Position numbers and translations under genes: made by a program
In this document: positions 1 through 64,000 of the stretch, one piece after another
Numbering within the stretch: the stretch's first letter is position 1
Layout: each line of letters starts with the position of its first letter
The notes under the pieces: model-generated
Seen by the model: the letters and a program-made list of their open reading frames with translations, nothing else
Databases searched by the model: none
Told to the model about the DNA's origin: nothing
NCBI RefSeq assembly: GCF_013388255.1
Contig: NZ_CP058215.1
Location: 1,984,001 to 2,048,000 of the forward strand
Direction: 5' to 3'
DNA length: 64,000 nucleotides
Source of the DNA: Methanolobus zinderi
GTDB taxonomy: Archaea; Halobacteriota; Methanosarcinia; Methanosarcinales; Methanosarcinaceae

Positions 1-1
1 C

Positions 2-520
2 ATACCCTGTATTTTTATCATAAGCTTTTTACTGATAGTTGCAGCTGGATGTACATCGACTGAGGATTCATCCATCTATGAAGAGGAAGAAGAGATAGTC
101 GGAGAGATCGAAACAGGACTGACACCTCAGGAAGAGTACACAATATCCCGGGTTAATGAGGCAATCGATCTGATGAACGATAAAGGAGAGCAGGCGTTCC
201 CGGAGTTCAGGGAGAACAATAGCGAATGGTTTCATGATGATTTTTACATATTCATCTGGAAAACTGACGGAACCCGCGTCGTCTATCCGCCTGACGTGAG
301 CAGTGAAGGGGAGGACATGAGCGACCTTGAGGACTACAACGGCAAACCCATAGGGCAGCTCTTTATCGACACAGCACTGAGCGTGGAAGGTGAAGGATGG
401 GTCGATTATTACTGGCCAAAGCCCGGTGAAAACGAGCCATCAATGAAACATACCTACATCAAAAGAACCTACATTGGAGATGAGGCATACCTTGTGGGAT
501 CAGGTTACTACCCGGATTAG
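2..520 (+). CDS. Cache-domain lipoprotein, 5' end outside window
   Basis: The frame is open from base 2, so the start lies upstream of the window. The first residues form a hydrophobic stretch ending in a lipobox (LIVAAGC), indicating a lipid-anchored exported protein. After an acidic linker comes a single-Cache-like domain: the stretches FYIFIWKTDGTRVVYPP, GWVDYYWPKP and YLVGSGYY follow the pattern of extracellular ligand-sensing Cache_2 domains. No transmembrane helix or signalling domain follows, so it is probably a free lipoprotein binding a small molecule outside the cell rather than a receptor. The ligand cannot be read from the sequence. The stop is TAG at 518-520, followed directly by a TGA. 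Confidence 0.7.
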   Translation: MPCIFIISFLLIVAAGCTSTEDSSIYEEEEEIVGEIETGLTPQEEYTISRVNEAIDLMNDKGEQAFPEFRENNSEWFHDDFYIFIWKTDGTRVVYPPDVSSEGEDMSDLEDYNGKPIGQLFIDTALSVEGEGWVDYYWPKPGENEPSMKHTYIKRTYIGDEAYLVGSGYYPD

Positions 521-1025
521 TGAGAGTTAGCAAATGTTCCGGAAACTTCAATAGTAGGATTATCCCTTTAAGCCAGTAAGGACAGCTACAATCCGGTTTT
601 CAGCTGAATAAGAGACGGTATTTGTTATCTGACAGCAGATGAAATTCTGGCGATAGCTCCTTAATACCCTGATAAAAAATATTTTTTCTCTCTTGCAAAG
701 GGCAAAGGTTCAAATCCTAGTGGTAGAATAAATGTTAGCTTGGTTAGTGCAGGAGCAAGTGAATCGGATGGGAGGGGCATTCGGTTGATATTTAATACTC
801 TCTGAGCTTACCGCATACAGCTGCAAGGACAGGAACACACCGAATTAACGGGAGTTCGTTCCGTATTGAAAGAGTGTATAGCAGTAAATGTCCGGAGTCT
901 CGCGGGGGTGCAGGTATAACGAGACTGAATATTGCAGTTGAAGACAGATTTGCTGAGTGCCTACTTTGTTCCGTAAGCCGGAGATATCATTTTAGTTGGA
1001 ATGCAATCCGGGAGGTTTCCAGCTA
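521..1025. other. Intergenic region, no recognised gene
   Basis: About 500 bases without a convincing gene. A tRNA-like GTTCAAATCC occurs at 708-717 but no cloverleaf can be built around it. A modest inverted repeat (AGTCTCG ... CGAGACT, roughly 896-927) is visible. Stretches around 740-1000 resemble structured RNA in base composition, but I could not assign them to a known RNA family. Confidence 0.4.
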
Positions 1026-1220
1026 ATGTCCCGCTTTGTACTGCGACCTTTCGGACAGCAGAATCTGATTCAGGAAGAGATAATTGCCTGTAAATCCCCG
1101 TGTGTTTTCGTGACATCCTCGGGAAAGAAGATATTCATTCCTCCGCTTGAATCGCTGAAAAGAGAATATGAAAAAGATGCAGGAAAAAGGTTCAATGATC
1201 AAACCGATTCATCTGCATAA
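1026..1220 (+). CDS. Small hypothetical protein
   Basis: A 64-residue frame. I chose ATG 1026 over the in-frame ATG at 996 because GGGAGGT lies about nine bases upstream of it. The protein (starting MSRFVLRPFGQQ) has a short hydrophobic-basic N-terminal half and a charged C-terminal half (SLKREYEKDAGKRF). No family is recognised. It stands alone between the Cache lipoprotein and a truncated regulator, in a stretch that looks partly degraded, so it may be a gene fragment. Confidence 0.35.
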   Translation: MSRFVLRPFGQQNLIQEEIIACKSPCVFVTSSGKKIFIPPLESLKREYEKDAGKRFNDQTDSSA

Positions 1221-1364
1221 TTACCGAATCCTGACAGATCGGTCATAATGTTTTAGCTTAATGATACGGCATGCCAGAACTGCTGGACAGAGCCGGTCAT
1301 TGCGACAATATTTGTGTATGGCGAGTGTGTCCGGCGAACAATGGAGTTATGTAGATATTATCGA

Positions 1365-1694
1365 TCAAGTCCGTAGTGAGTAGCCGGGATTCGAAGGGCT
1401 TTTAAATCCCTCCCCAGGTCCAAGAGTTTTTTCAAGTTCGTCAAGATGTTCCAGTAGCGGCATCATTTCATCCGCAATGACCTCTCCTATTGTTGTGAGT
1501 CCGTATCTTTCACCATTATCAGAAACAAGATAGTATTCCTGTAGCGTGTTCATATGGAAAAGCAATGTCTCTTCATCAGCGTTCATATCTCTTAGTAACA
1601 TTTCCAGGTCCCTTGGACCCTCCTTTAAGGCTAATAAGGAATCAAGCCTCATTTCGGACTCAAGCAATACATCCAGTAAAGATTCTTTTTTCAA
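1365..1694 (-). CDS. FilR-type winged-helix regulator lacking its C-terminal domain
   Basis: A 109-residue protein with the N-terminal winged-helix of the methanogen FilR/DUF1724 regulators (LLALKEGPRDLEMLLRDM, then a wing ending LTTIGEVIADEM). A longer frame starts at 1724, but the likely start is TTG at 1694, because GGAGG lies about eight bases upstream and family members begin near this point. Full-length relatives are about 260 residues; this one stops soon after the linker (EHLDELEKTLG), so the effector-sensing middle and C-terminal domain is absent. It could be a DNA-binding-only antagonist or a decayed gene. A full-length relative lies at 2530-3315. Confidence 0.6.
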   Translation of the reverse strand: MKKESLLDVLLESEMRLDSLLALKEGPRDLEMLLRDMNADEETLLFHMNTLQEYYLVSDNGERYGLTTIGEVIADEMMPLLEHLDELEKTLGPGEGFKSPSNPGYSLRT

Positions 1695-1980
1695 GGTTTT
1701 TCCCCTCCAGTACCACAGAATCAAAAGATGTGTTCATCTTCTGACACATGACACAGGGAGTATACAGACCTATTACTACTTAATATTTATCTAGGTCGAT
1801 ATATATAATTTATTTATTTTCAGAGGAACAATATACTATAGATCAGTAAATATCGCTATACTATATCAATATTTAGATGAAACTGATATTTTTCAGAACA
1901 TAATAATACCAAAATACAATAGACTATAGATAAATAAATTTTTATTAGGCAGATATTCTTTTGTATTTACATAAATATAG

Positions 1981-2082
1981 ATGCCAGGACAAATTACCCG
2001 GGTGAAAAATATTGATGCGCGCCTTGATATACCATACCCTGAAACCAAGCACTTGACAGAAGAAGAAAGAATCATCTGCTGA
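1981..2082 (+). other. Possible small ORF, 33 residues
   Basis: ATG at 1981 opens a 33-codon frame starting MPGQITRVKNIDARLD and ending EEERIIC. Its amino-acid mix looks protein-like, and a TATA-like stretch (TTACATAAATATAG) lies just upstream, but there is no ribosome binding site. It could be the N-terminal remnant of a lost gene or chance. No family recognised. Confidence 0.2.
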
Positions 2083-2182
2083 AAAACTTCACAAACCAAG
2101 ATAGTTCATCTCTTGTTGATAAGAGAGATCTCCCTAATGCTTATTTTAACTTCATTGCACGGAATTTGAAAATATTCCAGGA

Positions 2183-2236
2183 TCCACAATACATAATTTA
2201 TAGTTTTATGGTATTGTGGAAAAACTTTCCACATAC
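2183..2236. repeat. Nested inverted repeat with alternative pairings
   Basis: TCCACAATAC (2183-2192) is the exact complement of GTATTGTGGA (2211-2220). The latter, extended to 2222, can instead pair with TTTCCACATAC (2226-2236) around a three-base loop with one bulge. The two stems exclude each other. Alternatively the three TCCACA-type half-sites are protein binding sites upstream of the FilR-type gene. Confidence 0.55.
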
Positions 2237-2300
2237 ATCGTTTGTGATTATACCATTGGACTAATATTATACTGTCAAACTATATCTGCTATCACACCAT

Positions 2301-2308
2301 TATATAAA
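2301..2308 (+). promoter_or_regulatory. Candidate TATA box for the FilR1-type gene
   Basis: TATATAAA in an AT-rich stretch. An archaeal TATA box lies about 25-30 bases before the start of transcription, which would put that start near 2332 and give a leader of about 195 bases covering the 68-bp repeats. Position is inferred, not measured. Confidence 0.45.
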
Positions 2309-2324
2309 GTACCGCAGAATGTAG

Positions 2325-2478
2325 TTGAAGGATTCTTGTGAAAAGATCCTCTTACGATTTTTCTTTGAGTATTCCTTGTGGAAGAGGGAAGATTGAAGAA
2401 TTCTTGTCGAAGGATTCTCTTACAACTTTTCTTTGAGCATTCCTTGTAGAAAGGAAGCTGTTGAAGAACTCTTTCCAA
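2325..2478 (+). repeat. 68-bp imperfect tandem repeat in the leader of the FilR1-type gene
   Basis: Units begin with TTGAAG at 2325, 2393 and 2461, an exact 68-base period. Units one and two are about three-quarters identical by hand alignment and the third is partial. Each holds a TTCTTG..CTCTTAC block and a TTCTTTGAG.ATTCCTTGT block. Unit two can form TTCCTT/AAGGAA near its end. The array would be transcribed if the TATA box at 2301 is used. Confidence 0.75.
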
Positions 2479-2529
2479 AAGTTTTTACTCAACTCTTTTA
2501 AGCTTCCCTTTTTAGTAGGAGGCAAACTG

Positions 2530-3315
2530 ATGAACGATAAATCACTTGAAACAGTGATAACAGCAAGAAATAGGAATATACTTCTATCTCTTGAAAATGG
2601 GCCAAAAAAATCTGATGAACTTTGTACAGCTTCAGGTATGGACATAATGGCTTTTCTCTCAATCATAGAGTTACTGGAAAAGCATAAACTGATAACAAAA
2701 GAAGCAGATTTCTACAGATTAACAGAGATGGGGCAACTGGTTTCAGACAAATTAAATCCCAATCTACCCATTGATAAAGTTGTGGAGAATGTCTATGATT
2801 ACTGGCAAAACCGGAACATAAATTTTATTCCTCAGCAATTGCTGGAAAGACTATATGAAATGGATGGCTTGACTGAAATTCAGCCCAGGTTATCTGATAT
2901 CTTCGATCATAATGAAGAGGCGCATGAATTATTCAAAAGCTCAAAAACATTTGATATGATAGCAGTCTCGATTCGTCCTTATTTATCGGATCTTTTAAGA
3001 GAAATGATAGACAGTGAAGTAAATTTGTCAATCATTTTTGATCCACGCCTTTACAATAAACTTTTAGTAGACGAACATGAGGAATTAATTAAACTAATCG
3101 GTAAGAGCCAGATCAAGCTTTATAAATATCCTCGGGACATAGACTTTGTTTCGCTTAAATTAAGTGAATCCTGTATGTTGTTACAATCTTTTACAAAAGA
3201 AGGGGCATATGACTATACACAGCTTATGAGCTGCAGTCCAGTAACAGTAGCATGGGGAAAAGAACTGTTTGAGTACTATCTGAAAGACTCTACGTCGATT
3301 ACAGAGATTAAATAA
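2530..3315 (+). CDS. FilR1-type methanogen transcriptional regulator
   Basis: A 261-residue regulator. The frame opens at 2461, but I place the start at ATG 2530 because AGGAGG lies about eight bases upstream and the extra N-terminal residues would be encoded by the tandem repeat. Residues 1-75 are a winged helix (RNILLSLENGPKKSDELC, then RLTEMGQLVSDKL). Residues from about 90 match the FilR1 middle/DUF1724 region (YDYWQNRNINFIPQQLLERL) and continue to a C-terminal effector domain. The family is common in Methanosarcinales; FilR1 itself is linked to methanogenesis and acyl-homoserine-lactone signalling in Methanothrix, but the ligand here is unknown. It is a single-gene unit with an unusual repeat-filled leader. 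Confidence 0.8.
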   Translation: MNDKSLETVITARNRNILLSLENGPKKSDELCTASGMDIMAFLSIIELLEKHKLITKEADFYRLTEMGQLVSDKLNPNLPIDKVVENVYDYWQNRNINFIPQQLLERLYEMDGLTEIQPRLSDIFDHNEEAHELFKSSKTFDMIAVSIRPYLSDLLREMIDSEVNLSIIFDPRLYNKLLVDEHEELIKLIGKSQIKLYKYPRDIDFVSLKLSESCMLLQSFTKEGAYDYTQLMSCSPVTVAWGKELFEYYLKDSTSITEIK

Positions 3316-3360
3316 AGAGTATTCATTCACATTTCATATGAAATGTTCAGCATATCCAGC

Positions 3361-3657
3361 TCATCCGTTAAGGACAACCGCCATATTACTGACAGTCGCA
3401 AGAAGGCCGATACCGGTCACCGCATATCTTGTAATGTTCCAGTAGTAACGATTCGCATTTTTGTAAACATGGTACAATAGGAACATAAAGCCAATTTTCA
3501 AGGGGATAAGTACAGTGTATCCGTAGATACTGAATATATGTGACAACACCGGATTCCCTTCATAGAACATTCCGGTCTGCAGGGCACAAAAAGTGGTTAA
3601 CGTATCCCCGACCACATACAGGAGTAAGACAGGTTTGATATCCTCTATAAAAGACAT
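3361..3657 (-). CDS. DUF5658-type small membrane protein
   Basis: A 98-residue integral membrane protein with three or four hydrophobic segments. It shows the DUF5658 pattern: a GD.LTTF helix start and a GNPVLSH motif (acidic/asparagine residues in the first two helices). AGGAGAAGGGGATC precedes the ATG, so this start is well supported. Function unknown. It is convergent with the FilR1-type gene; the 45-base gap holds a short AT-rich repeat (CATTTCATATGAAATG) that may serve both ends. Confidence 0.7.
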   Translation of the reverse strand: MSFIEDIKPVLLLYVVGDTLTTFCALQTGMFYEGNPVLSHIFSIYGYTVLIPLKIGFMFLLYHVYKNANRYYWNITRYAVTGIGLLATVSNMAVVLNG

Positions 3658-3852
3658 TTGATCCCCTTCTCCTGGATGTCCGGGCTGTATATTCGGCAGG
3701 CAAGCTCATTCATATAGTATTTCATATCGTACACCATTTCAATTTAAATCCAACAACCCCGGTTCCAGTATAACATCAGAAATGATATAAGTCTTTCGAC
3801 ATAATTTTATGATGTTGATAAGATAATAAAGCAGGTATAGAAGTTTAAGTTT

Positions 3853-3879
3853 AAAATCTAACTTATAATTTTAGATTTT
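3853..3879. repeat. AT-rich hairpin downstream of tRNA-Thr
   Basis: AAAATCTAA (3853-3861) pairs perfectly with TTAGATTTT (3871-3879) around a nine-base loop. It lies about 70 bases beyond the 3' end of the minus-strand tRNA and could mark the end of its transcript. No other feature is seen between 3658 and 3951. Confidence 0.4.
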
Positions 3880-3951
3880 TACCGGACAGTTTTACAAGAA
3901 CAGAGTTCGTTTAACATCAGAATTCGAGCATTAGATAAAAGAAATAAATCA

Positions 3952-4023
3952 AGCCTCGGGCGGGATTTGAACCCGCGACCTCGTCCTTACCAAGGACGCG
4001 CTATACCCCTAAGCCACCGAGGC
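3952..4023 (-). tRNA. tRNA-Thr (anticodon GGT)
   Basis: A complete cloverleaf on the minus strand: acceptor GCCTCGG/CCGAGGC, D arm with GGGGTATAGC, anticodon stem CGTCC/GGACG with loop TTGGTAA (anticodon GGT, reading ACC/ACU), T arm GCGGG-TTCAAAT-CCCGC, and discriminator U as expected for archaeal tRNA-Thr. CCA is not encoded. No intron is needed to fold it. Confidence 0.95.
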
Positions 4024-4108
4024 GCAGAATAATTCTTGGGGCGCTGGCACATAATACGCAGAATCAATTAATAAGGTTTCGGTCGGGAGATCGTTGTTTA
4101 TAAAAAGA

Positions 4109-4615
4109 TCAGAGTTCCCAGCGGGAATCCACCGGGAAACGCTCGTTTATCCACATCAGGACACCATTGTGATGGACGATCCTGTATGAGCGTGACAGAA
4201 CCGTATCCGCACCGAAGAGCGGTTCATCTTCTATGAGCTCAATGCCCTCGAAATCCCTGCGCGTCTCTATATTGTGGTCACGGAGAATCCTTCCGATGGG
4301 GATATCGGCTTTCATCATATCGCACTTTACGCCCTCGGGCATCTTCTCAATTGCGGACAGGGATCGCGCATACACATGTGGGATATCCCCTGACATGAGT
4401 GTGACCACACGTTCATTGATATCCGCACCGACCTTCACCTCGAAGATCTCTGCCATTCTCTCATCCGCAGGGATTATATGCTGGAACTCCGTCACAACCG
4501 CAGTCTGGTATCTCGTCATGATCTCCAGCAGGAAGGTGACCGATCCGTCGGTCCCTGCACAAACCCTGAGACATGTGGGTATCTCAAAGCTTTTCAGTTT
4601 TTCAATAAAATCCAT
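4109..4615 (-). CDS. Chorismate lyase-like protein (DUF98 family)
   Basis: A 168-residue cytosolic protein of the archaeal DUF98/chorismate pyruvate-lyase-like family. Typical features are the region after residue 85 (ARSLSAIEKMP), the IPIGRILRDHNIETRR segment and a C-terminal SYRIVHHNGVLMWINERFP block. Characterised relatives cleave chorismate to 4-hydroxybenzoate and pyruvate; which aromatic product this methanogen would need is not settled. It lies 49 bases behind DUF5611 on the same strand, so the two may be co-transcribed. No clear ribosome binding site precedes the ATG. Confidence 0.75.
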   Translation of the reverse strand: MDFIEKLKSFEIPTCLRVCAGTDGSVTFLLEIMTRYQTAVVTEFQHIIPADERMAEIFEVKVGADINERVVTLMSGDIPHVYARSLSAIEKMPEGVKCDMMKADIPIGRILRDHNIETRRDFEGIELIEDEPLFGADTVLSRSYRIVHHNGVLMWINERFPVDSRWEL

Positions 4616-4664
4616 ATTGAACAGATTCCGGTTTTGTTAAAAAGCAAGTCAATTACTTTGAGAC

Positions 4665-4976
4665 TTACTTGGAAACTGCCTTCTTTGCCTGCTTAAGACG
4701 TTCCTTGGCAGTGTAGCCTGTTGCGTTGTAAAGGAAATCCCTGAAACGCTTGTTAGAATCCAGAATAAGTTCATCATCCGTGACGGAAGTGTCAGAAACC
4801 GTATCAACAACCAGTTTCTTACCCTCTATCCAGACGGTCAACTCGGAAAGAATGCCGTAAGAAGTAACGAATTTGTCATCCTCTTTTCTGATCTCACTGG
4901 GAAATGTCTCTGTAAGACATTCGTATATCCTGTCCATATCCGGCTTAAAACCGCGCTTTAACTTGTATTCCTGCAT
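4665..4976 (-). CDS. DUF5611 family protein
   Basis: A 103-residue soluble protein conserved in methanogens (DUF5611). It begins MQEYKLKRGFKPD and has an alternating strand pattern (LTVWIEGKKLVVDTVSD) followed by a basic C-terminal helix ending KQAKKAVSK. There is no obvious ribosome binding site, so the message may be leaderless or nearly so. Function unknown. It is the first gene of a possible two-gene unit with the chorismate lyase-like protein. Confidence 0.65.
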   Translation of the reverse strand: MQEYKLKRGFKPDMDRIYECLTETFPSEIRKEDDKFVTSYGILSELTVWIEGKKLVVDTVSDTSVTDDELILDSNKRFRDFLYNATGYTAKERLKQAKKAVSK

Positions 4977-5284
4977 TTCAATCAGACGAATATAACAGTC
5001 TTAATGCGAATAAATTTACCGGTAGAGATGAAGACAGAATCTCAATGAGAACACACATGGAAAAATTCTTACTCAGCATCATATTGCATCAATTACCGGA
5101 ATTAAAAAAGAGAGCATCCGCGGCGAAAAGATACTTCCGTATACCAGGCCCCCCTTTTCTGAAAATAGATTGCCTGGCTGTCATTTTTCCAATTATACGA
5201 GATATACCAGAATTAAGCAGATCTTGTGCAATTTAGAAGAGTTTAAATGTAAAATAGAACATACAATAATTGTGGATTCCGTCA
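4977..5284. other. Divergent intergenic region
   Basis: Together with the promoter elements at 5285-5357 this is about 410 bases separating two divergent genes. A plus-strand frame at 5045-5236 has no ribosome binding site and no recognisable protein. Nothing else is seen. Confidence 0.4.
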
Positions 5285-5357
5285 GTATCCTCAGGATACG
5301 TAGTATAAAACTGGTCGCCACTTAAAAGCACCAGAATCCGTAAGGAACTTACTACGG
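5285..5357 (+). promoter_or_regulatory. Candidate promoter with palindromic operator and leader hairpin
   Basis: GTATCCTCAGGATAC (5285-5299) is a perfect 6-bp inverted repeat around TCA. It is followed immediately by a TATA-like TATAAAA (5303-5309). About 30 bases on, CCGTAAG..CTTACTACGG (5338-5357) can form a hairpin in the leader. A palindrome just before the TATA/BRE position is where an archaeal repressor or activator would bind. All three lie in order upstream of the membrane protein gene at 5388. Confidence 0.45.
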
Positions 5358-5387
5358 CGGAATTAAAGGGGAAATCAGGGGTAAAGT

Positions 5388-6473
5388 ATGGTAGATACAG
5401 TTGATATGCTGATATTCTGGGCTGTGGTCCTTGCACGCTTCTTTATTCCGCTTGCTATTCCCAGATACCCGCTGCCGGGTGTCATCGCTGCCCTTGTCCT
5501 TGACGGCATCGATCAGACGATATTCCAGCAGTTCACAGCCCTGCCCCTTGAAGGATATCAGGGATATGACAAAGCCCTTGACATCTATTATCTTGCCATC
5601 ACTTATCTGTCCACAATGCGTAACTGGAATAATCTCTTTGCCTTTGAGATTAACCGTTTTCTCTTCTATTACCGACTTGTGGGAGTGGTGCTTTTCGAGC
5701 TTTTACAGGTAAGGACATTGTTGCTTGTATTTCCAAACACCTTCGAATATTTCTTTATATTCTACGAACTTGTCAGAGTTAAGTGGAACCCCATACAGCT
5801 TACGAGAAAACATGTCATAGCTGCCGTTGCATTCATCTGGATATTTATCAAGATCCCGCAGGAATACTGGATACACATAGCCCAACTTGACACGACGGAT
5901 ATGATAAGGGCAAATCCCTGGACAATACTGATTCTTGTGGGGTGGGCAGCCATCGTCATACTTGGTGTCTGGCTCATACTCCGGAAGATGCCTGCACCGC
6001 AAAAAGGATTTTCTATCGCAGCAGATCCGATTCCCAATGATATAGGAATGATCTATACTATCGGTAACGAAAAATCTTCAAAGCATTTCTTTAACAGCGA
6101 ACTTGTCGAGAAGATCTTCCTCGTATCCCTGATCACTATAATATTCTCTCAGATACTTCCAGAAGTCAGGGCTACGAACTACCAGCTTGCTATCGGAGTA
6201 AGCTTTGTAATTATACTGAACACCGTATTGAGCCACTGGCTGGCCAGGCGAGGAACCAGCTGGAGATCCATTCTGCAGGAATTCATTTTCATGTCAGTAG
6301 CAAACTTCGGAATCGTTCTTATCTATGTATTCTATCTTATGTCCAGATACGGTGGTTCGGTAAACCTTGAAACCACACTCTTTTTCATCCTGTTACTGAC
6401 ACTGAACGTAGTACTGTATGACAGATATCGTCCAATATACGTTAAGCGCAGGAAAAAAACAACTGAAGATTGA
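5388..6473 (+). CDS. Polytopic membrane protein of unknown function
   Basis: 361 residues with about nine or ten predicted membrane helices. Helices occur near the N-terminus (WAVVLARFFIPLAI), at about residues 90-125, 140-160 and 180-200, then after a soluble loop of about 40 residues (IAADPIPNDIGMIYTIG) several more up to residue 350. The tail is basic (RYRPIYVKRRKK). Conserved-looking polar positions (DGIDQT, SHWLARRGTSWR) suggest a specific function, but I recognise no family. It is a single-gene unit preceded by the palindromic promoter at 5285. Confidence 0.7.
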   Translation: MVDTVDMLIFWAVVLARFFIPLAIPRYPLPGVIAALVLDGIDQTIFQQFTALPLEGYQGYDKALDIYYLAITYLSTMRNWNNLFAFEINRFLFYYRLVGVVLFELLQVRTLLLVFPNTFEYFFIFYELVRVKWNPIQLTRKHVIAAVAFIWIFIKIPQEYWIHIAQLDTTDMIRANPWTILILVGWAAIVILGVWLILRKMPAPQKGFSIAADPIPNDIGMIYTIGNEKSSKHFFNSELVEKIFLVSLITIIFSQILPEVRATNYQLAIGVSFVIILNTVLSHWLARRGTSWRSILQEFIFMSVANFGIVLIYVFYLMSRYGGSVNLETTLFFILLLTLNVVLYDRYRPIYVKRRKKTTED

Positions 6474-6544
6474 TCTGCAATCAGCTTTTACATGAACATA
6501 AAAATCAGATCAACACATCAGGAATAAAAGTTCTACATTTATTG

Positions 6545-6590
6545 AAAAAGAGGAATTAAATAGAAAAGGAAATGTCCATAAGGCATTTCC
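6545..6590 (-). terminator. Hairpin terminator of the propeller gene
   Basis: GGAAATG (6568-6574) and CATTTCC (6584-6590) form a perfect 7-bp stem. Read on the minus strand it is followed by TTTTCTATTTAATTCCTC, a T-rich tail. It lies just beyond the stop of the minus-strand gene ending at 6619. Confidence 0.55.
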
Positions 6591-6618
6591 CGAAGCTACG
6601 TGTAAGTTGTGTCAGAAA

Positions 6619-7806
6619 TCATGAAGAATTTGTATCTTCTGTGGCACTATCCTCCATGGTTTCATTATCATCTTCACTGGTAGCATTCTCATCAGTCACG
6701 TTATCCACTACAGTGACATTGTCATCGGTAGCGTTGTCCTCCTCAGTTATGTTGTCCTCTATAGTAGTGTTGTCATCCATTGTGGAGTCTGTTACCACAG
6801 TAGTGTCCGTTTCCCCGGTCATATTTGTAATTTCGGACCCTTCAAGGGTCATCATGTAAATATCCCAGTTATCGTTGCGATGATCCATCCACACGATAAT
6901 GTCCCCATAGATTGAGGGATTCCTCTGGTCAGATTCGTTTGACGTGACCTCTAATTCCTCTTCTGACGAAATGTTATACATATAGACGTCCCAGTTGTCA
7001 TTACGATAGTCCATCCATACAACTTTGTCATCATAGATCTTTGGAGACCATTTTATTGAATCATTGCTTGTCAACTGCGTCTCTTCCTCTGAAGTGAGAT
7101 TGTACAGGACAACCTGCCTGCTGTCATTGCCTTCATCGACCCATACCACACTATCATTGTAGATAGCAGGGTCACGTTGATGTGATTCGTTTGTAGTCAG
7201 CTCTGTCTCCTCTTCAGTTGTGATGTTATACATGAAGATATCACGGTTGCCATTGCGGCTGTCTTCCCAGACGATCTTATCATCATAGATAGCCGGATGC
7301 CTCTGGTTGGATTCGTTGGTCGTTACCTGGGTCTCTTCCTCGGAACTGAGGTTATACATATAAATATCCCAGTTGCCATTGCGACTATCCTGCCAGACAA
7401 CCTTGTCCTCATAAATAGCAGGGAAGTATTGTCTCAATGCATTTGTGGTCAGTTGCATCTCTTCTTCCGAAGATACATTGTATGCGAATATGTCCCAGTT
7501 ATCCTCACGATCGTCCATCCATACGATAGTGTCTTCATAGACTGACGGATAGTATTGTCGTGATTCGTTTGTAGTAATATTCATTATCTCTTCGTCGGAC
7601 AGATTGTACATGGCAATATCCCAGTTATCATTACTGTCATCCATCCATACGATCTTGTCATCATTAACGACAGGGAAATACTGTCTTGATTCGTTTGTCG
7701 TTATCTGTGTTTCATTTCCCTGGACCATTTGTGCAGTTACAGTTCCCGCTGACATTAAAAATAGTACAGCCAAAAAACATAACATTACACCTAGCCTGAT
7801 TTTCAA
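6619..7806 (-). CDS. Secreted seven-bladed propeller protein with glycosylation-rich tail
   Basis: 395 residues. A Sec signal peptide (hydrophobic CFLAVLFLMSAGTVTA) is followed by seven tandem repeats of about 42 residues, from about 33 to 325. Each reads roughly TTNES.Q..P.IY.D.IVW.D.RN.NWDIY.YN.SSEEE, the TolB-like/PQD pattern of methanogen surface proteins; seven units suit a closed beta-propeller. The last 75 residues are a D/E/N/T-rich tail full of N-x-S/T sequons, with no C-terminal sorting signal or membrane anchor. The protein is probably secreted or loosely bound to the S-layer, where it could bind polysaccharide or protein. It is a single-gene unit. Confidence 0.85.
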   Translation of the reverse strand: MKIRLGVMLCFLAVLFLMSAGTVTAQMVQGNETQITTNESRQYFPVVNDDKIVWMDDSNDNWDIAMYNLSDEEIMNITTNESRQYYPSVYEDTIVWMDDREDNWDIFAYNVSSEEEMQLTTNALRQYFPAIYEDKVVWQDSRNGNWDIYMYNLSSEEETQVTTNESNQRHPAIYDDKIVWEDSRNGNRDIFMYNITTEEETELTTNESHQRDPAIYNDSVVWVDEGNDSRQVVLYNLTSEEETQLTSNDSIKWSPKIYDDKVVWMDYRNDNWDVYMYNISSEEELEVTSNESDQRNPSIYGDIIVWMDHRNDNWDIYMMTLEGSEITNMTGETDTTVVTDSTMDDNTTIEDNITEEDNATDDNVTVVDNVTDENATSEDDNETMEDSATEDTNSS

Positions 7807-7866
7807 TTCTTAAAACCCCCTAGTTGCAATCCCTGATTCTGAATTTCGGATTGCTTGATTAATAAG

Positions 7867-7913
7867 CAGTTTGTGAACTTTTATTGTTTTTGAATCATAG
7901 TTCACGATAACTG
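7867..7913. repeat. Inverted repeat between the propeller and photolyase genes
   Basis: CAGTT.GTGAAC (7867-7878) is mirrored by GTTCAC...AACTG (7900-7913), with six plus five complementary pairs and small bulges. It lies between two minus-strand genes, so it could end the photolyase transcript or act as an operator for the propeller gene. Confidence 0.4.
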
Positions 7914-7947
7914 TTTTTTACCTTAGTTTAAAAAATGAATTAATGGG

Positions 7948-9459
7948 TCACAGGGTTTCCAGGAAATTCTCTGCTATTTTTTGCATGTTACTTTTCCTTT
8001 CGGAGTCCATCCTCTCATAAGCAGAGACCATCATGCCCATTCGGAAAGTCTTCCGAAGAACATCTTTATTTTTGTCAATGAATCGCCAGTAGAGAGCATC
8101 CCATACATCGCACCAGCTACCTTTGCGATAATCACTCATCTTCAATATATAATTAGATCCCGATATGTACGGTTTTGTCGATAATGTACCACCATCGGCA
8201 AACTGGCTCATACCATATATGTTCGGCACCATAACCCATTCATATGCATCAACGAACAACTCCATGAACCATCTGTAGACCTCATCAGGATGAATCTCGC
8301 ACAGCAACATGAAATTACCGAGAACCATTAGTCTTTCTATATGGTGGCAGTAACCGTATTTGAGCACTTTTCCGATCACATCATCCACAGCTTCGATTCC
8401 AAGCTCACCAGTGTACCATTTTTCACTTAGCTTTCGCTGATGTCCGAAAAAGTTCCCTCTCATGTCAGGTCCGTGATACATACCTCTCATAAACTCACGC
8501 CAGCCTATAATCTGTCTAATAAAACCCTCTATACTCGACAGAGGAATTGTATCCCGGTTATTTTCATAATGGTCCAGAGATTTTTCAACTACCTCGAAAG
8601 GTGTCAGCAGGCCGATGTTCAACAGAGGAGACAGTACTGAATGGAAAAGAAAAGGTTCTCCTTTTCTAATCGCATCCTCATATGGGCCAAAATCCTTCAG
8701 GCGATATTTAAGAAAATCATCCAGCCATAGTAGCGCATCGTCTCTCGTGGCCGGAAGATAGAAATCATAACCGTTTCCCGGATGGGATGAGAATTCCCTC
8801 TCAACAAATTCCACCACAGCCCCGGTATGAACATCGCCGGAAAACGAAGGCAGAGACGGAACAGGAACAGAATCCAGCAGAACTTGCCTGTTTTGCTTAT
8901 CAAGGTTCCATTTCCCACCTGCAGGCTTTCCATCTGCATTGATAAGATATCCCATTCTTTTTCGCTGAAAAATATAAAAGTTATTCAGCAGCAGTTTTTC
9001 CTTATCTCCCCTGTAGGTTTTGAATTCATCAACAGAGTTAATAAAACCGGGAGAAGCAACTGTTTCAAGGGTTATTTCTTTTTCCTTGCACAAAGTCCTG
9101 ATAAGCTTTGAAAATCCCTCATTCTCAAATTCATAGGTAACGAGTTTCTCTATCCCATGGTTTTCAAGAACAGAACCCAGTTTCTCTTTATAGCTTTGAT
9201 CGGTAGCATCCTCAATTCCGTAATAGACAAGATCAAATCTCTCAGCCAGCCAGTCCCTGTATGACCTCATGGCAGAAAGTATCAGCACGAGTTTGTGTTT
9301 GTGATATGTAAAACGAGTACAAAAATCCCTGTCCTCAGCCATGAAAAAAAGAGAACTGTTTTCAGGCTCAACAGTGGACAGGTCATGAAAAAGACAATTG
9401 CCGGGAATCAGGACCAGTTTATCATAGGTCCCGGAACCCATGGGATCTATAAACGGCAT
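7948..9459 (-). CDS. Deoxyribodipyrimidine photolyase-related protein (PhrB/FeS-BCP-like)
   Basis: 503 residues of the photolyase/cryptochrome-related class typified by PhrB. The N-terminal 130 residues form the antenna-binding Rossmann part (LVLIPGNCLFHDLS, then LVLILSAMRSYRDWL). The C-terminal helical FAD-binding part shows the class signatures IIGWREFMRGMYH, HHIERLMVLGNFMLL and PNIYGMSQFADGG. PhrB-type enzymes bind a [4Fe-4S] cluster using a CxxC pair and a nearby Cys in this region; here the segment reads MSDYRKGSWCDVWDALYW and the CxxC is absent, so a cluster is unlikely. It probably repairs UV lesions or acts as a photoreceptor. Start ATG at 9459 follows a TATA-like ACTTTATATT closely, so the leader is short. 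Confidence 0.85.
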   Translation of the reverse strand: MPFIDPMGSGTYDKLVLIPGNCLFHDLSTVEPENSSLFFMAEDRDFCTRFTYHKHKLVLILSAMRSYRDWLAERFDLVYYGIEDATDQSYKEKLGSVLENHGIEKLVTYEFENEGFSKLIRTLCKEKEITLETVASPGFINSVDEFKTYRGDKEKLLLNNFYIFQRKRMGYLINADGKPAGGKWNLDKQNRQVLLDSVPVPSLPSFSGDVHTGAVVEFVEREFSSHPGNGYDFYLPATRDDALLWLDDFLKYRLKDFGPYEDAIRKGEPFLFHSVLSPLLNIGLLTPFEVVEKSLDHYENNRDTIPLSSIEGFIRQIIGWREFMRGMYHGPDMRGNFFGHQRKLSEKWYTGELGIEAVDDVIGKVLKYGYCHHIERLMVLGNFMLLCEIHPDEVYRWFMELFVDAYEWVMVPNIYGMSQFADGGTLSTKPYISGSNYILKMSDYRKGSWCDVWDALYWRFIDKNKDVLRKTFRMGMMVSAYERMDSERKSNMQKIAENFLETL

Positions 9460-9504
9460 ACCAGACCAATATAAAGTAATCTACAGCAACCTTTCAAAAT
9501 CAGC

Positions 9505-10197
9505 TTATTTCAGTACCAGCTTTCCCTGATCTCCCACAAGCCTGACCTGCTCTACCCCGGGGAGTATCATCTCACCAAGTTCCCTGATCTCACTCCACGA
9601 AGGGGTAGGCCCTTCATGTCCATTGAACGGAAGATCGAATTCGGGATTACTCATGAACTGATAGAGCATGACCTCGGAAGCACCTTCCAGATCTGGCATA
9701 ATACGGGGAATTGTGTCCTTGTTCACATATTCCGGAATGACCCTTATCCATATCCTGAGCCATTTCCTGCGGGCTATGTCAAGGGACTGATGCAGCAGTT
9801 TTACGTATTTCTTACTACGTTCCTCGGACATGCCTGTCAGCTCCATAATAGCCTGAATGTCATCAAGCGGAGCCTTTATCTCAAGCACAAAACCCTCCAC
9901 ATAGGGGAGAGCTTCCTCAAGTACGGCAGGTCTCATGCCATTTGATTTCAAAATAATCCTTTTACCGTTTTCATGAAGCTGCCTGAGCAAAGGCATGAGG
10001 TCCTTCTGGAGAGTTGGTTCGGCGCCTCCCAGATAAACATTCTCAGTTGTGGACTTTTTTGCAAAATCAACAACATCTTCAACAGACCATTCTTTCATTG
10101 GCTGATGTATATGCACACAATAAGGACAGCGCATGTTACATCCTGCAAACTCCACCCGTATCTGTCCCTTGGCATCTGATAGATCTATCAGTCTCAT
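9505..10197 (-). CDS. Radical SAM protein, activase-like
   Basis: 230 residues with the radical SAM [4Fe-4S] motif CNMRCPYC near residue 20 (CxxxCxxC) and the SAM-binding GGAEPTL motif near residue 57. Its length and the lack of extra cysteine clusters resemble glycyl-radical enzyme activases and small archaeal radical SAM proteins. No glycyl-radical enzyme or obvious substrate protein is next to it, so the reaction is open. GGAAGGATT precedes the ATG. It sits 46 bases upstream of the photolyase-like gene on the same strand and may share a transcript with it. Confidence 0.8.
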   Translation of the reverse strand: MRLIDLSDAKGQIRVEFAGCNMRCPYCVHIHQPMKEWSVEDVVDFAKKSTTENVYLGGAEPTLQKDLMPLLRQLHENGKRIILKSNGMRPAVLEEALPYVEGFVLEIKAPLDDIQAIMELTGMSEERSKKYVKLLHQSLDIARRKWLRIWIRVIPEYVNKDTIPRIMPDLEGASEVMLYQFMSNPEFDLPFNGHEGPTPSWSEIRELGEMILPGVEQVRLVGDQGKLVLK

Positions 10198-10380
10198 TCA
10201 AATCCTTCCCTTACATACCGGTAGGACCGCATCAAAGATATCATTATCCATTACTTTCAATCGTGCTTTTAGAAATAAAGGATACTTCAAATAGTCAATT
10301 AGTTTCAGGAAATTTTCGTTCCCGCAGCGATTATTATTTATCCGGCGCGGACCATCAAGCCTTAAGACAAGGTGATAAAA

Positions 10381-10674
10381 TTGGTCAAAAAATTACAGAT
10401 TGAGGATCTAGAGGAAAGCAAAGCCAGAAGCGAAATCGGTGAAGATGAACTGGAAGGCCTCTATGATCTCATAATACCACCCGGAACTCCCTCATATATA
10501 ATCTATGATCTGGTGGAAGAGTTCGAACTCGAGCCACTTGACAGAAAGGTAAGCGTTACTGTGGTAGAGCCTACCGAAAGAGAAGTTATCGTGCTCCGTG
10601 GAAGCCTTGAAGAAGTACAGGCTGCTGAAAAATTCCTGAAAGAAGAACTGGAAGCATGGATCAATAGCGAATAA
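10381..10674 (+). CDS. Conserved small acidic protein, function unknown
   Basis: A 97-residue protein. The frame can begin at GTG 10372, but that codon lies inside AAGGTGAT, a strong ribosome binding site, so I choose TTG 10381, about six bases further on. The first third is acidic and helical (EDLEESKARSEIGEDELEGL). The rest alternates strands and a helix in a ferredoxin-fold-like order (KVSVTVVEPTEREVIVLRG, then SLEEVQAAEKFLKEEL). No family recognised. It is convergent with methanogenesis marker 2. Confidence 0.65.
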   Translation: MVKKLQIEDLEESKARSEIGEDELEGLYDLIIPPGTPSYIIYDLVEEFELEPLDRKVSVTVVEPTEREVIVLRGSLEEVQAAEKFLKEELEAWINSE

Positions 10675-10727
10675 GCGCAGGCCATGCTAAAACTATTTGA
10701 TTACTATCCAATCGTAATTTATCCGGC

Positions 10728-11705
10728 TTAAATTTCGATTCCGGTTATTTTATCCTTTGAGAAATCAAAAACCGTTGCTCTGCCATCGTCATCATAGATG
10801 TCAAGTTTGCGGGTCTCTTCGATCTTTCCGATTACGGCAGCAACGATACCGCATTTTTCAAACACTTCAATACATTCGGCAGCATTTTCCTCTTTTGCAG
10901 TCAGAACGTATCCTGTGGCAGGATATATCTTGAGCCATTGCTCGAAATCCACATTATCCGGCCTTGGTATATTCCTGAGATCCACGGATGCACCTACCCT
11001 GCTTACCTCACAGAGCATTCCCAGGGTACCGATGGTACCGGGATTGCTTATGTCCTTGCCGGCTGTTGCAAGCTTTTTCTCGCCGATCTCCTGCATTACC
11101 ATGAACCTGTCACGTACAATTGAAGGCTCCTTGAATGATGTTGTATCCCAGCTATAGGGAGAATTCTTTCCCACCCTTCCATCCATATCATAGGCCGCAA
11201 TGACAATGTCACCCGGCTTTGCGGTGTCACTCCTGATCACACAGTCCTTTTTGGCTATACCTATGATGGAAACAGCCAGAGAATTATAGGGCGTGTCCGG
11301 GTGCATATGTCCTCCGACCATGGGTACACCGAATTTTTTTATCCCGTCACGGATACCCCTCATCACCTCTTCAGTTGAATCATGGTCACTGGATGACATG
11401 ACATTTACCATGGCCAGGGGCCTTCCACCCATTGCCGAGATATCATTCACATTGACAACCACGGAAGTATAACCGGTCCACCAGGGACTTTTATTGACTA
11501 TCTTTCCCCATATGGCATCAGCCGCGAAAAGAATAACATCATCGGTTCCGATATCAATTACAGCGGCGTCGTCACCGAAATCCACAATCGCATCCCTGTA
11601 CTCCGGGCGTACTGTCTCAAAGATACTGACAATATCAGATATTGGTTTTTTACGGGTTACCCCTTCAAAGTTCCTGATACTTTCCGCAAGCTCTTCAATA
11701 TACAA
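10728..11705 (-). CDS. Methanogenesis marker protein 2 (PurM/AIR synthase-like)
   Basis: 325 residues with a PurM-type ATP-binding fold (GDDAAVIDIGTDDVILFAADAIWG near residue 43 onward, split here by description only), then VVVNVNDISAMGGRPLAMVNVM and a glycine-rich GGHMHPDTPYNS. This is the SelD/ThiL-related family used as a methanogenesis marker; no substrate is established. The start is TTG 11705 with GCAGGTG six bases upstream. Unlike ThiL it is not near thiamine genes. It lies 76 bases downstream of nifB on the same strand. Phosphorylation of a small molecule is the family expectation. Confidence 0.88.
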   Translation of the reverse strand: MYIEELAESIRNFEGVTRKKPISDIVSIFETVRPEYRDAIVDFGDDAAVIDIGTDDVILFAADAIWGKIVNKSPWWTGYTSVVVNVNDISAMGGRPLAMVNVMSSSDHDSTEEVMRGIRDGIKKFGVPMVGGHMHPDTPYNSLAVSIIGIAKKDCVIRSDTAKPGDIVIAAYDMDGRVGKNSPYSWDTTSFKEPSIVRDRFMVMQEIGEKKLATAGKDISNPGTIGTLGMLCEVSRVGASVDLRNIPRPDNVDFEQWLKIYPATGYVLTAKEENAAECIEVFEKCGIVAAVIGKIEETRKLDIYDDDGRATVFDFSKDKITGIEI

Positions 11706-11781
11706 AAAAACACCTGCACAATGATTATAGAGTTATTAGATTGAATGCAGACACAAAATAAATAGGTTTCAGTGAAAAGGC

Positions 11782-12720
11782 CTAAGCCTTCTCATCCGAA
11801 TGCATCTTCTTTTTCATATCAAGTTTAATGACGTTACGGCGTTCCTCACTCATCTGCGAGAGATCCTTACCGATCAGACCGTAAGCATCTGACCTGCACT
11901 GGCGACAGTGTCTCATCTGCTGTACATAGGGTGCACATGCATCCTGCACGGCCTTGCACTCGGCAGGTGAAGGAGCTTCCCTGTCAGCAAACTTTGCCTG
12001 GCAGATGAGTGGCATCACATTCATGATATAAACACCGAGATCATTGATCTTCTTTGCGACCTCGATAATATGCTCATCGTTGATACCCGGAACAAGCACC
12101 GTATTTACCTTTACCACAAGATCCGCCTCAACCGCAAGCCTGATACCTTCAAGCTGATTTTTGATCAGAATCTCCGCGGCTTCAATGCCCTTGTAGACCT
12201 TTCCTTTATAGGAAACATGGCTTATGAGCTGAGCCTCGATCTCAGGGTCGATTGCATTCATCGTCACGGTCAGAGTTGTAACACCTGTCCTGAGAATATC
12301 AGACATTCTCTCGGGCAGTACAAGCCCGTTGGTACTCAGGCAGAGTGTCACGTCCGGAAACTCGTTCTTGATAAGTTCCAGAGTCTCAAAGGTCTCATCG
12401 TTTGCAAGCGGGTCACCGGGACCTGCAACACCGACTACCTTTATGAAAGGATATTCACTGAGAACCTGTCTTGTTTTCTCAAGAGCATCCTCAGGACTTA
12501 ATACCTCACTGGTAACACCGGGTCTGCTCTCGTTAACGCAGTCAAACTTTCGATCACAATAATTACACTGAATATTGCATTTCGGAGCTACTGCCAGGTG
12601 GATTCTCCCGAACTTGTGCTGGGCCTCTTTGGAATAACAGGGATGTTGTGCTATTACTCTCTTGACTTCCTTATCCCTGGAAATTTCCATTTCACATTCT
12701 TCTGATTTTTGATTATCCAT
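11782..12720 (-). CDS. nifB: NifB-type radical SAM protein
   Basis: 312 residues of stand-alone archaeal NifB, without the C-terminal NifX-like domain. It shows the NifB hallmarks: HPCYSKEAQHKFGRIHLAVA, the radical SAM motif CNIQCNYC, RKFDCVNESRPGV, the SAM-contact region VVGVAGPGDPLAN and the C-terminal cluster CRQCRSDAYG. NifB fuses two [4Fe-4S] units and inserts carbide to form NifB-co, the precursor of the nitrogenase cofactor. No nifHDK genes are in the window; nifB is often separate in methanogens. The start ATG is preceded by GGAG at normal spacing. Confidence 0.93.
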   Translation of the reverse strand: MDNQKSEECEMEISRDKEVKRVIAQHPCYSKEAQHKFGRIHLAVAPKCNIQCNYCDRKFDCVNESRPGVTSEVLSPEDALEKTRQVLSEYPFIKVVGVAGPGDPLANDETFETLELIKNEFPDVTLCLSTNGLVLPERMSDILRTGVTTLTVTMNAIDPEIEAQLISHVSYKGKVYKGIEAAEILIKNQLEGIRLAVEADLVVKVNTVLVPGINDEHIIEVAKKINDLGVYIMNVMPLICQAKFADREAPSPAECKAVQDACAPYVQQMRHCRQCRSDAYGLIGKDLSQMSEERRNVIKLDMKKKMHSDEKA

Positions 12721-12808
12721 ATTTACAGCTCCTTGGCAGCTCCTGTAAATTCAGCTCAAAATAAGCATTAACCCATAATATAGTTTTGTGTCATCCTGCA
12801 CACTTTGT

Positions 12809-13150
12809 CTAAGGACATATTTCACACCACTTGCCCTGTCCTTCCCATATCTTCAGGGACAGCGGGAAATCAAGTCTTGACGAGAGAGTCGAATGCATAT
12901 GTTCACAGAGATTCTCAACACTCGGGTACTCAAGTATCTCGTTAAGCAGCACATGGTCGTACTCTTTCAGGACTTCCTTGACGATCTTTTTGATCTCATA
13001 GAAATCCATGACCATCCCGCTTTCCTTCTTTTCACCTTCTATCACGATCTCAACCTTGTAAGTATGCCCGTGGACCACTCCGCATGTGTTGTGTTCCGGG
13101 AGGTAGTGGGCACTGTCAATATAATCTATTATTCCTAATTTCATTTTCAT
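12809..13150 (-). CDS. queD: 6-carboxytetrahydropterin synthase QueD
   Basis: 113 residues of the 6-pyruvoyltetrahydropterin synthase/QueD family. The zinc ligands are visible as the His of SAHYLP and both His of HGHTYKVE, and the acid-base residues as Asp/His of EYDHVLLNE. It makes 6-carboxytetrahydropterin for 7-deazaguanine synthesis. The start is ATG 13150, which overlaps the queE stop by one base (taATG), with GGGGGTG upstream; a longer frame from 13165 would overlap queE further and is less likely. Confidence 0.9.
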   Translation of the reverse strand: MKMKLGIIDYIDSAHYLPEHNTCGVVHGHTYKVEIVIEGEKKESGMVMDFYEIKKIVKEVLKEYDHVLLNEILEYPSVENLCEHMHSTLSSRLDFPLSLKIWEGQGKWCEICP

Positions 13151-13866
13151 TACAGACACCCCCACATCTTGTGGGTCTGTGGTATTATTTTAGTATCAAC
13201 ATAATCGAGTAGCTTTTCCTGGAGATCCAGCAGATATCCGGGCCCTGGCAGCTTGTCTGGCTGCGAGACTGGCTGCAATACAAGACAGGATATATAACCT
13301 GAGATAGCCCCTATCACCGCTTCGATATCATCTGCATCCGTATCCTTAGTGACAACTATCTTACAGAAGCAATCCCTGTTCTTTGTAGTTTTGAGTATCC
13401 TGAAACACTCTATGGTCCTCTCTATATGATTCTCAAAATCCTCCACAGAGGAAGGAGGTATTATTTTAACATCCCCGGAAACGAAGGACAGCTTATCCCT
13501 TACCTTTTTTGCAAGATGTGGCATGGTCATGTTGGATTCGAGATACAGAGGACTTGTTATGCTCATATCTGCTATGAAATCCGCATGAAGAAGGGGCTCC
13601 CCTCCTGTAAGTGACACCGAATGTATATTATCAAAAGATGAAAGCATCCTTTCAACAGCGTTTGTAGAAAGTGGATTGTCCAGATACTCAAAAATATCGG
13701 ATCCTGGCTTTTCCTCGAACCTGCAGGTTTCAGGATCCTCTGCCTGTGTATCACAATAGGGACAGCTCAGATTACATCCGGCAAAGCGTACGAACGCCTG
13801 CCTGGAACCAACATACGGACCTTCACCCTGCACAGAGCAGAATACCTCACTTATGGGAGCATACAT
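13150..13866 (-). CDS. queE: 7-carboxy-7-deazaguanine synthase QueE
   Basis: 238 residues. The N-terminal PISEVFCSVQGEGPYVG and the radical SAM motif CNLSCPYCDT are diagnostic of QueE, followed by SLTGGEPLLHADFI. It converts 6-carboxytetrahydropterin to 7-carboxy-7-deazaguanine using SAM. The gene abuts DUF366 upstream (its ATG is at 13866, the same base where the DUF366 stop ends) and queD downstream, so translation of the three is tightly coupled. Confidence 0.92.
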   Translation of the reverse strand: MYAPISEVFCSVQGEGPYVGSRQAFVRFAGCNLSCPYCDTQAEDPETCRFEEKPGSDIFEYLDNPLSTNAVERMLSSFDNIHSVSLTGGEPLLHADFIADMSITSPLYLESNMTMPHLAKKVRDKLSFVSGDVKIIPPSSVEDFENHIERTIECFRILKTTKNRDCFCKIVVTKDTDADDIEAVIGAISGYISCLVLQPVSQPDKLPGPGYLLDLQEKLLDYVDTKIIPQTHKMWGCL

Positions 13867-14423
13867 TATATCACATCAAGTGGACGGGATTTACGGAGGT
13901 CTTTTTCAATATCAGCGATCTCATTGGTGTAAGAATTTGCTATTTCCCGCAGAATTTTGCCGACCTCATCACCCCCTATCCCTATTTCATCCAGGCTTCC
14001 GTAGTGGTCATGAACCACGTTTATACCAAAATGGATTTTCTGGGAAACCGGGGATGTACTTGCAATGGACACTGTGAGCTTTTTACCTTTTATGAAAAGA
14101 TCATCACCCATCCTTTCTATATCCAGGAAGCGGGATGAGAGAATCTCACGGACAATTGCTGTGAACAACCTCTGTCTTGCATAAATAAGTTTGAGATCTG
14201 TTGAATCGAAATGTTCGATAATAAAGTGAAGCATGTCCGTGGAGAATATCATGTCACCCTGTTTTTTGTCCTCAAGGTCAATCATATGCTCAATTTTCAC
14301 ATCACATGCTCCCCTGAAAGCTATTATAGAATCCGACTGTACATCCGCCAGATTATATGCCCAGAGAGACGATATCTGATTTCCGTCATAATCGAGCCTT
14401 TCATCAAGTATTATACATTCCAT
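13866..14423 (-). CDS. DUF366 family protein
   Basis: 185 residues of the archaeal DUF366 family. The frame extends to 14438, but the ATG at 14423 (MECIILDERLDYDG) is the better start, matching the usual family N-terminus and clearing the queC stop. Visible family features are SIIAFRGACDVKIEHMID, STDMLHFIIEHFD and LIYARQRLF. DUF366 genes travel with queC/queE in archaea; no activity is established, but the position inside this operon argues for a role in deazaguanine or archaeosine metabolism. Confidence 0.8.
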   Translation of the reverse strand: MECIILDERLDYDGNQISSLWAYNLADVQSDSIIAFRGACDVKIEHMIDLEDKKQGDMIFSTDMLHFIIEHFDSTDLKLIYARQRLFTAIVREILSSRFLDIERMGDDLFIKGKKLTVSIASTSPVSQKIHFGINVVHDHYGSLDEIGIGGDEVGKILREIANSYTNEIADIEKDLRKSRPLDVI

Positions 14424-14441
14424 GTTATCCCAATACAAAGC

Positions 14442-15149
14442 CTATTCAGGTAATACTCCAAGCCTTACCAGCAGAGGATCAGCCACACCTGCTTCATCAA
14501 AAGCACGCTTTCTCCTCACACAGCTCTCGCATGTATCACAGGGAATATCTTCCCCATGATAACAACTCCAGCTGAATTCAAGAGGAGCGTTAACTTCCAT
14601 GGCCTTTGAGACTATCTGCTTTTTATCAAGTCCGATAAGCGGTGACATAACCTTTACCTTATTCAGTGTGGAATAGGAAAGAGAATTATCAATGGCATCG
14701 ATAAAGTCCTGAGAATTATCCGGGAACGTTACAGCTTCTTCCTTATTGAAACCCACAATAACATTATCCAGTCCCATACTTTCTGCAAAACTTGCAGCGA
14801 TGTTTATCATAACGCCATTGCGGTTGGGTACCCAGACACTCTTTGCGGACTCAACACATATTGAAGGGTCTGCTTCTTCGGATATCTTCTCAAGAGACAT
14901 TTCCGGCACATCACTGCTGGTATTTACAAGGGAAGTCCCAGTTATCCCGGCAAGCCAGCCAAGGTCCACTACCTTAAGCTCGAATCCGAAATGCTCACTT
15001 ATCTTCTTTGCACATTCGATCTCACGGCTGGCTGAGCGCTGCCCATAGTCGAACACCAGTGCCAATTTAACTTCGGTATGCTCCATTGCAACCGATATAG
15101 CGGTAACAGAATCAAGACCGCTGCTTAACAGGGCTATTGCAGTAGTGAT
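14442..15149 (-). CDS. queC: 7-cyano-7-deazaguanine synthase QueC, non-canonical start
   Basis: About 235 residues. The essential PP-loop motif ([12 protein letters not shown]) lies upstream of the first ATG of the frame (15086), so translation must begin earlier. Between that motif and an in-frame TGA there is no ATG, GTG or TTG. The best candidate is ATC at 15149, exactly six bases after a GGAGG (15156-15160), giving [14 protein letters not shown], the usual QueC N-terminus. The C-terminal zinc site is intact ([16 protein letters not shown]). The enzyme makes preQ0, the archaeosine precursor inserted into tRNA. It is the first gene of the queC-DUF366-queE-queD run. Confidence 0.88.
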
Positions 15150-15303
15150 ATAAATCCTCCAGATAATTATAAATCATAACTAGTATTCGTGGAATATTAC
15201 CCAGAGAATACAGCTTTAATATAAGTAAGCATCGCTTTAAGCAACAAAGGTAAATAAATATAGAGCATCTTATATATTCATCAACAAATAAAAGAGGGTT
15301 TTT

Positions 15304-15789
15304 TTGCCGGCTATTAAAGATAAGGAAGTTCTAATTGCTCTGATGCAGAAGATGTACTGGCTTGAATTACAGATGGAGCAAATGGGCACCTGGGAAGGGC
15401 GTCTGGAAATGATGGATGACAATTTAGAGGCTCTGGAAATATTGTCCCATGATTCTGACAGGCACGGATCAATTGTCGAAAAATGGCTTAAAAAAGCTAG
15501 CATTCAGATACCTGAGAGTACACCTAAAGGATTGCCAAATCATATTTTAAATTTTGAGGGACTCTCTTCCCCGGAAATGTTCAGTATGATCGTAAAATAT
15601 GAGATCCTTGCATTAAATGCCTATAAAGACATGAAGAATGCAGATCCAGATGTCATAAAAGCACTGTTTGAGAAGGAAGATGACCTGGAGGAATTCTTTG
15701 AAGATCTCGAACAATTAATAAGAGACGAAGAAAAGCACGCAAGCATATGTAAAAAACAGATAGGCGGATATATGAAAGTAAAATATTGA
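15304..15789 (+). CDS. Ferritin-like/rubrerythrin-like protein
   Basis: 161 residues, all helical. Carboxylate/histidine positions typical of a diiron four-helix bundle can be seen in order: LELQMEQ, DSDRHGSIVEKW, KYEILALNAY and RDEEKHASICK. There is no rubredoxin domain. The start is TTG 15304, preceded by AGAGGG. The role is probably peroxide or iron handling, but a non-metal ferritin-like protein cannot be excluded. It is divergent from queC and ends in a hairpin shared with the PEF-CTERM gene. Confidence 0.65.
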   Translation: MPAIKDKEVLIALMQKMYWLELQMEQMGTWEGRLEMMDDNLEALEILSHDSDRHGSIVEKWLKKASIQIPESTPKGLPNHILNFEGLSSPEMFSMIVKYEILALNAYKDMKNADPDVIKALFEKEDDLEEFFEDLEQLIRDEEKHASICKKQIGGYMKVKY

Positions 15790-15809
15790 ACCGTAAAGAA
15801 CGGTTCAAT
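15785..15809. terminator. Bidirectional hairpin between convergent genes
   Basis: ATTGAACCGT (15785-15794) and ACGGTTCAAT (15800-15809) pair perfectly over ten bases around AAAGA. The stem includes the stop codon of the ferritin-like gene and lies just beyond the stop of the minus-strand PEF-CTERM gene, so it can end both transcripts. Confidence 0.65.
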
Positions 15810-15820
15810 TGATATTAGAC

Positions 15821-16348
15821 TTACTTACGCCTGAATATAAATGCCAGACCAAGGATTGCAAGCATTGGAAGTGCAACTGTCGGGAACTCAGGTATTTCTT
15901 CAGGTGTTGGACATACTTTTTTCTGATCAGAGTCATCTTCAACTTCACCGGCCAGTTCTTCACCATCATCTGCCGTTTCGTTGCCTCCTTCTTCCTGATT
16001 TTCGTTTTGCTCCTCACCGTCGGTATATCCTTCATTATCGGTATTCTCATTATCAGTTTGTTCCTGAGCACTAGCCGACACGCCACCAGAGAAACTTGCA
16101 GATCCACCACCTATTCCAAGAGGAGCTAAATCCTCTTCTTTTTCAGGCTCCTCTTTAGGAACATTATCATTGTCGCTGGATGCTGTAGACTTTTGTTCTT
16201 CTGGAGCCGGAGTATCATCAAGGTTTCCAGCATCCACCGGAGCATCATCAACTTCCGGAGCCGGAGCCGCGCCATCATTGATCAAGCCGCTAAACAGGAT
16301 AACGGCTGCAAATAGTATAACAGGAATAACAACCAGTTTAATATTCAT
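15821..16348 (-). CDS. Acidic surface protein with PEF-CTERM sorting signal
   Basis: 175 residues. An N-terminal signal segment (LVVIPVILFAAVILFSG) is followed by a low-complexity region rich in D, E, N, P and A. A short GGGSASFSGGVSASA stretch interrupts it. The C-terminus is a classic tripartite sorting signal: IPEFP, a hydrophobic helix (LPMLAILGLAFIF) and RRK. PEF-CTERM proteins are thought to be processed by an archaeosortase (ArtC type) and linked to lipid at the surface. No archaeosortase gene is in the window. It is probably an exposed, disordered, highly charged surface protein. Confidence 0.85.
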   Translation of the reverse strand: MNIKLVVIPVILFAAVILFSGLINDGAAPAPEVDDAPVDAGNLDDTPAPEEQKSTASSDNDNVPKEEPEKEEDLAPLGIGGGSASFSGGVSASAQEQTDNENTDNEGYTDGEEQNENQEEGGNETADDGEELAGEVEDDSDQKKVCPTPEEIPEFPTVALPMLAILGLAFIFRRK

Positions 16349-16546
16349 TTTGTACCACCTTTAACCAGATAATAATTTAAATTCTAAACTTTCTTACTGA
16401 TTTTAATTAGATTAGTTCATTATATAAACTTTCTTCTAATATTTTAAATGATGATTATCATCATTATGACATATCGTTGAAGGAAAAAAATTGTAAAAAT
16501 TGGTAAGCATGTATAAATAACAAGATACTCAGATTTAGTATTCGGA

Positions 16547-18691
16547 GTGGGTAAAAGACATCTGGAAGTAATAAAATTGCAGGAAAGAAGGACAGAGCGG
16601 AGTGAAAGAGGAGCGAACAGATTAATAAACGAAAAAAGCCCGTATCTTCTTCAGCATGCATACAATCCGGTGGACTGGCACCCCTGGGGAGAAGAAGCAT
16701 TCCGGAAGGCAAAGGCAGAAGACAAGCCTGTCTTCCTTTCGATCGGATATTCTACCTGCCACTGGTGCCATGTAATGGAGAGGGAATCCTTTGAGAATGA
16801 GGAAGTTGCACGCCTGATAAATGATACGTTCGTTCCGATCAAAGTTGACAGGGAAGAACGACCGGATATAGACAGCATATACATGTCCGTTTGTCAGGCA
16901 CTAACAGGACGCGGAGGCTGGCCACTTACAATTTTCATGACGCCTGAAAAGAAGCCCTTCCTTGCAGCAACATATATCCCCAGAGAAAGCAGATTTGGTG
17001 CCACCGGTATGCTGGATCTTATTCCCATGCTGCAACAGACGTGGGCACAAAAGCGTGAGGAGCTTATATCGAATGCAGACCAGATCGTTTCAGCAATTTC
17101 CGAATCTACAAAAGAATCAGATGAGGCAACTCTGGACAGGGATGTTCTGGACAGAACATACCAGATGTTACGTAATAACTTTGACCCGGTCAGCGGAGGT
17201 TTTGGAAACGCACCGAAATTCCCGACCCCGCATCACCTGACATTCCTGCTTCGCTACTGGAAAAGGACAGGTGATAGTGACGCATTTGAGATGGTGGAAA
17301 GAACACTTCAGGAAATGCGGCGTGGTGGAATATACGACCATATAGGATTTGGTTTTCACAGGTACTCAACTGATAAACAATGGTTTGTACCCCATTTTGA
17401 GAAAATGCTCTACGACCAGGCACTGATCTCCATGGCTTTCACCGAAGCATATCAGGCAACCCACGAAAAAAGATATAAAAAAGTTGTCAGGGAGATATTC
17501 AGATATCTGATAAGAGATATGCTCTCACCGGAAGGCGCATTCTACTCTGCAGAGGATGCCGACAGTGAAGGGGAAGAAGGAAAATTCTATGTCTGGACCG
17601 AAGATGAGATTGACGATGTACTGGAAAAGGATGGAGCAGAATTCATAAATAAATTCTTCAACATCACTCCCGGTGGAAATTTCATGGAAGAAGCCACCAG
17701 AAGCAAAACAGGCACGAATATCCTTCACCAGAAGAAGGATCTGGAAAATTTTGCTGCAGAGAACAATATGGACTTCCCAGACCTGAAAGCCAGGTATGAG
17801 ACAATAAGGCAAAAACTGTTCGACCATCGTGAGAAGCGTATACGTCCGGCAAAAGATGATAAGATACTTACTGACTGGAACGGCCTGATGATAGTTTCAC
17901 TTGCTAAAGCTTCCGCTGCATTTGGTGATAAAGAGTATAGGGAACTTGCCATCAGGGTTGCTGATTTCATTATTAAAGATATGCAAAATCAGGAAGGCAG
18001 ACTTTTACACAGATACAGAGAAGGCGAGGCCGCTGTAGAAGCTTTCCTTGAAGACTATGCATTTTTCATCTGGGGTCTTACTGAACTCTACCAGGTGACA
18101 TTTAATACAAAATACCTGAAACAGGCACTAAAGCTAAATGAACATCTTATAGAACATTTCCTGGATAAGGAGAACGGTGGATTCTTCCATACTGCCGACT
18201 ACTCCGAATCCCTGCTATATAGGAACAAGGATGTATATGACGGAGCCAGTCCTTCAGGCAATTCAATATGTGCACTCAATCTGCTACAGCTTGGGCGCAT
18301 GACAGCAGATACGGATCTTGAGGATCTTGCCAGGGGGGTCTTTGATATATTCGCAAGTCAGGTTCAGAAAGTTCCCCTTGGGTACACGCAGCTTTTGTCG
18401 GCACTTGATTTTGCTATCGGTCCTTCCAGGGAGATCGTAGTTGTGGGTAAATCCGGAGACGAGGATACCGAAGAAATACTGTCCTGCATAAACCATGATT
18501 TCATTCCGAATAAAGTGCTGGTCTTCAAGCCTTCCGGAGAGAGTTCAGGAATAGAGAAGATGGCAGGATTTGTCAGTGAGATGGAAATGAAAGATGGAAA
18601 AGCAACTGCCTATATCTGTGAAAACTATAACTGCAGTCTTCCTGTGAACAGCAGGGATGAAGTATATAAACAATTGAGAACAGACACTTGA
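16547..18691 (+). CDS. YyaL/DUF255-type protein: thioredoxin-like domain plus (alpha/alpha) barrel
   Basis: 714 residues of the DUF255/YyaL (SSP411) family. After a charged N-terminal extension of about 25 residues comes the signature [21 protein letters not shown] and a thioredoxin-like [15 protein letters not shown] (CxxC near residue 75). The long helical part that follows resembles glycan-processing (alpha/alpha)6 barrels ([49 protein letters not shown]). The biochemical role is not established. The start is GTG 16547 with weak CGGAG upstream; the extension may be shorter in reality. F390 synthetase follows 36 bases later on the same strand. Confidence 0.88.
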
Positions 18692-18727
18692 AATCAACGG
18701 AAATACATTCACAGGGCAGGTAAAAAA

Positions 18728-20080
18728 ATGGAAGCAACAGGATACTATAACCCGGAAATAGAAACCATGGACCGAGGGGAACTTGATGCCCTCGTGGAAG
18801 AAAGAATAAGGTATACGGTAGATTATGCTGCAAAAAATTCCCCATTTTACAGCAAATGGTTCCGTGAAAACAACATCAAACCATCTGAGATTAAATCCCA
18901 TGAAGACCTGCTTAGCCTGCCAATAATCTCCGGGAAAACCATACGTGAGAACCAGCCTCCTGAAATCGATGATTTTGCCCTCAGGTCGGTTGACTGGAAA
19001 GATGTGTTCACAATACATGAGACAAGCGGCACAAGCGGAACCCCGAAATCGTTTTTCCTTACATGGGAGGATTGGGAACGTTATGCAGAAAAATATTCAA
19101 GGAGTTTTATGTCCCAGGGCTTCGGTCCCGGGGACAGGGTAATCATCTGTGCATCCTATGGCATGAATGTGGGCGCAAATACCATGACACTGGCAGCCAG
19201 AAATATCGGAATGACAATCGTGCCTTTGGGGAAATGCACATTCCCCACCAGAGTAATGAGCTCATACAGACCCACGTCCATTGTGGGCAGTGTCTTCAAA
19301 CTGATACACCTTGCAAAAAGGATGAAGCAGCAGGGGATGGAGCCTTCAGAATCAAGCATCGAGAAACTTGTGGTAGGAGGCGAGAGCTTCCCGGAGGAAT
19401 CACGTAGCTATGTCTCTGAGCTCTGGGGTTGTGATGTATTCAATACCTACGGAAGCACTGAAGGTACCATGTGCGGAGAGTGCTCATATATTGACGGACT
19501 GCATGTCCCGGAAGACCTCGTGCACCTTGATGTCTATGATCCCCATATGAAGGATTTCGTAAAGGATGGAGAATGTGGTCGGATAGTCCTGACAACACTC
19601 CTGCCCGTGGGAGCAAAGTGCGGCACACTCTTACTCAATTACGACACAGAGGATACCACCGTGGTTACCACTAGGGAAAAATGCGCCTGTGGCAGGACCC
19701 ATATGAAAATACTGAATCCCCAGAGGGAAGCTGAAACATTCTGGGTGGCAGAGACACCTTTTAACCGCGTTGATGTTGAGAAGGGTGTGTTCCAGCGTGA
19801 GAATATGGAATATCTTACCGGCGAGTACGAGGCTTTCCTTTACGGCGGAGAGGATGATGAAACCACATTAAGAGTAAGTGTTGAATGCGAATACCCGGAG
19901 AAATGCGACAGGGAGCTTATTGAAGAAAATTTCCTGAGATCGTTCTTCCAGTTCAAACAGGGACTCGAAGATGCCTACATACAGGGAAATCTCAATATCC
20001 TTTTCAATTATGTGGGTCCCGGACAGCTTGAACTATACAAAGTAAAAGGACGTCCGAAAAGAATTGTCGACCGACGATAG
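18728..20080 (+). CDS. Coenzyme F390 synthetase-like adenylating enzyme
   Basis: 450 residues of the phenylacetate-CoA ligase/F390 synthetase family. The AMP-binding P-loop reads ETSGTSGTPK (about residue 98), and later motifs are GSTEGTMCGE, the acidic NYDTED and CACGRTHMKI. F390 synthetases adenylylate coenzyme F420 in response to oxygen or redox stress in methanogens; several paralogues exist in Methanosarcinales, so the exact substrate here is inference. No CoA-ligase partner genes are adjacent. Likely co-transcribed with the DUF255 gene. Confidence 0.8.
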   Translation: MEATGYYNPEIETMDRGELDALVEERIRYTVDYAAKNSPFYSKWFRENNIKPSEIKSHEDLLSLPIISGKTIRENQPPEIDDFALRSVDWKDVFTIHETSGTSGTPKSFFLTWEDWERYAEKYSRSFMSQGFGPGDRVIICASYGMNVGANTMTLAARNIGMTIVPLGKCTFPTRVMSSYRPTSIVGSVFKLIHLAKRMKQQGMEPSESSIEKLVVGGESFPEESRSYVSELWGCDVFNTYGSTEGTMCGECSYIDGLHVPEDLVHLDVYDPHMKDFVKDGECGRIVLTTLLPVGAKCGTLLLNYDTEDTTVVTTREKCACGRTHMKILNPQREAETFWVAETPFNRVDVEKGVFQRENMEYLTGEYEAFLYGGEDDETTLRVSVECEYPEKCDRELIEENFLRSFFQFKQGLEDAYIQGNLNILFNYVGPGQLELYKVKGRPKRIVDRR

Positions 20081-20098
20081 TTCTGTATTCTGGAAGGA

Positions 20099-20797
20099 TC
20101 AGAAATTCCCTTTGAAAACCTTCAGGCCGTTATCGGATACTGTCAGTATCCATGGTTCCATACTATGGGAAGCAGCACGCATCTTCCTAATGCGTATATA
20201 CCTGTTTGCCACATTACCTTTAAAATGCAGTCCCAGTTCGATAATGCCGTCTGCCAGATAACCTTCGGCACCGGTTGAGGAGTCATTGATACCTGAACTT
20301 TTCTCCTCTTCAAGTATCAGGAAAGTTGTAAGGTTCTCACGTCTGAATGTCTCCAGCATTCTGTACATTCTCTTGCGCAGTTCATTTTCCCCGATGTTCA
20401 TAAGAGAATACAGTGCACCAAGGGAATCGATAACGATACAGGTACATTTACCACCGGTCTTCTCCTTGAAATCCAGTATATTCTGCTCAAGCAGTTTCAA
20501 CAGATCATCCGGGAAGTCGCCATATGTTATTCTGTAATCACTGAAATCGGAAATATGCACCCTGCCGGAGACATGTATACCCATACTTTCCATATTCTTG
20601 AGATGATTCTCTTTGCTCTGCTCAAGAGTGATATACAGACCATACTCATCTGCCTCATCCAGATAGTTGGACATCAGCTGAAAGCTGAAACCGGATTTTA
20701 AAGTACCTGCGGCTCCGGTCACAAGAACTACACTGCTCCTGGGAATATCAGTATCGAAAACCTCGTTCAAACCGGGTATTGTGTCTACAAATCTCAT
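20099..20797 (-). CDS. KaiC-like RecA-superfamily ATPase
   Basis: 232 residues, a single KaiC/RadA-type domain. Walker A is GAAGTLKSGFS near residue 28 and Walker B is CIVIDSLGALYSLM near residue 120. A TLEQSKENHLKNME segment matches the KaiC E-E/Q switch region. Single-domain KaiC-like proteins in archaea are often paired with sensor proteins or control motility. The gene follows a response regulator with a DUF835 domain by 69 bases on the same strand, suggesting a signal-transduction pair. AGGGA precedes the ATG. Confidence 0.82.
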   Translation of the reverse strand: MRFVDTIPGLNEVFDTDIPRSSVVLVTGAAGTLKSGFSFQLMSNYLDEADEYGLYITLEQSKENHLKNMESMGIHVSGRVHISDFSDYRITYGDFPDDLLKLLEQNILDFKEKTGGKCTCIVIDSLGALYSLMNIGENELRKRMYRMLETFRRENLTTFLILEEEKSSGINDSSTGAEGYLADGIIELGLHFKGNVANRYIRIRKMRAASHSMEPWILTVSDNGLKVFKGNF

Positions 20798-20866
20798 TAT
20801 TCCCTGCCTGTATATGAATACTATATCCTGTTTTTTAATTAAAGGTATTGTCCGGGTTGCGCCGGT

Positions 20867-22519
20867 TCAATCGCTTTTGTTCAATGTCTTCATCCATCTT
20901 TTAAGCATATGGAATTCTTTTTTCTCAAGAGTATCGGGATCGATCACCAGTATAAACCTTGAACCTGATGCCATTATAGTATCATTGGTCTGTTCCATCA
21001 GTTTGACAACAGAAATAAAATCATTATCAAGCAGAAGGTATTCCAGACCATCCATAAGTATGATCCCGTCATCCACCTTGTCAACAAAATCAGATATTGT
21101 AGGGTGTATCCTGAAGAGCTCTGCCGGATCTATGGTCTGCTGGTCCTGACTTCTGTTCTTACTGAGCCATACGAAAGGAGTTTTTGGAAGACCGTATCTG
21201 ACACGTATATTTTCCGGGTTGTTCCTTGTTATACACAGGCCAGGTTTTCCCTGTTTGACCAGATGGGAAAAGAAAGAATAGGCATCCCCGGAGTCCACAC
21301 AGTCCGCGAGATAGATAAAACCGGCTTCAAGTTCTGATTCGTCTTCTTCCGCCTGCTCATGAACATCTTCTGTCAGAGGTGTGATGAAAAGTCCGCGTAG
21401 CTCGGACCTGTCCTGCAAAGTGAGAATGAGATTTTTGTCGTTTTCATTGCCTGCTATCACGGACGTTGATACGTTCATGGGAACCTGGTCTCCGTTGCCT
21501 TTGACAAAAACAATTTCTCTGTCCTTCATGTCCTTAAATTCAATGGAACTTTCTCCGGCGATAAGAGAGCTCAGAGGCCTGCCTAGCAGGTCATTGATTT
21601 CCATATCAAGAAGTTCTGTTGCGTTATTATTGACCGTCAGGATATTTCCCTTGCTGTCAAGGGAAAGCATCGCGATCGGAGAGGCCTTCAGAAGATTATC
21701 AAGATACTCGTTTGCACGTTTTATCTTCTCTTCGGCCTCTTTTCTTTCAGTGATATCCGTACCGGACATCAGTAAGCCACCCACATGATCATTATTGATC
21801 ATAGGAACAAAATTGTTCCAGCCTATTATTCTCTCCTCACCGCTTCGGGTCAACACGGGGCTCTCAAAATAAGCATCCAGATCAGTTCCACCCGACAGGA
21901 AGCTGTTGAACATATCCCTGAACTCCCGACGTGCAGTGTCCGGGACATAGTTCTCAAACCAGTCGGTGCCTGTAATCTCTTCTTCTGTGTAGCCCAGAAG
22001 TTCATATCCCTTTTTGCTCATGAGCCTGACATTACCGACTTCATCCAGCACAACCAGTACAACCGATGCAAGATCCAGGTAAAGTTTTGCCTGGTCACGC
22101 TGATTTATCAGGTCGTCGTGTAATTTTTTGATCCTGAGAAGGGAACTCCCCCTTGTGTTGATCTCTATCCTGTCAAGGGGTTTTGTCAGAAAATCATCGG
22201 CACCTGCTTTGATTCCCATTATCCTGTCTTCGATGCCCGAGAGTGCCGTTACCATGACAATAGGTATGAATTTGGTATCTTCCGAACCCTTGAGTGTTTC
22301 ACATACTTTGTAGCCTGTAATATCAGGCATCATTATATCAAGAAGTATTATGTCGGGATTATGCTCTTCAACCTTTTCAAGAGCTTCCACCCCACCATAG
22401 GCGGTGACTATCTCATAATCGTTCATCAGATAGGCTTCAAGCAGTTTAACATTAACTTCCTCGTCATCTACAATGAGGACTTTGCCCTTTTTTTCATCAT
22501 CCATTCCGTGATCACTCAT
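20867..22519 (-). CDS. Response regulator with two PAS domains and DUF835
   Basis: 550 residues. Receiver domain at about 13-130 (VLIVDDEEVN, phosphoacceptor Asp in ILLDIMMPDITG, conserved Lys in FLTKPLD). PAS domains follow at about 145-265 (ending TDITERKEAEEKIKRA) and 275-375 (LLKASPIAMLSLDSKG). DUF835 occupies about 410-545 (RYGLPKTPFVWLSKN, DDGIILMDGLEYLLLDNDF). There is no histidine kinase domain, so it receives a phosphoryl group and passes a signal through PAS and DUF835, probably by protein contact. The start may be ATG 22504 instead. It forms a two-gene unit with the KaiC-like ATPase. Confidence 0.88.
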   Translation of the reverse strand: MSDHGMDDEKKGKVLIVDDEEVNVKLLEAYLMNDYEIVTAYGGVEALEKVEEHNPDIILLDIMMPDITGYKVCETLKGSEDTKFIPIVMVTALSGIEDRIMGIKAGADDFLTKPLDRIEINTRGSSLLRIKKLHDDLINQRDQAKLYLDLASVVLVVLDEVGNVRLMSKKGYELLGYTEEEITGTDWFENYVPDTARREFRDMFNSFLSGGTDLDAYFESPVLTRSGEERIIGWNNFVPMINNDHVGGLLMSGTDITERKEAEEKIKRANEYLDNLLKASPIAMLSLDSKGNILTVNNNATELLDMEINDLLGRPLSSLIAGESSIEFKDMKDREIVFVKGNGDQVPMNVSTSVIAGNENDKNLILTLQDRSELRGLFITPLTEDVHEQAEEDESELEAGFIYLADCVDSGDAYSFFSHLVKQGKPGLCITRNNPENIRVRYGLPKTPFVWLSKNRSQDQQTIDPAELFRIHPTISDFVDKVDDGIILMDGLEYLLLDNDFISVVKLMEQTNDTIMASGSRFILVIDPDTLEKKEFHMLKRWMKTLNKSD

Positions 22520-22695
22520 TCAGCAGGACCATCCTGTCCTTTAAGCAATGGTCCGGTATTCCCTTGGAATGTAACATATATAATTAAAGCATATAAATAT
22601 TATACTAACTATCGTATTAAAAAGATCAAAAATTACATATTTCAATCTTGAAAGGTATACTTTCAAACTAGTCCCATAAAAGGCTGGATATCTGT

Positions 22696-23403
22696 GTGAA
22701 TAAAGAGACCAATGAGTGGAACAGTATATTAATAGAAGCTGCAAAGGATATCCGGTATCTGCTCGAAAGAGGATATCCCGGCAGCAGCGCTGTAAGATTT
22801 GTAGGTGATCATTACAGGTTGAAAGATAAACAGCGTTTCATACTGTCAAGAAATGTGCTTGCACCGTCTGTCGCCTCAGGCCGCCGGAGAAAAAGGGTTA
22901 ACTGTACTGATACCGAAGGCCGACATCTCCTCATTGATGGATACAACGTGCTGATCACCCTGGAAAGTTATCTGAAAGGCGAGGAGATGTGGACAGGCGA
23001 TGATGGTTTCATCAGAGACAACAGGGGAGTGTTCAACAACCATGTCAATGACAGGACGACCTGCAGGGCCGTGGAGCTGATGAACTCTGTACTCATGGCA
23101 GCTAATTTGCATTCCGTGATTTTACTCCTGGATCTTCAGATGAGTATGAGTGGAAAACTCGCCGGCTTTATCAGGCAGAGCTTCAATGAAGCCTCAATAC
23201 CCGGAACTGTATGCACATCAAGGACAGTGGACCATGAGCTGAAAAAAGCAGCCAATGATTCAGTAGTTGCCACTGCGGATGGAGTAATAATTGACTCTGT
23301 AAACAATGTTCTCGATATCCCGGCTTGTGTCATAGCCGAAAAAGGAAGGGATAAAATATCTCTTTACACATTAAGTCCTGATACTGATATTACTGAAGGA
23401 TAA
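22696..23403 (+). CDS. DUF434 protein with C-terminal DUF5616/PIN-like domain
   Basis: 235 residues. The N-terminal 55 residues are the DUF434 helical domain (AAKDIRYLLERGYPGSSAVRF, KDKQRFILSRNV). The rest is DUF5616-like, a PIN/NYN-like fold with acidic residues in LLIDGYNVLITLES, VILLLDLQMS and ADGVIIDSVNN that could bind metal for nuclease activity. No substrate is known. The start is GTG 22696. It heads a run with mptN (5 bases later), pth2, a lipoprotein and truD, a mix of translation and cofactor genes. Confidence 0.78.
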   Translation: MNKETNEWNSILIEAAKDIRYLLERGYPGSSAVRFVGDHYRLKDKQRFILSRNVLAPSVASGRRRKRVNCTDTEGRHLLIDGYNVLITLESYLKGEEMWTGDDGFIRDNRGVFNNHVNDRTTCRAVELMNSVLMAANLHSVILLLDLQMSMSGKLAGFIRQSFNEASIPGTVCTSRTVDHELKKAANDSVVATADGVIIDSVNNVLDIPACVIAEKGRDKISLYTLSPDTDITEG

Positions 23404-23408
23404 GAAAA

Positions 23409-24317
23409 ATGACAGAACTTGGGATCGCCGTAACAGACCCTGAAGACTGGACTGCAAAAGCATTTGTCAAAAACTCGAAGAAGAAGGGTATCAAAGCCCG
23501 GACGATCGATCTGAGAAAAGCAAAGGCCAGCATCGGAAGCGGGCGCGCATACTCAGTGGATGAGATTGGGCTGGGAGAACTTGATGCACTGATAGTCCGA
23601 GATATGGGCTCAGGAAAAAATGATGCGGTTACTTTTCGTTTTGATCTTCTCAGGCAACTTGAGGCAGAAGGAGTGCTTGTTGTTAATCCACCGTCTGCGA
23701 TCCAGAATGCGGCAAATAAATATCATTGCTCATACCTGTTCTCAGGGGCAGGCATTCCGGTTCCTGAAACCAGGATGGTACAGGACATTGAAAGTGCTAT
23801 GGATATTCTCGAAGGTTTCAGGGATGTTGTACTAAAGCCCGTATTTGGATTCAAGGGAATCGGAATTTCCAGAATAAAGGATGGAGAGATTATCAGACCT
23901 GACGGAAGCAGCGGAGGAAAAGATATCTTTGGGCTGCTTGACTCAATGCTTCGGGAGAAGGGAATAGTATTCATACAGGAATTCATTGAGAACTCCGGCC
24001 GGGATATAAGGGCATTTGTGGTGGATGATGAAGTTACCGGCTCCATATACCGCAAGGCTGCACCGGGTTCATGGCTGAACAATCTCAGCCAGGGAGGGAA
24101 TCCCGAAAGATGCACGCTTGATAGTGAACAGGAGAATATCTGTATTGAAGCCGCCAGGGTTGCAGGTACTCTTTTTGCAGGTGTTGATATCATCGAAGGA
24201 CCGGATGGCCCAAAAATACTGGAGATCAATGCAACGCCATCCGGAGCTGGAATTTATAGTGCCTGGAACATTGATGTCACGGAAAATATCATTGATGCTG
24301 TGCTCAAACGGCTCTGA
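23409..24317 (+). CDS. mptN: Tetrahydromethanopterin:alpha-L-glutamate ligase MptN
   Basis: 302 residues of the RimK/LysX ATP-grasp family. It has an N-terminal pre-ATP-grasp domain, the ATP-grasp lid (VVLKPVFGFKGIGI), the acid/Asn metal site (LEINATPSGAGIYSA) and the FIQEFIENSGRDIRAFVVDD core. MptN adds a glutamate to tetrahydromethanopterin to give tetrahydrosarcinapterin, the C1 carrier of Methanosarcinales. GAAGGATAA precedes the ATG, and only five bases separate it from the DUF434 stop. Confidence 0.85.
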   Translation: MTELGIAVTDPEDWTAKAFVKNSKKKGIKARTIDLRKAKASIGSGRAYSVDEIGLGELDALIVRDMGSGKNDAVTFRFDLLRQLEAEGVLVVNPPSAIQNAANKYHCSYLFSGAGIPVPETRMVQDIESAMDILEGFRDVVLKPVFGFKGIGISRIKDGEIIRPDGSSGGKDIFGLLDSMLREKGIVFIQEFIENSGRDIRAFVVDDEVTGSIYRKAAPGSWLNNLSQGGNPERCTLDSEQENICIEAARVAGTLFAGVDIIEGPDGPKILEINATPSGAGIYSAWNIDVTENIIDAVLKRL

Positions 24318-24356
24318 GTGTAAAATCTAAAATAGCTGTAGAACGATGATATAGCC

Positions 24357-24704
24357 ATGAGTGAATACAAACAATGTATAATAGTCAGGGACGACCTGAA
24401 ATTATCAAAAGGCAAGCTTGCCGTTCAGGTTGCCCATGCTGCAGTTTCTGCCTCAGAGTGGGCCGACAGGACAACCCTCGAGAAATGGAAGGAAGGAGGC
24501 CAGAAAAAGGTTGTTCTGCGAGTGGCGGATACACGGGGACTGTTCGAGCTGAAAGAAATAGCAAGAAAACATAACATAGCCACAGCACTCATTCAGGATG
24601 CAGGGCTTACGGAGATCAAGCCGGGTACTGTAACCGTACTTGGCATAGGGCCTGCAAAAGAAGAGGAACTCGACAGGATAACCGGTGACCTTAAACTCCT
24701 TTGA
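24357..24704 (+). CDS. pth2: Peptidyl-tRNA hydrolase, archaeal type (Pth2)
   Basis: 115 residues, full length for Pth2. It shows CIIVRDDLKLSKGKLAVQVAHAAV split across its catalytic N-terminal strand-helix, with Lys and Asp in the usual places, then ATALIQDAGLTEI and PGTVTVLGIGPA. It frees peptides from prematurely released peptidyl-tRNA in the cytoplasm. It fits the translation theme of the operon with truD. Confidence 0.95.
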   Translation: MSEYKQCIIVRDDLKLSKGKLAVQVAHAAVSASEWADRTTLEKWKEGGQKKVVLRVADTRGLFELKEIARKHNIATALIQDAGLTEIKPGTVTVLGIGPAKEEELDRITGDLKLL

Positions 24705-24745
24705 CCATAAGCTAAAAAAATTAATAAAACATATCAGGGAAAAAT

Positions 24746-25936
24746 ATGAAAAACCTGCAAAGACAGTACATCCTTCCCCTGACCTTTATTTTAATAATAG
24801 TTTCACTCCTGGCAGCAGGATGTATTTCTGAACCAATACAGGGTGTAAAGGAACTCATGTCATCTTCATCAGCGACATTGATGGAGTCAGAAACACCATA
24901 TGAGCCGGACCCTGCAAGGCTTACGATTCCAGTTACCCCCGAGCAGGCACCCTATACACTTGAGAACAAACCATCTTCAAGTGATGTTCTGGCACCGGGT
25001 TTTGAAGTATCGAGCAGTTATTATTACTATGTGGGTTTCTACGAAGGTACCGAAGGTGTGACCAGCATTTACGTAAAGAATCAGGGAGACAATACCGTCT
25101 TTATCTACGAGTTTGGACTCCTGCAGAAAAACAATGGTGAGTGGCACGGACAGGACACCAGCATCACAATACTGCCGGGTGAAGAGAAGGTGATCGGACA
25201 TATATCCTTCAATATTCCGGAAAATACCGATGAGATAACACTTGAAGCAGGGATATCCATGATGGTCAGGACATCTTCCGGTAAGTGGTATGACTACCAG
25301 AGGCAGTACTTTGATGAGTTCACAGTAGATGTCGAGCCACAGCCGGTAATGGAGGAAAGCCCTTATGTGTACAACCCTGTGAGTACTTTTGAGCTGGTTA
25401 ACGAAAAGATAACTCCCTATGACATTGAAGTCAGAAAAATGGCTGCCGTATCAGCAAAGAAATATCCCGGCCAGTATAATATCTACCAGTTATGTTCCCT
25501 CTTCGATGATACAAGGGATAATATCCAGTATATAAGTGATCCCAGGGGACGTGATCTCTGGTCAGAGCCACGTGACACGCTGCAGGTGGGTGCCGGTGAC
25601 TGTGATGACTATGCTATCCTGCTGGCGTCACTTGTAGAATCGATCGGAGGAACAGCCAGGATATATATGACTGACACCCATGCATTTGCTGCAGTGTATG
25701 CCGGAGATGAAAGCAATATAGAGAATGTCATAGGATCCATACAGAATTATTACGGACCTCTACCCGTATATTATACAAGCGATGAGTACGGTTACTGGCT
25801 CATGATGGACCCAACCTCCAGTGTATATATAGGAGGACTTCCGGGAGGTACCGCACCTGTAGAGGGCGGATGGACCTTCCTGAACACAAGCCAGGTAACA
25901 GTAATTGATATCGCACCCCAGGACGAGGAATTATAA
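24746..25936 (+). CDS. Lipoprotein with transglutaminase-like domain
   Basis: 396 residues. A signal peptide ends in the lipobox LLAAGC (Cys26), so the protein is lipid-anchored outside the membrane. Residues of about 80-205 form a beta-rich domain. The second half is transglutaminase-like with the catalytic triad visible: Cys in GAGDCDDYAILLASLV, His in MTDTHAFAAVY and Asp in MMDPTSS. The Cys lies in the GDCDD context typical of archaeal/bacterial cysteine peptidase-like members. It may cleave or crosslink surface peptides. It sits between pth2 and truD on the same strand (42-base gap before it, 1 base after). Confidence 0.85.
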   Translation: MKNLQRQYILPLTFILIIVSLLAAGCISEPIQGVKELMSSSSATLMESETPYEPDPARLTIPVTPEQAPYTLENKPSSSDVLAPGFEVSSSYYYYVGFYEGTEGVTSIYVKNQGDNTVFIYEFGLLQKNNGEWHGQDTSITILPGEEKVIGHISFNIPENTDEITLEAGISMMVRTSSGKWYDYQRQYFDEFTVDVEPQPVMEESPYVYNPVSTFELVNEKITPYDIEVRKMAAVSAKKYPGQYNIYQLCSLFDDTRDNIQYISDPRGRDLWSEPRDTLQVGAGDCDDYAILLASLVESIGGTARIYMTDTHAFAAVYAGDESNIENVIGSIQNYYGPLPVYYTSDEYGYWLMMDPTSSVYIGGLPGGTAPVEGGWTFLNTSQVTVIDIAPQDEEL

Positions 25937-25937
25937 A

Positions 25938-27254
25938 ATGGATATACCCCCAGTGGAAAAGCAGACAGGCATTGACCTGTACTGCACATCTGTAGAAGGC
26001 CTTGGTGGCCGGCTCCGGCAGGAAGTTGACGATTTTGTAGTAAAGGAAATAAGCAACCGTGATGAAGGAGATTCCGGCAAGCATCTCGTAATCGAACTTA
26101 GCAAAAGCAACTGGGACATGCATCATCTTGTCAGGGATATGTCACGTAAGCTGGGCATCAGTCAGAAACGCATCAGCTTTGCCGGAACCAAGGACAAAAG
26201 AGCAAGGACCACCCAGAAGATCAGTATCTACGATATTGGCGAAAAAGAGATGGAAAACTTCCACATGAAAGATGTGGAAATAAACGTGATCGGAAGGTCC
26301 GACAGGTCCGTTGAACTCGGTGACCTTTACGGAAATGAGTTTGTGATCACGATCAGGGATATCGATCAAAAGCCGGAAGAGCTTAACTCACATCTTACGA
26401 CAATAGGTGAAGAGATAAAATCCTATGGAGGAGTTCCGAACTTCTTCGGGATACAGCGTTTTGGCGCCATCAGACCTGTGACTCACCTTGTAGGCGAGCA
26501 CATTCTCAGGGGAGATTTTGAGAAGGCAGCGCTCACATATATAGCAAAGTCATTCCCTGATGAGCCCGATGAAGTAAGAGAGGTACGCGATATGGTCTGG
26601 GAGGACAGGGACTTTGTTGAAGGACTCAAACTCTATCCCCTGCGCCTGAGATATGAAAGAGCGATGATGCATTATCTGGTTGAAAATCCGGGAGATTACA
26701 GAGGTTGCTTTGGGGTGCTTTCCAGAAATATCAGCAGACTTTTCGTACATGCGTACCAGTCATACGTTTTCAACAGGATAGTCTGTCGCCGTATAGAGAA
26801 AGGACTTCCGTTGAATGAAGCAGTACCTGGAGACATTGTCTGTTTCAAGAATAAAGAAGGTCTGCCGGATGTCACAAGAACACAGCAGGTAACAGGGGAA
26901 AATGTTGACGGGATGAATAATCTTATCCGAAGGAAAAGGGCTTTTGTTACTGCTCCCCTGATCGGCTACGATACCGAAATGGCTTCCGATGAGCCTGGAA
27001 TAATTGAAAGTAATATCTTTTCCGAAACCGGCCTGTCAGTAAATGATTTCAAGGTAGCAGATATGCCGGACATGGCTTCAAAGGGACTTCGCAGGGAGAT
27101 ACTTCTCCATTGCGAACCTTCTTTCCAGGTTGCTGAGGATGAACTCAATCCCGGAAAAAGCAAGGCAACCCTGGATTTTACACTTCCCAAAGGAAGCTAT
27201 GCAACAACGGTTCTCAGAGAATATATGAAAGTGGAACCGCTTAAAATGAGTTAG
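25938..27254 (+). CDS. truD: tRNA pseudouridine(13) synthase TruD
   Basis: 438 residues. The catalytic Asp is in FAGTKDKRARTTQ, the family signature, followed by YGGVPNFFGIQRFG. The insertion domain characteristic of archaeal TruD follows. It isomerises U13 of tRNA. The frame opens at 25905, but ATG 25938 (MDIPPVEKQT) is the start: it lies one base after the lipoprotein stop, with GAGG upstream. The gene ends at a perfect palindrome that separates it from convergent pyrG. Confidence 0.94.
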   Translation: MDIPPVEKQTGIDLYCTSVEGLGGRLRQEVDDFVVKEISNRDEGDSGKHLVIELSKSNWDMHHLVRDMSRKLGISQKRISFAGTKDKRARTTQKISIYDIGEKEMENFHMKDVEINVIGRSDRSVELGDLYGNEFVITIRDIDQKPEELNSHLTTIGEEIKSYGGVPNFFGIQRFGAIRPVTHLVGEHILRGDFEKAALTYIAKSFPDEPDEVREVRDMVWEDRDFVEGLKLYPLRLRYERAMMHYLVENPGDYRGCFGVLSRNISRLFVHAYQSYVFNRIVCRRIEKGLPLNEAVPGDIVCFKNKEGLPDVTRTQQVTGENVDGMNNLIRRKRAFVTAPLIGYDTEMASDEPGIIESNIFSETGLSVNDFKVADMPDMASKGLRREILLHCEPSFQVAEDELNPGKSKATLDFTLPKGSYATTVLREYMKVEPLKMS

Positions 27255-27270
27255 AGGGACATATGTCCCT
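27255..27270. terminator. Palindrome between convergent truD and pyrG
   Basis: AGGGACATATGTCCCT is a perfect 16-bp palindrome directly after the truD stop. A T-rich stretch (ACTTTATTTTTC) follows about 25 bases later, before the pyrG stop. It is probably a shared end-of-transcript signal. Confidence 0.5.
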
Positions 27271-27299
27271 TTAGAACATAGAATTATTAACTTTATTTT

Positions 27300-28880
27300 T
27301 CAGTCAAGCATAGACTGTATGAAAGCTTTGAACGGTGGTGAAGGGCGTCCGGGCCTTGATTTGAATTCCGGATGGAATTGGGACCCGAAGAAGAATTTTT
27401 TATCGGGGATCTCTGCGATCTCCATCCTGTTGCGGTTCTTTCCGGAAAATATCATGCCCTTAGCTTCTATCCTGTCAACGTAATTCGGATTCACCTCATA
27501 CCTGTGCCTGTGGCGCTCTACAATAATGGATGATCCGTATATTGTCTCGGCGAGTGAGCCGGCTTTTAAGCTTGCTTCGTAGTCTCCGAGACGCATGGTC
27601 GCACCCATATCCACCACATTTTCCTGCTCGGGAAGAAGATCAATTACAGGATATGGAGTGTTCTCGTCGAATTCCGTACTGTTGGCGTTCTGCAGGCCTA
27701 CTACATTTCGTGCAAACTCGATAACCGAGAGCTGCATTCCCAGACAGAGTCCGAGATAGGGGATGTCGTTCTCACGTGCATACCTGATCGCCATGATCTT
27801 TCCTTCTATTCCCCTCTCACCAAAACCTCCGGGAACGAGGATACCATCATATTTCGAGAGCTCTTTCACCAGAGACGGATCTTCCTCAAAGGACTCGGAA
27901 TCTATCCAGCTAGTACAGAAATTCACTCCACACTCAATGCATGCATGTTTGATGGATGCACTGATACTCAGATAGGAATCCTCAAGATGGGTATACTTGC
28001 CCACAATTCCGACATTTACAGTGTCCTTGAGTTTATTCATCCTGTCCACCATTTCAGACCATGAGTGATCTATGGTGTCGGAGCTGAGATCCATCAGTTT
28101 CATCAGGTAGCTGGTAAGACCCTCCTTTTCCATCATGAGAGGAACTTCATAGATGTCAGCGGCATCATGGGCACTGATCACAGCTTCCTCGGGAACGTCA
28201 CAGAAAAGGGCAATTTTGGAACTCGTGCTCTCAAGCAGAGGCTCCTTGCACCTTGTGACAATCACATTTGGAGTCAGACCAAGTTCCCTGAGCTCCTTTA
28301 CCGAGTGTTGTGTCGGCTTTGTCTTCTGGTCCCCCTGTGGATCGAGAGGTACGAGTGTTACATGAACAAAGGCAATATCACCCTTTGGGTCCTCCCTGTG
28401 CATCTGCCTGACAGCTTCCAGGAAAGGCATACTTTCGATGTCACCAACCGTACCTCCGACCTCAATAAGACAGATATCGGCACCACTCTTGGCAGCTACC
28501 CTTCTGATACGTTCCTTGATCTCATTTGTGATATGAGGAATGATCTGGACCGTCTTACCCAGGTACTCTCCCCTACGCTCTTTTGCTATGACTGACTCAT
28601 AGACCTTTCCGGTTGTGAGATTGTGGTCCCTTGTAAGTTCGGTGTCCAGAAAACGTTCGTAATTCCCAAGGTCAAGATCGACCTCCCCTCCGTCCTTCAG
28701 AACGAAGACCTCTCCGTGCTGGAAAGGACTCATGGTGCCTGCATCAATATTAATGTAAGGATCTATTTTGATGGCTGTTACCTTATAGCCCTTGTTCTTT
28801 AGATTCCGACCGATTGAAGCGGTGGTTATTCCCTTACCCAGCCCGCTCATTACTCCGCCTGTTACTATAATATATTTCAT
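27300..28880 (-). CDS. pyrG: CTP synthase
   Basis: 526 residues, full length. The N-terminal synthetase domain carries the P-loop-like [14 protein letters not shown] and the UTP/Mg region ([20 protein letters not shown], residues about 41-60). The C-terminal class I glutamine amidotransferase domain has the Cys nucleophile in [14 protein letters not shown] and the His/Glu pair in [10 protein letters not shown]. It makes CTP from UTP, ATP and glutamine. It is last in a minus-strand run with the Trm112-like and membrane-anchored genes. Confidence 0.97.
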
Positions 28881-28902
28881 ATGATGCCTCTACCTTGAGT
28901 TT

Positions 28903-29571
28903 TTACTTAAATATTGGTAATTTGATTAATAGAAAAGCCATGAAAGAAGTTAAGAGTATTGAATAAAAGACCGCCTGATAAAAACCAAAGAGCGGTTCAA
29001 GGTCAATGGAAGTAAACGTCAGTGCAAGCATTGTTGCAGATATGACTATCAGTAATGCAGCCATAAGGTAAAGAGACCTGGAAGATGCCAGCTTAACTGT
29101 TGATTCCAGCATCTGCAGGGATATCTTTGGCAGGTGTGTGCCCCATTCACGTTTACGGGAAACTACCGGAGAAGAGCTTTTTTTAGGACTGGACAGTGAT
29201 TCGTCCACATCCACTGAGAAATTGCTTTCATCAGGACCCGGACTCCCTATGTTCAGATTAAAGCTTTCTTTCTTAGAACCGTATCCCACTGTAACAAATA
29301 CCTGGCCCTGCGTATAGATTCTCCCGTCATATGATATCCTGGCAATGAGAGGGATGTATTCTTCATGCCTGACATAAGGATTGTCTTCAAGAATGGTGAT
29401 ATTCTCAAACAGTGAATCGCTGACAGCCAGATTGACGTGTGTTGGAGCACCGTAATTTATCATTACGATCTCAAAACTGCGCTCCTCACCGGGAGACAGG
29501 GGTATTTCAACAGTATCGGTATCGAACTCTATGGAGTTTACTCCAAGTCTGTTGATGTGTACCTGTTGCAA
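28903..29571 (-). CDS. Membrane-anchored archaeal protein, function unknown (DUF7524-like)
   Basis: 222 residues. The first 110 are beta-rich with a CARDB/Ig-like pattern (EIPLSPGEERSFEIVMINYG, AVSDSLFENITI). A polar linker leads to two hydrophobic helices at the C-terminus (LYLMAALLIVISATMLALTF and VFYSILLTSFMAFLLI). This order resembles haloarchaeal/methanogen proteins grouped as DUF7524, but I am not certain. The start is TTG 29571 with GAGGA upstream. It lies 18 bases behind the Trm112-like gene and 22 before pyrG. Confidence 0.65.
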   Translation of the reverse strand: MQQVHINRLGVNSIEFDTDTVEIPLSPGEERSFEIVMINYGAPTHVNLAVSDSLFENITILEDNPYVRHEEYIPLIARISYDGRIYTQGQVFVTVGYGSKKESFNLNIGSPGPDESNFSVDVDESLSSPKKSSSPVVSRKREWGTHLPKISLQMLESTVKLASSRSLYLMAALLIVISATMLALTFTSIDLEPLFGFYQAVFYSILLTSFMAFLLIKLPIFK

Positions 29572-29589
29572 TTAGATGTCCTCGCTTTT

Positions 29590-29772
29590 TCATTCCCTGA
29601 GGTCAGGCGGGAGCATATTGGGTATGCCTTCCTCTATAGGATAGTATTCATTACAAACGGAACAGTAAAGGGTTCCGGAAATGACCTCATTTTCGTCTTC
29701 CTTCTCAACGTTCAGAACAAGATCACCTTTACAGATGGGGCATGCAAGAATTTCCATCAGGTCCTTTTTCAT
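29590..29772 (-). CDS. Trm112-like zinc-ribbon protein
   Basis: 60 residues with the Trm112/UPF0434 zinc ribbon: CPICKGDL near residue 12, a CSVCNEYYP pair near 40, and the C-terminal IEEGIPNMLP that packs against methyltransferase partners. In archaea Trm112 activates several tRNA, rRNA and protein methyltransferases. ATG 29772 is preferred over the in-frame GTG 29781, because TGTGATC just before it matches the anti-Shine-Dalgarno sequence. No methyltransferase is adjacent. Confidence 0.88.
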   Translation of the reverse strand: MKKDLMEILACPICKGDLVLNVEKEDENEVISGTLYCSVCNEYYPIEEGIPNMLPPDLRE

Positions 29773-29947
29773 TGTGATCACAATCTATCAATAGATTACC
29801 CGGATATAAGTTTTTGCTTATAATTAATATCGTAATCAATTGGTACAGAGGATGATTTCGTGTTGAGAACCATGCTCAGAGAATCAATGAGTGTTATCGA
29901 TTTCTGAAGATAAGCTTAATTTAGGTGCTGACCTGTAAAGATAAGCT

Positions 29948-30883
29948 ATGTTCTCGATCCTGATCGATGTACTTGACTTTGCAATTCCCGTACTCATAAT
30001 GATATTTGTCGGGTTATTCGGTACCGGGATCCTGATCGAGCTGGGGCTTATGCAGAAACTTTCCCGCTTTGCAAGTCCACTCTTCAAATATACGAACCTG
30101 CCGGATACATGTGCATCCGCATTCATCGTGGCCATGGGATCCACTGTCGCAGCTAATAGCATGGTGGTAAATTTCAGGGACGGGAAATGTATCAATGAGA
30201 GGGAGACCATGATCTGTGCACTGCTCAACAGCACACCTGCATACATCAGGGGGATAATCACCTACCAGATACCCATTGTACTCCCGGCACTGGGTGCAGT
30301 CGTGGGCGGATTCTATGTAATGGTCTTTATCATCACCGCCATCGTAAAGATAAGTACCGTTGTAATTCTCAGTAGACTCTTCCTGACAAAGAATCACTGC
30401 ATCTTCGAGGAAGAGATAACCGAGAAAAAAATAACTTTAAAAGAAGCGGTAAAGGGATCCCTGGAGCGTAACCGGAAACTCTTCATCAAGATCGTGGTGA
30501 TATATCTTGGAATGACAACACTTGTATTCTACCTGAGGGATATTGGTGCATTTGAAGCTTTCAGTGTACTACCTGTCGCCGAGGTTTTCGGAGTTCCCGC
30601 AGAAAGCATAGTTCCCCTCACAAGCTATGTGGCAAGCCCTATACTGGGAATCTCTTTGCTTGGACCCATGATCAGTAGCAACAGCATTTCCTACCATCAG
30701 GCAATGATAGTTCTCATGCTCGGGAGTATGTTCATGCTACCCCTGTTCAGTTTCAGAAGCCTGCTACCACGTTATATCTCAATTTTCGGGCCACGTATAG
30801 GGCTGCGCATAGTTGCATTCTCCACAAGTCTTAGCATTCTTGTCAGATTCTGTGTGCTGTTAATCCTTCTCTTTGTCATATAA
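29948..30883 (+). CDS. Nucleoside-recognition (Gate) domain membrane protein
   Basis: 311 residues with about eight membrane helices and two Gate-like halves. The first carries GTGILIELGLMQKLSRF, CASAFIVAMGSTVAANSMVV and NSTPAYIRGIITYQIPIVL. The second, after a cytosolic loop (CIFEEEITEKKITL), carries VASPILGISLLGPMISSNSIS. The family includes SpmA/SpmB- and YjiH-like putative transporters; substrate unknown. It is a single-gene unit upstream of the chemotaxis operon. No good ribosome binding site is seen before ATG 29948. Confidence 0.78.
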   Translation: MFSILIDVLDFAIPVLIMIFVGLFGTGILIELGLMQKLSRFASPLFKYTNLPDTCASAFIVAMGSTVAANSMVVNFRDGKCINERETMICALLNSTPAYIRGIITYQIPIVLPALGAVVGGFYVMVFIITAIVKISTVVILSRLFLTKNHCIFEEEITEKKITLKEAVKGSLERNRKLFIKIVVIYLGMTTLVFYLRDIGAFEAFSVLPVAEVFGVPAESIVPLTSYVASPILGISLLGPMISSNSISYHQAMIVLMLGSMFMLPLFSFRSLLPRYISIFGPRIGLRIVAFSTSLSILVRFCVLLILLFVI

Positions 30884-31220
30884 AAGAGACAGGAGACATG
30901 AGAATAAGTTATCCAGATATATTGAATGAGAAACTTTTTATTTTTATAAATATTAATTAATTATTAATATAACAGATTCAATAATCCATACTGTGTAGAT
31001 TAGCATAAACATTGCTTGCACAGACAAAAGAGATTCACTTGAATATTTTATCCATTGGTTTTCAGACATTCCAGGAGTATGTTATATCAGATTACTGTAA
31101 ACAATAAATTAATATATTATATTATCATCTATATAATTACGTGGGAATAGAAAACCACATGACAATCACTTATTGTGCATTTGTTACGAACACAAATAGA
31201 TCAAGGGAGATACAAGTAAA
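30884..31220 (+). promoter_or_regulatory. AT-rich promoter region of the chemotaxis operon
   Basis: A 337-base non-coding stretch, AT-rich throughout. CTATATAATTA (31129-31139) is a candidate TATA box, giving a leader of about 60 bases. Other TATA-like runs (ATTAATATAAC near 30963, AATATATTATATTA near 31111) may serve as further starts. AAGGGAGAT precedes the cheY ATG. No gene is seen. Confidence 0.5.
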
Positions 31221-31577
31221 ATGTCAAAAGTAATGATCGTGGACGATGCCGCTTTTATGCGTATGGTCATCAAGGACATCCTGAAAAAAAACGGCCATGA
31301 AGTCGTAGCAGAATGTGTTGATGGATTAGATGCTGTTCAGAAATATCCGGAAGCAAAACCCGAACTCGTTTTCATGGACATAGTCATGCCAAATATGGAA
31401 GGCATAGATGCACTCAAGAAGATAATGGAGATGGATCCTGATGCAAAGGTAGTTATGTGCTCATCCATAGGGCAGCAGTCTGTAGTAACAGACGCCCTCA
31501 AATGCGGAGCTCAGGATTTCATAGTTAAACCGTTTGATGCTGCCAAGGTGCTTGAAGTAATCGGGAAAGTAATGTAA
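31221..31577 (+). CDS. cheY: Chemotaxis response regulator CheY
   Basis: 118 residues, a single receiver domain. The acidic pair Asp8-Asp9, phosphoacceptor Asp53 (LVFMDIVMPNMEG), Ser in CSSIG and Lys in FIVKPFD are all present. It is phosphorylated by CheA and carries the signal to the output. It is the first gene of the operon; its TAA is followed directly by the cheB ATG. Confidence 0.95.
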   Translation: MSKVMIVDDAAFMRMVIKDILKKNGHEVVAECVDGLDAVQKYPEAKPELVFMDIVMPNMEGIDALKKIMEMDPDAKVVMCSSIGQQSVVTDALKCGAQDFIVKPFDAAKVLEVIGKVM

Positions 31578-32675
31578 ATGACTATCAATGTTCTTGTAGT
31601 CGATGACTCGGCACTGATGCGCAAGGTTATCTCGGATATCCTCTCAGAAGACGAGGAATTAAAAGTAATAGCAACAGCCAGGAACGGACTTGATGCTGTG
31701 CAAAAAGTCGAAAGATTCAGACCTGATGTTGTTACCCTTGACGTCGAAATGCCGGAACTTGACGGTTTGCATGCACTCGGATATATTATGAGTGAATGCC
31801 CCACACCTGTGGTGATGCTCACAGCCGTCGATGAAAAGTCTGCAGAAAGAACATTGAGTGCTTTTGAATACGGAGCAGTTGACTTTATCCAGAAACCTTC
31901 CGGGAATATCAGCCTGAACATCTCAGACATAGCCAAAAATATCCGCCAGAAAGTGAAGATGGCAGCAAAGGTGGATCTTAAAAAACTTGAGTTCATGGAA
32001 GAGCAGGTTACCAAGTCCAGGGAGGACATTGGCAAAAAAAGGGAGAAAAAGCCTTTGACCAACCTGGGAAGCGTTAAAAGAAAACCTTTATCCAGGCAGA
32101 AGATACTCGCCATAGCCTCTTCTACCGGAGGACCCCGTGCACTCGAGCAGGTCATACCAAAGCTGCCCGGCAATCTAAACATACCTGTTGTTATAGTTCA
32201 GCATATGCCAGCCGGATTTACGGCTTCACTGGCACAGAGGCTTGATACGCAATCAAAACTCAAGGTATGTGAAGCAAAGGACGGAGAAACAGTCAGGAAC
32301 GGGGTTGTTTACCTGGCACCCGGCAATTTCCATATGGAGATAGTCCGGAAAAATATCAATGGAAGGGACAGGGAAGTAATCTCCCTGAATCAAAAACCCC
32401 GTGAGCAAGGGGTCAGACCCTGTGCGAATATTCTTTTCAAATCACTGGTGCCGATATACGGACAGAACATACTGTCTGTCATACTTACAGGAATGGGAGC
32501 CGACGGAGCAGATGGTGCGGAAGAGATAAAGAAGACCGGAGGAAAAGTGATCACTGAGGATGAAAAATCCTGCGTGGTTTACGGAATGCCAAAAGTTGCT
32601 GTTCAGCGTGGTCTCTCGGATAGTGTTGTGGCTCTTGAGAAAATATCGGATGAGATCGTAATGATGCTTAAATAA
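31578..32675 (+). CDS. cheB: Protein-glutamate methylesterase CheB
   Basis: 365 residues. The receiver domain occupies 1-120 (phosphoacceptor Asp55 in VTLDVEMPELDG). A charged linker leads to the methylesterase domain with its triad: Ser in AIASSTGGPRALE, His in VVIVQHMPAGFT and Asp in GMGADGADG. It removes methyl groups from, and deamidates, chemoreceptors. No receptor gene is in the window. Confidence 0.96.
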   Translation: MTINVLVVDDSALMRKVISDILSEDEELKVIATARNGLDAVQKVERFRPDVVTLDVEMPELDGLHALGYIMSECPTPVVMLTAVDEKSAERTLSAFEYGAVDFIQKPSGNISLNISDIAKNIRQKVKMAAKVDLKKLEFMEEQVTKSREDIGKKREKKPLTNLGSVKRKPLSRQKILAIASSTGGPRALEQVIPKLPGNLNIPVVIVQHMPAGFTASLAQRLDTQSKLKVCEAKDGETVRNGVVYLAPGNFHMEIVRKNINGRDREVISLNQKPREQGVRPCANILFKSLVPIYGQNILSVILTGMGADGADGAEEIKKTGGKVITEDEKSCVVYGMPKVAVQRGLSDSVVALEKISDEIVMMLK

Positions 32676-32689
32676 TCGGGTGATTGGAA

Positions 32690-32731
32690 ATGTTAGATTT
32701 TGAAACAGTGATCGAATTGATAAGGGCGTGA
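32690..32731 (+). other. 13-codon leader ORF before cheA
   Basis: ATG 32690 opens MLDFETVIELIRA, preceded by GGTGATTGG at good spacing and ending TGA seven bases before the cheA ATG. The AGGGCGTGAT at its end doubles as the cheA ribosome binding site, so its translation could couple to cheA. It may also be a gene remnant. Confidence 0.35.
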
Positions 32732-32737
32732 TTTGAC

Positions 32738-34768
32738 ATGGACATGTCAGAATACAAAGATATCTTTAAAGCTGAGTCCGAAGAACATCTGCAGCAGTTA
32801 AATGAATCTCTTCTGGGGCTTGAACAAAACCCAAAGGAGATGGAATTCATCAATACAATGTTCCGTTCGGCACATACTCTCAAGGGTATGTCGGCTACCA
32901 TGGGCTTTGGAACAATTGCCGAGCTGACCCATGAGATGGAGAACCTCATGGACATGATCCGTAAATGCCAGGTCGCTGTCAACGATTCACTCATCGATAT
33001 CCTGTTTGAATGTCTCGACACCCTTGAAGCCCTTGTAGATAATGTGGACAGCGATGAAGAGGTAAACATATCCCACCTTCAGGCCACACTTGCGCAGGCC
33101 ATGGACGGTACGATCTGCGCTGCAGAGAGCATAACAGATGCTGCAGAAGACCTTGCAGCCAGCCAGATAGAACCTGATTCATCAGATGAGGAAATGGTTC
33201 TGCCTGAGATCGATCTTTCGAATGAGGAAAAGGAATCTATTGAAAGTGCAAAGGAGGATGGTTACAATATATCTTCGCTGAAGGTAGTCCTCGACGAGTC
33301 CTGTGTATTGAAATCCGCAAGATCAACACTGGTCCTCATAAATATCTCAAAGCTGGGACAGATCATCAAATGCATTCCCTCTGAAACAGACCTGGAAGAT
33401 GAAAAGTTTGACAGGGATTTCACAATCATCTATTCAACAAAAGAAAGCGATGAGACCATTGAAGAAGCCATCGGAAAAATCTCTGAAGTAAAGGATATTG
33501 AGATCACACCCCTGTATATCTGTGACAGCGGAGAAAAAGAGGAAAGTTCCGAAGAGAAAAAGGCAAGCAGTTCAGCCGGAGAGAGTACTTCTGCTGTCAA
33601 GAGGCCGGATACTGTAAAGAGCATACAGAGTGTCAGGGTGAACATCGAACGCCTGGACAACCTGATGAACTTGGTGGGTGAGCTTATCATAAACAAGATC
33701 AGGCTCAACCAGCTTGCATCCGACCTTAATGCAAAACACCTGGATGAATCGCTGGCCAATCTTGACCGGCTTACAAACGAGATCCAGACAGAGGTCATGG
33801 AATCCAGGATGGTACCCATCGACCAGATATTCAGCAGGTTCCCGAGGATGGTCAGGGACCTTGCAAAATCAGAAGGTAAACAGATCAACCTTGTTATCGA
33901 AGGTAAAGAAATCGAACTTGACAGAACGGTACTCGATGAGATTGGCGATCCGCTGGTCCACCTTCTTAGAAATGCAGTGGACCATGGCATAGAACCTGCA
34001 GAAGAACGTACAAAAGCAGGGAAACCCGAAGCAGGATTTGTCGGTCTTTCCGCATCAAGGCAGCGTAACAGCGTCCTCATTGAAGTCGAGGATGACGGCA
34101 AGGGTATGGACCCGGAACACCTCAGGGACGTCGCTGTTAAGAAAGGCATACTGAGCCGCGAGGAGGTTGACAAGCTCTCGGACACAGAGGCACTTAACCT
34201 GATATTCTATCCCGGATTCAGCGGTGCAAAGGTGATCACTGATGTCTCTGGAAGAGGAGTCGGGATGGATGCTGTCAAGACCAAGATAGAAGCACTTGGA
34301 GGAAGTGTGAAGGTCAGCTCCGTACAGGGGCAGGGAAGTTCCATAAAACTGCAGCTTCCGCTCACCGTGGCTATTATCCAGTCCCTCATGGTCAAGGTTG
34401 CAAAAGAGACCTATGCAATCCCGCTGGCCAATGTGGTCAGGGATGTGGGTATCAAAGCAAGTGAAATCAAAACCATAGAAGGAAAAGAGGTTATTATGCT
34501 GCGCGGGGAAGTTCTTCCCCTTTTAAGACTCCATGATGTTCTTGATTCCCCTTATGAGACAGAAGAGAAGGAGAATCTTATTGTTGTTGTCGTTGAGAGA
34601 ATGGGTCAAAACATCGGATTTGTAGTTGACCAGCTTCTCGGACAGCAGGAAGTAATTATCAAAACACTTGACAACAAGCTTTTGAAAAACACAAAAGGAT
34701 TTGCAGGGGCAACCATCCTGGGAGATGGAAGTGTTGCACTGATCCTTGATATTGCAACTTTGATATAA
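32738..34768 (+). CDS. cheA: Chemotaxis histidine kinase CheA
   Basis: 676 residues. P1 phosphotransfer domain at 1-105 with His46 (FRSAHTLKGM); an acidic linker; a P2-like domain at about 170-260; P3 dimerisation near 290-350 (SVRVNIERLDNLMNLVGELII); the P4 ATPase with N box HLLRNAVDHGIEP, G1 VEDDGKGMD, F box FYPGFSGA and G2 GRGVGMDAVK; and P5 CheW-like at about 540-676. It autophosphorylates and feeds CheY and CheB. With no cheW in the operon, receptor coupling must use CheW encoded elsewhere or the P5 domain alone. Start could be ATG 32738 or 32744. Confidence 0.96.
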   Translation: MDMSEYKDIFKAESEEHLQQLNESLLGLEQNPKEMEFINTMFRSAHTLKGMSATMGFGTIAELTHEMENLMDMIRKCQVAVNDSLIDILFECLDTLEALVDNVDSDEEVNISHLQATLAQAMDGTICAAESITDAAEDLAASQIEPDSSDEEMVLPEIDLSNEEKESIESAKEDGYNISSLKVVLDESCVLKSARSTLVLINISKLGQIIKCIPSETDLEDEKFDRDFTIIYSTKESDETIEEAIGKISEVKDIEITPLYICDSGEKEESSEEKKASSSAGESTSAVKRPDTVKSIQSVRVNIERLDNLMNLVGELIINKIRLNQLASDLNAKHLDESLANLDRLTNEIQTEVMESRMVPIDQIFSRFPRMVRDLAKSEGKQINLVIEGKEIELDRTVLDEIGDPLVHLLRNAVDHGIEPAEERTKAGKPEAGFVGLSASRQRNSVLIEVEDDGKGMDPEHLRDVAVKKGILSREEVDKLSDTEALNLIFYPGFSGAKVITDVSGRGVGMDAVKTKIEALGGSVKVSSVQGQGSSIKLQLPLTVAIIQSLMVKVAKETYAIPLANVVRDVGIKASEIKTIEGKEVIMLRGEVLPLLRLHDVLDSPYETEEKENLIVVVVERMGQNIGFVVDQLLGQQEVIIKTLDNKLLKNTKGFAGATILGDGSVALILDIATLI

Positions 34769-34786
34769 CTATAATGAGGGTAAAAA

Positions 34787-35401
34787 ATGGCTGAAATGGA
34801 CGAAATGGCAAAAGGAGCATTCCAGGAAGCAGGAAATATCGGGATGGGGCATCTGGCAACTTCTCTTTCCAAGATGGTGAACAGAGAGGTTAAGATCGAT
34901 ATACCCAGCGTGGAAATGCTCTCACTGGAAGATATTATTTCCAAGGCATCCGAAGGAAAACAAAAAACAGTAGTAGGAATTCACCTCCAGCTATCCGGTG
35001 ATGTGACCGGAGGTACACTTATATTGCTCCCTAAATTCTCCGCGCTTTCATTTTCCGACCTGTTAATGAAAAAACCGATCGGCACTACCAACAAAATAGA
35101 AGAGATGCAGATGCGCAAGCTGAGAGAAATGGGAGTGCGCCTCTGTAGTTCCTATATGCGTGTGGTCAACGAATTCCTCGGACTCAACCTGAAAGTGGGT
35201 GATCCGACCATGGAAGTGAACATGGAAGGAGTTTCAGAGTTCATACAAAAAGAAATAGGAGAACTTGCTGACGATTTCATAGTTGTCAAAGGAGAATGCT
35301 TCATTCCCTCTACCAATTCCAGAAACGAATTCAATATGCTTTTCGAACCTGAGGCCAGTGATGTGATCATGGCAGCAGTGATGAAGAAGATGATGGGATG
35401 A
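34787..35401 (+). CDS. CheC-family protein A
   Basis: 204 residues of the CheC/FliY phosphatase family. CheC active sites follow D/S-x3-E-x2-N with Pro 23 positions later. Site one is present as EAGN followed by Pro, but with Gly in place of the leading Asp/Ser. Site two reads EMGV, so the catalytic Asn is lost. It may dephosphorylate CheY-P weakly or act mainly by binding CheD or other partners. GAGGGT precedes the ATG. It is between cheA and the FtsA-like gene. Confidence 0.85.
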   Translation: MAEMDEMAKGAFQEAGNIGMGHLATSLSKMVNREVKIDIPSVEMLSLEDIISKASEGKQKTVVGIHLQLSGDVTGGTLILLPKFSALSFSDLLMKKPIGTTNKIEEMQMRKLREMGVRLCSSYMRVVNEFLGLNLKVGDPTMEVNMEGVSEFIQKEIGELADDFIVVKGECFIPSTNSRNEFNMLFEPEASDVIMAAVMKKMMG

Positions 35402-35406
35402 TATGA

Positions 35407-37530
35407 GTGAGTACCACCCACTTTGCCCTGGATATCGGAACCAGGACCGTTGTGGGGCTCATTGTAGAAGGAGAAGAGCCTCTGGAAATAAAAGCCGCAT
35501 GCATACTCGAGCATAATCAGCGCAGTATGCATGACGGACAGATCCATGATGTTGACAGGGTCGCAGAGGTTGTACAGAAGGTAAAGAAAGAACTTGAAGA
35601 GACCATCGGTCATGAACTTACCAGAGCCTCTGTGGCAGTTGCAGGAAGAGCTCTGAAAACGTCCAAGGTGAAACTGTCCATTGACCTGCCCTATGGAGAG
35701 ATCAGCAAAAAGGAGATCTCCGAGCTTGAATTTGAAGCGGTTGCAAGGGCAGGCAGTGAGATCGATTGTGATGAAAGGTTCAACTGTGTGGGCTATTCTG
35801 TTGTGGGTTATGAACTTGAGGGACAGAAGATATCAAGCCTTGAAGGACATACCGGGAGTTCCATATCGGTTGAGCTGCTTGCAACATTCCTGCCTGAAAC
35901 CGTTGTGAACAGTATGTTCGCAGTGCTTGACAGATGCGGCCTTGAAGCGGAGAGTGTCACACTGGAACCCATAGCCGCACTGAATATCGCAATCCCCAGG
36001 GACACACGCAAACTCAATCTTGCGCTGGTGGATATCGGTGCGGGTACATCGGATATTGCAGTCACCAGTGAAGGAACTGTCGTGGGCTATGGCATGGTCC
36101 CTGAAGCCGGGGACGAGATCACTGATTTTATTTGTGAGCATTATCTGCTTGATTTTAAGAAGGGTGAGGAGATCAAGCAACAACTGGTAGATGAAGATAA
36201 GGTGGAAATAAAGGACATTTTCGGTGTGGGAACCGAAATACAGACCTCTGAGATCATTTCTGTTATTGAAGATGAGGTTGACAGGCTTGCCGGCCATATC
36301 GCCGAAGAGATAATTTCCATCAATGGAAACCCCCCAAGGGCGGTTGTACTTGTTGGCGGAGGGTCACAGACAGCTACGCTCAAAGAAAAACTCGCTGAAC
36401 ATCTGGGCATACCTGTGCAGCGAATTGGTTCAAGACTTCCGGAAATGATAGAAGATCTGGAAGACAGGACAGGCAAAGTAACTGGTGCTGATATGATCAC
36501 TCCTCTGGGAATAGCCCTTACATCCATACACAACGACGGAATTGATTTTATCGAAGCTTCAGTGAACGGTACGAATGTCCACCTGATGGACCTCAATGGT
36601 CTTACGGTTATGGATGCACTCGTTGCCACCCGTATCAAAAGAATGTATCCACGTCCCGGCATGGCTCTTACATTGAAGGTCAATTCAGAATTCGTGACCA
36701 TAGAAGGAGAGACAGGACAGCATGCAAGTATCAGGCTTGATGGTAATAAAGCAAGTCTCGGAGATCCTATCAGCAGTGGTTCGCGTATTGAATTCAATCC
36801 TCCTGTTGACGGGAAGGATGCCAGCATAACAGTACGTGATCTGGCAGCCAGACAGGGAATAACAATGAAAGTTGATGTCACGATCAATGGCAGGAAGGAA
36901 AAGCAAACGCCTCTTCTTCGTGTAAATGGTGAGCGAGTAGAACCCGATACAGAGATACCTGACAGGGCCGAGCTTATCATCGCACCTGCAACTGTAAAAG
37001 AAGTACTGCACACCATGGCTGACAGTGATCCGGAAGAGAAGCTTCAGATCACACTTAACAGGAGAAGTAAAGTCCTTGACAGGGCGGAATATACCGTGGA
37101 ACTTAACGGGGAAGCTGTTGTCCCGAAGTATTTCGATGATACTGTCATCAAAGACGGAGATGTTCTGCATGTCAGCAAAAAGGACATACACTGGACATAT
37201 GCTGACCTCATTGACATTCCAAAGGCAGGAAAGAATATCAGTGTCATACTGAACAGTGAGAAAGTTACCTTCGAAGGGACTGAAGGAGCCATTAAAGCCA
37301 ATGGAAAGAGGGTACTTCCCTCGTACAGGGTCAACGATAGGGATAACATCGTCCTGGAAGACGGATCCGAGAAGGAACCCATACTTTCTGATCTTTTCGA
37401 ATTTATAGATATCAGACGTGAAGAGCTTGTCGGAAAGAGCATACGTCTGTTTGTTAACAATCATCAGGCACGCTTTACCACACCTCTCAAAGACGGTGAC
37501 AGGGTGAATATAGAATTCCCGGAGGTTTGA
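35407..37530 (+). CDS. Large FtsA/PilM-like actin-fold protein with beta-grasp-like repeats
   Basis: 707 residues. Residues 1 to about 370 are an actin-like ATPase of the FtsA/PilM group: phosphate 1 FALDIGTRTVVG, SHS2-like insertion, phosphate 2 LALVDIGAGTSDIAV, adenosine motif AVVLVGGGSQT. From about 375 the chain has three or four ThiS/ubiquitin-like units, each ending in the pattern VNG..V.....I.DGD.V.I (DDTVIKDGDVLHVSK, TPLKDGDRVNIEF). Large FtsA-domain proteins of this shape are known mainly from Firmicutes, so lateral transfer is my inference. The start is GTG 35407, five bases after the CheC-A stop. Its place between che genes argues for a role in placing or polarising the signalling array or its output machine, not cell division. 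Confidence 0.85.
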   Translation: MSTTHFALDIGTRTVVGLIVEGEEPLEIKAACILEHNQRSMHDGQIHDVDRVAEVVQKVKKELEETIGHELTRASVAVAGRALKTSKVKLSIDLPYGEISKKEISELEFEAVARAGSEIDCDERFNCVGYSVVGYELEGQKISSLEGHTGSSISVELLATFLPETVVNSMFAVLDRCGLEAESVTLEPIAALNIAIPRDTRKLNLALVDIGAGTSDIAVTSEGTVVGYGMVPEAGDEITDFICEHYLLDFKKGEEIKQQLVDEDKVEIKDIFGVGTEIQTSEIISVIEDEVDRLAGHIAEEIISINGNPPRAVVLVGGGSQTATLKEKLAEHLGIPVQRIGSRLPEMIEDLEDRTGKVTGADMITPLGIALTSIHNDGIDFIEASVNGTNVHLMDLNGLTVMDALVATRIKRMYPRPGMALTLKVNSEFVTIEGETGQHASIRLDGNKASLGDPISSGSRIEFNPPVDGKDASITVRDLAARQGITMKVDVTINGRKEKQTPLLRVNGERVEPDTEIPDRAELIIAPATVKEVLHTMADSDPEEKLQITLNRRSKVLDRAEYTVELNGEAVVPKYFDDTVIKDGDVLHVSKKDIHWTYADLIDIPKAGKNISVILNSEKVTFEGTEGAIKANGKRVLPSYRVNDRDNIVLEDGSEKEPILSDLFEFIDIRREELVGKSIRLFVNNHQARFTTPLKDGDRVNIEFPEV

Positions 37531-38370
37531 ATGATGCTAAAAGCTGCAGCAAACAAAAAATCTAAAGAGGATGCAGATTTTGCATCACTCAAGAATATAA
37601 TAAAGACCAGACTTGGATTCAACTGTGAATACTACAAGGACTCCCATTTCAGGAGAAGGATCGATGTCAGACTAAGAGCCACCGGCTCTGAAAATTTCGG
37701 AGAGTATATCCAGGTCCTCAAGCAGGACCAGAACGAGCAGGATATTCTTCTGGAAACCCTCACGGTCAATGTCACGAATTTCTTCAGGAATTCCGAGGTT
37801 TATGATATTATAGAAAAAGAGGTACTTCCTGCCGTGATCAAGTCGAAGGGTATCGGTATGAACAAGTCCATAAAAATATGGAGTGCCGGCTGTTCCATAG
37901 GTGTGGAGGCATATTCCATTGCAATGCTGTTCCACCACATCCTTGGAAACAGGATAGGCAGATATAATATCAGCATAACCGGAACCGATATTGACAAGGC
38001 AAGTCTACAGCATGCACGAAACGGCATATACAGCGAAGTAGAGATGAAGGACGTCAGACCTGATTTTATGCAGAGATACTTCGTAAAAGAAGGAAATCAG
38101 TACCATATCAAGGACGAGCTCAAAAAGATGACCCGCTTCAAACCACATGATATGATATCGGGTCCCAAGATGGGTGGTTTTGATATCATTTTCTGCAGAA
38201 ATGTCACGATATATTTTGAAAAAGAACTACAGGAAAAGCTCTATATGAAATTCTATGAAGGCCTCAATAAGGATGGGTTCTTTGTAATGGGAAAAACGGA
38301 AACACTCCTGGGACCATCTAAAGACCTTTTCAGGTCCTATAATGCAAAGGAGAGAATATACGCCAAATAA
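37531..38370 (+). CDS. cheR: Chemoreceptor methyltransferase CheR
   Basis: 279 residues. The N-terminal helical CheR domain (FRRRIDVRLRATG) is followed by a SAM-dependent methyltransferase domain with motif I IKIWSAGCSIGVEAYSIAML, the TGTDIDKASLQHAR acidic loop and DIIFCRNVTIYFEK. It methylates receptor glutamates. GGAGGTTTGA lies before the tandem ATGs, and the gene starts at the base after the FtsA-like stop, so translation is coupled. Lacks the TPR or beta-subdomain additions of some CheR proteins. Confidence 0.95.
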   Translation: MMLKAAANKKSKEDADFASLKNIIKTRLGFNCEYYKDSHFRRRIDVRLRATGSENFGEYIQVLKQDQNEQDILLETLTVNVTNFFRNSEVYDIIEKEVLPAVIKSKGIGMNKSIKIWSAGCSIGVEAYSIAMLFHHILGNRIGRYNISITGTDIDKASLQHARNGIYSEVEMKDVRPDFMQRYFVKEGNQYHIKDELKKMTRFKPHDMISGPKMGGFDIIFCRNVTIYFEKELQEKLYMKFYEGLNKDGFFVMGKTETLLGPSKDLFRSYNAKERIYAK

Positions 38371-38424
38371 GCTTCAATAAGAGCTCCTGTAGCTGAAAAA
38401 CAATCAATATAATAGAGGGATTAA

Positions 38425-39033
38425 ATGAGGATAGAAGAGCTGAATGAACTGGAAGCCAGTGCATTAAGGGAAATCGTCAATATTGGCGTTGGAAATGCAG
38501 TAACCTCACTTTCTAAAATGATCGGTAAGCAGATCAAGATCGAGGTCCCTGAACTTAAGATCGAGCGCATAGAGAAGGTACCTGAGATCGCAGGAGGTGC
38601 CGATACTGTTGTCTCAGGAGTGATAATGCATGTTGACGGGGACATTAACGGCTACATCATGATGTTGCTGTCAAAGGAAACCGCAGAAGCAATTTGTGCC
38701 ACTATCAGCGGAGAAGAAGAGGTAGACATCTTCAATGAACTGAATCAGTCAATGATCGAAGAAGTGGGACATATACTTGCAGGATCTTATGTCAGTTCCC
38801 TTTCCGAATTCCTGGGACTTGAACTTAGGATTTCACCACCCATGCAGACCTTTGATATGCTCGGAGCCATCATGGACCACATACTTATCGAGATGAGCAG
38901 GAATGTGGAAAGCACTCTTCTTTTTGATACTTTCTTCACACTGGAAGGTCACAGGATGGAAGGCATACTGCTCACATTGTTCGATCCCGAATCAATGGAC
39001 AAAATACTGAACAGGATTTCCGAGATGGTTTGA
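38425..39033 (+). CDS. CheC-family protein B
   Basis: 202 residues. Site one is complete (S-x3-EIVN with Pro 23 later, ALREIVNIGVGNAVTSL). Site two reads EVGH, with His in place of the catalytic Asn. A single-site CheC should still dephosphorylate CheY-P; the binding partner CheD is encoded three genes on. GAGGGA precedes the ATG. The N-terminal 90 residues are closest of the four to textbook CheC. Confidence 0.87.
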   Translation: MRIEELNELEASALREIVNIGVGNAVTSLSKMIGKQIKIEVPELKIERIEKVPEIAGGADTVVSGVIMHVDGDINGYIMMLLSKETAEAICATISGEEEVDIFNELNQSMIEEVGHILAGSYVSSLSEFLGLELRISPPMQTFDMLGAIMDHILIEMSRNVESTLLFDTFFTLEGHRMEGILLTLFDPESMDKILNRISEMV

Positions 39034-39046
39034 GAGGAGATAAAAA

Positions 39047-39658
39047 ATGAACATTGTACTTGACAAATTCTATTATGATGCACTGAACGAAGTAGGCAAT
39101 ATAGGAATGGGAAATGCTACCACAGCCCTTTCCCAGCTTGTAGGAAAATCAGTCAGTGTCAGTGGATCGGCGTTTACCTTACTCGGCCTGAACGATATCT
39201 CCACAGAACACGAATACAACCGGATCGGAGCTATAGTTAAGGTGGTGGGAGACCTGAACGGTGGTTTCCTTCTCATGCTTAACCAGAAACATTCCGATTC
39301 ACTGTCAGAGATGTTGCTTGAGCAAAACGAACACGAGGACGATGGTTATATGCGAAGGTCAGTGGTGGTGGAAGTGGCAAATATCCTTGCAGGTTCATAT
39401 TATAATGCATTATCCAAGTTCCTTGATCTTTCGGTAATACCTTCGATCCCGATAATATCTGAGGGAAGCCCGGATGATCTGCTGAAAAAATGCAGTCAGC
39501 ACTTCAACGGGAAAATCGAGCATGTCATGGGGCTTACTACACTTTTCGAAATCCAGTCAGAGGACCAGTACCAGAGTCTGAGCGGTGACATGTACATGCT
39601 GATGGACTCCGGCTCCATGAAGACGATCCTTAACAGAATAGACACAATGCGTACCTGA
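39047..39658 (+). CDS. cheC: CheC-family protein C
   Basis: 203 residues. Both catalytic Asn residues are kept: site one D-x3-EVGN (but Ser in place of the trailing Pro) and site two S-x3-EVAN with Pro 23 later (VVEVANILAGSYYNAL). It is the most likely fully active phosphatase of the four paralogues. It begins 13 bases after CheC-B and ends just before cheD, its usual partner gene. Confidence 0.88.
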   Translation: MNIVLDKFYYDALNEVGNIGMGNATTALSQLVGKSVSVSGSAFTLLGLNDISTEHEYNRIGAIVKVVGDLNGGFLLMLNQKHSDSLSEMLLEQNEHEDDGYMRRSVVVEVANILAGSYYNALSKFLDLSVIPSIPIISEGSPDDLLKKCSQHFNGKIEHVMGLTTLFEIQSEDQYQSLSGDMYMLMDSGSMKTILNRIDTMRT

Positions 39659-39663
39659 ATAAT

Positions 39664-40137
39664 ATGATAATAGTTGGGATGGCAGACAGCGCAGTAGCAA
39701 AAAAACCCGCAAAGATCACAACCCTTGGATTGGGTTCGTGTGTAGGCATAGCCTTGTATGACAAGAGAAGCTGTGTCGGCGGAATGGTGCACATAATGCT
39801 TCCCAGCGTAGAGAATGCAAGGTCAAAGGACAATGCAGCCAAGTTTGCAGACACGGGAATACCCCATCTGCTTGATTGCATGCTGGCAGAAGGTGCCAGC
39901 AAGAGTGCGATCAAAGCCAAGATCGCAGGCGGTGCAAGGATGTTTTCCTTTAATTCGAACGCACAGCTGAATATAGGAGAGCGCAACGTGGTCGCGACAA
40001 AGGAAGTCCTGAGAAAACTGAGGATACCTATTATCGCCGAGGATACCGGTGCAAACTATGGTCGTACGATCGTACTCGACACTGAAAACGGTAAACTTAC
40101 GGTGAAAAGTGCACTGAAAGGTGAAAAAATATATTAA
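39664..40137 (+). CDS. cheD: Chemoreceptor glutamine deamidase CheD
   Basis: 157 residues. The catalytic Cys and His lie in TTLGLGSCVGIALYD and GGMVHIMLP, with the conserved Thr/Ser region before the Cys; the C-terminal KIAGGARMFSF is typical. CheD deamidates receptors and stimulates CheC, its activity being tuned by CheC binding. ATG 39664 lies five bases after the CheC-C stop. Confidence 0.95.
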   Translation: MIIVGMADSAVAKKPAKITTLGLGSCVGIALYDKRSCVGGMVHIMLPSVENARSKDNAAKFADTGIPHLLDCMLAEGASKSAIKAKIAGGARMFSFNSNAQLNIGERNVVATKEVLRKLRIPIIAEDTGANYGRTIVLDTENGKLTVKSALKGEKIY

Positions 40138-40141
40138 CATA

Positions 40142-40151
40142 GATATATATT
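40142..40151 (+). promoter_or_regulatory. Possible internal TATA box in the che operon
   Basis: GATATATATT lies just after cheD, about 50 bases before the next start, and would give a leader of roughly 18 bases holding AAGGTGG. It could provide separate expression of the last three genes. Weak evidence: AT-rich gaps are common here. Confidence 0.3.
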
Positions 40152-40192
40152 ACTTAATAAGAGAAGAATATAAAAACTAAGGTGGCAGCAAG

Positions 40193-41407
40193 ATGTTAAC
40201 TTCGGACACTACACTGATCTACATATACATACTCTTCATTTCGGTTTCACTGGCAACCGGAATGGCAGCCATATATTTCTGGGTGAGGGTGCATCTCGAG
40301 ACCCAGAAGGGATCTATAGCCTGGCTGCTCCTGGCACTTACTGCCGTATTCCTTATCACCACATCAATCTTCTCATCGGTCGCTGTAAGCAACTCCGACC
40401 CTCTGGTCACAGAAACGATACTGATATTCCTTGGATTCTGGGGTGCTGTCTATACAAGTATCTTTGCTGCCGCCGGTTTTATGATGTTCAATGCATTCAG
40501 GACGATTCCCCGTGAAAAACTTGGAGATTTCCTGCTAGAAGGCATGGTCTTCCAGAAAGGTCAGATATTAAAATCCGCATGCGGAAAGAACTGTTCGATA
40601 TGTGAAGAATATACAGGGGAAAGATGTCATGGATGTATCCCGAAAAACAAGGAGGGAGAGGAGAGCTGTTCCATTTACGATTGTGTTGTTGAAAAAGGAA
40701 TGACATCCTGTATGGACTGTGACAGCAACACCAACTGTGATACCTATAATTACGAGATAGTCCAGTGTCCACTGAACAATGATATCGGAACTCTTCCTGA
40801 ACTTGAACATACAGCCAGTATATTCAAGCGCTCAACACTTCTGGAATACACACCCCAGGCAAGATATGAGGATGCGGTTATTGAAATTTGCCTCAGGTTC
40901 TATGGAGAGATGGTGAACACGGTTCTTGTATCCACCCAGCCACGCACCGCGCTCTACAAGGAGAAGCTTGGCGATCTCATCGATATCGGTGCCATGAAGT
41001 TTATCGAGATATCTACCACTGCAACGACTGTCAGTGAAGAGAACGGCATAATTAAGCTGCCTGTTAAGGAGCTTGACAAGTTCTTCGACCTGACCGCCAG
41101 ACTACCAAAGGACTGTGCTGTTGTTTTTGAACCTGTTACCCAGCTTATTCTAAGCGAAGGTGAGACAAAAACCTATGATTTCATGTCCGGTATGGTTGAA
41201 AAATTCAATTCCAGTGAACTGATACTTATCGGGCTGATCAATAAAACAGCCCATGAAGAAAAAACGGTCTCGAGGTTTGAAGGACTCTTCCTCAATCTTG
41301 CCGAGCTGGTAAAGAACCGGATACGCATTGTAAAGGGAGGGAAAGAAGAATACATCCGCTTCTTTGTAGGAGAGAAATTCTACATGGAAGAAACAGAGGA
41401 TACTTAA
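40193..41407 (+). CDS. Membrane protein with Cys-rich (DUF3795-like) cluster and degenerate ATPase-like domain
   Basis: 404 residues. Three membrane helices occupy about residues 7-30, 42-65 and 75-102. Eleven cysteines then lie between 130 and 192 (CGKNCSIC, CHGC, CSIYDC, CMDC), a spacing like DUF3795 metal-binding proteins; zinc or an Fe-S cluster is possible. Residues of about 205-400 resemble the degenerate KaiC/DUF835-type fold (VLVSTQPRTALYKEKLG, CAVVFEPVTQLILSEGETKTYDF, LILIGLINKTAHEEK) but lack a Walker A. This order of parts is unknown to me. Its place in the operon suggests a membrane redox or metal sensor, or a docking platform, for the che system. Confidence 0.7.
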   Translation: MLTSDTTLIYIYILFISVSLATGMAAIYFWVRVHLETQKGSIAWLLLALTAVFLITTSIFSSVAVSNSDPLVTETILIFLGFWGAVYTSIFAAAGFMMFNAFRTIPREKLGDFLLEGMVFQKGQILKSACGKNCSICEEYTGERCHGCIPKNKEGEESCSIYDCVVEKGMTSCMDCDSNTNCDTYNYEIVQCPLNNDIGTLPELEHTASIFKRSTLLEYTPQARYEDAVIEICLRFYGEMVNTVLVSTQPRTALYKEKLGDLIDIGAMKFIEISTTATTVSEENGIIKLPVKELDKFFDLTARLPKDCAVVFEPVTQLILSEGETKTYDFMSGMVEKFNSSELILIGLINKTAHEEKTVSRFEGLFLNLAELVKNRIRIVKGGKEEYIRFFVGEKFYMEETEDT

Positions 41408-41441
41408 AAAACGTTATCCAATGAAAGAAAAAGGTCAGAAA

Positions 41442-42065
41442 ATGCAAGAACTTGATAGCCTGGAGATAGATGCCCTGAAGGAGATCGGAAGCACCGGTAT
41501 GGGAAATGCTACCACAGCACTCTCTAAACTGGTTGGAAGACCTGTCAGGCTGAATCTATCGGATGCCAGAATGTTCAGTCTGCAGAGTATTGCAGCCTCG
41601 ATCCCCGATACAATTACAATGACAGGGGTGATGGTTAATACGGGAGGCAAGCTCAAAGGTGCGGCTGTGCTCTTATTTGAATTCGCTAACTCGGTCCTCC
41701 TGAGCGATCTGATGCTTGACAGTAATGAGATTACAGGTGACCCTTCAATGAACGAATCCGCACTTTGCGAACTCGGCAATGTTTTCACCGGCTCTTACTT
41801 TAGTGCTCTTTCTTCTTTCCTTGACCTTGGAATATATCAGGACCCGCCGGTAATTACTATCGGACCGGCACAGGAGATATTTGAAAACGCATTCTCACGT
41901 ATGGGAGTGAAACCGACTGGAATACTGACCATCGAAACAATGTTCATGGTACACAATGCAGGAGACGGAACAGGACTCAACACAATATACGGGGACATGT
42001 TCCTGCTTCTGGAACCTTCATCCACCCAAGGGCTGCGTGCTTCAATACAAAAGCTCCTGGCCTGA
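41442..42065 (+). CDS. CheC-family protein D
   Basis: 207 residues from ATG 41442, chosen over ATG 41421 because AAAGGTCAG lies just before it and the other CheC proteins start at this point. Site one reads EIGS, so its catalytic Asn is lost; site two is intact (S-x3-ELGN, Pro 23 later, CELGNVFTGSYFSAL). It mirrors CheC-B, which kept site one and lost site two. It follows the membrane protein by about 34 bases. Confidence 0.85.
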   Translation: MQELDSLEIDALKEIGSTGMGNATTALSKLVGRPVRLNLSDARMFSLQSIAASIPDTITMTGVMVNTGGKLKGAAVLLFEFANSVLLSDLMLDSNEITGDPSMNESALCELGNVFTGSYFSALSSFLDLGIYQDPPVITIGPAQEIFENAFSRMGVKPTGILTIETMFMVHNAGDGTGLNTIYGDMFLLLEPSSTQGLRASIQKLLA

Positions 42066-42100
42066 ATAAGTGAGTAAATATAATCAGCAGTTGATGCGAT

Positions 42101-42619
42101 ATGAAGAATAAATGGATACAACATCTGGAGAAGAAAAAATCCCGTAACAATACGGAAGGATCCTCATTTGTGGAGATGTTGCATTCCCTGGCAAAGCTTG
42201 ACGACGGATCCGAATCTGAATCAGGTGCTTCAGGATATTCTGGTGCAAAGACCCGGAAATATAGTCTTGAAGATATACAGCAAGAGCTTGCATACGATAT
42301 CCGTACCGAAAAGGACCCTGCGATCGAAGATGAAGTTATTCCTGACAATAATCAAAGTCAGCTCACTGAGATATGCAGATGGACCGCAAGGAGCCAGCGC
42401 GCTTATGAAACCGGGATCGATACATATGAAGATGATTATGTGCGCTTGTTGCAACTGCATAACGGCCAGCTTGTTCTGAGATACAATGTTGCAGGGGAGG
42501 ACACTTTTGAGATGGATGTAGGATCCATCGAGGAAGCTGACAGCCTTATAATGGAAGATAATATGACCACATCAGAGCTCTATCCCGGGAATCCGGAATT
42601 GCAGTGGTCTAAAAAATAA
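42101..42619 (+). CDS. Hypothetical protein at the end of the che operon
   Basis: 172 residues, soluble. The N-terminal 20 residues are basic (WIQHLEKKKSRNN), the middle is acidic and probably disordered, and the last 70 residues have strand-like stretches (VRLLQLHNGQLVLRYNV, EDTFEMDVGSIEEADSL). No family recognised. It lies 35 bases after CheC-D with no separate promoter, so it belongs to the operon. An adaptor linking che proteins to something specific to this lineage is a guess. Confidence 0.6.
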   Translation: MKNKWIQHLEKKKSRNNTEGSSFVEMLHSLAKLDDGSESESGASGYSGAKTRKYSLEDIQQELAYDIRTEKDPAIEDEVIPDNNQSQLTEICRWTARSQRAYETGIDTYEDDYVRLLQLHNGQLVLRYNVAGEDTFEMDVGSIEEADSLIMEDNMTTSELYPGNPELQWSKK

Positions 42620-42680
42620 TCTTATTTTAATATTAACAGTTAAATTCAATGGTAAAGAATAAAAACTATCAGTACAATTA

Positions 42681-42690
42681 ATATATAAAT
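42681..42690 (+). promoter_or_regulatory. TATA box of the paralogous gene pair
   Basis: ATATATAAAT, 51-60 bases before ATG 42741, with AAGGAGACC as ribosome binding site in between. This gives a leader of about 30 bases and separates the pair from the che operon. Confidence 0.45.
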
Positions 42691-42740
42691 AAAGTATTTA
42701 AGGCGCTAAGGTGCGAGATGAATAAAGGAGACCCATAACA

Positions 42741-43367
42741 ATGATGGACATCGCGATATATTCACTTGTTGACGATATGGTCAGCAAAGCAGGAACGGAG
42801 GGTGTTGTAGAATACTGGCTCCGTGTGGGTGAAAGCTATGCGGAAAGGATGGGAAAGGAAGCTTATGTCGGCTGGCCCGCCTTTAACGTGGCAATGAAAG
42901 AGGGCAGGACCTCTCTGACAGTGGAAGGCGAGGTAAACGTACTGACCGACCTTGCGATCATAGACAAGGACGGGGATGTGATCGGATATGTCTATGCTCT
43001 CAAGACATGTCCCATGGCACCGACCATGAGAAGATACATATCCAGAATCGGCCCGATCCCGGATTCTGATACTGACGTTGCTGACAGTTACAATAACCGC
43101 ATCAGGGATTCTGCTGTTTCAAACTATTGCATTACACACCAGAAGTTCAGGGAAGTTGCAGCTAACAATATCACCGTTGCAAAACAGGCTCTTGAATGTC
43201 TCCAGCTTGCAAACAAGGGAATGACAGGAGACGTAAAGATGGTGCCTGAGAACCTGGCAAGGATAAACGTGGACGAGCGCCACATCAAAAGTATACTCCG
43301 CAGTGCATCATGTGTCTTTGCTCTGATAGTCAAAGGTAAAAGTGCAGGCGAAGAAATAATCGAGTGA
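42741..43367 (+). CDS. Unknown family, member 1 of adjacent paralogous pair
   Basis: 208 residues, soluble. It shares with the next gene a conserved core: TCPMAPTMRRYISRIG, then D-x-YN..I..SA....C..HQ.(F/Y)R..A..ITV, then L.....A..G..TG......PE, and a C-terminal SCVFALIVKG. Conserved Cys (three) and His-Gln could bind a metal, haem or organic ligand. The middle (NVLTDLAIIDKDGDVIGYVYAL) has a strand pattern like a small-molecule-binding domain. I do not recognise the family. It stands directly after the che operon with its own promoter. Confidence 0.7.
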   Translation: MMDIAIYSLVDDMVSKAGTEGVVEYWLRVGESYAERMGKEAYVGWPAFNVAMKEGRTSLTVEGEVNVLTDLAIIDKDGDVIGYVYALKTCPMAPTMRRYISRIGPIPDSDTDVADSYNNRIRDSAVSNYCITHQKFREVAANNITVAKQALECLQLANKGMTGDVKMVPENLARINVDERHIKSILRSASCVFALIVKGKSAGEEIIE

Positions 43368-43377
43368 TTGTGATAAT

Positions 43378-43983
43378 ATGGCCGAGAATATTGAATCAAA
43401 TCCTTTTGTTGATGTTTCTGTATATCTCTTCTTTGAGGATATTTCAGATAAACAGGGAGTAGAAAGTTTCACCAATTACATGGTAGGACAGGCACAGTCC
43501 CTTGCAAAATCAGTCCCCGAGGAGGAATATGAGACATGGGATGACTTCGCAAGTGCTGTCGTTAGCGGTGAATCCGTATTCTCATCCTTTGAGAGTATAG
43601 AGCAGATCAGCAAATGCGGCTTCGTTACCAATATATGCCCCTTTTCCAAGGCTATCAGGGAATACATAAAGAGAATAGGCAATTTCAATCCTGTACACAT
43701 CGAAGCCACTGACCATTACAACCACACGATCCAGCCATCCGCCGCCCACAGTGCATGTATGATGCATCAGACCTACAGAAGAGAGGTCGCAAAAAGAATA
43801 ACTGTCGGAGGAAAACCACTCCAGTATGCACAGATAGGTGCAAAGGCATACACCGGAGAGATAGCACTTCCACCTGAATCATGGAAGAAGGTACTTCTGG
43901 AGAAAGCAGGCATTTCAGAGACACAGGGATTCATGGAAATGCGAGAGAACAGCTGCCTTTACCTGCTATATGTTGAAGGCTGA
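43378..43983 (+). CDS. Unknown family, member 2 of adjacent paralogous pair
   Basis: 201 residues, a clear paralogue of the preceding protein: ICPFSKAIREYIKRIG, DHYNHTIQPSA, CMMHQTYRREVAKRITV, AKAYTGEIALPPE and SCLYLLYVEG line up in order. Its N-terminal 85 residues differ more (YETWDDFASAVVSGESVF), so the two probably form a heterodimer or bind different ligands. It starts ten bases after member 1, so both are made together. A hairpin terminator follows. Confidence 0.7.
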   Translation: MAENIESNPFVDVSVYLFFEDISDKQGVESFTNYMVGQAQSLAKSVPEEEYETWDDFASAVVSGESVFSSFESIEQISKCGFVTNICPFSKAIREYIKRIGNFNPVHIEATDHYNHTIQPSAAHSACMMHQTYRREVAKRITVGGKPLQYAQIGAKAYTGEIALPPESWKKVLLEKAGISETQGFMEMRENSCLYLLYVEG

Positions 43984-44001
43984 GCATTAAATCCCGAATT
44001 A

Positions 44002-44046
44002 AGGGTCTTCTTCATCTTTGAAGGACCCTGACCTTACTTTTTTTTT
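44002..44046 (+). terminator. Hairpin plus T-run after the paralogous pair
   Basis: AGGGTCTTC and GAAGGACCCT pair with a single bulge around a nine-base loop, followed within ten bases by a run of nine T. This is the clearest plus-strand terminator in the window. Confidence 0.75.
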
Positions 44047-44159
44047 AAATCCACAACAGATCATACCGCCTTTTGATTGGTAAAAAGTGATAGTATACAA
44101 GCCTTTCTATTTGAATGAGGTCAGTTAGCTTTATAAGAGCAAAAGCCAATTAATTCTTA

Positions 44160-45443
44160 ATGAGTCCTCTACTCATTTTCCTTATAGCACTGGCCTTCGT
44201 GCTGGTGCTAACGGCACGGCTGAGGGTTCATCCATTCATTAGCTTGATAGCAGGGTCAGTATTGGTGGGGTTCCTTGCGGGTGAAATCGAAGCCACTCTT
44301 GATACGATAACCGCAGGTATGAGCAGTATATTTGCACAGTATGCGATAATAGTCACCTCAGGTAGCATTATCGGTGTAATACTGCACAAGACCGGTGCCA
44401 CCGCACTCATAGCTGAGGATATAACAAAGATATTCAAAAAACCAATTTTCGCAATCGCATTACTCGGATTTGTGTTTGCGGTGCCCATGATGTGCCTGAT
44501 ACTGGCTTTCATAATTTTTCTGCCGGTAGCCAAGGACCTGAGCGACAAACACGGATTCCCGAAGGGCCTTACAGAAGTAGCCCTGGCCCTGGCAACAATG
44601 GCATCCTTTGGTCTATTGTACCCTTCACCCGGAATCTATGCATTCACCAATGAAATGCAGCTAAGCGCATCACGGGTTCTGATCATTGGTATGTCCATTG
44701 CCATAGTGGTTTTCCTGATGGGATATCTTTATGCCAGCAAATATTACAGTTTCAGCATCAAAGAGGATTGCTGCGACAATATGGTCAGGGAGGAAAAAAG
44801 ACCGGAGATACTTACATACAGGACTGCAAGCTATATTCCGATACTTGTTCCGATTGTACTTATTATGATACGTCTGCTCACCAACATACCCCTGATAGAG
44901 CTTATCGGACATGAAAGTATAGCTCTTTTTGCGGGGGCTATCCTCGCAATGACACTTCCCGCACGTAACTTTGAGTCATCCGATATCAGAGCATGGGTTG
45001 AAAAGGGAATACGAAGGAGCGGACTTGTATTGCTTGATATTTGTGGCGGAGGGGCACTGGGAGCCACCCTTGCAATGGCCGGTGTTGGTGAAGCTCTTGG
45101 AGGTATGCTGCTTGATTCGAACATTCCTGTCCTGTTGATTCCGTTCCTTGTTGCGGCGGCAGTTCAGACCGTGCAGGGTTCCAGGATGGTCACATTGTTC
45201 ATCGCATCCGCACTGGTCATACCGATCATGCCGGAACTGGGATTACCTGCAGAAATAGTACTCTTCTCCATGGCCTCGGGAACCTTCCTGATATCTCACT
45301 TCAACGACCCATACTTCTGGATACTGGCCGACTTTGCGGAGATGGATACTCCTGAAGTATTGAAAACATACACTGTTGGAGGAGCGGTCATGGGAATAAG
45401 CAGTTTCCTGATCACCGCTGTAATCTATACGCTTTTTTATTGA
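44160..45443 (+). CDS. GntP-family permease
   Basis: 427 residues with about eleven or twelve membrane helices. It has the gluconate:H+ symporter family pattern: N-terminal RVHPFISLIAGSVLVGFLAG, GSIIGVILHKTGATALIA, LALATMASFGLLYPSPGIYAF and C-terminal VQGSRMVTLFIASALV with SHFNDPYFWILADF. In bacteria GntP proteins take up gluconate and related hydroxy-acids; in a methanogen the substrate is uncertain. A TATA-like CTTTATAAG lies about 30 bases before the ATG with no ribosome binding site, so the message may be leaderless. Confidence 0.85.
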   Translation: MSPLLIFLIALAFVLVLTARLRVHPFISLIAGSVLVGFLAGEIEATLDTITAGMSSIFAQYAIIVTSGSIIGVILHKTGATALIAEDITKIFKKPIFAIALLGFVFAVPMMCLILAFIIFLPVAKDLSDKHGFPKGLTEVALALATMASFGLLYPSPGIYAFTNEMQLSASRVLIIGMSIAIVVFLMGYLYASKYYSFSIKEDCCDNMVREEKRPEILTYRTASYIPILVPIVLIMIRLLTNIPLIELIGHESIALFAGAILAMTLPARNFESSDIRAWVEKGIRRSGLVLLDICGGGALGATLAMAGVGEALGGMLLDSNIPVLLIPFLVAAAVQTVQGSRMVTLFIASALVIPIMPELGLPAEIVLFSMASGTFLISHFNDPYFWILADFAEMDTPEVLKTYTVGGAVMGISSFLITAVIYTLFY

Positions 45444-45488
45444 TCAGGCAAAAACAATTTTTTTCTGGGGAATCAGTATAAATTTTTT

Positions 45489-45517
45489 AGTAGAAAAATA
45501 TCAGGGCAGGACCCTGA
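45489..45517 (-). terminator. Terminator of the PRC-barrel/hemerythrin gene
   Basis: TCAGGG (45501-45506) and CCCTGA (45512-45517) form a six-pair stem around CAGGA. On the minus strand it is followed by TATTTTTCTACTAAAAAATT, a T-rich tail. It lies 24 bases beyond the stop of the minus-strand gene. Confidence 0.55.
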
Positions 45518-45540
45518 CATATTAAGAACACATATCTGAA

Positions 45541-46497
45541 TCAGATATTTTTACCATGAGTAGAATTATATCTGTCCTTAAAGTCCAGATATTTCTGGCC
45601 GATCTCTTCAGCCCTCTGTTCACTCAGAATATTCTTTGAAGCCGGAAACATCTCCTTTTCTTCCTCTTCAACATGATGCTTTACATTTTCCTTCAGTACC
45701 TTGAGTTTGGGTATCCACATCTCATCCTTTTCATTCATATTATCCAGTTCTGATAGAAGCATCTTTGCAACATGATGTTCCTCATAACCTTCCATGGAGA
45801 TGTCATGAGTGCGTCCTTGCTTCTTCAATACAGGATAGAGTACTTCCTCCTCACCGTTCATATGTGGGTCCAATTCTGCTTTTATCTGCATGAACGTGTC
45901 CCTTGAACCAGTGTTTATCGCTTCATCAAAGAGACCCAGTACTTTGTCGTGTTCGTTCTTAAGAATCTGGTAGATTTCCCGACTCTGTATATCTCCTGTC
46001 CTGATCTCTTCACCCGCAACTGCAGCTTTGGCACCTACCGGGGCGGCTGCCACAGCTTCAGGAGCTTGTTCTCTTGTTTGCTTTGCCTCTTCTCTGGGTC
46101 TCACTTCTTCTCTTTCCTCTCCAATGATTTGTGTTCCCCTGGCAGTACGCTGTTCGTAGCCATAGTGACTATAGATGGTTCTCATGTATTCCTGATGGTC
46201 ACCATGGGTACCAGGCCAGTTATCTTTATCAAATCCCGGAGCATTTTCCAGCTTCTGTTTGTCCACATCCAGAACGAATTCATGTTCGTCGGGCTTTTTC
46301 CTTAAGGCTTCCACCGGAACTCCGAACAATTTGTCCCCTAAGCCAAGAAAACCTCCGAAGGATAATACTACATAGGAAATTGACCCGCTTTCAAGATCTA
46401 TCATTACATCTTTTACGTCTCCAAGGTCTTCACCCTGGTCGTTTACTATTTTATCTCCGTCCATACTGCCAGCTGACAAAATGTTTGGTACAGCCAT
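45541..46497 (-). CDS. PRC-barrel protein with C-terminal hemerythrin-like domain
   Basis: 318 residues. Residues 1-80 are a PRC barrel (GEDLGDVKDVMIDLESGSISYVV, split here; DKLFGVPVEAL). A disordered A/E-rich linker leads to a hemerythrin HHE domain (165-310) with diiron ligands visible: ILKNEHDKV, HMNGEEEVLYP, YEEHHVAKML and HHVEEEEKEMFP. It could bind oxygen, NO or iron, with the PRC barrel docking to a partner. GGGAGTGG precedes the ATG. It is paired head-to-head with a DUF2795 gene, an arrangement repeated 1.4 kb on. Confidence 0.88.
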   Translation of the reverse strand: MAVPNILSAGSMDGDKIVNDQGEDLGDVKDVMIDLESGSISYVVLSFGGFLGLGDKLFGVPVEALRKKPDEHEFVLDVDKQKLENAPGFDKDNWPGTHGDHQEYMRTIYSHYGYEQRTARGTQIIGEEREEVRPREEAKQTREQAPEAVAAAPVGAKAAVAGEEIRTGDIQSREIYQILKNEHDKVLGLFDEAINTGSRDTFMQIKAELDPHMNGEEEVLYPVLKKQGRTHDISMEGYEEHHVAKMLLSELDNMNEKDEMWIPKLKVLKENVKHHVEEEEKEMFPASKNILSEQRAEEIGQKYLDFKDRYNSTHGKNI

Positions 46498-46523
46498 ATA
46501 ACCACTCCCTTTTGATTTTCGAT

Positions 46524-46543
46524 ATGAGGCGCTTTGCCTCCAT
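46524..46543 (-). promoter_or_regulatory. Leader hairpin upstream of PRC-barrel/hemerythrin gene
   Basis: ATGAGGC and GCCTCCAT pair (one bulged base) around GCTTT, 27-46 bases before the start codon and just upstream of the ribosome binding site. The other PRC gene has a hairpin of different sequence at the same distance (47882-47900). Confidence 0.5.
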
Positions 46544-46561
46544 CGGCAAATATCTATTTCG

Positions 46562-46580
46562 AGCTTATTTAAGTATTACG
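46562..46580 (-). promoter_or_regulatory. Promoter element shared by both PRC genes, copy 1
   Basis: AGCTTATTTAAGTATTACG is identical to 47923-47941. On the minus strand it reads CGTAATACTTAAATAAGCT with a TATA box (CTTAAATAAG). It lies 65 bases from the start codon, against 69 for the other copy. Confidence 0.65.
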
Positions 46581-46882
46581 AAACTCAGGTGGTGTATAGC
46601 GTTTTTTAAAATTCAATTAAATAATACAACTAAAGTAGGATCTGAGAAATATTGTCGGGAAAAAGTCATGTTTAAGGCAGATTTTATACCTGAAATTTCA
46701 TTCAAAGCAAAAGTTTCCAGAAACATAGAACTTAAAAAGCATATAAATGCTTTATTTTAGAAATTGATTTTCAATGGCAAGAGAAGTATTTTTTGTACAA
46801 ATTATTATAAGAGTATTTATTTATATCAGAGAATATAACAGTGAACCGGGTTTAATCCAATTAGTGAGTGGGAGGTGACATA

Positions 46883-47071
46883 TTGAAATCCAATGCTGCT
46901 GAAGTACAGAAAGCACTTTCAGGTATAAACTACCCTAAACAAAAGAAGGAAGTTCTGGATTATGCCAAAGACCACGGTGCTTCGCAGGACGTAATGGACG
47001 ACCTGGGAAAAATACCGGATAAGAGGTATGAGACTGCTTCAGATTTAAGCAGTGAGTTCTCAGGCAGATGA
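46883..47071 (+). CDS. DUF2795 family small protein, copy 1
   Basis: 62 residues. The frame begins at GTG 46868, but that lies in the ribosome binding site GGGAGGTGA; TTG 46883, five bases on, is the start, matching the second copy. The protein reads like DUF2795 (AAEVQKALSGINYPKQKKEVLDYAKDHGA, shown here in part: residues about 4-30), a helical family with a helix-hairpin of N-glycosylase/winged type often found beside PRC-barrel proteins. Function unknown. Confidence 0.75.
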   Translation: MKSNAAEVQKALSGINYPKQKKEVLDYAKDHGASQDVMDDLGKIPDKRYETASDLSSEFSGR

Positions 47072-47129
47072 GAATTACAGACCATAGCCAGTGAACAATC
47101 AGAACAAGTTCAATGGACACCTTAGATAG

Positions 47130-47167
47130 AAGCCGATCGGGCCATACGGAACTACCTGATCGGCTTT
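47130..47167 (+). terminator. Hairpin after DUF2795 copy 1
   Basis: AAGCCGATCGGG and CCTGATCGGCTTT pair with a single mismatch over eleven or twelve positions around a 13-base loop. There is no strong T-run after it. It lies between the plus-strand DUF2795 gene and the convergent PRC gene and could end either transcript. Confidence 0.5.
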
Positions 47168-47317
47168 ATAAAATATTCTAAACCTAATAGAACAGCATCT
47201 ATATCCAGACAAAGCTAAAATCGAATATTAATGAAAATATTAAAAGATAAAAAAGAACATAGCAGGAGTTACTAACTCCCTATACATCTCCAGTTGACCT
47301 TTCTACATATTCGGCCA

Positions 47318-47854
47318 TTATTCAGATTTTCTTTTGGATCCTTTTAATGTTCTTCCTTCTTCCTTTATGCCACCAAGACCTTCGAGGGTCTTTCCTTCTT
47401 CCTTTATGCCACCCATCTCCTCGATCGTACGGCCACTTGGCTGTTCAAGTGAGCGGTCCCATGTCCTTTCGCTCTCACCTAGTATCTCAGTTGACTGATA
47501 CGGACATTCATATCCATAGTAACCATAGATACACGCTGCGTAGTCCATTTGTGCCTCACCGGAAATACCGGGCCATTTATCCTTGTCAAAACCCGGAGCA
47601 TCCTTTAGTCTTTCCTTTTCGACATTCAGGACGAAAACGTCCTCACCGGGTTTCTTCTTTAAAGCTTCGATGGGTACACCGAAAAGCTTGTTTGCAACGC
47701 CCATAAAACCACCGAAGGATATCACGACATAAGCGATTGAATCGTTAGTCACATCAAGTACGACATCCTTTATCTTACCAAGTTCTTCACCTTTTGAATT
47801 TATGACTTTGTCTCCTTCTAAGTTACTGGCTGAAAATATTTCTGGCATAGCCAT
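47318..47854 (-). CDS. PRC-barrel protein with 13-residue C-terminal repeats
   Basis: 178 residues from ATG 47854, chosen over GTG 47863 because the start MAMPEIFSAS then matches MAVPNILSAG of the paralogue and GGGAGTGAT lies before it. The PRC barrel covers 1-80 and is close to that of the gene at 45541. Instead of a hemerythrin domain, the tail has a C-P pair (YECPYQS) and two and a half 13-residue repeats (GGIKEEGKTLEGL, GGIKEEGRTLKGS). The repeats share 22 identical bases at 47353-47374 and 47392-47413. It pairs head-to-head with DUF2795 copy 2. Confidence 0.82.
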   Translation of the reverse strand: MAMPEIFSASNLEGDKVINSKGEELGKIKDVVLDVTNDSIAYVVISFGGFMGVANKLFGVPIEALKKKPGEDVFVLNVEKERLKDAPGFDKDKWPGISGEAQMDYAACIYGYYGYECPYQSTEILGESERTWDRSLEQPSGRTIEEMGGIKEEGKTLEGLGGIKEEGRTLKGSKRKSE

Positions 47855-47881
47855 AGTTATCACTCCCTTTTAGTTACAAAT

Positions 47882-47900
47882 AAGGCAATCTGTTTGCCTT
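47882..47900 (-). promoter_or_regulatory. Leader hairpin upstream of second PRC gene
   Basis: AAGGCAA and TTGCCTT pair perfectly around TCTGT, 28-46 bases before the start codon. Same position but different sequence from the hairpin at 46524-46543, as if the structure is conserved. Confidence 0.5.
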
Positions 47901-47922
47901 CCCCTAATTTATATGAGGTGTC

Positions 47923-47941
47923 AGCTTATTTAAGTATTACG
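47923..47941 (-). promoter_or_regulatory. Promoter element shared by both PRC genes, copy 2
   Basis: Exact 19-base match to 46562-46580, with the TATA box CTTAAATAAG on the minus strand. On the other side, GTATTTATATATA (48059-48071) is the TATA box of the divergent DUF2795 gene. The intergenic region 47855-48126 holds nothing else I recognise. Confidence 0.65.
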
Positions 47942-48126
47942 GATGTTAAATAAATTATAATGTGAAGGTACAAATTTAACTAACAGTATCACTTACACGT
48001 ATAAATGCTATCAAGCGGGTTTATAGGTACATAAATTCCAGATGTAGATGTTTTTCTAGTATTTATATATACTATCGGTCGAATATTACTCATGAGTAGT
48101 TACTAAACCTTATGGGGAGTGAAAAT

Positions 48127-48396
48127 ATGAGAAGCAATGCAGCCGCCGTACAGGAAGCACTGGAAGGAATGGAATATCCGAAGAATAAAAGAGATATTCT
48201 TGACTTTGCCAGAAAACATCATGCTTCCGAGAACATAATCTCTGATCTGCAGGATATTCCTGATAAAAAGTATGACAGTACATCAGACATCAGGAGAGCC
48301 CTTGGTGAAAAAGGAATGACTGAGGACATGCAGAAGAGAATCGATGAAGATGTCGAAAAGATTGACAGAGATATTAACAGATGGAAAGAACAGTAA
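48127..48396 (+). CDS. DUF2795 family small protein, copy 2
   Basis: 89 residues. ATG 48127 is preferred over ATG 48112, which lies in the ribosome binding site GGGGAGTGA. The first 60 residues match copy 1 (AAVQEALEGMEYPKNKRDIL, then IPDKKYDSTSDI). It has an extra charged C-terminal helix (MTEDMQKRIDEDVEKIDRD). Together with the PRC gene at 47318 it repeats the arrangement at 45541-47071. Confidence 0.78.
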   Translation: MRSNAAAVQEALEGMEYPKNKRDILDFARKHHASENIISDLQDIPDKKYDSTSDIRRALGEKGMTEDMQKRIDEDVEKIDRDINRWKEQ

Positions 48397-48439
48397 TCTG
48401 AAACAATAATTTAAGACCGGAAGGCGTGCGGTAGCACTT

Positions 48440-48483
48440 AAGATTTCAAAAAAGAATAAAGAAAGAATCGGTAAGACCGATTC
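48440..48483 (-). terminator. Terminator of the fpo operon
   Basis: GAATCGGT (48465-48472) and ACCGATTC (48476-48483) form a perfect eight-pair stem around AAG. On the minus strand it is followed by TTTCTTTATTCTTTTTTG. It starts three bases beyond the fpoO stop codon. Confidence 0.8.
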
Positions 48484-48485
48484 AT

Positions 48486-48848
48486 TCAATGGTGCTCGTG
48501 CTCGCTTTCGGATTTCTCCTTTTCCCATTCATCAGATGCCTTGTCTACTGAGTCAAGACACCTTTTGCAGAGCCTGACAGTATCCTCATCCGCACCTTTG
48601 GAGAAGGATGGCCTGCTGATAAGTACAGGATGGAGACGTTCTATTCCACCACAAAGATCACATTTTCCTGCAATTCCACAGGAAGGAGATTCTTCCTGCT
48701 TATCGTGTGATTCCTTTGCAGCATTCAGGCAGTCCTCGCAAAGTCCCTGCCACATTCCATGTGGATAGGAGTGGGCGAACCTTGGCTTGAATACCTGAAC
48801 CGGTACGACTGTGGGAATAGCAACTCCGCATAGATCACAATCTGCCAT
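48486..48848 (-). CDS. fpoO: F420H2 dehydrogenase subunit FpoO
   Basis: 120 residues, last gene of the operon. Four CxxC pairs are visible (Cys4/7, 37/40, 63/66 and about 93/96) plus Cys57. The first and third (CDLCG) are alike, so the protein looks like an internal duplication. FpoO is specific to Methanosarcinales complexes; an iron-sulfur or zinc site is expected, and its role in electron transfer is not settled. The tail is His/Glu-rich. One base separates it from fpoN. Confidence 0.88.
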   Translation of the reverse strand: MADCDLCGVAIPTVVPVQVFKPRFAHSYPHGMWQGLCEDCLNAAKESHDKQEESPSCGIAGKCDLCGGIERLHPVLISRPSFSKGADEDTVRLCKRCLDSVDKASDEWEKEKSESEHEHH

Positions 48849-48849
48849 C

Positions 48850-50301
48850 TTAGATACCTCCCGGGATCAATACCTTTGCTGCTTCCATTGCCCAGTAGCT
48901 GAAAGGCTCGGGCCAGAAACCAATCGCAAGGACACCGATCACAGCTATGACAAGAGCGATGGTGTATGGAAGTGGTTCTGATACCTTATCTGCATCTGTT
49001 GGCAGGAAGTACATGTATTTCACGATCTTGGCGTAGTAGTACAGTGACAGTGCACTGTTAAGTATGGCAATCACAGCAAGCCAGACAAATCCTGCCTGGA
49101 TTGTGGATGAGAACAGTACGAACTTACTCGTGAAACCTGCTGTAAGAGGTATACCGGCCAGAGCGAATACGAAGATCGTCATTGAGAGTGCTGTTATCGG
49201 CATCCTCCTTCCAAGACCCCTGAAGTTATCAAGATGGTCAGGATCCTCTGTATCCTTGTTCTCTGAGAGTACCATGTATACCACTGCTGCGGTTGCAATG
49301 AAAGCTCCTGCCTTCATGAAGCCATGTGACAGTGCGTAGAGTATACCACCGCTAAGTGCCAATGGTGTAAGTACTACAAATGCCATTGAGATGTAACCTG
49401 CCTGTGCAAGGGATGAATATGCTAGCATCCTCTTGACACTGGTCTGGGTTACTGCAACCACGTTACCATAGGTCATTGTGACGACCGCCAGTATAGCGAA
49501 CACTGTCTGCCATTCGACCTGCAGTGCGATCAGGGCTACGATAAATACCTTGAAAGCTGCCACAATTCCCATCTTCTTGGAACCTGCCGCAAGCAGGGAT
49601 GAGACCACTGATGGTGAACCCTGGTATGTGTCAGGAGCCCACATGTGGAATGGTACAAGAGCGATCTTGAAACCGAATCCTGCTATCAGAAGGATCACAG
49701 CAACGATTCCTATAGGATTTGTTACAAGACCTGCGGCATTTTCTGCAATGGCAGGAATGTTAGTGGTACCTGTCATTCCGTAAATGAAACTGATACCAAA
49801 GAGCAACAGGGCCGCTGAAAGGGAACCTATCATGAAGTACTTCATGGAGGCTTCCAGTGACTTCTGGTTCGTCTTCTCAAATCCGGCAAGGGCATAGGTT
49901 GCCAGACTTGCAAGCTCGAAAGCCACAAAGAGTACCATAAGGTCGTTTGCAGATGCTACGAACATCATACCGATGGTCGCGAATAGTCCGAGGGAGAAGA
50001 ACTCCTCGGCATTCTTGTTGCCTTCCATGTATTTGATGGATGCGATCGTAAACAACAATGCAACCACGAGGAAGACTATCTTGAAGAACTGGGACAGCGC
50101 ATCGATCGACAATGTATCATTGAACATCATCGCCTCGGTTCCAAGGCTTGTGACCGTCAGGGCCAATGCAGCAAGGACACCGATACTTGCGATGAATCCC
50201 AATATCTTTTTTGAGCCAACTGGTAGGAAAAGGCCTATGAGCAATACAGCAAGGCCTGTTACTGCGAGAGTGAGCTCAGGAGCTAATAACATCAGATCCA
50301 T
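48850..50301 (-). CDS. fpoN: F420H2 dehydrogenase subunit FpoN
   Basis: 483 residues, about 14 membrane helices, homologous to NuoN and Mrp-type antiporters. The antiporter core motifs are LVPFHMWAPDTYQGSP and RMLAYSSLAQAGY, with Lys/Glu in the helices. One of three proton-pumping subunits (with L and M) in the complex that oxidises F420H2 and reduces methanophenazine in the membrane. Three bases separate it from fpoM. Confidence 0.95.
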   Translation of the reverse strand: MDLMLLAPELTLAVTGLAVLLIGLFLPVGSKKILGFIASIGVLAALALTVTSLGTEAMMFNDTLSIDALSQFFKIVFLVVALLFTIASIKYMEGNKNAEEFFSLGLFATIGMMFVASANDLMVLFVAFELASLATYALAGFEKTNQKSLEASMKYFMIGSLSAALLLFGISFIYGMTGTTNIPAIAENAAGLVTNPIGIVAVILLIAGFGFKIALVPFHMWAPDTYQGSPSVVSSLLAAGSKKMGIVAAFKVFIVALIALQVEWQTVFAILAVVTMTYGNVVAVTQTSVKRMLAYSSLAQAGYISMAFVVLTPLALSGGILYALSHGFMKAGAFIATAAVVYMVLSENKDTEDPDHLDNFRGLGRRMPITALSMTIFVFALAGIPLTAGFTSKFVLFSSTIQAGFVWLAVIAILNSALSLYYYAKIVKYMYFLPTDADKVSEPLPYTIALVIAVIGVLAIGFWPEPFSYWAMEAAKVLIPGGI

Positions 50302-50304
50302 GAT

Positions 50305-51786
50305 TCACACCCCCATTGCAGCCATAAGGCTGATTATGTTTTCTGAATTTGTCAACATCATATCAAGCACCGGGCTTGGATTAAGTCCGAAGTACAGTAT
50401 GAGCATTGCAATGAGTCCCATGGACAATGTCTGATAACTGTTTATGTCGACGATTGTGCCGAGTTTTTCATTGAATACACCGAACATTGCTCTCTGAAGA
50501 GCCCACAGGTGGTATGCTGCTGTTATAACGATTGCAAGCAGTGCGATCATCACATATACCGGCAGGTTCACGAATGTTCCTGAAAGGACGGACACCTCGG
50601 CAACAAAACCGGTAAGTCCCGGAAGTCCGAGGGAAGCCATGAAGGTCAGCACCATTATCACTGCCAGCTTTGGCATCTTCTGTGCAAGTCCTCCAAGGTC
50701 ATTGATAATCCTGGTTCCTGTGGCAGCGTTGATCACGCCACTGGCCATGAACATAACACTCATGATAAGTCCGTGTGAGAACTGCTGGAACATTGCACCG
50801 GATACTGAAAGAGATACCAGACCGGCTGCACCCAGGGTTACGTATCCCATGTGACTTACACTGGAGTATACTATCATTCTCTTAAGGTCCCTCTGTGAGA
50901 GAGCGACGAATGCACCGTAGATTATGCTTACCGCACCAAGGGCCGCAAGTATTGTGATCATCAGATCAGGTGATGCTGTGAACGGAAGCAGTGGAAGCAT
51001 TATCTTGAAGATACCGTATCCACCGATCTTGAGCATCACAAAAAGCACACTACCGGCAGTAGGTGCCTCGGTATATGCATCAGGCTGCCATGAATGGAAC
51101 GGAACCACAGGCAGCTTCACGATGAAACCGAACAGCAGTGCAAGGAATATCAAATCCTTCATCAGACCGGATTCGATGAACTGGAACTGGGAAAGCAGAT
51201 ACGGGATGTCCAGGTTTGGTACACCTGTGGCGTCCCAGGCTGCGAAATACAGTCCGAATATACCCAGCAGCATCACAAGAGATGCAACATGGGTGTAGAT
51301 GAAGAACTTGATTGATGCGTGGTGTTTGTTGGGACCTCCCCATATGCTCACCATGAAGAAGAGCGGTATGAGAGTAAGTTCCCAGAATATGTAGAACAGG
51401 AAGAAGTCCAGTGCTGCAAATACACCGATAGCTGCACCCTCTGTTGCCAGAATGAGTGCATAGAACTTATTTGGAGCCTTCCTGTCGTCATTCCATGTGT
51501 AGAGGATAAGGAACGGTAGCACGATAGCATTGAGAAGTATCAATGGCATTGCAATTCCGTCCACACCAAGATGATAGGTTATTCCCAGGGATGGAACCCA
51601 CTGGTACATTTCCTCAAATTGGTTAGTCGCTATTGTACTGTCAAAGTTGAAGTACATATACAATGTGAGTATCAGTACTGCAACTGTTGCTACAAGGGCC
51701 ATTCCCCTTGCCTGTTCTTTTGTTTTTGTAAGTAGTGTAAGTGCTGCAAATATCAGAGGTATCAGCACGATTAAAGATAATATCAT
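50305..51786 (-). CDS. fpoM: F420H2 dehydrogenase subunit FpoM
   Basis: 493 residues, about 14 helices, homologous to NuoM. Core motifs are YIFWELTLIPLFFM (key Glu), VPFHSWQPDAYTEAP and KRMIVYSSVSHMGYV. Proton-translocating antiporter-like subunit. Its first base overlaps the last base of the fpoL frame, so translation is coupled. Confidence 0.96.
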   Translation of the reverse strand: MILSLIVLIPLIFAALTLLTKTKEQARGMALVATVAVLILTLYMYFNFDSTIATNQFEEMYQWVPSLGITYHLGVDGIAMPLILLNAIVLPFLILYTWNDDRKAPNKFYALILATEGAAIGVFAALDFFLFYIFWELTLIPLFFMVSIWGGPNKHHASIKFFIYTHVASLVMLLGIFGLYFAAWDATGVPNLDIPYLLSQFQFIESGLMKDLIFLALLFGFIVKLPVVPFHSWQPDAYTEAPTAGSVLFVMLKIGGYGIFKIMLPLLPFTASPDLMITILAALGAVSIIYGAFVALSQRDLKRMIVYSSVSHMGYVTLGAAGLVSLSVSGAMFQQFSHGLIMSVMFMASGVINAATGTRIINDLGGLAQKMPKLAVIMVLTFMASLGLPGLTGFVAEVSVLSGTFVNLPVYVMIALLAIVITAAYHLWALQRAMFGVFNEKLGTIVDINSYQTLSMGLIAMLILYFGLNPSPVLDMMLTNSENIISLMAAMGV

Positions 51787-53798
51787 CAGATTACCTCCAT
51801 GATCACTCTGATAAGTATGATCAGAAGACCGACTCCCGCAACAACGGTGGTTGCATAGGTCTGTATCACTCCGGTCTGGAACTGACGTACAGATTCTCCG
51901 GTCTCGATCGTAATATCGCTTATCCAGTTGACGAGCCAGTCAAATCCACGTTCGACGGAACGGGATGCAAACGCAAATCCTTCATAGATCACTTTTACAG
52001 AGAAGAAGTCTGTGAAGATCTCGTTCTGATAGTACCTGTTGTAAAGAAGCTTGTAAACAGGATTGTTCCTTGAAACAAGGTTATCCATGTTGACTATCTT
52101 CAGTCCGTATACCAGATATGCGATCAGAAGACCTGCAACTGCAACTATCAATGGCATCCATAATATGAGCAGAGGCTCGTGTCCTGCATGGGATGCAAGG
52201 TGGTAGCCTCCCATTTCCGCAAGTGCAGGGATATCCATGTTCACGAAGTTGTTCGTAAAGGTCTCTTCAAGGAAATGATAGAACGATGTTCTTGTAAGAG
52301 CACCGAAGACCAGTGCGAACAATGCGAGTATGGAGAGTGGGATTGTCATTGAAGCAGGTGACTCGTGTCCTCCGTAATCCGTACGTGGTTTACCGAAGAA
52401 CGTCATGAAGATCAGCCTGAATATATACAGGGATGTCAGCAGTGCTGCAACGATCGAGAACAGGTATGGCAACCACATTCCGCTGCTCTCAGCGAAGAGG
52501 TATGCACTCTCGATTATTGGATCCTTACTCATGAAACCGCTGAAACCAATGGATGTACCGGGTATACCGAATCCTGCAAGTGAAAATGCTGCAATGATCA
52601 TTGTCAGCGCAGTTATCGGCATGACCTTGGCCACTCCTCCGAGCTGTCTCATATCATGTGTGCCCACTGCGTGGATCACGCTGCCTGCACACAGGAAGAG
52701 AAGAGCCTTGAAGAATGCGTGGTTGATCAGGTGGAAGAGTGAAACACCCACTGCTTCTGCACCGATTGCAGCTCCGACACCAAGACCCAGCATCATGTAA
52801 CCGAGCTGGCTGATGGTGGAGTATGCAAGCACACGCTTGAGATCGTTCATCACAATACCCATAGTTGCTGCGAATATCGCTGTGAATGCACCAAGGTATG
52901 CGACCACAAGCAGTGAATCAGGTGCTGCTATGAACATCGGGAATGTCCTTGCAACCAGATAGACACCGGCTGTAACCATTGTTGCTGCGTGTATGAGAGC
53001 TGAAACGGTTGTAGGACCTTCCATTGCATCAGGAAGCCACACATGAAGCGGGAACTGACCTGATTTACCTACCGCACCTCCGAAGAAGAGCAGTGTTATA
53101 ATAGTAATATGGCTCACTTCCATTCCAAGTATGTTAGCGTTGATCGCTGCTATTTCCGGAATGTGAGCAAATATCTCGTCGAACCTGAGTATGTAGGTAC
53201 CTGCGGGGATCGTGCCGTTGAAGATCGTAAACAGATCTGCGAACAACAGGACAATACCTGCAAGAAACATAACGTCACCAATCCTGGTTGTCAGGAAAGC
53301 TTTCTTTGCAGCTGTTGCCGCGGAAGGCTTCTGGTACCAGAATCCGATGAGCAGGTAAGAACACAGACCAACAAGTTCCCAGCTGACAAAGAGCTGAAGG
53401 ATGTTGTCTGAAAGTATAAGACTCAGCATTGAAGCTGTGAAAAGCGCAGTCTCTGCAAAGTATCTGGAAGGTGCTGCGTCATGGGACATGTAGCCTACTG
53501 AATAGATGTGTATGAGCAGACTGACAAATGTCACCATTGTGAGCATTACTGCTGCCAGCGGGTCCACAAGGACACCCACATTGAACAGAGCAAACCAGCT
53601 GTAAGACTGAGTAATAACCTCTTCAGGGTTCTGAAGCAGGTTCAATGTAATAAGTAGAGAGATCACAAAAGACGTTGCGATCGCCGCTATTGGTATTATT
53701 GCACCGCCATTTGGAAGCTTCTTCCCTAGGAAGAAAGTCAGTACAAATGCAAGTGCGGGTAGTAGTGGTATTAAGAATGCGAAATCTCCAATTGCCAT
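51786..53798 (-). CDS. fpoL: F420H2 dehydrogenase subunit FpoL
   Basis: 670 residues, homologous to NuoL, including the C-terminal lateral helix region. Motifs: LFVSWELVGLCSYLLIGFW, FPLHVWLPDAMEGPT and KRVLAYSTISQLGYM. Start ATG 53798 follows GAGGTGG at six bases; the frame upstream (to 53807) overlaps the fpoK stop. It carries the long horizontal helix thought to couple the antiporter units. Confidence 0.95.
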   Translation of the reverse strand: MAIGDFAFLIPLLPALAFVLTFFLGKKLPNGGAIIPIAAIATSFVISLLITLNLLQNPEEVITQSYSWFALFNVGVLVDPLAAVMLTMVTFVSLLIHIYSVGYMSHDAAPSRYFAETALFTASMLSLILSDNILQLFVSWELVGLCSYLLIGFWYQKPSAATAAKKAFLTTRIGDVMFLAGIVLLFADLFTIFNGTIPAGTYILRFDEIFAHIPEIAAINANILGMEVSHITIITLLFFGGAVGKSGQFPLHVWLPDAMEGPTTVSALIHAATMVTAGVYLVARTFPMFIAAPDSLLVVAYLGAFTAIFAATMGIVMNDLKRVLAYSTISQLGYMMLGLGVGAAIGAEAVGVSLFHLINHAFFKALLFLCAGSVIHAVGTHDMRQLGGVAKVMPITALTMIIAAFSLAGFGIPGTSIGFSGFMSKDPIIESAYLFAESSGMWLPYLFSIVAALLTSLYIFRLIFMTFFGKPRTDYGGHESPASMTIPLSILALFALVFGALTRTSFYHFLEETFTNNFVNMDIPALAEMGGYHLASHAGHEPLLILWMPLIVAVAGLLIAYLVYGLKIVNMDNLVSRNNPVYKLLYNRYYQNEIFTDFFSVKVIYEGFAFASRSVERGFDWLVNWISDITIETGESVRQFQTGVIQTYATTVVAGVGLLIILIRVIMEVI

Positions 53799-53800
53799 TT

Positions 53801-54103
53801 TTACCACCTCAATACGTTAAATGAATCAAGATTGATCGTATCTTTCATCCTGAAGATGGCCATAAGTATCGCAAATCCGATTGCTGCCTCACAAGCTGCA
53901 AGTGCAATTGAATACAGAGCGAATACCTGTCCGGTAAGGTCTGCATTATAGCTTGAGAATGCAACCAGGTTCAGGTTTGCGGAGTTGAGCATGAGTTCAA
54001 CAGACATCAACATACGGATACCGCTGCGCTGTGTCATGAAACCATAGAGACCTATGGTGAATATGATCACGGCAAGACCTATGTAGAGTTCAACGGGTAT
54101 CAC
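53801..54103 (-). CDS. fpoK: F420H2 dehydrogenase subunit FpoK
   Basis: 100 residues with three membrane helices, homologous to NuoK. The conserved acidic residues are in [20 protein letters not shown] and [14 protein letters not shown]. It overlaps the end of fpoJ-C by four bases. Confidence 0.95.
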
Positions 54104-54408
54104 TGGCTACCATCTCCTTTTGCCATGTAGATAGCACCCATGAGTGAGGATAGTAATACTATCGAGAGGATCTCGAAGGGTACTACAAAGTCCGTGAAGA
54201 TCATTACTCCGATTCCCTGGATATTACTTGGGTCGTCAAGGTTCTGTGGAATCTGGTCAACAGATGGCCAGCTTGTAAAGAACACAGATACCATGAGGAC
54301 AGCCAGGAAAAGGAATGCGACTGTCATCCCGAGTATACGTGGCCTGAAGAAGTTGTATACTGATGTGAGAATCTCCATCGGTTTAATCGTTATTTCTTTA
54401 TTCATCAT
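54100..54408 (-). CDS. fpoJ: F420H2 dehydrogenase subunit FpoJ, C-terminal half
   Basis: 102 residues with two membrane helices; it corresponds to the C-terminal part of bacterial NuoJ ([28 protein letters not shown], in part). The start is one of two adjacent ATGs (54408 or 54405) overlapping the end of the N-terminal half. NuoJ split into two genes is normal in Methanosarcinales, so this is not a frameshift. Confidence 0.9.
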
Positions 54409-54676
54409 CCGTACCAAACTCCTTTTTTGTAAGCATAACTGCGAACAGGATCAATACACCAATTGCACCTATGTATACGAGTACCTGGACAACTCCCAGG
54501 AACTGGGCATTCAGCATGATGTACAGGGCTGCAACTACGAACATGGATATTACCAGTGCGATCGCTGCTCTGACAACATTCCTTGCACTCACAACGAATA
54601 TTGAGAAAAGTATCGCTGTGAAGGCCAGGATTGAGAAAATAATAAGTTCAATGATGGTACCTACTGTGGGGTCCAT
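54398..54676 (-). CDS. fpoJ: F420H2 dehydrogenase subunit FpoJ, N-terminal half
   Basis: 92 residues with three membrane helices; N-terminal part of NuoJ, including the conserved VQVLVYIGAIGVLILFAVML with its pi-bulge helix. It starts 16 bases inside the fpoI frame and overlaps the C-terminal half gene at its end. Confidence 0.92.
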   Translation of the reverse strand: MDPTVGTIIELIIFSILAFTAILFSIFVVSARNVVRAAIALVISMFVVAALYIMLNAQFLGVVQVLVYIGAIGVLILFAVMLTKKEFGTDDE

Positions 54677-55104
54677 CTGCTCACCTCCTCGCCGGCCTCT
54701 TCCTCAGCATTGATATCAACTTCCCTTGCCAGCATATCCGGCGTAAAGAGAAGATCCTCATGTTGCCAGCGGATGATACCTGTAAGGTATACCTTGCTGT
54801 TTGAGAGAGCATCTTTGGGACACTGATCAATGCAAAGACCACAGAACAGACAGTGGCCTATATCAATTGAAGGGAACCATCTTTTTTTGTCACTGCCCGG
54901 ACTAACACGGGCCTTTACTATCTTAATTGCATTGTTGGGACATGTATTTGCACATATTCCACAACCTATGCATTTACTCTTGTCAAGTTTCTGTAAGCCC
55001 CTGAACCTGTCTGCAAGCTTTGTGGGTACTTCCGGACACATTCTTGTAACAGGAGGGCCGAAATAAATGTTCTTAACAGCTTTCATTAAATTTTTAATGA
55101 CCAT
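54661..55104 (-). CDS. fpoI: F420H2 dehydrogenase subunit FpoI
   Basis: 147 residues, homologous to NuoI. Two [4Fe-4S] motifs, CIGCGICANTCPNNAI and CLFCGLCIDQCPKDAL, carry electrons from the F420H2-oxidising side to FpoB. It has an N-terminal amphipathic helix for membrane contact and an acidic C-terminal tail. Confidence 0.96.
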   Translation of the reverse strand: MVIKNLMKAVKNIYFGPPVTRMCPEVPTKLADRFRGLQKLDKSKCIGCGICANTCPNNAIKIVKARVSPGSDKKRWFPSIDIGHCLFCGLCIDQCPKDALSNSKVYLTGIIRWQHEDLLFTPDMLAREVDINAEEEAGEEVSRWTPQ

Positions 55105-55108
55105 CTAT

Positions 55109-56134
55109 TCATACCCCCAGCAGACCAAGTGCGATTACCCATCCGAGATTAAGGAGGGATAAAGGCAGAAGGCGTTTCCAGCTAAGATCTACTACCTGAT
55201 CGATCCTGAACCTCGGGACAGCCCATCTGAGAGCTATGATTCCCAGCATCACCAGAACAACCTTTCCAAGGAAGAAGGCAGTCGGGAGGATAATACCGAG
55301 TATCAAATTCGAAGTAAGGAATTCAGGCAGGTTCCAGCCTCCGAGGAACAACAGTACAATGAGCATTGAACCAAGGATAAGGTGGATGTACTCTGCGAAG
55401 AAACCAAGACCGAACCTCATACCTGTGTATTCGGTGATCCATCCTGCAATAAGTTCTTCTTCTGATTCGTTCTGGTCGAAGGGAAGACGTCCCATATCAG
55501 CCAGCAGAGCGATAACAAACACTATAAAACCTAAAGGCTGCAATACAACGAACCACAGCGGACTCTGTGCCTCCGCGATCTGTACGATGTTCAGTGAACC
55601 TGCCATAATGGCTACACTCACGACACAGATACCAAGTGGTACCTCGTATCCGATCATACGTGCGAAGTTTCTGAAAGCACCAAGAAGAGAATACTTGTTA
55701 TTGGCACTGTATGCCACCATGAAGATACCGACGATCGATATCGAGGACATGGCCTCTATATAGAGAATACTTATATCCATCTCTGTTGCGGCTATGGGAT
55801 AGGTATCCCCGTTTATAACTACAGCACCAAAGGGTATTGCCACAAGCATCAGGAAGACAGAGCCCATCAGAAGAATAGGTGCTGCGACGAACAATAGCCT
55901 GTCAGCATTCTTTGGTATAATGTCTTCTTTTGTGAACAGCTTGATAGCATCGGCAACCAGCTGGAACACTCCATGGGGACCTACTCTCATAGGACCGTAT
56001 CTCTGCTGGATGTCTGCCGAGAGTTTACGCTCGAACCATACGGCAGCCATGGCACCAAGGAATATTGCACCCATCAGGCACAGACCCAGGATACCCCTAA
56101 CAAGAGGATTGAATAAAATTTCCGGTAACTCCAT
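55109..56134 (-). CDS. fpoH: F420H2 dehydrogenase subunit FpoH
   Basis: 341 residues, about eight membrane helices, homologous to NuoH. The quinone-site loops are recognisable: RKLSADIQQRYGPMRVGPHG and MGRLPFDQNESEEELIAG with conserved acidic residues. It forms part of the methanophenazine site. ATG 56134 is the start; GGTGAT, six bases upstream, includes the fpoD stop. Confidence 0.95.
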   Translation of the reverse strand: MELPEILFNPLVRGILGLCLMGAIFLGAMAAVWFERKLSADIQQRYGPMRVGPHGVFQLVADAIKLFTKEDIIPKNADRLLFVAAPILLMGSVFLMLVAIPFGAVVINGDTYPIAATEMDISILYIEAMSSISIVGIFMVAYSANNKYSLLGAFRNFARMIGYEVPLGICVVSVAIMAGSLNIVQIAEAQSPLWFVVLQPLGFIVFVIALLADMGRLPFDQNESEEELIAGWITEYTGMRFGLGFFAEYIHLILGSMLIVLLFLGGWNLPEFLTSNLILGIILPTAFFLGKVVLVMLGIIALRWAVPRFRIDQVVDLSWKRLLPLSLLNLGWVIALGLLGV

Positions 56135-56139
56135 AATTA

Positions 56140-57267
56140 TCACCTGTCAACCTCGCTGGTACATGTGTCCATACTTCCGGCAATCGCCACGATATCCGCA
56201 ACCTTGACACCCTTGAGAAGAGGTGGCAATGTCTGCAGTGTGGGGTAGACCGGACCTCTGATCTTCACACGGTATGGTTTGTCTGAGCCATCGGAGACCA
56301 TATAGAATCCCATTTCTCCTCTTGGGTCTTCCACACGGTGATATACCTCACCGGCAGGAATTCTCATGACAGGAGACCTCTTGCCATAGGGAGTGTCTTC
56401 AGCGAACAGGGGTCCTTCAGGCATCTGGTCAAGACACTGCTCGATTATATACATGCTTTCACGCATCTCATCGAGACGGACCTGTATCCTTGCATAGACA
56501 TCACCGGCTGTTTCCGTACATACCTTGAAATCAAGGTCCTCATAAACAAGATAGGGTTCATCCTTCCTGATATCAAAAGGTACACCGGTTGCCCTGAGTG
56601 GTGGTCCCGAGACTCCCAGATCCTTTGCAACATCGGCTGTCAGCACACCTACACCTACAGTTCTTGCCCTGTAGATTGAATCCGTGCTGTACATGTCTTC
56701 ATATGAATCAATAGCCTTTCTGACATTGGGGAAAACACGCTTGACGTCATCCCTGAAACCGGGCGGAATATCATCCTTGACACCACCGAATCTCAGGAAG
56801 CTGTGAGTGATACGGGCTCCTGTAATGGAGTCAAGTAAACTCAGTACATCTTCCCTTTCCTTGATGGTGTACATGAACATACTTACAAAACCAACAAAGG
56901 AAGCATATTCTCCCATACCAAGCAGGTGACTCTGTAATCTGGAAAGCTCTTCGACAATAACACGGATGTATTGTGATCTTTCAGGCACTTCTATACCTGC
57001 AAGCTTCTCGACACATCCGACATAAGCTTCTTCATTGCTCAGTGCCGCAAGATAGCATATCCTGTCAACGATGGTTATTCCCTGAAGATACGTTTTATTC
57101 TCAAGTATCTTTTCGATCCCTTTATGGATCCAGCCCATCTCGACCTCGGAATCAACAACCGTTTCACCCCTCAGCCTGGCGTTCAGTCTGAACGGTCCCG
57201 GTAGCATCGGGTGTTGTGGCCCGATGTGTACTATCATTTCAGAAGGTCCAACTTTTTCTTCCAACAT
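56140..57267 (-). CDS. fpoD: F420H2 dehydrogenase subunit FpoD
   Basis: 375 residues, homologous to NuoD. N-terminal HIGPQHPMLPGPFRL, the GCVEKLAGIEVPERSQYIR segment and the C-terminal GPVYPTLQTLPPLLKG and IAGSMDTCTSEVDR are diagnostic. It lines the methanophenazine pocket next to FpoB. The N-terminal His and Tyr region equivalent to the quinone-binding residues is kept. Confidence 0.95.
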   Translation of the reverse strand: MLEEKVGPSEMIVHIGPQHPMLPGPFRLNARLRGETVVDSEVEMGWIHKGIEKILENKTYLQGITIVDRICYLAALSNEEAYVGCVEKLAGIEVPERSQYIRVIVEELSRLQSHLLGMGEYASFVGFVSMFMYTIKEREDVLSLLDSITGARITHSFLRFGGVKDDIPPGFRDDVKRVFPNVRKAIDSYEDMYSTDSIYRARTVGVGVLTADVAKDLGVSGPPLRATGVPFDIRKDEPYLVYEDLDFKVCTETAGDVYARIQVRLDEMRESMYIIEQCLDQMPEGPLFAEDTPYGKRSPVMRIPAGEVYHRVEDPRGEMGFYMVSDGSDKPYRVKIRGPVYPTLQTLPPLLKGVKVADIVAIAGSMDTCTSEVDR

Positions 57268-57276
57268 AATGAATCC

Positions 57277-57753
57277 TCACACCAAATTCTTAGCTGTCTT
57301 ATTGGGGAAGCCCTTGTAATCCTTACGCAGTGGCCACTCGCCCAGCATCTCTTTCGGAAGTACAAGCTGCCTGAGGTCCGGGTGGTTGATATACTTCACA
57401 CCAAGCAGTTCGTAGGTTTCTCTTTCGTACCAGTTGGCATTCCAGTAAACAGGAACAACCGATTCAATCTCTGGATTGTCCCTTGGAAGGATCGCCTTTA
57501 AGGTAAGTACTACAGGATGGTCATATGAGCTTATGAGGTATACGACCTCAATCTCATTCCTGTCCGGGTAATCAACACCGAACTCACAACCTAGGTGGTC
57601 AAAGGACAGTTCTTCCTTGAGATATCTGCATACTTCCACTACATTCTCAGGTTTTACCTTGGCAAGTATTCTGATTCCGGACTCAACATCGGTATCGTAT
57701 ATATCATCAGGGAACTGACCTGAAAGTGAATCAATTATAGTATTGGCATCCAT
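57277..57753 (-). CDS. fpoC: F420H2 dehydrogenase subunit FpoC
   Basis: 158 residues, homologous to NuoC. The signature is WYERETYELLGVKYINHPDLRQLVLP, in part, followed by PLRKDYKGFP. A structural subunit of the peripheral arm. FpoC and FpoD are separate, as in other Methanosarcinales. Ten bases from fpoB and ten from fpoD. Confidence 0.95.
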   Translation of the reverse strand: MDANTIIDSLSGQFPDDIYDTDVESGIRILAKVKPENVVEVCRYLKEELSFDHLGCEFGVDYPDRNEIEVVYLISSYDHPVVLTLKAILPRDNPEIESVVPVYWNANWYERETYELLGVKYINHPDLRQLVLPKEMLGEWPLRKDYKGFPNKTAKNLV

Positions 57754-57762
57754 TTTTTCACC

Positions 57763-58338
57763 TCAATATTCCGTACCCCTATCTTTCTTAGCTTCGATCT
57801 TTTTCTGAAGTTCAACAAAACCCTGAATAAGAGCCTCACATCTTGGAGGACAGCCCGGGACGAAAACATCCACCGGGAAGATCTCATCAACGTTCTGGTG
57901 AGTGCTGTATGACTCATAGAAAGGACCACCGCTTATGGCACAGTCTCCAAAGGCGATTACCCACTTGGGTGAAGGCATCTGATCCCAGACCCTTTTGAGT
58001 GCAGGCAGGTACTTCTTTGTCACATATCCGCTGATAATGAGCACATCGGCATGTCTTGGAGAGTTACGAGGGATGATTCCGAAACGGTCGGTATCATAGT
58101 GGGCCATTCCTGTGGAAAGCAGCTCCACACCACAGCATCCCATTGCATTTACCGTAAACCAGAGTGAATTCTTCCTTCCCCAGTTAAGAACATCCTGAAC
58201 CTTCGTTTTCTTCAAAAAGTCACTGATCGCATTGCTGTCTGTAAGTGTGACACCGGGAACATCATCATACCCGAAATTTTCAGCTTCGTTTTCTTCAACT
58301 TCGGTCTGTTCAGCTTCTGTTTGCTCTACTTCATCCAT
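57763..58338 (-). CDS. fpoB: F420H2 dehydrogenase subunit FpoB
   Basis: 191 residues, homologous to NuoB, carrying the terminal N2-type [4Fe-4S] cluster. Ligands are the paired Cys in NAMGCCGVELLSTG and the single Cys in FGDCAISGGPF and VPGCPPRCEALIQG. The first 35 residues are an acidic repeat (EQTEAEQTEVEENEAE) not found in most homologues. The gene overlaps the end of fpoA by 13 bases. Confidence 0.95.
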   Translation of the reverse strand: MDEVEQTEAEQTEVEENEAENFGYDDVPGVTLTDSNAISDFLKKTKVQDVLNWGRKNSLWFTVNAMGCCGVELLSTGMAHYDTDRFGIIPRNSPRHADVLIISGYVTKKYLPALKRVWDQMPSPKWVIAFGDCAISGGPFYESYSTHQNVDEIFPVDVFVPGCPPRCEALIQGFVELQKKIEAKKDRGTEY

Positions 58339-58718
58339 TTAAGAGCCTCCTTCTTTAAGAGGTAGACGTAACCGAACAATACAACAAAAATAAAGACCAG
58401 CATTTCGACGGTTGCTAATTGAGTAATTCCATGTCCTTTGAAGATAGTAGCCCATGGATATAAGAACAGGACCTCTATATCAAAGAGAACAAAAGCAATG
58501 GCATAAAGATAATACTCGACATTGAACTGTATTCTGGCATCCCCGGTAGGGACCGAACCGGCTTCATATGTCTGATATTTTGCTGCAGATTTACTCCTCG
58601 GACTTAGTGCCTTAACTAAGAACATGGTCAGAGGAGGCATCAGTAATGCCACAACAAGAATTATTGCAACCGGTATGTAACTATATATTATGTTACCCAT
58701 ATCGATTATTTCTGACAT
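58326..58718 (-). CDS. fpoA: F420H2 dehydrogenase subunit FpoA
   Basis: 130 residues with three membrane helices, homologous to NuoA. The Y.TYEAGSVPTGDARIQFNVEYYLYAIAFVLFDIEVLF region (about residues 48-85) is diagnostic. First gene of the operon. No fpoP homologue is upstream, and fpoF (the F420H2-oxidising subunit) is elsewhere, as is usual. Confidence 0.95.
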   Translation of the reverse strand: MSEIIDMGNIIYSYIPVAIILVVALLMPPLTMFLVKALSPRSKSAAKYQTYEAGSVPTGDARIQFNVEYYLYAIAFVLFDIEVLFLYPWATIFKGHGITQLATVEMLVFIFVVLFGYVYLLKKEALKWMK

Positions 58719-59099
58719 AACAATTCTCCTGAGGGTTATTACGTAGACTTTTTATATGTATAAAATACCTTCTGTGTGTTTTTTTCATATACCAAGTCTG
58801 CAATTAAATAAATCAAATCATATCTTTTGATATATTTTTCAATAGATTGAGTTGGCTATTAGTTGATATAAATTCATTATATTTAAATTGTGGCAATCAA
58901 GGCTATAGAACTCAGAAATTCAGATTTGAGCACTATATGAATAAAAGATAAGTATTTAAACAATGATACATGCAAGCAGACTCAGTTTTTGCATATACTG
59001 ACGTAAGGATAAGTTAAGAACAGTAACATAGTGCAGAAGGAAGAAGTTAAGCAAATAAATTAAAGAAGGCAGGAATATCCCGCATATCAAAATACCGGG
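58719..59099 (-). promoter_or_regulatory. fpo promoter region
   Basis: 381 AT-rich bases without a gene. On the minus strand the best TATA candidates are AATTTAAATATAATG (58876-58890) and AATTTATATC (58865-58874), giving a leader of about 120-150 bases. TTTAAATACTT (58951-58961) is another candidate. A leader this long leaves room for post-transcriptional control, but I see no clear RNA structure. Confidence 0.4.
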
Positions 59100-59606
59100 T
59101 CACACCTGCTTTGGAGAATAGTATTTTTTAATCACCATATCGCATTCCGAACATGTTACTATCAGCCAGTCTCCCAAATTGCGCCGGGAATATTTCTCAA
59201 AGATAGAAGCCCCGCATCCGGGACATACATAATATTCCTTGAAGTAGTAATGATAGAACTGCGGAGTGCCCTCAAGCCAGTCAAGCACCTTCTGCATATG
59301 CTCGAAATACCGCTGCTTCGAAGGATGCCCGTTATTCTTTTCCATAGCCTCGGATACACGATCCCCAACATCTCTTGTATGTTGATGGGATTTCTCTGTT
59401 ATTTTCTTATAATCAGAGATGTACTTGGTAGTATTGTTAAGATATCTCAGATAGCCAGCATGCGCCTTGGGAATATTACTCCTAATTGTGCGCACGAAAT
59501 ACTCTCCCATGACATCTTCCATGATATCCACGCATGCAGTGCAGATATTGTAGCCTTCATAATGCTTATAGTCCTGAAGGTCACCACAGATAGTACAGGT
59601 TTCCAT
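59100..59606 (-). CDS. Archaeal zinc-ribbon protein, function unknown
   Basis: 168 residues. Two cysteine modules flank a helical middle: METCTICGDL plus NICTACVDI at the N-terminus, and YVCPGCGASIF plus VTCSECDMVI at the C-terminus. The central region (about 60-120) is charged and rich in aromatic residues (QRYFEHMQKVLDWLEG, FYHYYFKEY). It may bind nucleic acid or another protein. It is upstream of the fpo operon on the same strand but 381 bases away, and 14 bases downstream of DUF22. Confidence 0.65.
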   Translation of the reverse strand: METCTICGDLQDYKHYEGYNICTACVDIMEDVMGEYFVRTIRSNIPKAHAGYLRYLNNTTKYISDYKKITEKSHQHTRDVGDRVSEAMEKNNGHPSKQRYFEHMQKVLDWLEGTPQFYHYYFKEYYVCPGCGASIFEKYSRRNLGDWLIVTCSECDMVIKKYYSPKQV

Positions 59607-59620
59607 TAACTTACCCCCGA

Positions 59621-60040
59621 TTACCTGACTGCTCTGGGGTTCAGAGCCTCACGGGTAAACATTATCGGGAAAATATTGAGTACGGCTATCAGATCGCCTT
59701 CCCTGATCCTGCCATTCTCCTGGCCCAGTACATATGCATGTTTGATTACACGTTCGCTGTCCACAGGCTTTGCTCCACCCTTAGCACCCACCTTGATCAA
59801 CGAAACTATTGCATGGTGCGTAAAAGTACATGGAATAGCTACCATATCAGGCTCCAGGGTGATCTCCTTCACTGTGACCCTTTTAAACTCACCCGCACGG
59901 ATTTCGAGGTCTTCATCGGAGATTACCATTTCCCACTTGGCACGTGTAGCAATGGTGAACTCATAAGGCGCTGCCTTGATCTTCTTGGAAACAAGTCCTC
60001 CATTGTCCCGTGATACCACTTGGATCACTTCTTTTCGCAT
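59621..60040 (-). CDS. DUF22 domain protein
   Basis: 139 residues of the archaeal DUF22 family, mostly beta strands. FTIATRAKWEMVISDEDLEI and CTFTHHAIVSLIKVGAKGG are family features; the HH pair may bind metal. Family function unknown. It precedes the zinc-ribbon gene by 14 bases on the same strand, so the two are probably one unit. Confidence 0.72.
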   Translation of the reverse strand: MRKEVIQVVSRDNGGLVSKKIKAAPYEFTIATRAKWEMVISDEDLEIRAGEFKRVTVKEITLEPDMVAIPCTFTHHAIVSLIKVGAKGGAKPVDSERVIKHAYVLGQENGRIREGDLIAVLNIFPIMFTREALNPRAVR

Positions 60041-60122
60041 TTGATCACCAAAGATGAAACTATCATGTAAGTATAAATAGGTTCCGAGTAATTATCATGA
60101 ATAATCATTACATCTAGATTGT

Positions 60123-60575
60123 TCAAGATTTCTTGCGGATAGAAAGACTAGTATCTTTATGACATTTTGTAGTCAGTATGCTATCGGATTTTTTAATACC
60201 TTCCATATTACTGATGGGGACCAGCACTTTTTCCTTCAGTGTGTGCACATCAAATGTCTGTACTTTTAAAAGCAGATCATAGGGTTCCAGAAGTTCATAT
60301 ATTTCCAGAACATCATCGATCTCATTAAGTCGCTCGATAACACCTGCACTCTGATTTGGTTCGAGGTTTATCCCTACAAAAGTAGTAATATTAAACCCGA
60401 CAACATCAGGATCTACCTTTATGGTAAATTCTTTGATAATGCCTGAATCATACATTTTTTCAATTCGCTTGTGAACCGTGGATGTGGCCACACCGAGTTC
60501 ACTTGCGATAACCGTACTATGTTTCCTGCAATTGCCGGAAAGATGTTCCAGTATGGAAATATCGACCTCGTCCAT
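60123..60575 (-). CDS. Lrp/AsnC family transcriptional regulator
   Basis: 150 residues. A helix-turn-helix at about 3-50 (STVIASELGVATSTVHKRIEKM) is followed by a RAM-type effector and oligomerisation domain (VGINLEPNQSAGVIERL, EIYELLEPYDLLLKV). The C-terminus is basic. Lrp-type regulators sense amino acids or related metabolites. It is divergent from the ferredoxin-flavoprotein pair and may control it. Confidence 0.9.
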   Translation of the reverse strand: MDEVDISILEHLSGNCRKHSTVIASELGVATSTVHKRIEKMYDSGIIKEFTIKVDPDVVGFNITTFVGINLEPNQSAGVIERLNEIDDVLEIYELLEPYDLLLKVQTFDVHTLKEKVLVPISNMEGIKKSDSILTTKCHKDTSLSIRKKS

Positions 60576-60789
60576 GAGATATAAATAATCGAAGATAATA
60601 ATATATTTTTCTATTTTTTACTATGTCAGGAACATATTATGACACAGGATGACAGAAAGGATTCCCGGGAGAAATAAACAACCTGCAAATCCGTCCGCCA
60701 GAAACAGCAATCCTATGTGCATAAGTTGTATCGGGACGATAATGCTTTTATTGTTAGTCATTTTATTAAAGAAAGTCCGGTGAGGTTCT

Positions 60790-60945
60790 ATGAAAATAAA
60801 CGATAATTGTGTTGGATGTGGCCAATGTGCCACATTTTGCAAATTTGATGCCATAATAGTAAGAGTCAGGGCAAGCATGAAGGACAACTGCACAAACTGT
60901 GGCATGTGCGCTGCATACTGCCCGGTTAAAGCGATCGAGGTATAA
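60790..60945 (+). CDS. Small 2[4Fe-4S] ferredoxin
   Basis: 51 residues. Two cluster motifs, CVGCGQCATFC (Cys7-17) and CTNCGMCAAYCP (Cys34-44). The first lacks the Pro that usually follows the fourth Cys. GGTGAGGT precedes ATG 60790 at good spacing, and the stop is one base before the next ATG. It probably delivers or accepts electrons for the following flavoprotein. Confidence 0.88.
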   Translation: MKINDNCVGCGQCATFCKFDAIIVRVRASMKDNCTNCGMCAAYCPVKAIEV

Positions 60946-60946
60946 A

Positions 60947-62230
60947 ATGAAGGCAATTATTATCGGTGCCGGGCTGGGAGGACTTTTAAGTGCAGCCAAG
61001 CTCTCAGAATCAGGATACGAGGTAGAGGTATTCGAGCGCCTCCCCATAATCGGCGGCAGGTTCACAAATATTCCATACAAAGGTTTTCAACTAACCACTG
61101 GTGCACTGCATATGATACCCCACGGGCCCTCCGGACCCCTTGCCAGGCTGCTGGAAGATGTGGGTGCCGATGTGGAGATAATACGCAAAAAACCAACAGC
61201 TGTTATCAGGATACCCAGAAAAAGAGGAGACACGGACTATAAGTTCGGACATAAAGATCTGCTTTTTGAGGACTTCAAAATGCCGTTCTCCCTTATCAAC
61301 CGCATGAAACTTGCATTCTACATTATTACTACAAGGAAGAACCCACCCAGTGAAGGCTCCTTTTATGAATGGTGCAAAAAACATCTGGACCAGGACTGGA
61401 CCTACCGCATGTCAGACTCTTTCTTTGGATGGGCACTCAGCCTGACATCCAGGGACGTGCCTGTTGAAGAAGCATTTGAGATAATTGAGAATCTCTACCG
61501 CTACGGAGGTGCCGGAGTACCTCTTGGTGGGTGTAAGGCCATCACCGATGCACTCGCTGATATCGTAAAAGCAAACGGCGGCACCATACATACATCCACA
61601 GAGGTCACCGGCATACTAACTGACAACGGAAATGTAAAAGGAGTGCTTGCAGACGGTCAGGAATACATCTCTGACCTGGTCATAAGTGACGTAGGGCACT
61701 CAATCACAACCGGCCTGCTGAATGGTGTAGCAGGAAACGGAGACATAAGAAAATACATTGATGAGGCGAAAAAGTTGAAACCATCTGCCGGTGTTAAAAT
61801 TTGCCTCTCATCAGATAAGCCCCTCATAGGCCACGGCGGAGTGCTGCTCACACCCTACGGGAAAAGAGTGAACGGCATCAATGAGGTGACCAACATCGAT
61901 CCGGACCTTGCTCCTGCGGGAAAACACCTAACAATGTCACATCAGTGCGTTCTCCCGGAAAATCTCGACAGACTTGATGAAGAAATCGAGCTCGGACTTC
62001 AGGATCTTGAGGATATATTTGCAGGCAAGGAATATGAAGTACTCCTCATCCAGTCATATTCCAACGACTGGCCTGTGAACAGGTCATCTTCCGGTTCTGA
62101 CCTGACAAATATAACCCCGGTTAAGAATCTCTTTGTTGTGGGTGACGGAGCAAAGGGAAAAGGTGGAATTGAAGTTGAAGGTGTTGCCCTTGGAGTGGAA
62201 AACACCATGGAAAAAATAATGGAGCATTGA
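60947..62230 (+). CDS. Phytoene desaturase-like FAD oxidoreductase
   Basis: 427 residues with an N-terminal Rossmann FAD motif (AIIIGAGLGGLLSAAKL), the GGR substrate/FAD motif (LPIIGGRFTNIPYKG) and the C-terminal flavin motif (NLFVVGDGAKGKGGIEVEGVA, in part). It belongs to the phytoene desaturase/isoprenoid saturase-like group. In Methanosarcinales such enzymes with a nearby ferredoxin could act on archaeal lipids or methanophenazine prenyl chains; the substrate is inferred. Start ATG 60947, one base after the ferredoxin stop, with GAGGT upstream. Confidence 0.82.
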   Translation: MKAIIIGAGLGGLLSAAKLSESGYEVEVFERLPIIGGRFTNIPYKGFQLTTGALHMIPHGPSGPLARLLEDVGADVEIIRKKPTAVIRIPRKRGDTDYKFGHKDLLFEDFKMPFSLINRMKLAFYIITTRKNPPSEGSFYEWCKKHLDQDWTYRMSDSFFGWALSLTSRDVPVEEAFEIIENLYRYGGAGVPLGGCKAITDALADIVKANGGTIHTSTEVTGILTDNGNVKGVLADGQEYISDLVISDVGHSITTGLLNGVAGNGDIRKYIDEAKKLKPSAGVKICLSSDKPLIGHGGVLLTPYGKRVNGINEVTNIDPDLAPAGKHLTMSHQCVLPENLDRLDEEIELGLQDLEDIFAGKEYEVLLIQSYSNDWPVNRSSSGSDLTNITPVKNLFVVGDGAKGKGGIEVEGVALGVENTMEKIMEH

Positions 62231-62252
62231 TGCTCCGGCTTTTATTGATCAA

Positions 62253-62756
62253 TCATTTATTTAGAAGTTCCATCATTTCCCTGCCAAATGCGAACAGGTC
62301 ATGAGGACTTCTGGAAGTGATCAGATTACCATCGACCACGACTTCCTCATCATATATGTCCGCACCCGCGGCCTTCAGGTCATCGATAACTCCCGGCCAG
62401 CTTGTAGCCTTCCGGCCTTTGATAACACCAGCAGAGATCAATAGCTGGGGGCCATGGCATATTGCCGCAACAGGCTTGTTCTCTTTAAAGAAATGCCTGG
62501 TTATTTCAAGTGCATTAGAATCAAGGCGCATCTTCTCAGGACCCTTTCCACCGGAAATTACCAGAAGGTCATACTCTGCAGGATCAATCTCATCAAAACC
62601 CAGATCGACATTAACAGAGTAGCCGTGTTTGCCCGTAATTGTTCCCCTCTGGAGAGATGCGATCTTTGCATCCACTCCTTCTTCCTTAAGACGGTGATAC
62701 GGATAGATCAGTTCCACATCCTCAAAGCCGTCCGCTCCGAATACAAGTGCTTTCAA
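62253..62756 (-). CDS. DJ-1/PfpI family protein
   Basis: 167 residues. The nucleophile-elbow Cys is in VAAICHGPQLLISAGV, with His next to it, and Glu in FGADGFEDVELIYPYHRLKEEG, in part. The C-terminal ITSRSPHDLFAFGREM matches PfpI/YhbO-type members. These act as proteases, glyoxalases or protein deglycases; which applies is not shown. Convergent with the flavoprotein gene. Confidence 0.9.
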   Translation of the reverse strand: MKALVFGADGFEDVELIYPYHRLKEEGVDAKIASLQRGTITGKHGYSVNVDLGFDEIDPAEYDLLVISGGKGPEKMRLDSNALEITRHFFKENKPVAAICHGPQLLISAGVIKGRKATSWPGVIDDLKAAGADIYDEEVVVDGNLITSRSPHDLFAFGREMMELLNK

Positions 62757-62967
62757 AATATCAACTCCCGATACAGTATTCTGGTCGTCGGTATATGTAG
62801 CTTATGCCAGAGAAGGAATAATATCAGACACAGTAGAACTATTTAAAAAAGAATTTCATAGAAAAGAAATAATGTGTAGGAACATTATTGCTTATTAGTA
62901 TTTATACGATTTTTTACTAATACCAAATACGGACCAATGTGTCTTAAGTAAGCCCTCCTTTCATAGT

Positions 62968-63021
62968 TGCCTCGCAGAAAGACATGTATGACCATCATAG
63001 GGCGTGTCAAGCTGTGAGGCA
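62968..63021. other. Long extended hairpin, possible structured RNA
   Basis: Three stacked helices: TGCCTCGCAG/CTGTGAGGCA (62968-62977 with 63012-63021), GACATG/CGTGTC (62981-62986 with 63003-63008) and TATGA/TCATA (62987-62991 with 62995-62999, loop CCA). They are separated by a symmetric AAA/AAG internal loop and a GGG bulge, and contain two G-T pairs. It lies 28 bases past the stop of the minus-strand DUF1059 gene. No T-run follows it on that strand; a T-rich stretch follows on the plus strand. Confidence 0.5.
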
Positions 63022-63048
63022 CCTATACAGGTAAGGTTTTCAGTTTTT

Positions 63049-63276
63049 TCAGGGTTTTGGAAGATGACCACAGCCACAGCTTCTCCCAAGGAAGGCTGAT
63101 ATCCTGTGTTTCAGTTCGTGGACTTCTTCATGGGACATTGTTTCAAGCAGGTCCTTGTGCTCGGTGTCAACATGATCGAACATTTTCTGTTCAACTTCTT
63201 CCAGGTCATATCCCATTGCCATGTAGCTACAATTGCCGATGCCCACGTCAGTGCATTTTACCATTCTTACCTTCAT
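63049..63276 (-). CDS. DUF1059 family small protein
   Basis: 75 residues. The DUF1059 pattern C..VGIG.C.......G.DLEEV...M..H...EH is clear (KCTDVGIGNCSYMAMGYD). It ends in a Cys cluster (GRSCGCGH) that may bind metal. Function unknown; the family is often linked to stress. The start ATG 63276 lies after GGAGCATGG upstream. The long hairpin at 62968-63021 is just beyond its stop. Confidence 0.78.
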   Translation of the reverse strand: MKVRMVKCTDVGIGNCSYMAMGYDLEEVEQKMFDHVDTEHKDLLETMSHEEVHELKHRISAFLGRSCGCGHLPKP

Positions 63277-63499
63277 AATCCATGCTCCTTTATGTAAGTA
63301 TAAATCTAATGAAAGTAGTAGGATATAAATCTAGTTTTCCGCTTTTTGTATTAAAGCAGATTGAAAATGTTTTCAACCGGGTTTTTAGAACCTGCCTTCA
63401 GAGAAATACCCGTATTAGTATTTCAGTTTCCTAATGTGATTTAAGCCGGTCCGGGAATCTTTTTTATGGGCAAATGGGAAGATACGGAAGTGTTCCGAA

Positions 63500-64000
63500 A
63501 TGAGAAGATATGTGTTGATGAGCGGAGTGGTTTTTCTTATTCTGCTGGCAGGCATTATGAGTATGGGTTGTGAAAGCCGGGAAGAGCAGATAAGAGCAAT
63601 AGAAGATACTGAGATCACTGTAAGGAGTATCGAGGTTAACGAGTTCAGCTCGGATCTTATCGACCTGAATGTAACCCTTGATATCTACAACCCAAACGAT
63701 GTCACTGCCAGACTTGAAAGAATGAATTATACAGTCTATGCAAACGATGTGAACATCGGCAACGGAAGCTTTGAGGAAGCTGTTGAGATACCGCCTGAAG
63801 AAGGCAGAAGGACATCAACCAACTTTACTACAGAACCAACAATTGTACCGGCTACGATCTTCAGTGCCCTGAGACAGGGAGAGCTTGTATGGAGTGTTGA
63901 GGGAGTACTGTATTTTGATACACCCCTGGGAACCTTTGAACAGCCATTCTCCGGGAATATTTCAGAAACCCAGAACAATACAGGACAAGAAGAGATATCT
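63500..64000 (+). CDS. LEA14/WHy-domain lipoprotein, 3' end outside window
   Basis: 167 codons are visible and the frame runs off the end. A signal peptide (VVFLILLAGIMSMG) ends in a lipobox Cys at residue 24. The rest matches the LEA14/WHy domain: IDLNVTLDIYNPNDVTARLE and later alternating strands (LVWSVEGVLYFDTPLG). WHy domains are associated with desiccation or stress tolerance and bind other macromolecules. The ATG follows GGAAGTG at suitable spacing. Confidence 0.78.
   Translation, partial: MRRYVLMSGVVFLILLAGIMSMGCESREEQIRAIEDTEITVRSIEVNEFSSDLIDLNVTLDIYNPNDVTARLERMNYTVYANDVNIGNGSFEEAVEIPPEEGRRTSTNFTTEPTIVPATIFSALRQGELVWSVEGVLYFDTPLGTFEQPFSGNISETQNNTGQEEIS

Follow-up and report, generated by a model that had tools for sequence, protein, structure and literature searches.

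The four CheC paralogues encoded by the che operon of this Methanolobus genome are best explained as lineage-specific, CheC-type CheY-P phosphatases that have probably specialized by losing different catalytic residues. A division of labor is the better reading and is supported at the level of sequence because the paralogues form separate lineages, their motif states persist across tens of genomes, and only one of them, CheC-B, always has the Asp that contacts CheD. Simple redundancy does not fit CheC-A, CheC-B, or CheC-D. The initial annotation had proposed division of labor or heterodimers instead of redundancy, and it is the former that stands; nothing in the data requires heterodimers. Searches of a literature collection listed no paper on the CheC paralogues of Methanolobus.

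The CheC genes and their active-site motifs

In the window (the whole 64,000-nucleotide stretch that was analyzed), the che operon of a 2.7-Mb Methanolobus genome runs from CheY through U201 with all genes on the forward strand, as follows.

31221..31577, forward strand: CheY, the presumed substrate
31578..32675, forward strand: presumably CheB, named from the ORF translation
32738..34768, forward strand: CheA, the sole CheA in the genome
34787..35401, forward strand: CheC-A (PF04509, motifs, and AlphaFold/Foldseek fold)
35407..37530, forward strand: 707-aa protein with an FtsA/PilM-like ATPase fold and ThiS-like domains
37531..38370, forward strand: presumably CheR, named from the ORF translation
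38425..39033, forward strand: CheC-B (PF04509, alignment, and tree)
39047..39658, forward strand: CheC-C (PF04509, alignment, and tree)
39664..40137, forward strand: CheD (PF03975)
40193..41407, forward strand: 404-aa protein with a DUF3795 match
41421..42065, forward strand: CheC-D (PF04509, alignment, and tree)
from 42101, forward strand: U172
42741-43367, forward strand: U208
43378-43983, forward strand: U201

Because the gaps around the CheC genes are short (∼5 to 55 bases), the che genes are likely to be co-transcribed. The four CheC genes are where they had been annotated, and each product passes the PF04509 cut-off of 22 bits (CheC-A, 30.0; CheC-B, 77.5; CheC-C, 56.6; CheC-D, 45.6). The whole genome yields six PF04509 matches, every one of them inside these four proteins, which are thus the only CheCs present. 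All four are of CheC length, and searches of Pfam and NCBIfam found no second domain in any of them. The genome holds one CheA and one CheD; three MCP signaling frames and two CheW genes lie outside the window, and the archaellum gene set lies elsewhere. A 957-aa protein of this genome (L142:6335-9205), encoded about 40 kb off the archaellum operon, has its ArlC and ArlD/E domains confined to the C-terminal third, and large open frames carrying that domain occur in many genomes of the family. The 404-aa protein, placed between CheD and CheC-D, has a Cys-rich part and, judging from its sequence, membrane segments; its version in one relative (G069, locus L180) keeps both ends, and the middle Cys-rich part is gone.

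The eight motif strings initially read from the sequence were all correct (EAGN and EMGV in CheC-A, EIVN and EVGH in CheC-B, EVGN and EVAN in CheC-C, and EIGS and ELGN in CheC-D). Written as the D/S, E, N, and P positions of site 1 and site 2, the states are GENP/REVP in CheC-A, SENP/SEHP in CheC-B, DENS/SENP in CheC-C, and DESS/SENP in CheC-D, compared with DENP/SENP in the CheC of Thermotoga. When the four proteins were aligned with each other and with Thermotoga CheC, the motifs fell in register, and the spacing of 22 residues between N and P at all eight sites matches that in Thermotoga CheC, which excludes misalignment as the cause of the apparent losses. Two details can be added to the first reading: site 2 of CheC-A lacks both Ser and Asn, and site 1 of CheC-D lacks Pro as well as Asn. 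None of the four proteins has two full D/S-x3-E-x2-N-x22-P sites, and CheC-A has Gly in place of D/S even at its kept site. Because one-site members are common, two full sites do not define the CheC family, and the membership of the four stands. The losses had also been called complementary, which is a fair description of CheC-A versus CheC-D; CheC-B and CheC-C do not fall under a single scheme of complementation.

An AlphaFold model of CheC-A (pLDDT 87) has the CheC of Thermotoga maritima (1XKR) as its best Foldseek match (E 4e-15, TM 0.77), and the predicted fold is thus that of CheC (also found in 2F9Z, with CheD); the prediction covers CheC-A, and CheC-B, CheC-C, and CheC-D are assigned from sequence. 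Thermotoga CheC has both sites in full, whereas CheC-A, CheC-B, and CheC-D each lack one Asn and CheC-C lacks a Pro. T. maritima FliY and CheX belong to the same superfamily as the four proteins, FliY carrying an additional motor domain.

Conservation and descent of the motif states

Relatives were drawn from 40 regions round CheD and six further loci, and the counts that follow include the window proteins. Because the paralogue-specific states recur across the genus and its sister genera, the motif pattern is not due to chance. In CheC-A, site 1 has Glu, Asn, and Pro in 36/36 rows each, with Gly (34/36) or Ser (2/36) at the first position; at site 2, Asn is found in 0/36 (Val in 22, Leu in 8, Ile in 2, Met in 2, Ser in 1, and Phe in 1), and Glu is found in 33/36, otherwise Asp (2) or Asn (1). 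CheC-B has the site-1 Asn in 43/43 rows, and its site 2 has Glu in 43/43 and His in 37/43, Asn in 5/43, or Gln in 1/43. All 23 CheC-C rows have both Asn residues and Ser replacing the first Pro. In CheC-D, site 1 has Asp and Glu in 35/35 and Pro in 0/35, and its Asn position holds Ser (28), Gly (4), Thr (1), or Asn (2/35, both in genus g9); site 2 has Asn in 34/35 and Ser in 1/35. Because 33% and 36% of all columns are invariant in CheC-A and CheC-C, respectively, compared with 11% in CheC-B and 14% in CheC-D, constancy tells most in CheC-B and CheC-D and less in CheC-A and CheC-C. Some of the losses are loosely held, as seen from the Asn in 5/43 rows of CheC-B site 2 and 2/35 rows of CheC-D site 1.

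The main rival explanation is relaxed constraint, whereby four copies make one site in each protein surplus and the sites drift off without new jobs arising. We regard this as a real but minority possibility, which may still hold for site 2 of CheC-B or for CheC-C. It is in keeping with the His/Asn/Gln variation at CheC-B site 2, the decay of CheC-C in two relatives (L047 and L059), the missing CheC-D of G069, and the commonness of one-site CheCs (21 of 59 other CheC domains sampled). However, lost sites under drift would not retain the CheY-docking Glu, which is present there in 33/36 CheC-A, 43/43 CheC-B, and 35/35 CheC-D rows, and the kept site would not stay the same in a paralogue across several genera, as it does. 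Full decay of a site does occur elsewhere, because, among the 25 outside domains that lack the Asn of site 1, only 6 keep the Glu. The good conservation of CheC-A (63–100% identity among relatives) likewise argues against surplus sites adrift, and specialization by different losses accounts better for these observations.

In a tree of 71 rows, from which the site-2-only proteins of outside families are absent, CheC-A and CheC-C each occupy one side of a branch (support 100/100), as does CheC-B (97/96), and CheC-C and CheC-D together form one clade (100/100). The CheC-B clade gathers the CheC that accompanies CheD across the family. Because CheC-D alone as one clade was not rejected (AU p 0.425), the site-1 Asn of CheC-C may have been either regained or kept. 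On this tree, at least three changes are needed for the site-1 Asn and at least five for site 2, numbers that relaxed constraint fits too.

CheC-C is, as far as its sequence and distribution tell, a dispensable D-like copy: in L047 there is only a fragment, L059 has a fused and frameshifted version, and neither L069 nor the sister genera have the gene. Intact CheC-C is found only where the gene for the FtsA/PilM-like protein is intact (23/23, including one genome in which the two genes sit on different contigs). That protein is confined to g1 and a single g3 genome, is truncated in L047, and is absent in L069. The CheC-C of L059 has an apparent fusion between its two internal repeats, with ∼94 residues lost and a frameshift after; it hints at a one-site origin via repeat recombination, although the copy itself seems dead. 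Because CheC-C is lost in some relatives and CheC-D in one, not all four jobs are essential. One Methanolobus genome (G055) has archaellum genes, yet is without CheD, CheC, and U208.

CheD binding, catalysis, and the question of dimers

The observations comprise the motif states and how well they are conserved, the phylogeny, the operon context, and the predicted fold of CheC-A; from these we infer the following scheme for which sites are catalytic and which are not, for the binding of CheD, and for action as monomers and its place. As described in PMC3035606, CheC, CheX, and FliY need two inserted residues, an Asn that positions the water for attack and an acidic side chain that forms a pair with the Lys of the receiver. 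Each of the four proteins has the usual two pseudo-symmetric sites, of which a site with Glu and Asn should hydrolyze CheY-P, and a site with Glu but without Asn should at most dock CheY-P without hydrolysis. CheC-A would then be a conserved phosphatase that uses site 1 alone and in which the CheD-contact Asp is not strictly kept, CheC-B a CheD-binding adaptation phosphatase, CheC-D a protein active through site 2 alone, and CheC-C, the D-like copy in Methanolobus, a protein active through both sites. Neither CheC-C nor CheC-D should bind CheD as CheC-B does. Most probably, each of the four works as a monomer of its own on CheY-P (or on the receiver of CheB, a possible second substrate), and they would differ in the place or the state in which they do so.

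The assignment of CheC-B draws on work in Bacillus subtilis, where CheC D149 lies at the CheD interface and changing it harms CheD binding and spares phosphatase activity, according to PMC3513319, which also reports that a Met-Phe pair in CheD marks species having CheC. The window CheD carries this pair (GGARMFSF). The CheD-contact column (P2+5) was set by alignment to Thermotoga D144, and its presumed counterpart in B. subtilis is D149; the column holds Asp in 43/43 CheC-B rows (residue 144 in the window), 5/36 CheC-A rows (Asn in 31/36), 0/23 CheC-C rows, and 0/35 CheC-D rows. Because only CheC-B always keeps this Asp, it is the likely CheD partner, and CheC-A, CheC-C, and CheC-D would be lesser partners of CheD or none. 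CheC-B and Thermotoga CheC also have a common CheD-contact helix motif (FDMLGAI / IDMISAI). In one relative in which CheC-A and CheC-D lie inside the operon and CheC-B elsewhere (G029), CheD adjoins CheC-B (L081).

The names of the CheC classes (class I and class III) reportedly go back to Muff and Ordal in 2008. Of the class I features, CheC-B has the CheD-interface Asp and lacks two intact sites; because of His116 at site 2, the window CheC-B is filed as class-I-like and not as a class I member. CheC-D fits the site-2-only (class III) state by motif. The site-2-only archaeal CheCs (f14, f17, and f18, probably haloarchaea) likewise have lost one of two sites and occur as several paralogues per genome. 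They lose site 1, often with its Glu, whereas CheC-A and most CheC-B proteins do the reverse, and CheC-D, unlike them, still has the Asp and Glu of the site it has lost. The structure 3QTA is from Haloarcula.

Heterodimers, in which CheC-A (or other members in other pairs) would give site 1 and CheC-D site 2, are very improbable in our view. The kept sites of CheC-A and CheC-D mirror each other, and CheC-D is present in 34/35 of the A-bearing genomes in which its place is visible (in G056, the contig ends first). However, G069 keeps CheC-A in an otherwise near-complete operon with no CheC-D, CheC-C is decayed or absent in several relatives, and CheC-A and CheC-D are coded apart from CheC-B in G029 and G030. 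Further, catalysis by a lone one-site protein calls for no second subunit: single-site CheCs are frequent among archaea, and CheX, too, uses a single site. Thermotoga CheC is presumably a monomer. In Halobacterium salinarum, the contact between CheC1 and CheC2 was judged in PMC3579733 to be too unstable for stable heterodimers, which also argues against them here.

The same source reports different partners for CheC1, CheC2, and CheC3 of H. salinarum and had already proposed different roles for them, in line with the division of labor favored here; by its description, CheC1 and CheC2 consist of one CheC domain and CheC3 of two. It further reports that CheC1 binds CheB (PMC3579733), which raises the possibility that some of the four proteins act on CheB or another response regulator and not on CheY. 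The genome has other receivers, for example, a 352-aa protein by the archaellum genes and one at 20867-22519 of the window, but there is a single CheA, and CheY lies in the same operon, so we hold this to be quite improbable.

According to PMC3513319, phosphatase activity is of less importance in B. subtilis than the binding of CheD, and the balance between catalysis and regulated binding in the role of CheC is not settled. Four natural paralogues with single- and double-site states, one with a constant CheD contact, offer a set for separating these roles in one organism.

CheC-A and the neighboring U208 and U201 proteins

A one-site CheC as such is ordinary in the family; it is the site-1-only subfamily that is unusual. 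Among the 59 outside CheC domains, which are a hand-chosen sample and not a census, 34 keep both Asn residues, 21 the site-2 Asn only, 4 neither, and 0 the site-1 Asn only, which marks CheC-A as an unusual member. The stem of the CheC-A clade is long, at 2.11 changes per column. A further reading, which we think unlikely, is that CheC-A forms a distinct site-1-only subfamily (long stem, then slow evolution) in which the Glu-bearing site 2 would bind CheY-P without hydrolysis. A single CheC would in that case sense CheY-P as well as removing it and would tie phosphatase output to some partner besides CheD, for which CheA and the co-inherited U208/U201 pair are conceivable candidates.

U208 and U201 are adjacent paralogues (28% identical) that travel with the operon. 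U208 is found at full length in 36/111 genomes of the family, with 81–100% identity across those 36, and together with CheC-A in 35/111; in the genomes with U208 alone (G072) or CheC-A alone (G056), the contig ends where the other gene should be. Cys90, Cys130, His133, and Cys191 (U208 numbering) are invariant in 15 aligned U208/U201 rows. U172 and U208 matched no family in Pfam or NCBIfam, and the matches of U201 did not rise above chance level. The U208 model (pLDDT 71) resembles TRAPP/BcsD and phenol-sensor (V4R-like) domains with Z up to 7.6, and, with Z below 8, this modeled likeness is suggestive only. A possible role for U208/U201 is that of a sensor, either Cys-based or of a ligand, with output to the che system.

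That U208/U201 replace CheF was considered and is not supported, short CheF-like ORFs having been found in the lineage. In a first search of the 111 genomes, full-length CheF and U208 were never in the same genome. A second search with an alignment built from two loci added full-length CheF in G019, G021, and G025, and gave no match in the window's own genome at E up to 1. It also revealed short CheF-like ORFs of 196–218 aa in 11/11 tested genomes of the A/D lineage other than the window's own, and it thus appears that only full-length CheF is lacking in the lineage. These ORFs match approximately residues 80–243 of the 266-residue CheF query, the N-terminal part being apparently absent (for example, G029:C1:687463-687975 and G044:C1:469448-469951), and they may be the archaellum adaptor of the lineage.

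Follow-up and report, generated by a model that had tools for sequence, protein, structure and literature searches.

What would a large actin-fold protein do inside a chemotaxis operon of an archaeon? The question is raised by a 64,000-nucleotide stretch of the Methanolobus zinderi genome (NZ_CP058215.1, positions 1,984,001 to 2,048,000; hereafter the window), in which a single open frame of 707 codons occupies the slot between cheC1 and cheR of a che operon, so that the operon membership claimed in the original prediction was borne out (Table 1). An in-frame TGA stands immediately 5' of the GTG at 35407, which means that the gene starts at that codon or downstream of it. Only 5 nt separate the cheC1 stop from this start, and the TGA of the gene abuts the ATG of cheR with a gap of 0 nt. 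Based on the data below, we are very confident in two things taken jointly, namely that the product belongs to a family of FtsA-type ATPases and that the gene was acquired from bacteria.

Table 1. Coordinates of the gene, its predicted protein features, and the surrounding che operon (window numbering).
Feature	Position	Strand	Evidence
Gene for FtsA-type actin-fold ATPase with five-unit β-grasp tail, 707 aa, GTG start	35407..37530	+	ORF confirmed
ATPase core, residues 1-375, FtsA/PilM fold including 1C subdomain	35407..36531	+	FtsA Z 34.6, PilM Z 29.7
PHOSPHATE-1 motif HFALDIGTRTVVGLI, residues 5-19	35419..35463	+	D9, G11, T12 invariant in 39 family members
1C (SHS2-like) subdomain, residues ~84-163	35656..35895	+	Model secondary structure and FtsA alignment
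E187 of CONNECT-1 motif LEPIAALN, at MreB glutamate position	35965..35967	+	E in 39/39 members
PHOSPHATE-2 motif ALVDIGAGTSDIAV, residues 206-219	36022..36063	+	D209, G211, G213, T214 invariant
ADENOSINE motif AVVLVGGGSQ, residues 312-321	36340..36369	+	G317, G318 in 39/39; G319 in 38/39
β-grasp unit 1, residues 376-470, including the hairpin and helix that lead into it	36532..36816	+	Unit-unit profile matches, P 95-98%
β-grasp unit 2, residues 471-529	36817..36993	+	Unit-unit profile matches
β-grasp unit 3, residues 530-597; strongest Pfam ThiS match at 507-588	36994..37197	+	Pfam, profile matches
β-grasp unit 4, residues 598-656	37198..37374	+	Unit-unit profile matches
Unit 5, residues 657-707, short; PILSDLFEF...EELVGK...ARFTTPL	37375..37527	+	Best conserved within genus
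cheY	31221..31577	+	Pfam Response_reg E 5e-29
cheB	31578..32675	+	Domain scan
cheA: Hpt, P2, H-kinase_dim, HATPase, CheW domains	32738..34768	+	Domain scan
cheC1, upstream neighbour in every archaeal copy with flank read	34787..35401	+	Pfam
cheR, downstream neighbour in every archaeal copy	37531..38370	+	Domain scan, flanks
cheC2 and cheC3	38425..39658	+	Pfam
cheD	39664..40137	+	Domain scan
Protein with DUF3795 segment, kept in operon	40193..41407	+	Pfam
cheC4	41421..42065	+	Pfam

The assignment of the N-terminal half to an actin fold of the FtsA/PilM type, made originally from the sequence, was confirmed by profile searches, by the PDB, and by modelling. Among the Pfam matches to residues 1-375 were PilM_2 (residues 8-259, E 1.3e-9), FtsA (residues 206-342, E 3.2e-9), and MreB, while the best NCBIfam match was ftsA (residues 7-355, E 8.5e-31) and a phmmer search of the PDB matched FtsA (E 1e-14). 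PilM_2 matched all 36 family members. With 36 relatives as input, AlphaFold gave a model with an FtsA fold (mean pLDDT 84.5, pTM 0.58), which replaced a weaker one from 16 close relatives (mean pLDDT 73); structure prediction, proposed as a check on the actin fold, thus upheld it. The best fold match of the modelled core was FtsA (Z 34.6 over 360 residues), with PilM at Z 29.7, EutJ at Z 25.8, and MreB at Z 25.6. The actin-like ATPase motifs PHOSPHATE-1, CONNECT-1, PHOSPHATE-2, and ADENOSINE were invariant or nearly so across 39 members, and alignment placed at the position of E187 a glutamate in both of the two MreB sequences and Q, E, Q, and A in the four FtsA sequences. The retention of these motifs together with E187 favours a core that probably hydrolyses ATP over a dead one.

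Of the top families, EutJ superposed on the core with the lowest rmsd (2.7 Å over 247 residues, 25% identity) and was also matched by profile. These values, along with an E187 kept as in MreB, would suit an Hsp70/EutJ-like chaperone that assembles a sensory complex, but the 1C subdomain is FtsA/PilM-like and no peptide-binding domain was recognised, and we regard such a chaperone as highly improbable, the least probable of the alternatives weighed here.

The C-terminal half had been predicted to hold three or four ThiS-like units ending in DGD motifs. The ThiS-like character stood (Pfam ThiS, E 4.4e-12), but the units number five, and a literal DGD occurs only in units 3 and 5, with DGD, HGD, or PGD common at these sites in relatives. 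When the profile of the tail was compared with itself, off-diagonal repeats appeared with E values down to 7e-24 and all pairs of the five units matched at P 95-98%. Across 36 family members, Pfam matched ThiS in 17, TGS in 15, and Ub-Mut7C in 17, all of them β-grasp domains. The structure-library comparison covered the core; for the tail, the assessment relied on sequence profiles and on the secondary structure of the model. The tail units resemble those of ThiS, MoaD, and TGS proteins in sequence profile; in contrast to the carriers, however, none of the 36 members ends in Gly-Gly (the Methanolobus protein ends in IEFPEV), so no sulfur-carrier chemistry is expected and a sulfur carrier of the ThiS/MoaD type was ruled out. 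The simplest reading of the tail is that of a putative binding arm. Within the genus, mean pairwise identity reached 80% in unit 5 and 74% in the core but fell to 36-50% in units 2-4. No other segment of the protein is as well conserved within the genus as unit 5, which may on that account be the main contact of the tail. The fast evolution of units 2-4 counts against a role in the Che system.

The actin fold with its 1C subdomain is common to this protein, FtsA, and PilM, and the ATP motifs are shared with FtsA, but the protein is neither an FtsA nor a PilM proper. The FtsA profile (TIGR01174) scored 107.3 bits against a curated cut-off of 175.85, the model has no amphipathic C-terminal helix such as FtsA has, five β-grasp units are added, and the family forms a separate clade. 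The PilM profile (TIGR01175) scored lower than that of FtsA, with 62.6 bits against a cut-off of 133, and here too the tail is extra. That the protein is an FtsA-like FtsZ anchor, recruited from bacteria as a part of the divisome, would fit the family score and the fold matches, in both of which FtsA came out best; the missed cut-off, a modelled chain that ends in a β-strand unit, the che context of the gene, and the real FtsA that Thermotogota also carry beside FtsZ (clusters 17 and 18, identified by eye) all speak against it, and we consider it very improbable. A PilM-like role as platform, on the cytoplasmic side, for a type IV pilus or the archaellum is hardly more probable. It would agree with the PilM fold and its 1C subdomain, with the PilM_2 match in every family member, and with a PilM annotation on the Anoxybacillus sequence described below, but the PilM cut-off is missed by far, FtsA scores higher, and no PilN/PilO-like gene was recognised beside the gene or among the operon proteins scanned. 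The β-grasp tail likewise stands against it, since PilM is not known to have one. The PilM-like pilus part of the original prediction was not upheld on these grounds, no pilus-assembly gene being recognised in the operon.

The nearest relatives are bacterial. Large FtsA-domain proteins had been expected mostly in Firmicutes, and this was right as far as Bacillota relatives exist, but relatives are also near-universal in Thermotogota, in which 79 of 103 genomes gave a strong match (E below 1e-80), mostly full-length at ~700 aa. The Bacillota sample comprised two sequences, both from plasmid-collection records: one from Anoxybacillus amylolyticus (WP_066327715.1, 37%, annotated PilM) and one from Acetoanaerobium noterae. 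The Methanolobus protein was 33-38% identical to its bacterial relatives and co-linear with them over its full length, through core and tail, and the bacterial proteins, annotated as "FtsA" or "PilM", have the same core, tail, and invariant motifs. In a tree of the ATPase half, the family was monophyletic and apart from FtsA, MreB, and PilM-like sequences; true PilM was thinly represented (by HofM and a single PilM-like protein from Thermotogota, both long-branched), and the order of FtsA, PilM, and the family is not settled by it. A sequence initially taken for Neisseria PilM is FtsA by its motif, and served as FtsA in the tree. The archaeal copies, from the genus of the window and a sister genus, formed one clade (UFB 99) that branches from within the bacterial sequences, and the phylogeny proposed as a check thus did not place them with vertically inherited archaeal proteins. 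In GC and GC3 the gene matches its neighbours, by which a recent import was rejected; with base composition fully adapted, the transfer must be old or ameliorated, and the case for it rests on the tree and the distribution. No relative was found in a scan of viral contigs for a viral origin.

The bacterial genes keep other company. In Thermotogota, mutS2 lay directly 5' of the gene in 18 of the 21 loci examined, with acpS following in 8 loci and no che operon near; this context, characteristic of Thermotogota members but not a defining trait of the family, is absent in archaea, where cheC1 and cheR take its place, and the Bacillota members differ too, the Anoxybacillus gene lying between the housekeeping neighbours aroA/ccpA and ytxJ. 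In three Thermotogota loci (L133, L135, and L136), only a few genes separate the mutS2-linked copy from an ftsA-ftsZ-pilB-like cluster, recognised by eye, so that in bacteria the protein might have some connection with division or pili. Since che linkage is missing in the bacterial relatives, the protein originally had a different job, one that it may still do, which argues against a Che role. In the main rival explanation, the gene is a passenger that retains a bacterial housekeeping function (envelope, division, or DNA-related) and merely shares the che promoter. The bacterial gene neighbourhoods favour it, as does the whole-length co-linearity with bacterial proteins, by which the ancestral biochemistry was probably preserved.

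The distribution in archaea is narrow and the position constant. A genome-contig scan identified Methanolobus species as the hosts; outside Methanosarcinaceae, the sole match was a Thermotogaceae MAG. Within the archaeal family, the gene was present in 26 of 112 genomes and 2 of 14 genera, that is, in 25 of 27 genomes of the Methanolobus genus (one copy internally deleted) and in one genome of the sister genus g118; a phylum sample of 393 genomes had it in 1 of 136 genera. Every archaeal copy lies exactly between cheC1 and cheR, and none was found elsewhere. The operon order cheY-cheB-cheA-cheC1-cheR is common to three genera that lack the gene (g12, g14, and g18) and to G020, a member of the genus likewise without it, and in all of these cheC1 adjoins cheR. 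Since gene-less relatives have the two genes adjacent and carriers have the gene exactly between them, we concluded that the che operon was already in place in these archaea when the bacterial gene entered it. The presence of the operon without the gene in G020 and these genera also means that the gene is dispensable to the operon. In a tree of che genes, g118 fell outside g1, g18, and g12 (supports 79-100). With the sister genus outside gene-less genera, losses or segment exchange must be added to the insertion, and either one early insertion was followed by several losses or a segment of the operon was exchanged later.

G011, a genome of the genus with neither che operon nor MCP, has no copy of the gene. 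In G017, a MAG with no detectable MCP, the copy (L036, 6768-7415) is cut to 216 aa by in-frame loss of approximately residues 105-589, which represents either degeneration or assembly collapse. An intact copy was found in none of the 2 MCP-less genomes of the genus (G011 and G017) and in 24 of the 25 with MCPs (Fisher P 0.009), a test that comprises two events only, among genomes related to the rest, with one MAG that is maybe misassembled. The dN/dS ratio against an 80% identical relative was 0.06 for the core and 0.14 for the tail, clear indications of purifying selection. The genetic linkage of the gene to the Che system is strong. The single slot, the want of a copy in the genome without a che operon, and the tight junctions at both ends of the gene stand against a mere sharer of the che promoter, which we consider unlikely.

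The operon is of the CheF-less che type of Methanosarcinaceae, with an orthologous cheY-cheB-cheA-cheR order and no CheF. In archaea, CheF is the adaptor that connects CheY-P with the archaellum switch (PMC9126983), and che2 of Methanosarcina is described as the only kind of archaeal che region that lacks it, with motor control left open (PMC2666748). The che2 operon and that of Methanolobus are alike in gene order, with orthologous proteins about 45-64% identical; Methanolobus differs in having cheC1 and the inserted gene, neither of which occurs in the Methanosarcina-type loci read (g16/g17, assignment inferred). CheF was not found in the genome of the window, and the Methanolobus genus gave no full-length CheF matches, only short partial ones. 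The short matches cover profile positions 20-86, in the N-terminal part of CheF, and fell in ORFs of ~400 aa away from the che operon in G001, G007, G019, and G237, possibly encoding a divergent CheF-like adaptor. Other genera have full CheF matches near another CheR, which is only ~35-38% similar. With ten matches to archaellin-family genes and four MCPs in the genome of the window, parts of a taxis system exist.

The inserted protein could then stand in for CheF, receiving signals from CheY-P or from CheC/CheD and passing them to the archaellum switch. The lack of CheF in a genome with archaellins and MCPs, and the motor control left open for che2, would be accounted for, but g18, g14, and g12 have the operon and archaellins with no full CheF match and no copy of the gene, and the protein has no sequence match to CheF in Pfam. 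We regard this alternative as improbable.

Other features of the operon were also observed. Four CheC-type genes, cheC1 to cheC4, lie within 34787-42065; several relatives have fewer, a separate cheC3 being absent in G020, G017, and other genera. The 404-aa protein with the DUF3795 segment has an N-terminus that is hydrophobic by eye and a Cys-rich segment, and it is found in the operons of g1, g18, and g118. At the 3' end of the operon are two adjacent paralogues of 208 and 201 aa (42741-43367 and 43378-43983, plus strand), 26% identical to each other (E 5e-29) and without a Pfam or NCBIfam family. They are ~80-97% identical across g1, g12, g14, g18, and g118, far above the Che proteins, and neither was found in those g16/g17 loci that were read. 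A CxxH pattern is retained in each (CITHQ, CMMHQ), as is a cysteine in TCP/ICP, and the pair might serve the CheF-less che system as a sensor or output that binds a cofactor.

We tentatively favour an ATP-gated scaffold or adaptor of the Che complex as the role of the gene product, a reading a little short of probable that rests on operon position, co-loss, and fold. FtsA and PilM take the short cytoplasmic tail of a membrane protein into the cleft between 1A and 1C, and FtsA so bound forms double filaments (PMC7613929). With the same core, a long β-grasp arm, and a site in the middle of a che operon, a scaffold or adaptor is the simplest model. An ancestor within Methanosarcinaceae acquired the gene from a bacterium; its place became the slot between cheC1 and cheR of a resident CheF-less operon, and it persisted in Methanolobus and one sister-genus genome. 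The core would bind and probably hydrolyse ATP, and may oligomerise or change shape as FtsA and PilM do. The tail, above all unit 5, might dock on CheC, CheR, CheD, or CheA, and the protein could thereby assemble or place the sensory complex, or couple it to the archaellum, without CheF. That it acts as a spatial organiser for the array, as first proposed, we put forward as a hypothesis.

FtsA-like homologues in archaea have been reported for Methanopyri only (PMC8178401). The Methanopyri protein is likewise a bacterial FtsA-type protein in an archaeon, but the Methanolobus protein differs from it in family, in its long tail, and in lying in a che operon. Our literature search, which combined FtsA/PilM with chemotaxis, Thermotoga, MutS2, ThiS, and Methanolobus, returned no account of the family or of a link to che. 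The family itself is already present, though uncharacterised, in bacteria, and both the host domain and the functional context seen here are new for it; in the many Thermotogota and in the Bacillota that have it, the same protein carries the misleading labels FtsA or PilM. Capture followed by retention at one exact place suggests a working part of the sensing system; the fuller claim, that a captured ATPase of the bacterial actin superfamily is an integral scaffold or motor-coupling part of a CheF-less archaeal chemosensory system, is possible but doubtful. For the placement of archaeal chemosensory arrays, MinD/ParA are the only candidates discussed in PMC6509185, and the gene offers a concrete, deletable candidate for two questions, that of array placement and that of CheF-less output to the motor. 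If the claim is true, a cytoskeletal element would work inside a signalling operon, and would answer how CheF-less che systems assemble or reach their output.
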